32,143 nucleotides of DNA from Ignavibacteriota bacterium. GTDB lineage: Bacteria > Bacteroidota > Ignavibacteria > UBA10030. The stretch spans positions 1-32,143 of the forward strand of contig JAKEEG010000098.1 of the NCBI GenBank assembly GCA_022616555.1. Reading direction: 5' to 3'. Positions 1 to 32,143 of this stretch are shown here, in pieces (position 1 is the first letter of the stretch; every line of letters begins with the position of its first letter). Both the position numbers and the translations under genes were made by a program. Below the pieces are notes generated by a model that ran no database searches, was not told the origin of the DNA, and worked only from the letters and a program-made list of their open reading frames with translations.

Positions 1-42
1 ACCGTCATCGGAGACACTCGGCGCTCGGATATCACTCGCCGG

Positions 43-73
43 TTGACTTCGAACAATTACACTCTTAACTTCG
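43..73 (+). promoter_or_regulatory. Candidate promoter of the beta-helix gene
   Basis: TTGACT at 43-48 is followed after 17 bases by TAACTT at 66-71, continuing as TAACTTCG. The -35 box matches the sigma-70 consensus at five of six positions. The -10 box is weak by the E. coli rule but fits the Bacteroidota form TAnnTTTG except for one base. It lies about 80 bases upstream of the ATG at 154 and resembles the sites at 20347 and 25382. Confidence 0.45.
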
Positions 74-153
74 TGTCCAACTTTTCGGGGAAAGATCAAT
101 TCCATAAGACTAATCCTTCCCCATTTATCACATTTCATTTATTAGGTGCATCC

Positions 154-3100
154 ATGAAGCGTTCTCTACTGTTTCTCATTGTGCTCACGTTGTGCGCGAC
201 CGCGGCACTGTTTGGGCAAACGACGATTTATGTTAATTCAACAACGGGGTCCAACGAAAACGACGGCTTAACGCCAGAGACGGCGAAAGCGACGATCCAG
301 GCGGGGGTAGATGCCGCAGGAACAAACGGCACGGTTATCGTTGCGCAAGGCGATGGGTATGCGGGTGTAGTTGTTATTGATTCCGCTGGGATTACGATTC
401 AAGCCGAGAACCCGGAGAATAAGCCGACGCTGACGAGTGGCGGAACCGGTTTATCCGTGATCTATACTGTAACAGGCGTCTCGATCAAGAATTTTATTAT
501 TGTGCCGGGTGAGGGCAATGGCATTTACGCTGAAGGCGAAAACGACAAATTAGCCTTGGTTGGCAATGAGATTCAAGGTGGACTCTCGAACGGAATTAGT
601 GTCGGGTCTGGTTCGGATAGCATTCTTGTCTCCGGGAATACCGTAGAGAACGTGAGTGGATATGGAATATCGCTTAATGATATCGATCATTCGCTTATTA
701 CCGACAATGAAGTGACTAACAGCGGGTTTACCGGCATTATCCTCGATGGTTATACAGATACTCTTAGTAATAATACGTCGAATGGTAATGGTCAGAATGG
801 TATTTTTATTCATGCGGGAGAAACATACCATGTTCTCATCAACAATACTGCAAATGAGAACACCGGGTCCGGAATTTACATCGAGAATGAAAATGGCTTG
901 ACACTTACTGGCAATACGACAAATACAAATCAAAACGGTATTTTTATTAGCAACTCCGTTAGTTTTGCACTCTCCGGGAATACTGCCAATGATAACACTG
1001 GCTGTGGGATCTATCTTCAGTATTCCAACTCGCATGACCTGTTCAATAACACAGTACAAGGCAATGCGTACGGAATTTATTTGTACGATGGTTCGAGCAC
1101 GAACCTCGTTCGCAATAATACCGTCACTGGCAACAGTAATACCGGTATCATTCTCGATACCTATGTGGGATCCTCCGCGGGCAATAACACGGTTTGGAAT
1201 AATACCATCACCGGCAACGGTTCCGGCATTCGTGTTGAATCGGGATACGAGAACTCCATTTCCGTCAACCTCATTACGAACAATAACGATTGGGGAGTAA
1301 ATTTCCAGTTTAACGAAGACAACGTTCTGGTGATGAACAAGATTTTTGGGAATAACATTGATGACGGCGAAGGAGGAGGAGTATATTTTAGCGGTGAAGG
1401 AGGTTGGCTCAATGCTCAGCATAACTGGTGGGGACAGGCGGAAGGTCCGACGGAAGCTGATCTTCCTGGACCGGGCAGTGTTATTACGTTCTATCACAAA
1501 ACATCTGTCAACGATATTTCACAGCCGGGCATAGAAGTGCCGGGTCCGGTGTTTCTTACGGGAGAGGATAAAGTATTTCCATCGCTTGGTGCTGCTGCAA
1601 CGTACGTTGGAGAGTATGGATTAAGTGGCGCTTTGATACAAGTACGTGTGGCAGGTTTGTTTGAGAACGGTGTTAGTTTTAGCCCAAGCGGCTTGCAAAT
1701 TACCGGCATGGGAATGAACCAAAGTTATTTGTATGTACCGTACTCCGGTATTTACTTTATCTCGTCCTGCTCAACGTCGGCGTTTAGCGGCTTCGATGTC
1801 GATGCCGGGAGTTTCTTTGATCCTGTATCAGGCAATCAGGGGAGCTTTAACTATTTTGGCACTACCGAGGGAAATGTTATCGAAGTTGCGGCAAACGAAG
1901 TACTCATTAGCAATAACCGCTTACGCGGAGCTTATAACGGTATTGATATTGTCTCTGCGGCAAATAATGTTACTGTCCAGTCGAACGAAATCCTGTGGAA
2001 TTATTACAACGGGGTGTACGTAGGCTCATATGGTCAAACAATCTCAAACAACCTAGTTTACCAGAACGGCCATCTTGTGTCGCAGGTTGAAGGCAGCGGA
2101 CCTTCAGGTATTTATTTGTACGGAAATAATCTGGTTACAGGCAACAAAATTGCCAACAATGCCGGAAACGGTATTTATGCAAGTGACTATTACAATACAA
2201 TCGAAAATAATATTATCGGTGAAGTCGACTTGGAGCCCTCAGTTTTTTTGCCGGATCCAATAAAATGGGATAGCATTAACATTACCTTTGATTTGAAGAT
2301 TGTTGGCTCTGTAAGCGAGCAGGATGTATCGGTGTCTCACGCGAGCGTGAAGAGCGCCCGGCAAAACCGTGAGCGCCTCGCGCGATTTATGCCTAAGCTC
2401 AAAGAGATAGAGACAAAACAAAACGGCAGACATCTTTCGCTGGCTCAGCTACGAACGCTCTTGAACGAACGCAAAGCAACACTGGACGCCGAGTGGAAAG
2501 CTGCAGCACCGGCGTATTACGCCGAGTTGAAGAAAATCCAGCAAGAGCAGCGTGCTGCACAGGCAGAGCTGAGAAAGCTGAGAATGTCAGAGCGTAAAGC
2601 CGGCTCGGGAGTGCCGGATCCACTATTCAAGAGCACAGGCGTTTTTTATACTATCCCAGCGTTTGCTATGCAATCGGTACTCCCCGGCAACTCGATACAT
2701 GGAATTCGCGTCAACAGTGGGGGAAACTCGATTACCGAAAATACGATTACCGGGAACGGCACTTCTTTCGGCCGGGACCCGGAGGATATCTACCGCAAAC
2801 CAGAGCCAGCCGGCGTTGAGTTAAGCGGCTACAGCAACTACTTTGCCGATAATACCATTAGTAATAATTGGTTTGTGGGAATCAAGATTCATCAATACGC
2901 CAGTCAAAACGTGATTTGGCGGAACACCATCAGCTTTAACGGCCATAAAACGGAGGGCGATGGCGCCGGGATTTTCTTCGGCAAGTATGGCGGGTATGGG
3001 AATTCCATCTCGACAAATACGATTGCCGATAACGTCGGACATGGTGTGCGCATCGACTCGTTGGAAACTGAGCTTGTGTTTTCGGTCGGTCCTTCTTTTT

Positions 3101-6100
3101 CTGTTTATCCCACCGCATACCAAAATGCGATTGTGTACAATAATATCACAGGCAACACGGTCTCTGGCATCGCAACTGAAGTTTCAGTGTATTATCCGTT
3201 CACAGTTAATGCTCAGTATAATTACTGGGGCGATGCAAGCGGTCCGGCCGCCGCGAGCAACCCCGGAGGCACGGGCCAGTCGATAAGTGATAATGTTTCA
3301 TATTTATTTTACCGGTCGACGCCTGTTCCTCCTGTGACGGCAGAAGCTCCTTTGATGGGCGATGGGACTATTCCGCTCCGCTCGTTTGACCACGCCGGTA
3401 TCTTTGGTGATTCAATGGAAGAGCTCCCGATTTCGGATCATCCGATTGACGTGCAGCAGAAGAAAAGTTCGCTGACGTACTCGACGGTCACGCTTTCAGA
3501 CTACACCGGCCTTGTTGCGCAGTATGGACTTTATCTGTGGTATGATGGATTCACGCTGAACGGCGGCGGTAAGGATGAGACGGGTAACTACAAATCGTAT
3601 ATTTTTTTACCGCAGAGCTACATTAGTATCTCAGCGAACGGCGTTACGATTGAGAATCTTGATTTAGACGGCGGGGGTATGCTGAATGTTGAGACAGGGT
3701 CCTGGTCCCCTAACACGGGCTCAGGCTATACCTATACGATTGTTCAAGCCGTAGAGCGCTCCAACCCGGCTATACGGTTTAACCGTATCCGTGGTTCCGC
3801 TGATGAAGGTATTTATTTATTCTATGTCGTCGCGGCGGAAATACAAGGCAACGAATTTTTCTGGAACCGTCGTTCTGGAATTCACGATTATTACGGTTAC
3901 GACAATAGCAGTATAAACGAGAACAAATTTTTTGAGAACGGAGATATTAATTACGAAGGACCAATGGCTGGTATTGTGCTCGAAAACAGCGAAGGTCTTT
4001 TTGTTTCTGGCAATGAAGTATTTAACAACGTGGTAAATGGAATGTACCTTTGGGGGAGCATAGACAATGTTATCACCGGAAATATGGTCCATAGCAATGG
4101 TGCTTTGGGATACTTTGAGGGAAGCTTTGAGCACCCGTCTGGCATTGTGTTGCCCATGAATAATGCCAATAACTTGATCGAACAGAATACTGTTGTCAAC
4201 AATGTGCGGCACGGCATCCGCGTCGGCACCCCGTATAGCGAAGGCGACCCTAATAACGTGGGAAATGTCATTCAGAATAATTTGGTTGGCGCTGGCGGCG
4301 TTTCACCGTCGATTAAGCCCATCAACATCAATGATCTACAGACAAAGGTTAATCCGAACGGATCTCAAACACTCACTGGCTTGCTGCAACCCGGCCGCAG
4401 TAACTTTTCTGGCGGTGCATTAGCATTTAAACGACAAGGATGGGAGAACGACGCAAGAGGTGCCCTTGCCGACCAACTGCGGAAAAACTATCGAATGCGG
4501 CGAGAAGACTCCAAGAAGCAGAGAATATCCCCACGCCGTCCAAATGAAGTGGCAGGTGCTGTGAATAGCGATGGGCAGAGCGTGAGCAAGATTTCCCCGG
4601 AGCAAGAGATAAAACTTCGATTGTCGTCCGCTCGTTCTTCGTACGCCGTTACCAAACAAGCCGCCGTAGTGACGGAACTTCCGGGGAACTGGGAGACTGG
4701 TATCTCTCTCGTTCGAGCAATAGGAACTATGGTGCTTGGGAATACTGTGGTCGGTAATGGTTGGGGAGTAGAGGATGTCGAGAACGGTCCGGCTGAACTT
4801 TCCGCGGGTATTTCGCTTTTGGAGGGAGACTTAACGTTCGTTTTGGGAAATACGATTAACGACAATAAAAACGTTGGAATTAATGTCGATAGCAATTCCT
4901 CAAGTGGAGCGGCTTTGAACGGTTTCTTAGGCAACCAAGACTATGGTGTCTTTAACGTTACAGTGGATTCTTCGTTTGTATTCTTTGCGTCAGGCAATTA
5001 CTGGGGTGCAGAGAACGGCCCAAGTGGAGGGGTGAATGATCCTATGACAGGTTTGCCTGCCAATGGTGATGGTGACGCTATCTCCGGCAACGTTTTGTTT
5101 GATCCATATGTTCCTTTTGGTCCAGAGCAACTTAGCGCAGCGGCGCTCTATGCGGGGGTGACCTACGAGCGGATGTTGGGTGGCATACAGTTTGATTTTA
5201 CGACTACAGGTTCTGGCGGGATTCTCGCTGTTGCACAGTTTAATTCGGCTCCGATTTCCGATCCGATTTCAGATGGAGAAGGCGGATTTTATGCGTTCGG
5301 CGAGCGCTACTGGGAGATTTTGAATGTCGGTATGGATAGTGTAGATGTCAATCTCACATTTGATTATTCGGGATTATCGAACGGAGTGTATCGCCTCTAT
5401 TATCGTGAGAATTTTGCGCCTGTAGATTCACCGTGGACTGCTTTTCCTGAGGAACAGACGGTTCAGAACGGCATTGAGAAGACAGTAACGGCAAACGACG
5501 TTACGGGATTCAGCCAGTGGGCGCTTGTCAAAGTGGCTAATGCGGCACCGACAGTTTCACAGATCGCGCCCTCCTCTGGCGTGCGTGGCGCAAAGACGGT
5601 GGTGAGCTTTACTGGCGAGGACTTCGATCCTATTGGCACCACGGTGGATTTCGGTGCGAACATTGTAGTGGATTCTCTCACTTCGTTGAGCCTAAATTCG
5701 TTTGACGCTCACATTTCAATTTCGGTGAGCGCACAGACGGGTATGCGGGGGGTGACAGTTACCACTGCGGCAGGAATCTCCGAGCCGGATAGCTTTATGG
5801 TGAACAATCCAGTTCCGACGATTACTGGAGTAGCGCCAACTAGCTTGAGTCAAGGCGGATCCACTACAGTGACGATTACAGGAACGGGATTATTGCCCGG
5901 TGCTACTGGGACGAAAGTAAGCTTCGGAGCGGGCATCACTGCAGTAGGCGATCCGACTCTTAATGGTGCTGATTTGCAGGTAAATATAGAAGTGAGCCCA
6001 ACTGCCACGGTGGGAACGCGAAATGTGAGCGTCACGAATGATCCTCCTGGTGGTGGGACGAATCAGCTTGCAAGTGCGTTTACCGTCACGACGCCGACAA

Positions 6101-6414
6101 GCGTAGAGAGGTTGGACGAAATTCCGACAAAATTCGATTTACTGCAGAATTTCCCCAATCCATTTAACCCGACGACCACGATTCGGTTCTCTGTGCCCGA
6201 GGCGAGTAATGTACGAATGGTGTTGTATAATATGCTAGGCAGTGAAGTAAAGGTATTTGTCAATGAGTCGCTTGCACCGGGTGTCTATCAATATCATGTT
6301 CGTGCGGAGGATTTGCCGAGCGGTATGTATATTTACAGGATAACGGCAACCCCGTCCGTTGGCTCGGAGACTAAGCCGTATTCGAGCTCGAGGAAGCTCG
6401 TTTTGGTCAAGTAG
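154..6414 (+). CDS. Giant secreted parallel beta-helix protein with TIG domains and T9SS sorting domain
   Basis: This 2086-residue protein is probably exported and anchored at the cell surface by type IX secretion. The ATG at 154 is chosen because it begins a clean signal peptide (MKRSLLFLIVLTLCATAALFG); an in-frame TTG at 43 would add 37 unlikely residues. Residues about 30-1630 are dense N/G/I-rich rungs of the NosD/PbH1 right-handed beta-helix kind, in three modules each closing with an N(W/Y)WG...GP motif near residues 423, 1022 and 1614. Charged, Lys/Arg-rich helical segments interrupt modules two and three at about residues 729-822 and 1416-1505. A non-helix domain (about 1650-1795) and two IPT/TIG domains (about 1797-1885 and 1886-1979) follow. 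The last 97 residues form a T9SS type A sorting domain with QNFPNPFNP and ending KLVLVK. Such folds usually bind or cleave polysaccharides, but I see no clear catalytic site, so the substrate is unknown. Confidence 0.9.
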   Translation: MKRSLLFLIVLTLCATAALFGQTTIYVNSTTGSNENDGLTPETAKATIQAGVDAAGTNGTVIVAQGDGYAGVVVIDSAGITIQAENPENKPTLTSGGTGLSVIYTVTGVSIKNFIIVPGEGNGIYAEGENDKLALVGNEIQGGLSNGISVGSGSDSILVSGNTVENVSGYGISLNDIDHSLITDNEVTNSGFTGIILDGYTDTLSNNTSNGNGQNGIFIHAGETYHVLINNTANENTGSGIYIENENGLTLTGNTTNTNQNGIFISNSVSFALSGNTANDNTGCGIYLQYSNSHDLFNNTVQGNAYGIYLYDGSSTNLVRNNTVTGNSNTGIILDTYVGSSAGNNTVWNNTITGNGSGIRVESGYENSISVNLITNNNDWGVNFQFNEDNVLVMNKIFGNNIDDGEGGGVYFSGEGGWLNAQHNWWGQAEGPTEADLPGPGSVITFYHKTSVNDISQPGIEVPGPVFLTGEDKVFPSLGAAATYVGEYGLSGALIQVRVAGLFENGVSFSPSGLQITGMGMNQSYLYVPYSGIYFISSCSTSAFSGFDVDAGSFFDPVSGNQGSFNYFGTTEGNVIEVAANEVLISNNRLRGAYNGIDIVSAANNVTVQSNEILWNYYNGVYVGSYGQTISNNLVYQNGHLVSQVEGSGPSGIYLYGNNLVTGNKIANNAGNGIYASDYYNTIENNIIGEVDLEPSVFLPDPIKWDSINITFDLKIVGSVSEQDVSVSHASVKSARQNRERLARFMPKLKEIETKQNGRHLSLAQLRTLLNERKATLDAEWKAAAPAYYAELKKIQQEQRAAQAELRKLRMSERKAGSGVPDPLFKSTGVFYTIPAFAMQSVLPGNSIHGIRVNSGGNSITENTITGNGTSFGRDPEDIYRKPEPAGVELSGYSNYFADNTISNNWFVGIKIHQYASQNVIWRNTISFNGHKTEGDGAGIFFGKYGGYGNSISTNTIADNVGHGVRIDSLETELVFSVGPSFSVYPTAYQNAIVYNNITGNTVSGIATEVSVYYPFTVNAQYNYWGDASGPAAASNPGGTGQSISDNVSYLFYRSTPVPPVTAEAPLMGDGTIPLRSFDHAGIFGDSMEELPISDHPIDVQQKKSSLTYSTVTLSDYTGLVAQYGLYLWYDGFTLNGGGKDETGNYKSYIFLPQSYISISANGVTIENLDLDGGGMLNVETGSWSPNTGSGYTYTIVQAVERSNPAIRFNRIRGSADEGIYLFYVVAAEIQGNEFFWNRRSGIHDYYGYDNSSINENKFFENGDINYEGPMAGIVLENSEGLFVSGNEVFNNVVNGMYLWGSIDNVITGNMVHSNGALGYFEGSFEHPSGIVLPMNNANNLIEQNTVVNNVRHGIRVGTPYSEGDPNNVGNVIQNNLVGAGGVSPSIKPININDLQTKVNPNGSQTLTGLLQPGRSNFSGGALAFKRQGWENDARGALADQLRKNYRMRREDSKKQRISPRRPNEVAGAVNSDGQSVSKISPEQEIKLRLSSARSSYAVTKQAAVVTELPGNWETGISLVRAIGTMVLGNTVVGNGWGVEDVENGPAELSAGISLLEGDLTFVLGNTINDNKNVGINVDSNSSSGAALNGFLGNQDYGVFNVTVDSSFVFFASGNYWGAENGPSGGVNDPMTGLPANGDGDAISGNVLFDPYVPFGPEQLSAAALYAGVTYERMLGGIQFDFTTTGSGGILAVAQFNSAPISDPISDGEGGFYAFGERYWEILNVGMDSVDVNLTFDYSGLSNGVYRLYYRENFAPVDSPWTAFPEEQTVQNGIEKTVTANDVTGFSQWALVKVANAAPTVSQIAPSSGVRGAKTVVSFTGEDFDPIGTTVDFGANIVVDSLTSLSLNSFDAHISISVSAQTGMRGVTVTTAAGISEPDSFMVNNPVPTITGVAPTSLSQGGSTTVTITGTGLLPGATGTKVSFGAGITAVGDPTLNGADLQVNIEVSPTATVGTRNVSVTNDPPGGGTNQLASAFTVTTPTSVERLDEIPTKFDLLQNFPNPFNPTTTIRFSVPEASNVRMVLYNMLGSEVKVFVNESLAPGVYQYHVRAEDLPSGMYIYRITATPSVGSETKPYSSSRKLVLVK

Positions 6415-6435
6415 CAGGCAAGTCGGGTTACGTAC

Positions 6436-6472
6436 AAACTCCCGAAGTTCTTTGAACTTCGGGAGTTTTTGT
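6436..6472 (+). terminator. Rho-independent terminator after the beta-helix gene
   Basis: A perfect 15-bp inverted repeat (6436-6450 with 6454-6468) has a 3-base loop and runs into TTTTT. It starts 21 bases after the stop codon, so the giant gene appears to be a single transcription unit. The stem is nearly symmetric, with AAA on the left side, so it could also work on the other strand. Confidence 0.9.
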
Positions 6473-6561
6473 TCTCAGCCTACAGCCGGATTTTTTGATG
6501 CTTGCTTCTTTGTATAAAAAGGCGGAATTTAAGCCCGCACTATTTTGAGGACCGGACGCCC

Positions 6562-7983
6562 ATGGCATCTGCCCAGAAACCGCTGAGTTTCTTCGAAAAT
6601 GTATCCGCAAGTTTTAACACCGCAGCCCAATTTACCGAGCATCCCAAAGGATTATTAGAGCAAATCAAAGCGTGCAATAGCGTGTACGCGTTTCAGTTTC
6701 CCGTGCGGACTGAAAAGGGGTACGACGTTATTTCCGGGTGGCGCGCCGAGCATAGCCACCATAAATTGCCGGTCAAAGGCGGGATACGTTATGCAGAGGA
6801 AGTCAACGAAGACGAGGTGATGGCATTAGCCGCACTGATGACGTATAAGTGCGCATTGGTGGACGTCCCGTTCGGCGGCGCGAAGGGTGGAATCAAGATC
6901 AATCCCAAAAAATATACTGTGGAACAACTCGAACACATTACGCGCCGCTATACTGCCGAGTTGATTCGGAAAAATTTTATTGGTCCCGGCATCGACGTCC
7001 CTGCGCCGGATTATGGCACGGGTCCCCGGGAAATGGCGTGGATTGCCGATACGTATTCGGCATTTAACCCGAGCCAAATCGATTCTCTTGCTTGCGTAAC
7101 CGGAAAGCCGGTTTCGCAGGGCGGCATTCGTGGCAGGAAGGAAGCGACGGGCAGAGGGCTGTTTTATGGCTTACGCGAAGCATGCAGCCAGGAGGAAGAT
7201 ATGAAGCGGCAGGGGCTTACGAAGGGACTGGAAGGAAAGAAAATCATCGTGCAGGGCTTGGGGAATGTCGGGTATTATGCTGCGAAGTTTTGCTGTGAAG
7301 GAGGAGCGATATTGGTCGGGTTGGTGGAATATGACGGCGCCATTTATAACCCGAAGGGTCTTGACCTCGAGGCTGTTGTGCAGCACCGCAAGGAAAAGGG
7401 AACGATACTGAATTTTCCGGGTGCGACCAGCATTGCGAAGCGCGAGCAAGGCTTAGAGCAGGAGTGCGATATATTAATCCCTGCCGCGCTGGAAAATCAA
7501 ATTACAGAGCAAAACGCCGGAAAGATTAAAGCGAAGATTATCGCCGAAGGAGCAAACGGTCCAACCACTGCTGCTGCCGACAGTATTTTGCTAGAGCGGA
7601 AGGTGATGGTGATTCCCGATATGTATCTCAACGCCGGTGGCGTCACGGTTTCATATTTTGAATGGCTGAAGAATCTCTCCCACGTTCGGTTCGGAAGGAT
7701 GGGGAAGCGGTTTGAACAAACGGCGTTCGAGAAAATGCTGCGAGCCGTGGAGACTGCGACCGGCAAGGCGTTCACAGATACCGAACGCACGTCGATTGCA
7801 CACGGAGCCGACGAGATTGACCTCGTTAATTCGGGGCTTGAAGAGACGATGGTAAATGCATATAATGAAATTCGCGCCATCTGGAGGGGCAACACGAAAA
7901 CCCCCGATTTGCGTACTGCGGCGTACATCAATGCGATTAATAAAATCGCTGTATCATATATGGAGCTTGGGATTTTCCCATAA
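6562..7983 (+). CDS. gdhA: Glutamate dehydrogenase (Glu/Leu/Phe/Val dehydrogenase family)
   Basis: A cytoplasmic enzyme that interconverts glutamate and 2-oxoglutarate plus ammonia with NAD(P). The ATG at 6562 is preferred over an upstream in-frame TTG at 6502 because TGAGG lies 11 bases ahead and the family start fits, giving 474 residues. The substrate-binding motif KGGIRY is followed by the catalytic lysine in PFGGAKGG (Lys108) and by PAPDYGTG. The dinucleotide fold shows GLGNVG at residues 232-237, and the C-terminal part carries AEGANGPTT and the NAGGV segment, all typical of the family. No residue looks lost. Coenzyme preference cannot be read safely. With the aspartase and proline dehydrogenase genes in this window it points to amino-acid catabolism. 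A related leucine or phenylalanine dehydrogenase is less likely given the length and motifs. Confidence 0.92.
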
Positions 7984-7995
7984 CAGGTGTATATT
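7967..7995 (+). promoter_or_regulatory. Possible promoter for the small CxxC protein
   Basis: TTGGGA (7967-7972) and TATATT (7990-7995) are separated by 17 bases and lie across the end of gdhA. Transcription would start near 8002, about 26 bases before the ATG at 8028. A perfect TATAAT at 8008-8013 has no matching -35 box and would leave almost no leader. Confidence 0.35.
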
Positions 7996-8027
7996 ACAGT
8001 ATGCTGTTATAATGAAAGACGTTTCTT

Positions 8028-8255
8028 ATGAGCCTCGTTAAGTCTGCTGTTTGCACGAAATGTGGTAAAAAAATTCTTTGGAAGATTGAGCGCCCGAGCG
8101 ACGGCTATTGGGACCGGTGGCGGAGCGACGACGGAAATATCCTCGCAAGCTGGTTCCTTTCGCATAACTTGTGCTGGGAACATGCCTTTGAAAGCATGCC
8201 CGAGCGTTTCAAATCCATCATTCGAACCGAGATCTATCAGGAAAACGGACAGTAA
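8028..8255 (+). CDS. Small hypothetical protein with CxxC and CxxH pairs
   Basis: A 75-residue protein of unknown function. It has Cys9-x2-Cys12 near the start (CTKCGKK) and Cys49-x2-His52 (LCWEH) 36 residues later, a spacing that could hold one zinc ion. Between them is a Trp-rich segment (DGYWDRWRSDDGN). No signal peptide or membrane segment is visible. The ATG at 8028 has no clear Shine-Dalgarno, but a promoter-like pair lies just upstream. It stands alone between gdhA and the glycosyltransferase gene, with 32 bases to the next start. I judge it a real gene because the sequence is balanced and ends in a natural gap, but I do not recognise the family. Confidence 0.6.
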   Translation: MSLVKSAVCTKCGKKILWKIERPSDGYWDRWRSDDGNILASWFLSHNLCWEHAFESMPERFKSIIRTEIYQENGQ

Positions 8256-8287
8256 GTTTTCTTGCTTCTTCTTTTCCACGTGTCCAT

Positions 8288-9478
8288 GTGAACCGAAGCC
8301 AACGCGTACTGCTGCTTATTGCCGGCATTGCCTTTGCCGCGTATCTGGCGTTTCGCCTGAATGATATTGCCTCAGTTATTGACCTTCGCGATTATCGGAC
8401 ATACTACTCCGCTACGAAAGCTTTTATAGCAGGCGATAATCCCTACGACCTCGCTGTCTTGTCCCGGCACGCTGGAAGAGAAGTGAGTTATGCGTTTTTT
8501 TATCCAAAATATTCTCTAGTACTGTTTGCACCGTTAACGTTGTTTGAGTACCAAACAAGCGCAATCGTGTATATTTTGTTGAAGATGCTTGCACTCTTAG
8601 CGCTCGTTTATGTGTGGGTAAAGTTTTTTCTTCCGGACCTGTTTAGTTCGCTTTTGCTTTGCGTCTTTCTTGTACTAGGGTATAACGGAACGCTCGTCAG
8701 GGATTTTGTGGTTGGCAATGTTTCCGTATTCGAACAGCTATTTCTATGGCTGGGTATCGTCAGCCTCTTTCGCGGCAGGCTGGCGTGGTTTTATCCGCTC
8801 GTTATCGTCAGCGCACTTTTTAAGCCGACGACAGGCATTTTCCTCTTGCTTGCGCTTGCCTTCAGGCGGGATAAGCAGACGGCGCTTTCTGTTGCCGTCA
8901 GCGTAGCGTTGCTCTTTTTGTACCACCTTGAATCGTACCTGGGGCAGGAGCAGATTTTTTACGACCGGATGTCGAATATGCTGTGGGAGCGTTCGCGTTT
9001 GAATCCTTCATCATTTGCTGTTCTCGGCGATGGGCTGCGATGGTTGGGCATGACGTGGCAGGAGAGCATACGTATTACTCCGGTTCTCGTCGCTGTGTAT
9101 TCAGCGATGTTGATTTTTTCAACTGTTGTGATATTGAGAAAAGAGGGTAAGTGGAAAAACCCGAGTGTTGTGTTGCTCGTGACTGTCTTTCTGTATGTTT
9201 TATTACTGCCGCGTTTCAAAGATTATTCGTACATTCTTATCATCGCACCTGCGCCGGTCGTCATGAGAGACTTCATGAGAACTAACCTCGCGCGGTTTCT
9301 TGTTGTCATTTTTGTCTGCGTGAACGTGTTTGCCTATCAACCGTATTATGCCGCCATGTTGTTTTTTATCGTCACCCTTGTAGGCATCCGACATGTTTCT
9401 CAATCTTATACAATGCTACGGGAATTGCTTCCAAACGTATCAACAGTTCCATCGAACAATAGTACTGTACTGAGGTGA
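8288..9478 (+). CDS. GT87-like integral membrane glycosyltransferase (DUF2029)
   Basis: A 396-residue membrane protein with about nine or ten hydrophobic helices, beginning with one at residues 7-21. The first outer loop has DYRTYYSATKAFIAGDNPYD, then a YPKYSLVLFAPL segment. This layout (Asp in the first loop, GxNPYD, YPP-like motif before helix two) is that of the GT-C fold family GT87, which transfers sugars from polyprenyl-phosphate donors on the outer face of the membrane. Sugar and acceptor are unknown. The start is a GTG at 8288, as no better ATG lies in frame nearby. Its stop is 4 bases before the S9 peptidase start, so the two are probably cotranscribed, though no functional link is evident. 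Confidence 0.72.
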   Translation: MNRSQRVLLLIAGIAFAAYLAFRLNDIASVIDLRDYRTYYSATKAFIAGDNPYDLAVLSRHAGREVSYAFFYPKYSLVLFAPLTLFEYQTSAIVYILLKMLALLALVYVWVKFFLPDLFSSLLLCVFLVLGYNGTLVRDFVVGNVSVFEQLFLWLGIVSLFRGRLAWFYPLVIVSALFKPTTGIFLLLALAFRRDKQTALSVAVSVALLFLYHLESYLGQEQIFYDRMSNMLWERSRLNPSSFAVLGDGLRWLGMTWQESIRITPVLVAVYSAMLIFSTVVILRKEGKWKNPSVVLLVTVFLYVLLLPRFKDYSYILIIAPAPVVMRDFMRTNLARFLVVIFVCVNVFAYQPYYAAMLFFIVTLVGIRHVSQSYTMLRELLPNVSTVPSNNSTVLR

Positions 9479-9482
9479 TACC

Positions 9483-11525
9483 ATGAAAAAACTGCTCGTT
9501 GTTTTTTTACTAGTGTCACTTGTGAATCTTGCCGTAACTCAAACCAAGCGTGCGATCACATTTGACGATTTAATCGGTATGGCCAGGGTCAGCGACCCGC
9601 AGATTTCTCCTGACGGGAGGGTCATCGCGTTCGTCGTGACTTACCATAACAAAGCGGAGAACCGGACGAACAGCAACGTTTACCTTGTGCCCTCTGCCGG
9701 TGGCGAAGCGCGTCAACTGACCTCTGCAAAAGGCGCGAACAACAGCCCGCGCTGGATGCCGGACGGCAAATCGTTGGCGTTTATTTCCACACGAGAGGGG
9801 AGCGCCCAAACATGGACTGTGCCCGTTGCCGGCGGGGAAGCGCAGAAGATTTCCTCGCTCTCGACTGGAGTTTCGGGTTTGGTTGTGTCCCCGGATGGGA
9901 AATGGTTTGCGTTCAGTTCTGATGTTTACCCGGATTGTCCGGATGATGATTGCAATAAACAGAAAGATGAAGCAGCGGAGCAGAGCAAAGTGAAGGCTAA
10001 AATTTTCGACAGCTTGCCGTATCGCGTGTGGAATTATTGGAAGGATGGTAAGCGCAGCCATTTGTTTCTTCTCCCGACTGCCGGTGGAACAGCGAGAGAT
10101 ATAACACCCGGCGATTTTGATACGCCTCCCATCGACCTTGGCGGAAATTGGGATTACGCGTTTTCGCCGGATTCTAAAGAAATCGCATTTACACGGAACC
10201 CCGACCCGATGGTGGCTATCAGTACAAACAATGAAATATATATCGTGCCAGTAAGCGGAGGGGATACGAAGAATATTTTGAACAATCCAGCAAACGATAA
10301 CCAGCCGCTCTATTCTCCGGATGGGAAGTACATTGCCTACAATGCGATGAAGCGCGCTGGTTTTGAAGCCGACCAGAGACAGCTTGTTCTCTACGAGCGG
10401 AGCACGGGTAAGCGCATTAATCTCACTGAAGGTTTCGATTATAGCGTGAATGTTGTGCAGTGGGCGCCGGACTCGAAGTCGTTGTACTTTAACGCTGAGG
10501 ACAAAGGCTGGGAATCAGTTTTCAAGGTGACTGTGAGTAATAAAAAGATCGAAAAGGTGCTCAATCAAGCATACGACCATTCTTTGAGGCTTTCGAAAGA
10601 TGGAGAGACAATCGTCTTCATCCGCGAAGCTATCGACAAGCCGGCGGAAGTGTATCGTGCTGACGCTGACGGAAAGAATGTCAGGCAATTAACATCCGTT
10701 AATGCAGAACGCGTTGCCCAATTGGAAATGCATCCTAAAGAGGATATTTGGTACGAGGGAGCTGGAGGGACAAAAGTACACGGTTATCTTGTAAAGCCTC
10801 CGGGCTTCTCTCCCGAACGAAAATATCCTCTCGTGCTTCTCATTCACGGCGGGCCGCAGGGTATGTTCGCGGATAATTTTCACTATCGCTGGAGCGCGCA
10901 GATGTTTGCCGCTCGCGGCTATGTAGTCGCCATGCTAAACCCCCGCGGCAGTACGGGCTATGGCCAGAAATTTGCCGACGAAATTACCGGCGATTGGGGC
11001 GGAAAGGTGTACGAAGATTTAATGAACGGAGTAGATCATATCCTTAAAACTTATCCGTTTATTGATGGCAACAATATGGCAGCAGCGGGAGCGTCGTATG
11101 GCGGATATATGATTAACTGGATTGAAGGGCACTCTGACCGTTTTAAATGCCTTGTTAATCATGACGGCGTTTATAACCCTTGGAGCATGTATGGTACTAC
11201 GGAAGAGTTGTGGTTTGTGGAGTGGGAATTCGGTGGTACGCCATATAAAAACCCCGAACTCTATAACCGCTGGTCGCCACTGCTCAACGCGCATAAATTT
11301 AAAACGCCGATGCTTGTTGTGCATGGACAGCAGGATTTCCGCGTGGATGTCAGCGAAGGATTTCAAGTTTTCACTGCGCTGCAACGACAGGGAATAAAGT
11401 CAAAAATGTTATACTTCCCGGATGAAGGGCATTGGGTGATGAAGCCCGCCAATGCAGAGCTTTGGTATCAGACAGTGTTGGATTGGATCGACGAGCATCT
11501 CAAAACCGGGCAGGCAATGCAATGA
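9483..11525 (+). CDS. Exported S9 family prolyl oligopeptidase-like peptidase
   Basis: A 680-residue serine peptidase of the S9 (acylaminoacyl peptidase/dipeptidyl peptidase) family, likely periplasmic, that trims peptides. A signal peptide (residues 1-20, ending LAVTQ) is followed by a beta-propeller of TolB/PD40-like repeats with recurring SPDGK-type turns (about residues 30-400). The alpha/beta hydrolase domain has HGGPQG near residue 457. The nucleophile Ser538 lies in GASYGG, with Asp618 in HGQQDFRVD and His650 in DEGHW, so the triad is complete. GAGGTGATACC just before the ATG is a good ribosome binding site. The stop overlaps the next start as ATGA, showing translational coupling to the DUF2007 gene. 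Confidence 0.9.
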   Translation: MKKLLVVFLLVSLVNLAVTQTKRAITFDDLIGMARVSDPQISPDGRVIAFVVTYHNKAENRTNSNVYLVPSAGGEARQLTSAKGANNSPRWMPDGKSLAFISTREGSAQTWTVPVAGGEAQKISSLSTGVSGLVVSPDGKWFAFSSDVYPDCPDDDCNKQKDEAAEQSKVKAKIFDSLPYRVWNYWKDGKRSHLFLLPTAGGTARDITPGDFDTPPIDLGGNWDYAFSPDSKEIAFTRNPDPMVAISTNNEIYIVPVSGGDTKNILNNPANDNQPLYSPDGKYIAYNAMKRAGFEADQRQLVLYERSTGKRINLTEGFDYSVNVVQWAPDSKSLYFNAEDKGWESVFKVTVSNKKIEKVLNQAYDHSLRLSKDGETIVFIREAIDKPAEVYRADADGKNVRQLTSVNAERVAQLEMHPKEDIWYEGAGGTKVHGYLVKPPGFSPERKYPLVLLIHGGPQGMFADNFHYRWSAQMFAARGYVVAMLNPRGSTGYGQKFADEITGDWGGKVYEDLMNGVDHILKTYPFIDGNNMAAAGASYGGYMINWIEGHSDRFKCLVNHDGVYNPWSMYGTTEELWFVEWEFGGTPYKNPELYNRWSPLLNAHKFKTPMLVVHGQQDFRVDVSEGFQVFTALQRQGIKSKMLYFPDEGHWVMKPANAELWYQTVLDWIDEHLKTGQAMQ

Positions 11526-11743
11526 AATTAGTCAAGGTCAAAAATTTTCCTGACCGCATGACTGCGGAACAAGCCCAACAGAGACTCAAGGACGAAGGCA
11601 TTGAATGTCTCATTCAGTCCTCGACAGTCGGTATTACTGGTTCGTTCGGTGCGGTCTTGCCGCAAGGCGCTGATTTGTACGTCGGTGAGGATGAAGAAGA
11701 AAAAGCTCGTGAAATTTTAGAAGAATTTTTCGGTGAGGTGTAA
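11522..11743 (+). CDS. DUF2007 family small protein
   Basis: A 73-residue cytoplasmic protein with the compact form of DUF2007 (called a putative signal-transducing protein; its role is unsettled). The N-terminal strand is KLVKVKNFPD, followed by a helix with AEQAQQRLKDEGIEC, a middle strand ending in GADLYVGEDE and a C-terminal acidic helix EEEKAREILEEFF. The true start is the ATG at 11522, overlapping the peptidase stop as ATGA; a longer reading beginning at 11432 lies inside the peptidase gene and is rejected. Its stop overlaps the next gene as TAATG. Such tight coupling suggests that the three proteins are made together. Confidence 0.78.
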   Translation: MKLVKVKNFPDRMTAEQAQQRLKDEGIECLIQSSTVGITGSFGAVLPQGADLYVGEDEEEKAREILEEFFGEV

Positions 11744-12753
11744 TGAACGCTGTAGTCCTACGCGAATTAGGAGGTCCTGAAAAACTATTGATGGAACACA
11801 TGCCCGACCCAAAGCCGGGAGCGGGAGAGATTGTTGTGCGCGTCAAGGCAGCAGCGATGAATCATCGAGATGTATGGATTCGAACGGGGAAGTATGCTGG
11901 AATTACGCTTCCAGTTGTGCTTGGCTCCGATGGGGCTGGAGAAGTCGTTTCGGTTGGAGCGGGGGTTGCCCCCTCGTTGGTCGGAAAAGAAGTCGTCATC
12001 AACCCAATATTTGAATGGGGCAAGGACCCTAAAGCGCAGGGCCCGAATTTCAGAATTCTTGGCTTGCAAGACCCCGGTACATACGCCGAGTATGTGAAAA
12101 TTCCACAAGCAAACATTTATCAGAAGCCTAAGCGATTGTCGTGGGAGGAAGCGGCGTCACTCCCAGTTGCTGCAACAACGGCTTACCGCGCAGTGGTGAC
12201 AAGAGGACAAGTAAAGAAGAGTGAGACTGTAGTGGTCACTGGCATCGGCGGTGGAGTGGCAGTGTTTGCATTGCAGATAGCGAAAAAACTCGGTGCCCGT
12301 GTGTATGTCACATCAGGCAGCGATGAAAAAATCCGGCGGGCAAAAGAGTTGGGGGCTGAAGGTGGCGTGAATTATAAAACTAAAGATTGGGTCAAGGAAT
12401 TACGTGCATTGCTTGGTGGGGAAGGCCCCGATGTGATTATCGATAGTGCAGGTGGAGAGACGTTTGACCGTGCACTTGACCTCGCTCGCCCCGGCGGCCG
12501 TGTGGTGACGTTTGGAGCGACGTTGGGCCCCACTAAAGAATTGATGGTGCGGAGGATTTTCTGGAAGCAACTGACGATCCTTGGCACGACGATGGGCACT
12601 CAGGATGATTTTGAAAAAGCTATTGAAATGTACGGTTCCGGTGGATTGAAACCTGTAGTTGATAAAGTTTTCCCACTCATTGAAGCCCAAGCAGCACACG
12701 GACGAATGGACGAAGCCGGGCAGTTTGGGAAAATAGTACTAAAGCCCTCCTAA
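11743..12753 (+). CDS. Medium-chain alcohol dehydrogenase/quinone oxidoreductase family enzyme
   Basis: A 336-residue NAD(P)H-dependent oxidoreductase of the MDR superfamily. The GroES-like N-terminal half has the NHRDVWIRTG and LGSDGAGEV motifs, and the Rossmann half has VVVTGIGGGVAVFALQIAKK at about residues 163-182. The catalytic-zinc cysteine and GHE motif of true alcohol dehydrogenases are absent, and so is the four-cysteine structural zinc loop: the stretch EWGKDPKAQGPNFRILG holds no Cys. It therefore most likely acts without zinc, like quinone oxidoreductases or enoyl reductases, although databases often name such proteins zinc-binding dehydrogenase. The start overlaps the DUF2007 stop. 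The substrate cannot be told. Confidence 0.85.
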   Translation: MNAVVLRELGGPEKLLMEHMPDPKPGAGEIVVRVKAAAMNHRDVWIRTGKYAGITLPVVLGSDGAGEVVSVGAGVAPSLVGKEVVINPIFEWGKDPKAQGPNFRILGLQDPGTYAEYVKIPQANIYQKPKRLSWEEAASLPVAATTAYRAVVTRGQVKKSETVVVTGIGGGVAVFALQIAKKLGARVYVTSGSDEKIRRAKELGAEGGVNYKTKDWVKELRALLGGEGPDVIIDSAGGETFDRALDLARPGGRVVTFGATLGPTKELMVRRIFWKQLTILGTTMGTQDDFEKAIEMYGSGGLKPVVDKVFPLIEAQAAHGRMDEAGQFGKIVLKPS

Positions 12754-12768
12754 ATCGAAGGAGAAGAG

Positions 12769-14235
12769 ATGAGACGATTTGTACGATTGCTTTTTGTTGT
12801 AGTACTTCCGGCGTTATTGTTTGCTCAAGATTTCTGGGTAGACCTTGAACGTCTTAAAGACGAAATCTCCGAGCGCGGGAAACAGATGGAGTACGTATAC
12901 GGGCTAACGGATGATATCGGTCATAGGCTGACGGGGAGTCCGGGAGCAGAAAAGGCGGAGAATGCCGTTGTGGATTGGCTGAAAGCTCTAGGACTGGAGA
13001 ATGTGCGCAAAGAACCGTTCCGCATGGAGGCGCGCTGGAGTCGGGGTACTGCGAGTGCGCAGATTATGTCGCCGGTTTCTCGCGCACTGACAGTCGCTTC
13101 ATACACTTGGACGCCAAGCACACCAGGTACGGGCGTGCAGGGGCATTTGGTGGACGGCGGAACCGGCAAGCCGGAAGACATAGCGGCAGTAAAATCGAGA
13201 ATGCGCGGGGCTATTGTGCTGGTTGCGCCGGCTGGCGTTACGCTGGATGAAGTAATCGGAAATTTTTATCGCACTCCATTGTATGTTGAAGAATGTGCAA
13301 AAGCCGGCGCCTTGGCAGTACTCATTGCGTCGGATAAAGAACGCACACTACTGTATACCGCACCGGTTTCGTTCAATGCAAAAATTTCTCCCGTAGCGGC
13401 ACTCGCTATCGCGCGAGAAGATGTTGAGTTGTTGCGACGGCTGCTCAATCGCCCGGCGAAACCCGGCAGCACTAGCGATGTCCGGATTCGTGTTGCGGTG
13501 AAAAATACTGTCGACTCACCCTTCTTGGCAAACAATGTTTTCGGCGAAATCCAAGGCAGTGAGAAGTCGGAAGAAGTGATTCTGCTCGGAGCGCATTTGG
13601 ATTCCAACGATCTCGGTCCCGGCGCGCTGGATAACGCTGCCGGGTGTGCGGCGCTACTTGAAACTGCACGCGCGATCAAAGCGCTTGGTTTGCAGCCGAA
13701 ACGCACGATTCGCTTTGTCTTCTTCATGGGCGAAGAAGAGGGGATGATTGGCTCGACGGAGTACGTCAAACGTCATTTAGCAGAGATGGATAATTTCGTC
13801 ACCAACATTACTATGGATATTGGAGCCGGGCGGCCGTTGGGCTGGTTTTCGATGGGGAGGACGGACCTCGACCCGGAAATCAGGGCGTTTATGGAGTCTC
13901 AGTTGTATCATCCCGACAGCGTCATGATTGTGAATGCAGCGTTTGCCGCTACCGACAACGCAGCGTTTATGGCTGCCGGCGTGCCGAATCTCGTGCTATT
14001 GCAGGACGATGCATCGTATTTCCCTGTGCACCACACGGCGGCTGATACGCCGGATAAAATCGTGCTTGAAGATTTTACCGCGTGCGTCACGACCGTCGCG
14101 ATGACGGCATATCTCATCGCGAGCCAGGAGGAACGCTTCGGCAGACGTTTGACGCAGAGCGAAATCGAGGACATGATGAACGCTTCCAAAATCGAATACC
14201 AATGGCGCGCGGCAAACATCTGGCCGTTGCAATGA
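12769..14235 (+). CDS. Exported M28 family zinc aminopeptidase with PA domain
   Basis: A 488-residue metallopeptidase, probably periplasmic, removing N-terminal residues from peptides. The signal peptide (residues 1-20, ending LLFAQ) is followed by a helix-rich region and an inserted PA domain at about residues 110-250. The two-zinc site is complete: His276 and Asp278 (AHLDS), Asp288 (ALDNAAG), the catalytic/ligand pair Glu322-Glu323 (GEEEG), Asp350 (TMDIGAG) and His421 or His422 (PVHHTAAD). AAGGAG at 12758-12763 gives a strong ribosome binding site 5 bases before the ATG. The stop overlaps the ATG of the alkyltransferase-like gene. It is the second exported peptidase in this run of genes. 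Confidence 0.9.
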   Translation: MRRFVRLLFVVVLPALLFAQDFWVDLERLKDEISERGKQMEYVYGLTDDIGHRLTGSPGAEKAENAVVDWLKALGLENVRKEPFRMEARWSRGTASAQIMSPVSRALTVASYTWTPSTPGTGVQGHLVDGGTGKPEDIAAVKSRMRGAIVLVAPAGVTLDEVIGNFYRTPLYVEECAKAGALAVLIASDKERTLLYTAPVSFNAKISPVAALAIAREDVELLRRLLNRPAKPGSTSDVRIRVAVKNTVDSPFLANNVFGEIQGSEKSEEVILLGAHLDSNDLGPGALDNAAGCAALLETARAIKALGLQPKRTIRFVFFMGEEEGMIGSTEYVKRHLAEMDNFVTNITMDIGAGRPLGWFSMGRTDLDPEIRAFMESQLYHPDSVMIVNAAFAATDNAAFMAAGVPNLVLLQDDASYFPVHHTAADTPDKIVLEDFTACVTTVAMTAYLIASQEERFGRRLTQSEIEDMMNASKIEYQWRAANIWPLQ

Positions 14236-14561
14236 TGAGTGATACAAAATCAACTTATCGAATAATTTGGGAAACCGTTAAACACATTCCGAAGGGCAAA
14301 GCGGCAACATACGGCGAAGTGGCGGAGCAGAGCGGTTTCCCGCACCACGCCCGGCTTGTGGGATATGCGCTTCACAATTTGCCGGATGGGTCGAGCATAC
14401 CTTGGCACCGAGTGATTAACTCGAAGGGCGAGATTTCCCTGCGGACTGTAGGAGAAAGTCATAACAAACAACGAAAGTTGCTGGAAAAAGAGGGTGTGAA
14501 GTTCAACAAGAACAAAGTTGATTTGAAGAAGTACGGGTGGTTGAGAAAACTACGGAAATGA
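14232..14561 (+). CDS. Alkyltransferase-like protein (ATL; MGMT family without catalytic Cys)
   Basis: A 109-residue protein matching the DNA-binding C-terminal domain of O6-alkylguanine-DNA alkyltransferase. It has the helix-turn-helix region (GKAATYGEVAEQSGFP) and the arginine-finger segment ARLVGYALHNLP, but the active-site PCHRV is PWHRV, with Trp58 in place of the methyl-accepting cysteine. Proteins of this kind bind alkylated guanines and flag them for nucleotide excision repair instead of repairing them directly. Two start codons are possible (14232 and 14235); the first overlaps the M28 stop as ATGA. A longer reading from 14082 lies inside the peptidase gene and is not used. Confidence 0.88.
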   Translation: MMSDTKSTYRIIWETVKHIPKGKAATYGEVAEQSGFPHHARLVGYALHNLPDGSSIPWHRVINSKGEISLRTVGESHNKQRKLLEKEGVKFNKNKVDLKKYGWLRKLRK

Positions 14562-14576
14562 CTTAAGGAGAGATAC

Positions 14577-15971
14577 ATGGAAACTCGCATTGAAAAAGAT
14601 TCACTGGGCGATAGAAAAATCCCTAAAGATGCCTACTACGGAGTGCAGACAGACCGGGCATTGGAGAATTTCCCTATCAGCGGTTTAAAGCCGAAGCCCT
14701 CGTACGTTGATGCAACGATACATATTAAACGAGCAGCGGCTGTGGTGAATAAAGAGCTCGGCTTACTTGATGCAAAAATCGCAGACGCCATCGTCAAGGC
14801 AGCGGACGAGGTGTTAAGCGGCAAACTGCGCGAATGGTTTGTAGTGGATGTCTATCAGGCGGGGGCGGGAACATCCCACAACATGAATTGCAACGAAGTG
14901 CTTGCGAACCGCGCGATAGAAATTCTTGGCGGGCAAAAAGGCGATTACAAGACGGTCAGCCCCAACGACCATGTGAATATGGCACAATCGACGAACGACG
15001 TGTGCCCGACGGCGATACGTATCGGCGCACTCATCGAAGTGCGAAAGCTTCTGCCGGTTCTGGAGAATTTAGAGAAGGCGTTGTTGCAGAAAGGCAAGGA
15101 ATTCGACAACATTGTGAAATCCGGCAGGACGCATTTAATGGACGCCGTTCCGGTACGGTTGGGGCAGGAGTTCACTGCGTACGGCATGAATGTCGGACGG
15201 CACCGTAAAGCCATAGAGCAAGCGGCTGAAACCTGCGAGGAGCTTGGCATTGGCGGCACGGCAACAGGAACGGGCTTGAACGCGCATCCTAACTTTCGGC
15301 CGAAGATGGTGGAGCAGCTGACGAAGCAGACCGGGATTCAGTTTAAGACGGCACAAGATTATTTTGAGGCGATGCAAAGCCTGCGTCCGATGGTGGAGCT
15401 TTCCAACGCGATCAGGAATTTCGCGCAGGATTACTCCCGCATTGCGAACGACATCCGCCTGCTTGGGTCAGGCCCGAAAACCGGCTTGCAAGAGATTTAT
15501 CTTCCTGCGGTTCAGCCCGGTTCGTCGATCATGCCCGGCAAGGTGAATCCATCGATGGCGGAGATGGTCAACCAGGTTTGCTATCAAGTCATTGGCTGCG
15601 ATATGACGGTGTTCATGTCCGCGCAAGCCGGTCAATTGGAGCTGAACGTGATGATGCCGGTGGTATCGTTTAATTTGTTGCATGAGATTGAGATTCTTCG
15701 TACTGCAACGGACGTCTTTATCAAATTCTGTATTGCAGGTATCACCGCTAATGCAGAGCGCTGTCAGTACTATGCGGAGAACAGCACCAGCGTTGTAACG
15801 GTGCTCAATCCTCATATCGGTTATCTTGCAGCGGCTGAGATCGCGAAAGAATATATCAAATCCGGTAAGCCGATCCGCGAGCTTGTAGTAGAGAAGGGGC
15901 TATTGACGAAAGAGCAATTGGATAAAGTGTTTGATTTACGTGGAATGACCGAGCCGGGAATACATAAATAA
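14577..15971 (+). CDS. aspA: Aspartate ammonia-lyase (aspartase/class II fumarase family)
   Basis: A 464-residue cytoplasmic lyase that most likely splits aspartate to fumarate and ammonia. The family signature GSSIMPGKVNP is present near residue 319, and the other active-site segments are AGAGTSHNMNCNEV, STNDVCPTA and GRTHLMDAVP. Several stretches favour aspartase over fumarase: the opening RIEKDSLGDRKIPKDAYYGV, NQVCYQVIG after the signature, and GQLELNV where fumarases have GNFELNV. The Gly in MPGK is the fumarase-like form, so fumarase stays possible. TAAGGAG at 14564-14570 is a strong ribosome binding site. It sits 15 bases after the ATL gene and fits the amino-acid-degrading theme of the window. 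Confidence 0.8.
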   Translation: METRIEKDSLGDRKIPKDAYYGVQTDRALENFPISGLKPKPSYVDATIHIKRAAAVVNKELGLLDAKIADAIVKAADEVLSGKLREWFVVDVYQAGAGTSHNMNCNEVLANRAIEILGGQKGDYKTVSPNDHVNMAQSTNDVCPTAIRIGALIEVRKLLPVLENLEKALLQKGKEFDNIVKSGRTHLMDAVPVRLGQEFTAYGMNVGRHRKAIEQAAETCEELGIGGTATGTGLNAHPNFRPKMVEQLTKQTGIQFKTAQDYFEAMQSLRPMVELSNAIRNFAQDYSRIANDIRLLGSGPKTGLQEIYLPAVQPGSSIMPGKVNPSMAEMVNQVCYQVIGCDMTVFMSAQAGQLELNVMMPVVSFNLLHEIEILRTATDVFIKFCIAGITANAERCQYYAENSTSVVTVLNPHIGYLAAAEIAKEYIKSGKPIRELVVEKGLLTKEQLDKVFDLRGMTEPGIHK

Positions 15972-16002
15972 TTTCGAATTGCGAAAGTTCGATTTCGAAT
16001 TG
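15971..16002 (+). repeat. Short direct repeat ATTTCGAATTG
   Basis: Two copies of ATTTCGAATTG (15971-15981 and 15992-16002), 21 bases apart, each containing the palindrome TTCGAA, fill the gap between aspA and ldh. No function is evident; they could be an operator pair or simple slippage. Confidence 0.5.
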
Positions 16003-16021
16003 AAAAATAAAAGACAAAACA

Positions 16022-16966
16022 ATGAAAATTGGAATAGTTGGTGCTGGATACGTCGGTTCGACAGCGGCGTATGCACTCATTATGCGCGGGATTGGCAGGG
16101 AAATCATTTTAGTCGACGCCAATGCACCGCGCGCGGCTGCCGAAGCAGATGACTTGTATCATGCGGTGCCATTTGCCAATCCGCTTGAAATCCGCGCCGG
16201 AGATTTCCAGGACCTTAACGGTTGCCGCGTGGTGATTCTCGCCGCAGGTACGAATCAAAAGCCGGGTGAGACGCGGTTACAATTACTCGATAGAAATGCG
16301 GCAATCTTCCGTCAGATTGTCCCAAAAATTTTTGACAATGCCCCTGATGCCGTACTCGTTGTTGCGACGAATCCTGTCGACATAATGACTCACGTAACGG
16401 CAAGGTTTGCTTCTGAGCGGGGGGTGCCTATCACGCGCGTGATTGGCTCAGGCACAACACTCGATACGGCACGATTTAGAGCACTCCTAAGCCGCCATCT
16501 GGGGGTTGATGCCCGGCATGTCCACGGGTATGTGCTTGGCGAGCATGGGGATTCGGAAGTCCTTACCTGGTCGCTAGTCTCTGTCGCCGGGATGCCGCTT
16601 GAGGAATTTTGCCGCCAGCGTAACGTACTACTCGATGAGCAGGCAAAGAAGCATATTGATGAGCGCGTACGGAGGGCGGCGTATTCGATTATAGCTGGCA
16701 AAGGTGCGACGTATTACGGCATAGGCAGCGCGTTGGCGCGCATCGTCGATACTGTTTTGAAGGACCAGCGATCAGTGCTAACTGTGTGCACTCCGGTTAG
16801 AGACATTCTTGGCGTAAAGGATGTGACCGTTTCTTTACCTCACGTAGTAGGAGGTAACGGCGTGCTTGCGTCGTTCCCGCCGCCGTTAAATGAAGCTGAG
16901 CAGAAACTTCTCGCAGCGAGCGCTGAATTAGTTGCAAAAGTGTTTCATGGTTTAACGTTGGCGTAA
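16022..16966 (+). CDS. ldh: L-lactate dehydrogenase
   Basis: A 314-residue NAD-dependent enzyme interconverting pyruvate and L-lactate. The nucleotide-binding GAGYVGST is at residues 7-14 and the catalytic pair is Asp148 (in LDTAR) and His175 (in GEHGDSEV), with substrate-binding Arg151. The specificity position corresponding to Gln102 of Bacillus lactate dehydrogenase is Gln79 in NQKPGETR; malate dehydrogenases have Arg there, so lactate is favoured. The nearby Arg85 of the mobile loop is also present. The ATG at 16022 has only an A-rich leader and no clear Shine-Dalgarno. Lactate production or use fits a partly fermentative life style. Confidence 0.87.
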
Positions 16967-17025
16967 TGAGCAGGAGTAACACTGAGTTGTTCAGAAGAGT
17001 CCACCGACGGACGAGAGGAGGAAAG

Positions 17026-18126
17026 TTGAGAAGAACTGCACGAATAGCGTTCGCGTTGCTGTTCATGTTCTTATCTTCCTGCCCTTTGTATGCGCAGTAT
17101 GATATGAAAGTCAAAATTGTTGGGAGTGTTCTAGATGCGTCGACAGGTGGGGGTTTGCCGAATGTCAATGTCTTTCTCGCTGGTACAACGCTTGGCGTTG
17201 CAAGTGCATTGGATGGATCGTTTGTCATACGAAATGTTCCGCTTGGCGCATACGAGCTTGTTGTTTCTATGGTTGGATATGAGAGGCAGGTGTTACCGCT
17301 TCAGATTTTTCAGATGCAGGATCATGAACTTACTGTTCAATTAAAGCCTACTGCAATTCAAACTGCAACTGTGGAAGTGACCGCGAGGGATCCGGTAGAG
17401 TGGAAGAAACAGTTTGAAAGATTCAAACGAGAGTTTTTGGGCGAAACCCGTAACGCCAAATTGTGCACAATTTTGAATCCGGAAGGAATGGAGTTCCTGA
17501 ACAGAGGAAGTATGTTTGAGGTGGCGTTTCATGTACCGATTATTGTCGAGAATAGAGCGTTGGGGTATAAGCTTGACTTCTTCATTGAAGAGTTCAAAAC
17601 TGATGACATGACACTGCAGTACAGTGCAAAGACTAAATTTGAGGAACTGCAACCGGAAAGTGAAGATGAATACGAGCTCTGGCTTGATAATCGTAAAAGA
17701 GCCTACCGCGGGTCGCGGAAGCATTTTCTAACAGCCTTAGCACGTGGAACCAGTCATCAAGAGGGGTTTACGATTCGTACCGTGCCCAGTCTTTGGCATC
17801 GCACGCGCTTCAGTAGCTCATCGCAAAGAATTGACCCGGCTAAGATTGTGCAACCGACACAATCCGAGCTTCACAAAAAGCTTGTATTTAAGGATTATCT
17901 TGAAGTTGTCTATCGACTTGAGCCGGCGGAACCAGCTTTTCGATTGGCAGTCAATGCTCAAGGACGGCCTGTCGAGATGCAAGTCTCCTGGTTGCAAATG
18001 AATCTGTTCACTGTTACTTTCGATGTAAATGGAAATCTTTTTCAGCCTATCGCGTTGAAATGTATCGGCTATTGGGCTTTTGAACGTGTCGCCGATTTGC
18101 TTCCGACCGATTATGTGCCTGAATAA
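17026..18126 (+). CDS. Exported protein with carboxypeptidase-regulatory-like domain
   Basis: A protein of about 366 residues whose function I do not recognise. Two starts are possible: an ATG at 16966 overlapping the ldh stop, with no Shine-Dalgarno and a 25-residue basic tail before the signal peptide, or the TTG at 17026, which has AGAGGAGG ending 4 bases upstream and begins directly with a signal peptide ending LYAQ. I prefer the TTG. Next comes a beta-sandwich of the CarboxypepD_reg-like kind (KIVGSVLDASTGGGLPNVNV to ELTVQLKP), common in the Bacteroidota on TonB-dependent receptors and on surface proteins. The remaining 260 residues resemble no family I can name. No outer-membrane barrel or sorting domain is visible, so it is probably periplasmic. 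Confidence 0.75.
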   Translation: MRRTARIAFALLFMFLSSCPLYAQYDMKVKIVGSVLDASTGGGLPNVNVFLAGTTLGVASALDGSFVIRNVPLGAYELVVSMVGYERQVLPLQIFQMQDHELTVQLKPTAIQTATVEVTARDPVEWKKQFERFKREFLGETRNAKLCTILNPEGMEFLNRGSMFEVAFHVPIIVENRALGYKLDFFIEEFKTDDMTLQYSAKTKFEELQPESEDEYELWLDNRKRAYRGSRKHFLTALARGTSHQEGFTIRTVPSLWHRTRFSSSSQRIDPAKIVQPTQSELHKKLVFKDYLEVVYRLEPAEPAFRLAVNAQGRPVEMQVSWLQMNLFTVTFDVNGNLFQPIALKCIGYWAFERVADLLPTDYVPE

Positions 18127-18137
18127 GCAAAAACTTA

Positions 18138-18168
18138 TTGCTCTGCCGTCACTTTTTCCGTATATTTA
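18138..18168 (+). promoter_or_regulatory. Possible promoter of the tRNA gene
   Basis: TTGCTC (18138-18143) and TATATT (18161-18166, continuing TATATTTA) are 17 bases apart and lie just upstream of the tRNA at 18181. The -35 box is weak, while the -10 box also fits the TAnnTTT form of Bacteroidota. Confidence 0.4.
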
Positions 18169-18180
18169 TAGCCCGATGTT

Positions 18181-18252
18181 GCTGGCGTAGCTCAGCGGTA
18201 GAGCAGCGGTTTCGTAAACCGCAGGTCATCGGTTCAAATCCGATCGCCAGCT
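18181..18252 (+). tRNA. tRNA-Thr (anticodon CGT)
   Basis: A 72-base cloverleaf. The acceptor stem is GCTGGCG (18181-18187) with CGCCAGC (18245-18251), and the D arm is GCTC/GAGC. The anticodon stem GCGGT/ACCGC encloses the loop TTCGTAA, giving anticodon CGT, which reads threonine codon ACG. The T arm is ATCGG-TTCAAAT-CCGAT. The 3' CCA is not encoded. Confidence 0.95.
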
Positions 18253-18273
18253 CAAATGAAATTGAGCGAAGGC

Positions 18274-18328
18274 GGTCATCGGTTCTCCCGAAGGGATTCC
18301 TACGGAAAAATCCGATCACCAGCTCAAA
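18274..18328 (+). repeat. Degenerate copy of the tRNA-Thr 3' part, split by two mini-hairpins
   Basis: Bases 18274-18285 repeat tRNA bases 18224-18235 exactly (12 of 12), and 18308-18328 repeat 18236-18256 with one change (20 of 21). Between the halves, inside the T loop, are 22 extra bases (18286-18307) forming two 11-base hairpins side by side: TCCC-GAA-GGGA and TTCC-TAC-GGAA. It cannot be a working tRNA because the 5' half is missing. Confidence 0.85.
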
Positions 18329-18333
18329 GGCAG

Positions 18334-18363
18334 GTCACTCCGCTGAAGGCGGGGTCGCCAGCT
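18334..18363 (+). repeat. Second, shorter tRNA-derived remnant with hairpin
   Basis: A more worn copy follows: GGTCA at the left edge and TCGCCAGCT at the right edge (18355-18363) match the tRNA, and the middle is replaced by CCGC-TGAAG-GCGG, another small hairpin. The pattern is the same as in the previous repeat. Confidence 0.6.
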
Positions 18364-18408
18364 TTGATTCTCACCTTATACTGTATCCTTTTCACTCAAA
18401 TGCATTGA

Positions 18409-19833
<1,425 letters not shown>

Positions 19834-19836
19834 CAC

Positions 19837-20256
19837 ATGTCCGAAAAAGCATTTCATCTTGAGATTGTTACACCACGCAAAGTGATTTACAGCGCTGAAG
19901 TGCAGAGTTTTAGCGCTCCCGGTGTTGTGGGCGGTTTCCAAGTGCTGAAAAGCCATGCCCCGTTACTTTCTTCGATTCAAGTCGGTGAAGTAAAAGTGAC
20001 CGATGTTTCCGGCGCGGAATCACGGTATGCAACGAGCGGAGGATTTGTGGAAGTCCGCGAGAATAAGGTCGTGATGCTGGCGGAGACAGCGGAAAGGGCT
20101 GATGAGATTAATGTTGATCGCGCTCAACAAGCACGAGACCGGGCTCAACAACGAATAGCGCAAAAGAAATTGGAGACAGATATTGATCGGGCGCGTGCTT
20201 CGCTTGTTCGCGCGTTGAATAGGCTCAAAATAGCTGGTCATAAGAATCCGTCATAA
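19837..20256 (+). CDS. atpC: ATP synthase F1 epsilon subunit
   Basis: A 139-residue subunit that connects the rotor to F1 and can restrain ATP hydrolysis. The N-terminal beta-sandwich has HLEIVTPRKVIYSAEVQSFSAPGVVGGFQVLKSHAPLLS, of which the GxFQVLxxHAPLL part is diagnostic, and the C-terminal third is a helical hairpin (DRAQQARDRAQQRIAQKK onward). It begins 3 bases after the atpD stop and is followed by a terminator, so the pair forms the end of a transcription unit. Confidence 0.95.
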   Translation: MSEKAFHLEIVTPRKVIYSAEVQSFSAPGVVGGFQVLKSHAPLLSSIQVGEVKVTDVSGAESRYATSGGFVEVRENKVVMLAETAERADEINVDRAQQARDRAQQRIAQKKLETDIDRARASLVRALNRLKIAGHKNPS

Positions 20257-20296
20257 ATTTTGATGGTATCATTCTTGAGCGAATCGCTTTGATATC

Positions 20297-20331
20297 ACCC
20301 GCCGAGTATCTCGGCGGGTTTTTGTTTTTTT
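20297..20331 (+). terminator. Rho-independent terminator after atpC
   Basis: A perfect 10-bp GC-rich stem, ACCCGCCGAG (20297-20306) with CTCGGCGGGT (20310-20319), has a 3-base loop and is followed by a run of T broken by one G. Confidence 0.95.
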
Positions 20332-20346
20332 TGGAGATGAGCGCCT

Positions 20347-20377
20347 TTGACTTTGCGCTCTCTTAGGTATATATTCG
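20347..20377 (+). promoter_or_regulatory. Strong promoter candidate upstream of the DUF885 gene
   Basis: TTGACT (20347-20352), a 17-base spacer and TATATT (20370-20375, continuing TATATTCG) make the best sigma-70-like site in the window. It lies just after the atpC terminator and predicts a leader of about 125 bases before the ATG at 20510. Within that leader I see only a doubtful 11-codon reading frame at 20403-20438. Confidence 0.7.
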
Positions 20378-20509
20378 CTACGTGCTTTTCATTATTCGGG
20401 GGATGAATGGAACGTTGCCCTCAGAGTATTTTAACTAAATTGCAATCCCTCTCGCTCCTGCGTCTCATCAATGCTTTTCATGGTCGTTTAGTCAACAACA
20501 GGTGAACGT

Positions 20510-22291
20510 ATGATGCTTCGTGCTTTCTCAAATTTATTACTGCTTTTGCTGTCCGTGAGCGTTACGATATTCGCTCAAACTTCGGCTACGGGGCGAATTA
20601 CCGAATCATTCGACCTGAGCGATCTCAATCAAGAGGAAGGGAAGCTATCAGGTTTAGTGAAGCGGTACACCGTGGACCGTGGAGGGATGAATAGGTTACA
20701 CACAGCACCATACTCTCCGGTGCGGCGAGCACGCTTTAAACAATTTTACAACGAATGGCTCAACTCCCTTGGGCAAATTGACTTTTCTGCATTGAATCAA
20801 CAGGAGAAAGTCGATTATGTGCTTTTTAAGGTCCAGCTTGATTACGAGCTGCGTCAGTTGGAAATTGAAGAAAAACGATACAAAGAAATGGAACCGCTAA
20901 TTCCGTTTGCGGCGAATCTTGTTGAATTGGAAGATTCTCGTCGCCAATTGCAGTCTATCGACCCCCCGAATATTGCTACGTTACTCCATGGTCTTAACAA
21001 AATGGTTCAGGAGACAAAGAAGGCTGTTGAAGCCGGATTGCGTAATGACGCGAAAAACAAGCCGGCCTACTTTAAGAAGTCGGTCGCGAACCGTGCGGCC
21101 GAAGCTGTCGCGTCTATTCGCAGTATGTTGAAAAACTGGTATGGATTCTACGAAGGCTACGACCCGAATTTTACGTGGTGGGTAAGCGAACCCTACAAAA
21201 CCATCGATGCTTCGTTGCAGGCATACGGAACATTTCTACGAGAAAAAGTTGTCGGAATTCGTGATGACGATAAGGAAGCTATTGTCGGCGACCCAATTGG
21301 GCGGGATGCTTTGCTCGTAGAATTGGCTTCCGAACTAATTCCTTACACTCCGGAGGAGCTGATTGCCTTCGCGAAGAAGGAAATGGAATGGTGCGAGAGG
21401 GAAATGATACGAGCGTCAAAAGAGCTTGGCTATGGCGAAGATTGGCACAAGGCGTTGGAGCATGTTAAAAAGAAGTACGTTGAACCGGGCAAACAACCGG
21501 AGCTTGTTCGGAAACTTGCGTACGAAGCCATTGAGTTCGTTGAGAGGAACCAGCTAGTGACAGTCCCAACGCTCGCGAAACAAATCTGGAGGATGGAGAT
21601 GATGTCGCCGGAGCGCCAGCTCATTGCTCCGTTTTTCCTAGGCGGAGAGGTGGTGCAAGTCGCGTACCCGACAAACACCATGTCGCACGAAGCGAAGATG
21701 ATGAGCCTGCGTGGCAATAATCCGCATTTCTCTCGAGCGGTTGTTCACCACGAATTGATTCCGGGGCACCATCTGCAAGGATTTATGAATGCTCGCTACC
21801 GCACATACCGTGGTGCGTTCGGCACCCCTTTTTGGACTGAAGGTTGGGCGTTATACTGGGAGTTGTTACTCTGGGATCTCAATTTCCCCCAAATGCCCGA
21901 GGACCGTGTTGGTATGCTCTTTTGGCGTATGCATCGGTGTGCGCGGATTATTTTTTCGCTGAGTTTTCATCTGGGGGAGATGACGCCGCAAGAGAGTATT
22001 GACATGTTGGTGAGCAAGGTCGGGCATGAGTACGACAATGCTGCGGCAGAAGTGCGTCGCTCATTCAGCGGGCAATACCCCCCTCTGTATCAATGCGCAT
22101 ATTTGCTTGGCGGGCTGCAATTTTATTCCCTGCATCGTGAGCTGGTTGAATCCGGTAAGATGACGAACAGGCTGTTTCATGATACCATTCTTCGCAACAA
22201 TAACATTCCGGTTGAAATGGTTCGAGCGATATTGACAAATCATCCACTAGATAAAGCGTATACGGCCCGCTGGAAGTTTTACGATAAATAG
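20510..22291 (+). CDS. Exported DUF885 family putative metallopeptidase
   Basis: A 593-residue protein of the DUF885 family, thought to be zinc carboxypeptidase-like enzymes. A signal peptide (residues 1-23, ending TIFAQ) suggests a periplasmic site. The family zinc motif HExxPGH is His414-Glu415 to His420, in HHELIPGHHLQG, and the downstream segment TEGWALYWELLLW supplies the further conserved Glu. Two adjacent ATG codons (20510, 20513) could serve as start, with AGGTGA upstream at 20500. It follows a strong promoter and is 35 bases from the amidohydrolase gene. The substrate is unknown; a role in peptide breakdown fits the neighbours. Confidence 0.87.
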   Translation: MMLRAFSNLLLLLLSVSVTIFAQTSATGRITESFDLSDLNQEEGKLSGLVKRYTVDRGGMNRLHTAPYSPVRRARFKQFYNEWLNSLGQIDFSALNQQEKVDYVLFKVQLDYELRQLEIEEKRYKEMEPLIPFAANLVELEDSRRQLQSIDPPNIATLLHGLNKMVQETKKAVEAGLRNDAKNKPAYFKKSVANRAAEAVASIRSMLKNWYGFYEGYDPNFTWWVSEPYKTIDASLQAYGTFLREKVVGIRDDDKEAIVGDPIGRDALLVELASELIPYTPEELIAFAKKEMEWCEREMIRASKELGYGEDWHKALEHVKKKYVEPGKQPELVRKLAYEAIEFVERNQLVTVPTLAKQIWRMEMMSPERQLIAPFFLGGEVVQVAYPTNTMSHEAKMMSLRGNNPHFSRAVVHHELIPGHHLQGFMNARYRTYRGAFGTPFWTEGWALYWELLLWDLNFPQMPEDRVGMLFWRMHRCARIIFSLSFHLGEMTPQESIDMLVSKVGHEYDNAAAEVRRSFSGQYPPLYQCAYLLGGLQFYSLHRELVESGKMTNRLFHDTILRNNNIPVEMVRAILTNHPLDKAYTARWKFYDK

Positions 22292-22326
22292 ATATTTCTA
22301 TAATATATTTTTCTCTGAGGTGTCTT

Positions 22327-23961
22327 ATGATGAAACGGTATTCTACTTGTTTGCTCGCTTTTCTGGTTATATTCACGCTTGTTTTCAACGCACAAGTTTC
22401 CGTAGGGCAGGGGCGAGGTCCGCAAATAATACCTGGACCAGACCGTCGTCCAAATGAAGGAAAAGGGCCCTTCAAGACTCTGGTGATACGGGGCGTGATT
22501 TTGATTAATGGCACAGGTGCTCCGCCCTTTGGCCCGGTTGATATTGTTGTCGAAAATAACCGCATCAAACAGATCCGCAGTGCTGGGACGCCAATGGCTC
22601 CACTGGAAGAAAACCGCGAGCCTAAAAATGCGGATTATGAGATCGACGCAACTGGTATGTACCTTATGCCCGGCTTTGTTGATATGCACGCCCATGCAGG
22701 AGGTCCTCCAAAGAATCCCGAAGCAGAGTACGCTTACAAACTCTGGCTTGGACACGGTGTGACGACGGTTCGGGGGGTTTCATTAGCGTCAAGTGAGCTT
22801 TCTGTAACAGAGAAGGAAAGAAGCGCGAAAAACGAGATTGTTGCTCCGCGCATTATTAACTACCAACGCCCGGGGAGTGGCTGGGGCAAAGGGTTTCCCG
22901 CCACCCCAGAAGCCGCGCGTGACTGGGTACGCTGGGCAGCGAAAAACAAGGTTGATGGGATGAAGCTAGGCTCGTTTAGGCCTGAAATTATGGCGGCGCT
23001 TCTGGATGAAGCTAAGAAGCATGGTCTTGGTTCCACAGCGCATTTGGGACAGGAGGGGGTCGCGCAGATGAACGCGCTCGATGCAGCGCGACTTGGATTG
23101 GGTACCGTGACGCACTACTACGGGCATTTTGAAGCGCTACTGAAAGATTATGTTGTCCAACCCTGGCCGGTAGACCACAACCATGCGAACGAGCAGCACA
23201 GGTTTGCGCAGGTCGCGCGGCTGTGGGATAAAATTCACCCGCCCGGCAGTTCAGAGTGGAACGCGTACCTCAAAGAGCATCTCAAGCTAGGGACAACATT
23301 TGACCCGACGATGACGATTTACGCCGCCGGCAGAGATGTAATGCGAGCCCGCAACGCGGATTATCATTTCAAGTACACACTGCCGTCTCTGATGGATTTT
23401 TATGAGCCAAGCCGCGACAATCACGGGTCGTACTGGTTTTACTGGACGACATGGGACGAAGTGGCATGGAGAAATTTCTACCAAGTTTGGTTTAGGCTTA
23501 TCAACGATTACAAGAAAATGGGTGGGAGAGTTACAATTGGTTCCGATGCCGGCTACATTTACAGTACATACGGTTTTGGATATATTCAGGAAATGGAACT
23601 GCTGCAAGAGGCGGGTTTTCATCCGTTAGAAGTTATTCAATCTGCTACCATGAACGGCGCTTTGACTATTCATGAGCCAATGGGCAAGCCGATTGAGTTC
23701 GGTATTGTCCGCGAAGGCTTGCTTGCGGATATGGTGATTGTTGACCAGAACCCACTTGAAAATTTGAAAGTACTCTATGGCACGGGCGCTCGTAAACTTA
23801 ACGACAAGACCGGGGAGATCGAATGGGTGGGAGGAGTCAAATACACTGTTAAAGATGGTATTGTGTACGACGCGAAACAGCTCCTTGCCGATGTCGCCGC
23901 TATGGTTCAAAAGCAAAAAGACGAACGAAATAAACAGCAAACCGACAGCGGTTCGAAATGA
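22327..23961 (+). CDS. Exported amidohydrolase family enzyme
   Basis: A 544-residue metal-dependent hydrolase with an export signal (about residues 1-29). The metal-binding HxH is His121-x-His123 in GFVDMHAHAGG. Further His residues lie in GSTAHLGQEG and VTHYYGHF, and the catalytic Asp407 is in IGSDAGYIYS. A late LADMVIVDQNPLENL segment is typical of the imidazolonepropionase-like branch, whose exported members in this group of bacteria are often peptide or cyclic-amide hydrolases. TGAGGTG 7 bases before the first ATG is the ribosome binding site. The stop codon overlaps a 15-codon frame that leads into the next gene. The substrate cannot be predicted. Confidence 0.87.
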   Translation: MMKRYSTCLLAFLVIFTLVFNAQVSVGQGRGPQIIPGPDRRPNEGKGPFKTLVIRGVILINGTGAPPFGPVDIVVENNRIKQIRSAGTPMAPLEENREPKNADYEIDATGMYLMPGFVDMHAHAGGPPKNPEAEYAYKLWLGHGVTTVRGVSLASSELSVTEKERSAKNEIVAPRIINYQRPGSGWGKGFPATPEAARDWVRWAAKNKVDGMKLGSFRPEIMAALLDEAKKHGLGSTAHLGQEGVAQMNALDAARLGLGTVTHYYGHFEALLKDYVVQPWPVDHNHANEQHRFAQVARLWDKIHPPGSSEWNAYLKEHLKLGTTFDPTMTIYAAGRDVMRARNADYHFKYTLPSLMDFYEPSRDNHGSYWFYWTTWDEVAWRNFYQVWFRLINDYKKMGGRVTIGSDAGYIYSTYGFGYIQEMELLQEAGFHPLEVIQSATMNGALTIHEPMGKPIEFGIVREGLLADMVIVDQNPLENLKVLYGTGARKLNDKTGEIEWVGGVKYTVKDGIVYDAKQLLADVAAMVQKQKDERNKQQTDSGSK

Positions 23962-24001
23962 CCGTTAGAGTGGTTATTATGAACATGAGGAGGAGAACAA
24001 G

Positions 24002-24415
24002 ATGAGTACTGAATCAAAGCGGCTCGCGGGGTTGCTCTTAGTGATTTTTCCTACAGTTATCTACGGAGGAACATTTCTCCTTTCTCAGCTTAGCGACCCT
24101 GCTTCGGGTTACATGCAGAATTCGTTGAGACAGGACTTGTTCCGCGCTGGACACGCTCATGCAGGAGTAATCTTAATTCTTTCCCTTATTGCTCTCAGGT
24201 ATGTTGATGAAGCTCGCTTATCCGAAGGTATCAAGCGGTTTGTCCGGAACGCAATCCCGTCCGCAGCGATTCTGTTGCCGGCGGGATTTTTCGTTTCTGT
24301 GCTTTCGCCAAATGCGACTGAGCCCAACGGAGTGATTTACCTTGCTTATGTAGGTGCAATAGTATTGGCGATAGGGCTGCTTACGCTTGGCATAGGGCTC
24401 ATACGAAAACCTTAA
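24002..24415 (+). CDS. Small four-helix membrane protein of unknown function
   Basis: A 137-residue inner-membrane protein with four hydrophobic segments at about residues 8-28, 50-65, 88-103 and 112-133. A conserved-looking stretch, RAGHAHAG at residues 48-55, begins the second helix and its two histidines might bind metal or haem. I do not recognise the family. GAGGAGG at 23987-23993 is a strong ribosome binding site, 8 bases before the ATG. It is 18 bases upstream of the proline dehydrogenase gene, so cotranscription is likely, but nothing shows a shared role. Confidence 0.75.
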   Translation: MSTESKRLAGLLLVIFPTVIYGGTFLLSQLSDPASGYMQNSLRQDLFRAGHAHAGVILILSLIALRYVDEARLSEGIKRFVRNAIPSAAILLPAGFFVSVLSPNATEPNGVIYLAYVGAIVLAIGLLTLGIGLIRKP

Positions 24416-24433
24416 CTGAGAATTCTTTATACC

Positions 24434-25360
24434 ATGGGTATTATGCGTTCTGTTTTGTTGTGGGGTTCACGAAACGAGTGGCTTAGGAGTCAACTGCCGA
24501 AGTACGGGATTGTCCGACGTGCGGTTTCACGGTTTATGCCGGGAGAGCGTTTGGAAGACGCCTTGGATGCCGCAGAACTTCTTAAAGCTGACGGACTTTC
24601 GACAGTACTTACGAAGCTCGGGGAAAATATCACATCAGCAGATGAAGCAAACGCCGTTGCCGAACATTACCGAGAAGTGTTGGACAAGGTGAAGACGCGT
24701 GGATTGGACTGTCATATCTCCGTGAAGCTGACGCAGCTAGGTTTGGATTTGAACCCGGAACTCTGCGTTCAGCATCTCGAGTCTATTGTAAAACACGCAG
24801 AAACCACCGGCAATTTCGTATGGGTCGATATGGAGTATAGCCAGTATGTTGATGTAACGCTGGAAGTTTTTACGCGCGTACGTTCAGTACACGCCAACAC
24901 AGGGTTGTGTCTTCAAGCATATCTCTACAGGACGGCGGACGATTTACAGAAACTCCTGAGCATCCCTGCCGCTATTCGGTTAGTCAAGGGCGCTTATGCT
25001 GAGCCGGAAAACATTGCGTATCAGAAAAAACAAGACGTTGATAAGCAATACTACGCGTTCGTGCTCGAACTGTTAAAGCGTACCCAAGCAAACAATGCTA
25101 AACCCGGAATCGCAACGCACGATAAAGCGATCATTGAGCGGACGCAGGCTGCGATCGGCGCGATGGAACTGCCTAAGAATACAGTGGAGTTCCAACTCCT
25201 CTATGGCATTCAACGAGAGGAACAGCTGCGGCTTTCGCGCGAAGGATATAAAACTCGTGTCCTCATCAGTTATGGGTCATACTGGTTTCCGTGGTATATG
25301 CGTAGGTTGGCGGAGCGCCCAGCTAACGTATGGTTTGTGATGAAGAATATCTTCGGTTAG
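24434..25360 (+). CDS. Proline dehydrogenase (monofunctional PRODH)
   Basis: A 308-residue FAD enzyme oxidising proline to pyrroline-5-carboxylate, the first step of proline breakdown to glutamate. The beta/alpha barrel shows HISVKLTQLG near residue 95, VWVDMEY, the FAD/substrate segment RLVKGAYAEP at about residue 179, IATHDKAI, EFQLLYGI, and the C-terminal substrate-binding WYMRRLAERPAN with its paired arginines. The length is right for the single-domain bacterial form; the second enzyme (P5C dehydrogenase) is not here. The ATG at 24434 has poor Shine-Dalgarno support. Glutamate made from proline could feed the glutamate dehydrogenase encoded at 6562. Confidence 0.92.
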   Translation: MGIMRSVLLWGSRNEWLRSQLPKYGIVRRAVSRFMPGERLEDALDAAELLKADGLSTVLTKLGENITSADEANAVAEHYREVLDKVKTRGLDCHISVKLTQLGLDLNPELCVQHLESIVKHAETTGNFVWVDMEYSQYVDVTLEVFTRVRSVHANTGLCLQAYLYRTADDLQKLLSIPAAIRLVKGAYAEPENIAYQKKQDVDKQYYAFVLELLKRTQANNAKPGIATHDKAIIERTQAAIGAMELPKNTVEFQLLYGIQREEQLRLSREGYKTRVLISYGSYWFPWYMRRLAERPANVWFVMKNIFG

Positions 25361-25381
25361 TTTGTGAGAGGCGGGTTTCCG

Positions 25382-25412
25382 TTGATTATCAGTGCGAGAA
25401 AGGTTATATTCA
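25382..25412 (+). promoter_or_regulatory. Promoter candidate upstream of alr
   Basis: TTGATT (25382-25387), a 17-base spacer and TATATT (25405-25410, continuing TATATTCA) lie in the 96-base gap after the proline dehydrogenase gene. The predicted start of transcription is about 40 bases before the TTG start codon of alr. Confidence 0.6.
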
Positions 25413-25456
25413 AGCCAAATTTATTAAGCCAAAAATCCTAGAATAGAAGCCGATAC

Positions 25457-26578
25457 TTGGAGAAAAATACTCGCCCGACCATAGCAGAAATAGATCTGCG
25501 TGCAATCGGATATAACTTGCAAGGTGTGCGGCGGAAAATCGGTGAAAAACCGTTGCTGATGGCTGTTGTGAAAGCCAACGCGTACGGCCATGGAATGGTC
25601 GACGTCGCGAAGTTTGCAGAGAAACAGCGAGCTGATTACCTCGGTGTCGCGATTCCGGAAGAAGGGGTAAGGCTTCGAGAAGAGGGGTTGAAGAAGCCTA
25701 TTCATGTATTTACTCTTCCGGCGCAGACACAAGCGCACTTGTTTCCTAGATACAGGCTTGAAGCGACAGTTTGTTCTTTGAAAGAGATTCGCTGGCTAGA
25801 GCAAGCGGGTGAGCGAGCACGGCGCAATATTAGCGTGCATCTGAAGGTCGAAACCGGGATGAACCGGCTGGGCGTTCAGCCAGGGAATTTGCGGCAGGTG
25901 ATTCGAGCGCTGGCAAAATGCCGAAGGCTCGAAGTTAAGGGAGTGTTTAGCCATTTTGCAGCCTCCGACGAGCGGGATAAGCGGTTTTCGCATCGGCAGC
26001 TTGACCGGTTTTACGATGCTTTAGAAATCGTGAGCGAGATGCGTTTGTCGCCGGAATTGATTCACATGGCGAATAGCGCGGCAATACTTGATTTGCCCGA
26101 GAGTTATTTTTCGATGGTGCGTTTGGGGATGATGCTGTATGGTTATTATCCATCGCGCCAGACGTCAGAAAGCGTACCGATTAAACGGGCGATGTCGTTA
26201 AAGTCTAAAGTATCGCTTGTGAAGTACATTGAAAAAGGGGATAGCGTGGGGTACGGACGTCGATTCGTTGCTCGACGCCGTACGAAGATTGTGACTGTGC
26301 CGGTCGGTTACGGGGATGGATTTAGCCGGATGCTTTCCGGAAAAGCATCTGTCTTAATCCACGGGAAAAAATATCGGATTGTAGGGACGGTTGCAATGGA
26401 TCAGGCAATGGTCAATGTCGGCTCGGACGATGTTGCTGTCGGAGACGAGGTCGTGCTTTTTGGATCTCAGGGAAGGAGTACCATAACAGCCTGGGATATT
26501 GGAAGTCAATTAGGCACGTTGCCTTATGAAGTTTGTTGCATGGTTTCTGCAAGAGTGCCGAGAGTGTATATTCAATAA
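25457..26578 (+). CDS. alr: Alanine racemase
   Basis: A 373-residue PLP enzyme making D-alanine for peptidoglycan. The PLP lysine is Lys39 in VVKANAYGHG and the opposing catalytic base is Tyr266 in GDSVGYGRRF. The phosphate-binding RLGMMLYGYYPS and the C-terminal VAMDQAMVNVG are also in place. The start is a TTG at 25457: no ATG occurs in frame before the codon two residues ahead of the catalytic lysine region, and the TTG reading supplies the usual TIAEIDLRAIGYNL opening. It begins a likely operon with an unknown acidic protein and manC, all serving or flanking cell-envelope synthesis. Confidence 0.95.
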   Translation: MEKNTRPTIAEIDLRAIGYNLQGVRRKIGEKPLLMAVVKANAYGHGMVDVAKFAEKQRADYLGVAIPEEGVRLREEGLKKPIHVFTLPAQTQAHLFPRYRLEATVCSLKEIRWLEQAGERARRNISVHLKVETGMNRLGVQPGNLRQVIRALAKCRRLEVKGVFSHFAASDERDKRFSHRQLDRFYDALEIVSEMRLSPELIHMANSAAILDLPESYFSMVRLGMMLYGYYPSRQTSESVPIKRAMSLKSKVSLVKYIEKGDSVGYGRRFVARRRTKIVTVPVGYGDGFSRMLSGKASVLIHGKKYRIVGTVAMDQAMVNVGSDDVAVGDEVVLFGSQGRSTITAWDIGSQLGTLPYEVCCMVSARVPRVYIQ

Positions 26579-26598
26579 TATCATAATACGGATAACTT

Positions 26599-27825
26599 AT
26601 GAGCCGGTCACAACACTACCTCGATGCTCTTCTTAGCGGTGTGCCGTTGGAAGAATTATCGGCGTTCGAGCACAGAGCGGCATTTCAACACGTGAAAGAG
26701 CGGCTTTCCGGTACACAGGATGTTGAAGGCGAGCTCAAGCTGCTCTATAGGGTGAATAATTTTGCCGAGTTGGCACTGCAGCTACTTTGGATTGCCTATA
26801 GGGCTGAGCAAGATCCTACGATGCTCGAGCCGACGATTGGGGAGCAGACTTTGGTATTATCGCTTTTTCGACATGCGGTTGGGGATTCGGGTGAAGCGGC
26901 TATTGCTGAAGAGACGATGGCAGCGCCAACGGACTCACCGGTTCAAACCTATGAACCAGAACCCGAAGCACAAGTCATGGAAGTGTCAGAGCCTGCCGTT
27001 GAGCCAATTACCGAAGCAACTCCCGAACCAGTCGTAGAACCTGAACCGGCTCCCTCCACCGATTTTAGTTTTGCAGAAGAGACGCCGAAAGAGGAATCTC
27101 CACCCGCGGATCCGTTCAGCATGCTCACACAGTCTGAGCCAACGGGCGAAGCAGCACCACAAGCGGATCCATTTGGTTTATCGACGCCAGCGGAAACACC
27201 GCCTGAAGCCCCTGTTGAGGAGGACCCATTCGCTGCTCTTAGAGCACCTGCGGAGGCGACGGAGGAGCCATCTCCGTTTAGTTCGACACAAACAGAAGAA
27301 CCTGCCGCTCCAACCCTTGACTTTCCAGCAACCGAGGAGCCAGTGCAGGATATTATGCAGGATTTCCCTTCCGCACCGTCCGCAGAGCCGGCAGTTGAGA
27401 CGGTGGCGGATTTTCCTTCTCTCGAAGCGACACCGCCACCAGTAGTGCAAGAAGCCTCTACATCGCAAGCAGACGAGGGATCACCGGAAATGCAATTTGC
27501 GAAATTGGTGGAACGGTTTGCCGAAGCAGTATCTTCCGGTATTGAAGGCCGCGATACCATCAAAGATGAAATGCTGGCGGCTTGTTCGGCAGTTTTGGCA
27601 GACGAGAGTAAAGCTGAGGACCACAAGAAGTTTTGCCAGGTTGTAACTGAGTTCGTTTCGTACATTTACGAGAACGGATTTGTCGACGATATACGTGTTA
27701 TGAACTTACTCTCGAATGTCCCTGACCCGGTCTGGGCATGGGCGAAGGCGGGTGACGCCAGCAGGCCCGGCATGATGAACGCTGCGTATGATACGCTGCG
27801 CGAGTTCAAATCGTTGTTTGAATAG
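26599..27825 (+). CDS. Acidic protein of unknown function with DPF repeats
   Basis: A 408-residue cytoplasmic-looking protein (no signal, no membrane segment) that I do not recognise. Residues 1-100 form a compact, probably helical domain. Residues about 105-290 are a Pro/Glu/Ala-rich, probably disordered linker holding DPF motifs at Asp171, Asp190 and Asp209, exactly 19 residues apart, then a related SPF at 225. Residues about 295-408 form a second helical domain with DEMLAACSAVLADESKAEDHKKF and a conserved-looking VWAWAKAGDASRPGMM. Two folded ends joined by a motif-bearing linker suggest a scaffold or adaptor, but this is guesswork. It lies 20 bases after alr and 17 bases before manC. Confidence 0.8.
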   Translation: MSRSQHYLDALLSGVPLEELSAFEHRAAFQHVKERLSGTQDVEGELKLLYRVNNFAELALQLLWIAYRAEQDPTMLEPTIGEQTLVLSLFRHAVGDSGEAAIAEETMAAPTDSPVQTYEPEPEAQVMEVSEPAVEPITEATPEPVVEPEPAPSTDFSFAEETPKEESPPADPFSMLTQSEPTGEAAPQADPFGLSTPAETPPEAPVEEDPFAALRAPAEATEEPSPFSSTQTEEPAAPTLDFPATEEPVQDIMQDFPSAPSAEPAVETVADFPSLEATPPPVVQEASTSQADEGSPEMQFAKLVERFAEAVSSGIEGRDTIKDEMLAACSAVLADESKAEDHKKFCQVVTEFVSYIYENGFVDDIRVMNLLSNVPDPVWAWAKAGDASRPGMMNAAYDTLREFKSLFE

Positions 27826-27842
27826 GTCGAGGTGACGGTCGT

Positions 27843-28928
27843 ATGAAGAAACTCTATGCTGTTATTATGGCGGGTGGTGTGGGTTCTCGTTTCTGGCCCC
27901 GCAGTCGTGAGAAGACGCCGAAACAGTTGTTGAATATCATCGGCGAGGGGACTATGATCGAAAACACTCTTGCTCGTATTTCTACTCTGGTTGAACCTGC
28001 GAACACGTTTGTTGTAGTAAACAAGAATCAACACGAAGCCGTCCTCAAACGCCTGTCCTCATTCCCTAAAGAGAATATTCTGGTCGAGCCTGTAGGCAGA
28101 AATACCGCGCCTTGCGTAGCGCTTGCTGCATCTTGGATTCATCGGACGGATCCGGAGGCGGTTATGATAGTCCTGCCCGCCGACCATCTGGTGCAGAAGC
28201 AGGAAGAATTCATTCGTGTGTTATCTACTGCGACAACTGTCGCGGATGAAACCGACGCGCTGTTAACGATCGGCATTCAGCCGAACAGGCCTGAGACAGG
28301 ATATGGTTATATCCAATTTTCCGATGATGGAGCGGCCAACCCATATGTCGCTCAAGGGGTTTACCGCGTTAAGACCTTTGCGGAAAAGCCGAACCTTGAG
28401 ACTGCGCAGCGTTTCATCAAGAGCGGGGACTTTCTTTGGAACAGCGGTATGTTCGTGTGGAAGGTAAAAACTATCTTGCGGGAAGTTCGAGCTCATCTGC
28501 CCGAGTTGTACGAACAAATACAATCGCTCGCGAAAACCATAGGCACGCCGCACTACAAACAGACACTCGAAAATACATACGGATTGATCCGCGGTATTTC
28601 GATCGATTACGGTGTGATGGAAAAAGCCGGGAATGTGTATGTTATGAAAGGCGATTTCGGTTGGAGCGACGTCGGTTCATGGGATGAAGTTGCCAACTTG
28701 ACGCCAAAGGATCCAGAGCAAAATAGTGTCAAAGGCACTGTTGTTGTCAATGGAGCGAAAGGGAATTACATTGACGCCGGAGGAAAGCTCGTCGCAGCCG
28801 TCGGTGTAGAGAATCTTATCGTCGTTGTAACGGACGACGCGGTACTTGTGTGCCGGAAAGGACACTCACAAGACGTGAAGGAGGTAGTGGATTTCATTCG
28901 CAGGAAGCAGATGTCGGAGTATTTGTAG
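27843..28928 (+). CDS. manC: Mannose-1-phosphate guanylyltransferase
   Basis: A 361-residue enzyme making GDP-mannose from mannose-1-phosphate and GTP for surface polysaccharides. The nucleotide-binding signature AGGVGSRFWPRSREKTPKQ is at about residues 10-28. PVGRNTAPC near residue 83, the ADHL metal site and FAEKP with Lys182 follow, and FGWSDVGSWDE is present toward the end. The length fits the single-domain form without the phosphomannose isomerase half. GAGGTGA at 27829-27835 is the ribosome binding site, 7 bases before the ATG. The membrane glycosyltransferase encoded at 8288 belongs to a family that uses lipid-linked sugars, often mannose, but a link is only suggestive. Confidence 0.94.
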   Translation: MKKLYAVIMAGGVGSRFWPRSREKTPKQLLNIIGEGTMIENTLARISTLVEPANTFVVVNKNQHEAVLKRLSSFPKENILVEPVGRNTAPCVALAASWIHRTDPEAVMIVLPADHLVQKQEEFIRVLSTATTVADETDALLTIGIQPNRPETGYGYIQFSDDGAANPYVAQGVYRVKTFAEKPNLETAQRFIKSGDFLWNSGMFVWKVKTILREVRAHLPELYEQIQSLAKTIGTPHYKQTLENTYGLIRGISIDYGVMEKAGNVYVMKGDFGWSDVGSWDEVANLTPKDPEQNSVKGTVVVNGAKGNYIDAGGKLVAAVGVENLIVVVTDDAVLVCRKGHSQDVKEVVDFIRRKQMSEYL

Positions 28929-28940
28929 AGCAGAAATTCA

Positions 28941-29477
28941 ATGAATGAGACCCCGACGATGTACACAAGGTTTTTTTTCTATCGGTCCATACTGCTCGCT
29001 GCATGCTGTTTTTATCTCATCTCCGGCTGTTCGCCATCTGCAAGGTTTACAGGGAAAAGCTCTTCTTCCGGGAGTAGCGGGGGGAAACGCGTCTCGGAAG
29101 AAAAGACGAATGACGGGTCAAAAATTGTACGTGTCAATCCTGGGAAAGTGCTGCTGACGCTTGAAGGCATCGCGTCGTACTATGCCGATGATTTTCACGG
29201 AAAACTTACCTCTAACGGCGAAACCTTCGATATGTACGGCTTAACGGCTGCTCACCGGACTTTTCCAACCGGCTCGATGGTGCGTGTTACCAACCTCGAT
29301 AACGGAAAGAATGTCGTTGTACGCGTGAATGATCGCGGACCGTTTGTAGAGGGCAGGATTATTGACCTTTCCTACGGTGCTGCAAAAGCAATCGACATGC
29401 TCCAGAAAGGAACCGCACGGGTGAAGCTCGAAGTACTCGAGTGGGGTGACGGCAAATACGTAGGCCAGGGGAAATAA
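28941..29477 (+). CDS. RlpA-like septal ring lipoprotein (double-psi beta-barrel)
   Basis: A 178-residue outer-membrane lipoprotein of the RlpA family, which binds or cleaves denuded peptidoglycan at the septum. The hydrophobic segment ends in the lipobox LISGC, placing the acylated Cys at residue 29 from the first ATG (28941); an ATG at 28959 would give a shorter, more usual signal. A Ser/Gly-rich linker follows, then the barrel from [19 protein letters not shown] through [13 protein letters not shown] to RVNDRGPF, whose Asp is the usual catalytic residue. There is no C-terminal SPOR domain, so septal targeting must differ from E. coli RlpA. It is 12 bases after manC. Confidence 0.9.
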
Positions 29478-29482
29478 TACAA

Positions 29483-30163
29483 GTGGCGAAGAAACTCATA
29501 TCAGAAGCTGATGTTGTTGATGCTGCCAAACGAGGCACGAAAATTATTTCTGTCGATGCTGGTACGGTCATTACTCCCTCCGCCCGCGACGCGGCTCTGC
29601 GATTAAAAATTGAATTCGGAACGGTAGTAGTTCAAACCTCAACAGGCTCAGGTGTAGGTTCTGTGAGCGTTATTCAGCCGAAAGATACAAAATCTCCCAA
29701 CGCCGGAACGGTTGTCGCACTCGGTGCAGACCACGGCGGATATCAAATGAAGGAACAACTTAAGAGCTTTTTGCTCGACGCAGGATACACGGTAGCCGAT
29801 GTTGGCACAAATTCTGAGCAAGCGTGCGATTACCCTGATTTCGCGTTTGCTGTTGCAACGTTAGTCAGTTCAGGACAAGCGGCGAAAGGAATCATGGTGG
29901 ACGGCGTCGGTGTTGCATCTGCCATGGTGGCAAACAAAGTGCCTGGCGTTCGCGCAGCAAATTGCACGAGCGAGTTTGCCGCACGCAGCAGCCGCGAGCA
30001 TAATGACGCCAACGTGTTGACGTTGGGAGGGCGCGTATTGGGAATTGAATCCGCGAAGGCTATTACAAAGGTATGGCTTGAGACTTGGTTCGGGGGCGGG
30101 AGGCATCAAGCACGAGTTCAAAAAATATCTGATATTGAGAAGCGATATAGCAAGAACAACTGA
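29483..30163 (+). CDS. RpiB/LacA/LacB-family protein with EutQ-like N-terminus and altered active site
   Basis: A 226-residue protein starting at a GTG 5 bases after the RlpA stop. Residues 74-226 follow ribose-5-phosphate isomerase B: GADHGG (Asp83, His84), CDYPDFA, ANKVPGVRAA, SREHNDANVL with His173, and GGRHQARVQKI. The catalytic loop CGTGxGxS of known RpiB is DGVGVAS here, so the base Cys is Asp140 and the ring-opening Thr is Val142. Residues 1-50 resemble the start of EutQ, as I recall it (KKLI, then a helix, then an ITPxAR motif), a module known from ethanolamine microcompartment loci; no other microcompartment gene is present. It may be an isomerase with changed chemistry, or act on another sugar phosphate. 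Confidence 0.82.
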   Translation: MAKKLISEADVVDAAKRGTKIISVDAGTVITPSARDAALRLKIEFGTVVVQTSTGSGVGSVSVIQPKDTKSPNAGTVVALGADHGGYQMKEQLKSFLLDAGYTVADVGTNSEQACDYPDFAFAVATLVSSGQAAKGIMVDGVGVASAMVANKVPGVRAANCTSEFAARSSREHNDANVLTLGGRVLGIESAKAITKVWLETWFGGGRHQARVQKISDIEKRYSKNN

Positions 30164-30190
30164 ATAGAAAATACCGATAGATGACTTATG

Positions 30191-30218
30191 CCGCAGTGGT
30201 TCTAACCTGCGGTTTTTT
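30191..30218 (+). terminator. Terminator after the RpiB-like gene
   Basis: CCGCAG (30191-30196) pairs with CTGCGG (30207-30212) across a 10-base loop, followed by TTTTTT. The stem is only 6 bp, so some readthrough into the DUF167 gene is likely. Confidence 0.65.
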
Positions 30219-30234
30219 GTTTAAAAAGTAAACT

Positions 30235-30453
30235 ATGAAGATACAGGTTGTGGTAAATACGAATGCTCGACGGGACTCCGTTGAAGTGCGTGAAGATGGT
30301 AGTTTATTCGTCAGTGTTAATGTCCCGCCGGTGGAAGGAAAAGCCAACAAGAAGGTGGTGGAGGTGCTGGCTGAATACTTCCATAAGCCAAAGTCCGCAT
30401 TTACGATTGTCACGGGCAAGACGTCGAAGAAGAAATTAATAGAGGTAAGTTAA
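30235..30453 (+). CDS. DUF167 (YggU) family protein
   Basis: A 72-residue cytoplasmic protein of the DUF167/YggU family, whose function is unknown. The family signature VPPVEGKANKKVVEVLAEYF is at about residues 30-49, followed by VTGKTSKKKLIEV, the usual basic ending. The length is slightly below the common 90-100 residues because the N-terminus is short, but the core is whole. The ATG at 30235 directly follows an A-rich leader with a small GTTTA/TAAAC hairpin (30219-30233) and lacks a Shine-Dalgarno sequence. It lies 28 bases before the M24 peptidase gene. Confidence 0.88.
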   Translation: MKIQVVVNTNARRDSVEVREDGSLFVSVNVPPVEGKANKKVVEVLAEYFHKPKSAFTIVTGKTSKKKLIEVS

Positions 30454-30481
30454 AAACGGGCACATATCTAAGGAGGTCATA

Positions 30482-31822
30482 ATGCGACGAATGGTTCTCT
30501 TATTTGTGTTTGCGGTGCTTTTTGCAATTTCTTTTTCCTTGGGACAGGATACTATCAATCCTCTTCCGTCGCTTCGTGAACAAGCGGCAATTCAGCAGGA
30601 GTGGCTGAGAATCCGACTTGAACGCGTTCTTCCCAAACTTATGCGCGAGAATGACGTGCAGATGTGGATAATACCGATGAGGGAATACAACGAAGATCCT
30701 GTATTTTCCTCCTTAGTATCTGCTACAACATTCTCTGCACGACGGAGGACAATTTATGTGTTCTTCGACCGTGGTGAGGACAAGGGCATAGAGCGGCTAG
30801 CTCTAGGCGGCTCTTCGCAAGGTGGATTGTATGTAGCGTACCGCGATACCACGCTAGGGAACAATGCAGAATTATGGGGGAAGGATCAGTGGAAGCTCCT
30901 CACGAAAGTGGTTGAAGAACGCGATCCCCGTACCATTGGTGTCAACATTTCTCACGACTTTGCGTTTTCGGACGGTCTTTCAGCAGGCGAATGGGAACAG
31001 ATGCAGGATGCACTTGGTCAAAAGTACCAGAGTCGCGTTGTTCGTGCCGAGCGGCTTGCGCACGATTATATTTCCATCCGAATTCCGGAAATGTTGCCGG
31101 TTTATAAAGGCATGATGAAGACCGTCCATGCGATTATAGACGAGGCATTCTCGAATAAAGTCATTACGCCGGGCAAAACAACAACGCAGGACGTTGTGTG
31201 GTGGATGCGGCAGAGGACACATGATTTGGGTTTGGGAACGTGGTTTCAAACGAGTGTAAGTGTTCAACGTAAGGGTTCTCCAACATTAAACGACCCCAAT
31301 ACCGTGATCGAACGCGGGGATGTGCTGCATTGCGACTTTGGAATTTATGCTCTGCGTTTGGCAACGGATACACAGCATATGGGTTATGTGTTAAAGAAGG
31401 GCGAGACCGATGTGCCCGATGGTATAAAAAAGGCGCTAGCAAATAGTAACCGATTGCAGGATATTTTGCTCGAAAATATGAAGGTGGGACTCACTGGCAA
31501 CCAGATACTTGCTAGTACACTTACGCAAATGCGTGCCGAAGGAATTAACGGCTCCGTCTATACCCATCCGATTGGCGAGCATGGGCATGGCGCGGGTCCG
31601 CTCATTGGTCTATGGGATCGGCAGATGGGTGTTCAGGGACGAGGAGATGTACCCTTGCTGCCGAATACATGGCACTCAATTGAGCTTCAAGCGACCACAC
31701 CAGTTCCGGAGTGGGATGGTCAGTTAGTGCGCTCGGCACAGGAAGAGGAGGCGGAAGTAAGTGGAGAAGGCAGGGTGCAATGGGTACTCAGGAGGCAGAC
31801 AGAATTTCATATCGTCCGGTAA
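30482..31822 (+). CDS. Exported M24 family aminopeptidase (Xaa-Pro type)
   Basis: A 446-residue metallopeptidase of the pita-bread fold that probably releases N-terminal residues ahead of proline. The signal peptide (residues 1-22, ending FSLGQ) indicates export. The N-terminal creatinase-like domain covers about residues 30-190. The metal site shows Asp285 (CDFG), Asp296 (TDTQ), one of the histidines in HPIGEHGHGAG (residues 362-368) and Glu401 (SIELQAT). The last Glu is likely in the EEEAEVSGEG stretch near residue 420, less clear than the rest. TAAGGAGGT at 30469-30477 is nearly a perfect Shine-Dalgarno. Proline released by this enzyme could feed the proline dehydrogenase encoded at 24434. 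Confidence 0.9.
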   Translation: MRRMVLLFVFAVLFAISFSLGQDTINPLPSLREQAAIQQEWLRIRLERVLPKLMRENDVQMWIIPMREYNEDPVFSSLVSATTFSARRRTIYVFFDRGEDKGIERLALGGSSQGGLYVAYRDTTLGNNAELWGKDQWKLLTKVVEERDPRTIGVNISHDFAFSDGLSAGEWEQMQDALGQKYQSRVVRAERLAHDYISIRIPEMLPVYKGMMKTVHAIIDEAFSNKVITPGKTTTQDVVWWMRQRTHDLGLGTWFQTSVSVQRKGSPTLNDPNTVIERGDVLHCDFGIYALRLATDTQHMGYVLKKGETDVPDGIKKALANSNRLQDILLENMKVGLTGNQILASTLTQMRAEGINGSVYTHPIGEHGHGAGPLIGLWDRQMGVQGRGDVPLLPNTWHSIELQATTPVPEWDGQLVRSAQEEEAEVSGEGRVQWVLRRQTEFHIVR

Positions 31823-31875
31823 AAATAGCAGTATTCTACTAACAATCTCCAGCATAATGCTGCACGGAAACTCTC

Positions 31876-31914
31876 ACCCCTCGAAATTCGTTTAATTTTG
31901 AGGGGTCTTTATTT
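31876..31914 (+). terminator. Rho-independent terminator after the M24 peptidase gene
   Basis: A 13-bp stem (31876-31888 with 31894-31906, one G-T pair) has a 5-base loop and is followed by CTTTATTT. It is 53 bases after the stop codon. Confidence 0.88.
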
Positions 31915-32143
31915 GTGGGGAAATCCTTAACTTGCTTTTGATAGTTATAGCTGATACCTTATACCATAGATGTAAGGCAACTTCTTAATTTGCAGTCGTT
32001 TGAAAGTAGACCTTAACATAAGTTAGAATCTAATTCAAGCTTAACGTTCTCTTACTGTAATTTAAGGCGATAAAGGAGATATAACAGGGTTGCCCCAAGG
32101 TTGCAATAATTTACTAAAACTTGAACAACCTGAGTAAAACTTG
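31915..32143 (+). other. Gene-free AT-rich stretch to the window end
   Basis: No credible coding region is seen on either strand. A weak promoter-like pair, TTGATA (31938-31943) and TACCAT (31962-31967) with an 18-base spacer, and an AAAGGAG at 32072-32078 could belong to a gene beyond the window. The only frame after that Shine-Dalgarno-like site is 15 codons from a TTG at 32090. TAAAACTTG occurs at 32115-32123 and again at 32135-32143, 20 bases apart. Confidence 0.5.

Follow-up and report, generated by a model that had tools for sequence, protein, structure and literature searches.

The tRNA-Thr(CGT) gene of an Ignavibacteriota bacterium is followed by two partial copies of its own 3' part, and the T loop of the first copy is split by a 22-base double hairpin that is dispersed in the genome. 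The tail probably arose through partial tandem duplication of this gene, with a small mobile palindromic element settling in the duplicates. The feature is real and recurrent, it is undescribed for tRNA tails in the literature searched, and its parts are of known kinds. Within the window, by which we mean the whole stretch of 32,143 nucleotides that was analysed, the locus is composed as follows:

18181..18253, forward strand: intact tRNA-Thr(CGT) gene, found by ARAGORN and by Rfam RF00005 (73.6 bits)
18254..18273, forward strand: spacer, which by its sequence can pair with the tRNA 3' end (GCTCAA-atgaaa-TTGAGC, 18250-18267)
18274..18285, forward strand: first tail copy, 5' part of the T arm up to TTC (GGTCATCGGTTC), a 100% repeat of 18224-18235
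18286..18307, forward strand: 22-nt double-hairpin element, TCCCGAAGGGA followed directly by TTCCTACGGAA, in the T loop (TTC^AAA), dispersed in the own genome
18308..18328, forward strand: first tail copy, 3' part of the T arm and acceptor strand (AAATCCGATCRCCAGCTCAAA), a 95% repeat of 18236-18256
18330..18363, forward strand: second tail copy, worn, its T arm replaced by a CTCCGC-TGAAG-GCGGGG hairpin (18338-18354), read from the sequence

The first tail copy begins 20 bases behind the tRNA and retains 32 of the 33 tRNA-Thr bases in the repeat search, which thereby agrees, with its blocks of 100% and 95%, with the repeat of T arm and acceptor part that a preliminary description had placed at 18274-18328. 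The insert, TCCCGAAGGGATTCCTACGGAA at 18286-18307, splits the T loop precisely at the junction of TTC and AAA. Its earlier reading as two 11-base hairpins is borne out, and the 22-mer can also form one longer hairpin because the second hairpin approximates the reverse complement of the first; for 30-base relatives of the element, the folding program prefers the longer single hairpins. The worn copy, reading GCAGGTCA-[CTCCGCTGAAGGCGGGG]-TCGCCAGCT over 18330-18363, does carry a different hairpin as described, but its start had been placed slightly late, at 18334 instead of 18330. The same kind of replacement of the T arm by a hairpin was seen in the tRNA-Val(TAC) tail of the own genome. The Thr tail is not a product of chance because shuffling the window gives an expectation of 0.00 for the 22-mer, the tail reaches an alignment score of 46.9 as opposed to a maximum of 21.7 for the downstream flanks of other tRNAs, and the architecture is repeated at many tRNAs and in many genomes.

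Searching the own genome (G000) with the 22-mer, allowing up to three mismatches, gave 23 matches at 22 places, and the reversed control gave none. Several copies are cleanly nested at three points of a longer host repeat (GTCATTCCCG...GGGCATGAC), for example gctta^aaatccgcggg and gggaatc^cagcagg, and the filled forms, compared with the empty ones, reveal precise insertion inside other repeats with no duplicated target bases. One double hairpin is nested inside another in the tRNA-His tail. This His tail (L061/L077, contig G000:C84, about position 1090) also contains a palindrome, CCTGCCTGCCGGTAGGCAGG, which is another dispersed repeat of the genome. In relatives the element mainly has a 30-base form, in which T..GCC...GGC..A is followed directly by a second T..GCC...GGC..A; G015 holds 34 copies of it. 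Both the 22-mer and the 30-mer are very short (about 20-30 bp) hairpin-forming dispersed repeats, built from two adjacent T-n-A units with conserved stems, compensating stem changes and variable loops. The nested and empty sites suggest that the element is mobile.

The flank survey took in every exact 30-mer copy, or nearly every one, from five genomes, 75 of them distinct. Fourteen of the 75 fall in the 1 kb downstream of a tRNA, where about one would be expected (p 6e-13). Around the 61 copies away from tRNAs, with both ends counted, T makes up 69% at position -2 (p 1e-18) and a pyrimidine 80% at position -1 (p 1e-10). The element thus prefers TY^RA, and the T-loop motif TTC^RA fits this preference, which by itself cannot explain the strong bias towards tRNA tails because such sites are everywhere. 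A general targeting of hairpin tips was rejected, as the flanks paired no better than permuted ones in G000 (z 0.2) and reached only z 2.4 in G015. Some 30-base double hairpins (L216, L231, L237, and loci of G086 such as L434 and L455) are apparently located inside coding regions, where an insert of 30 bases would preserve the reading frame.

Tails were found at 4 of the 35 tRNA genes of the own genome, namely Thr-CGT, Val-TAC, His-GTG and Met-CAT. In three of the four, the double hairpin sits in the T loop; in the Val tail, hairpins occupy the anticodon loop and replace the T arm. No plain tail free of hairpins was seen among the 35 tRNAs. A covariance model, built from six tails of the 30-base type with the first loop of one shortened by hand, detected the T-loop element in 49 of the 98 genomes of the order. 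The preliminary description had proposed to search for the insert in this genome and its relatives and to inspect other tRNA loci, and its alternative of a one-off local duplication fails because the unit recurs at other tRNAs of the genome and of relatives; the dispersed insert, the 49 genomes and the tails behind many tRNAs rule it out. Its suggestion that a miniature element seeks out the T loop is upheld in part: the insert is dispersed and the unit stands at other tRNAs in both the own genome and relatives, but the element is not tRNA-specific, with the majority of its copies elsewhere, and the tRNA sequences in which it was seen were partial duplicates rather than an intact gene.

The genome surveys rest on searches and fetched stretches, those of G042 and G014 covering most, not all, tRNAs. 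G015 has tails at five of about 23 tRNAs and hairpin-laden copies upstream of two more sites. At two loci of this genome (L134 and L125; contigs G015:C51 and C82), the real tRNA-Glu and tRNA-Leu(CAA) genes are preceded by copies that bear hairpins (TCCCG..CGGGA) in the anticodon arm or between arms. Near tRNA-Pro(GGG) of the same genome (L137, contig G015:C41), four CGCCCGGTAGCGCA repeats, corresponding to part of the tRNA D arm, are each followed by TGACGAAGTCATCCC hairpins. The fetched loci, some of which overlap, contain 78 partial copies behind 47 tRNA entries; the search for these copies used the tRNA 3' end instead of the insert, within loci picked with the covariance model. De-duplicated over all loci collected to that stage, the set comprises 84 tails of 24 tRNA types, and the tails are almost exclusively downstream, with 84 there and one upstream. 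Scanning 84,980 genomes for the T-loop element by exact pattern returned at least 116 stretches, and those among the matches listed belong mainly to Ignavibacteria with their relatives and to Patescibacteria, with single cases in Margulisbacteria, Omnitrophota and others. The cognate tRNA stands upstream on the same strand in at least 57 matches, Patescibacteria included, compared with 3.1% for random pairing. Many of the matches listed have no tRNA link, and some are possibly inside coding regions. Where single MAG contigs are assigned to phyla such as Nanoarchaeota, misbinning may be the cause.

The arrays take the form of a tRNA, one to six repetitions of spacer and copy, and a unique flank. 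tRNA 3' ends are classic attachment sites, and crossover in the T loop is known for some integrases; the copies, which end at the tRNA 3' end, could accordingly be read as scars of integrative elements attached there, with hairpin repeats invading later. We consider this reading very unlikely. The spacers are often shorter than 100 bases, and arrays of identical units occur, such as the Thr tail of G010, a perfect 84-bp tandem repeat in 3.2 copies. The unit in G008 joins at AGCTC, which is common to the tRNA 3' end and the D stem, as would be expected for slippage. The window itself encodes housekeeping neighbours (an LDH-type dehydrogenase, a CarboxypepD_reg-like protein, and the beta and epsilon subunits of F-ATPase), with no integrase among the neighbouring proteins examined, and viral contigs gave 0 matches to the T-loop element. 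An attachment scar would be marked by a plain copy of the tRNA 3' end together with an integrase or its remains, whereas the copies here are split by hairpins and the neighbours examined are housekeeping.

The T-loop position is fixed, and the hairpins that fill it are not. Behind Thr-CGT, the T loop contains a single hairpin of 30 bases in G012, one of 46 bases in G009, and an 11+11 double hairpin in G054, and in G031 and G021 a hairpin has replaced the T arm. Since unrelated hairpins share one T-loop site, the common factor is the tRNA copy rather than one element. Tails go together with hairpins: G032 has an array of six copies behind tRNA-Val and its element-free congener G042 has no tails at the 35 tRNAs read, and G014, which lacks the 30-mer, has a Met-CAT tail carrying hairpins of its own. 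Of the two congeners G029 (L153) and G031 (L156), one has the T stem CCCGC in tRNA-Leu(TAA) and the other CCCAT. Both types are present among the tails, which suggests recombination between tRNA and tail. We lean slightly towards a coupling of duplication and insertion over duplication first, because the one surveyed element-free genome (G042) has no plain tails. It is possible, though a tentative reading, that an undescribed class of tiny mobile palindromic elements, spread over several bacterial phyla, inserts between C56 and R57 of tRNA T loops and persists there because a coupled duplication of the tRNA 3' half leaves, at each insertion, an intact tRNA with a tagged tail.

The explanation by colonised partial duplicates, which we prefer, runs as follows. 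The tRNA gene would give rise to tandem duplicates that are 5'-truncated and end at the tRNA 3' end. The element, a double hairpin of 22 or 30 bases composed of two T-n-A units, would insert into these without target duplication, preferring TY^RA, and would find a fitting site in the T-loop motif TTC^RA of nearly every tRNA. Insertion into a functional tRNA would presumably be lethal. Insertion into the T loop would be tolerated only in a spare copy, so that the survivors would sit in duplicates, and the duplication would have taken place before or along with the insertion.

The preliminary description had also raised a processing or decoy RNA. In this reading, selection would maintain the tail as an RNA produced along with the tRNA, acting as a processing aid, decoy or switch, with the T-arm hairpin and the insert as its working part. 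The 3' ends of the tails are close to their own tRNA, with the last 18 bases perfect in 57 of the 84 tails, all five pairs of the T stem are kept in 51 of the 84, the same loop is filled by different hairpins, and the Thr tail design is common to G086 and G087 of the same genus. In some relatives the tail lies between the tRNA and a terminator-like hairpin (G010 as compared with G015), and where tails precede such a hairpin they are probably transcribed. However, the closeness to the own tRNA equally fits recent duplication or recombination, the predicted folding is barely altered without the insert, and the tails are patchy between close genomes, have variable spacers, occur in one to six copies and include worn ones. 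We therefore hold a selected function to be unlikely. The idea that the insert insulates the tRNA from the tail was discarded, as the 5' acceptor strand was predicted to pair with the tail whether the insert was present or removed; this modelled pairing is probably due to cheap extra multiloop branches, and the folding outcome is sensitive to multiloop energies.

Another source of the hairpins might be REP-like repeats moved by a Y1 tyrosine transposase. Y1 genes occur in 45 of the 49 element-positive genomes as opposed to 31 of the 49 negative ones (odds ratio 6.5, p 0.0013, with phylogeny ignored), and one Y1 gene of G011 has two identical element copies, one on each side. Yet this is the only one of 39 Y1 loci flanked by element copies, the other 38 having no copy nearby, and G033 contains 11 element copies with no Y1 match. 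The flank composition shows TY^RA only, with no fixed tetranucleotide of the GTAG type beside the hairpin. A REP/RAYT origin is thus not supported, and we regard it as highly improbable. At the G011 locus (L495, contig G011:C9, 887-1803), the Y1 gene is bracketed by two identical double hairpins of 30 bases, each sitting at the tip of a larger palindrome, and a third copy of this larger palindrome is empty.

Short palindromic repeats for which no mobilising enzyme is known are widespread, and little about them is understood. In the T-loop tails, the adjacent tRNA, a known gene, serves as the reference for insertion site, orientation, age and copy number in hundreds of genomes. The insertion mechanism, and the reason why tRNA genes act as hot spots, thereby become directly testable. 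The tails may also cause errors in tRNA annotation and in the prediction of attachment sites.

No precedent for hairpin repeats in tRNA tails was found in the open literature searched. The rtT repeats of the E. coli tyrT locus resemble the tails in that they follow a tRNA gene in tandem and contain part of its 3' end; they differ in their long unit and single locus, and are not known to have a hairpin insert in the T loop. REP/REPIN sequences with RAYT are likewise short palindromic dispersed repeats, and Y1 genes are present in the same genomes, but the element described here has neither a GTAG-type tetranucleotide nor a consistent linkage to Y1. The small dispersed repeats (SDRs) of cyanobacteria are 21-27 bases long. 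By their features they share with the element a short length, dispersion and precise insertion at a short target. According to PMC4390886, which cites Elhai et al. 2008, the insertion point of SDR5 in HIP1 falls between the third and the fourth base. The target here is instead TY^RA and the tRNA T loop, and the element is a double hairpin in other phyla and within partial tRNA copies. The mitochondrial double-hairpin elements, or repetitive hairpin-forming elements, consist of adjacent hairpins that are dispersed without flanking duplication (Paquin 2000; PMC2800124), and in a comparison by features the element matches them in all three respects. It differs from them in residing in bacterial chromosomes and in its fixed T-loop position within copies of tRNA genes.
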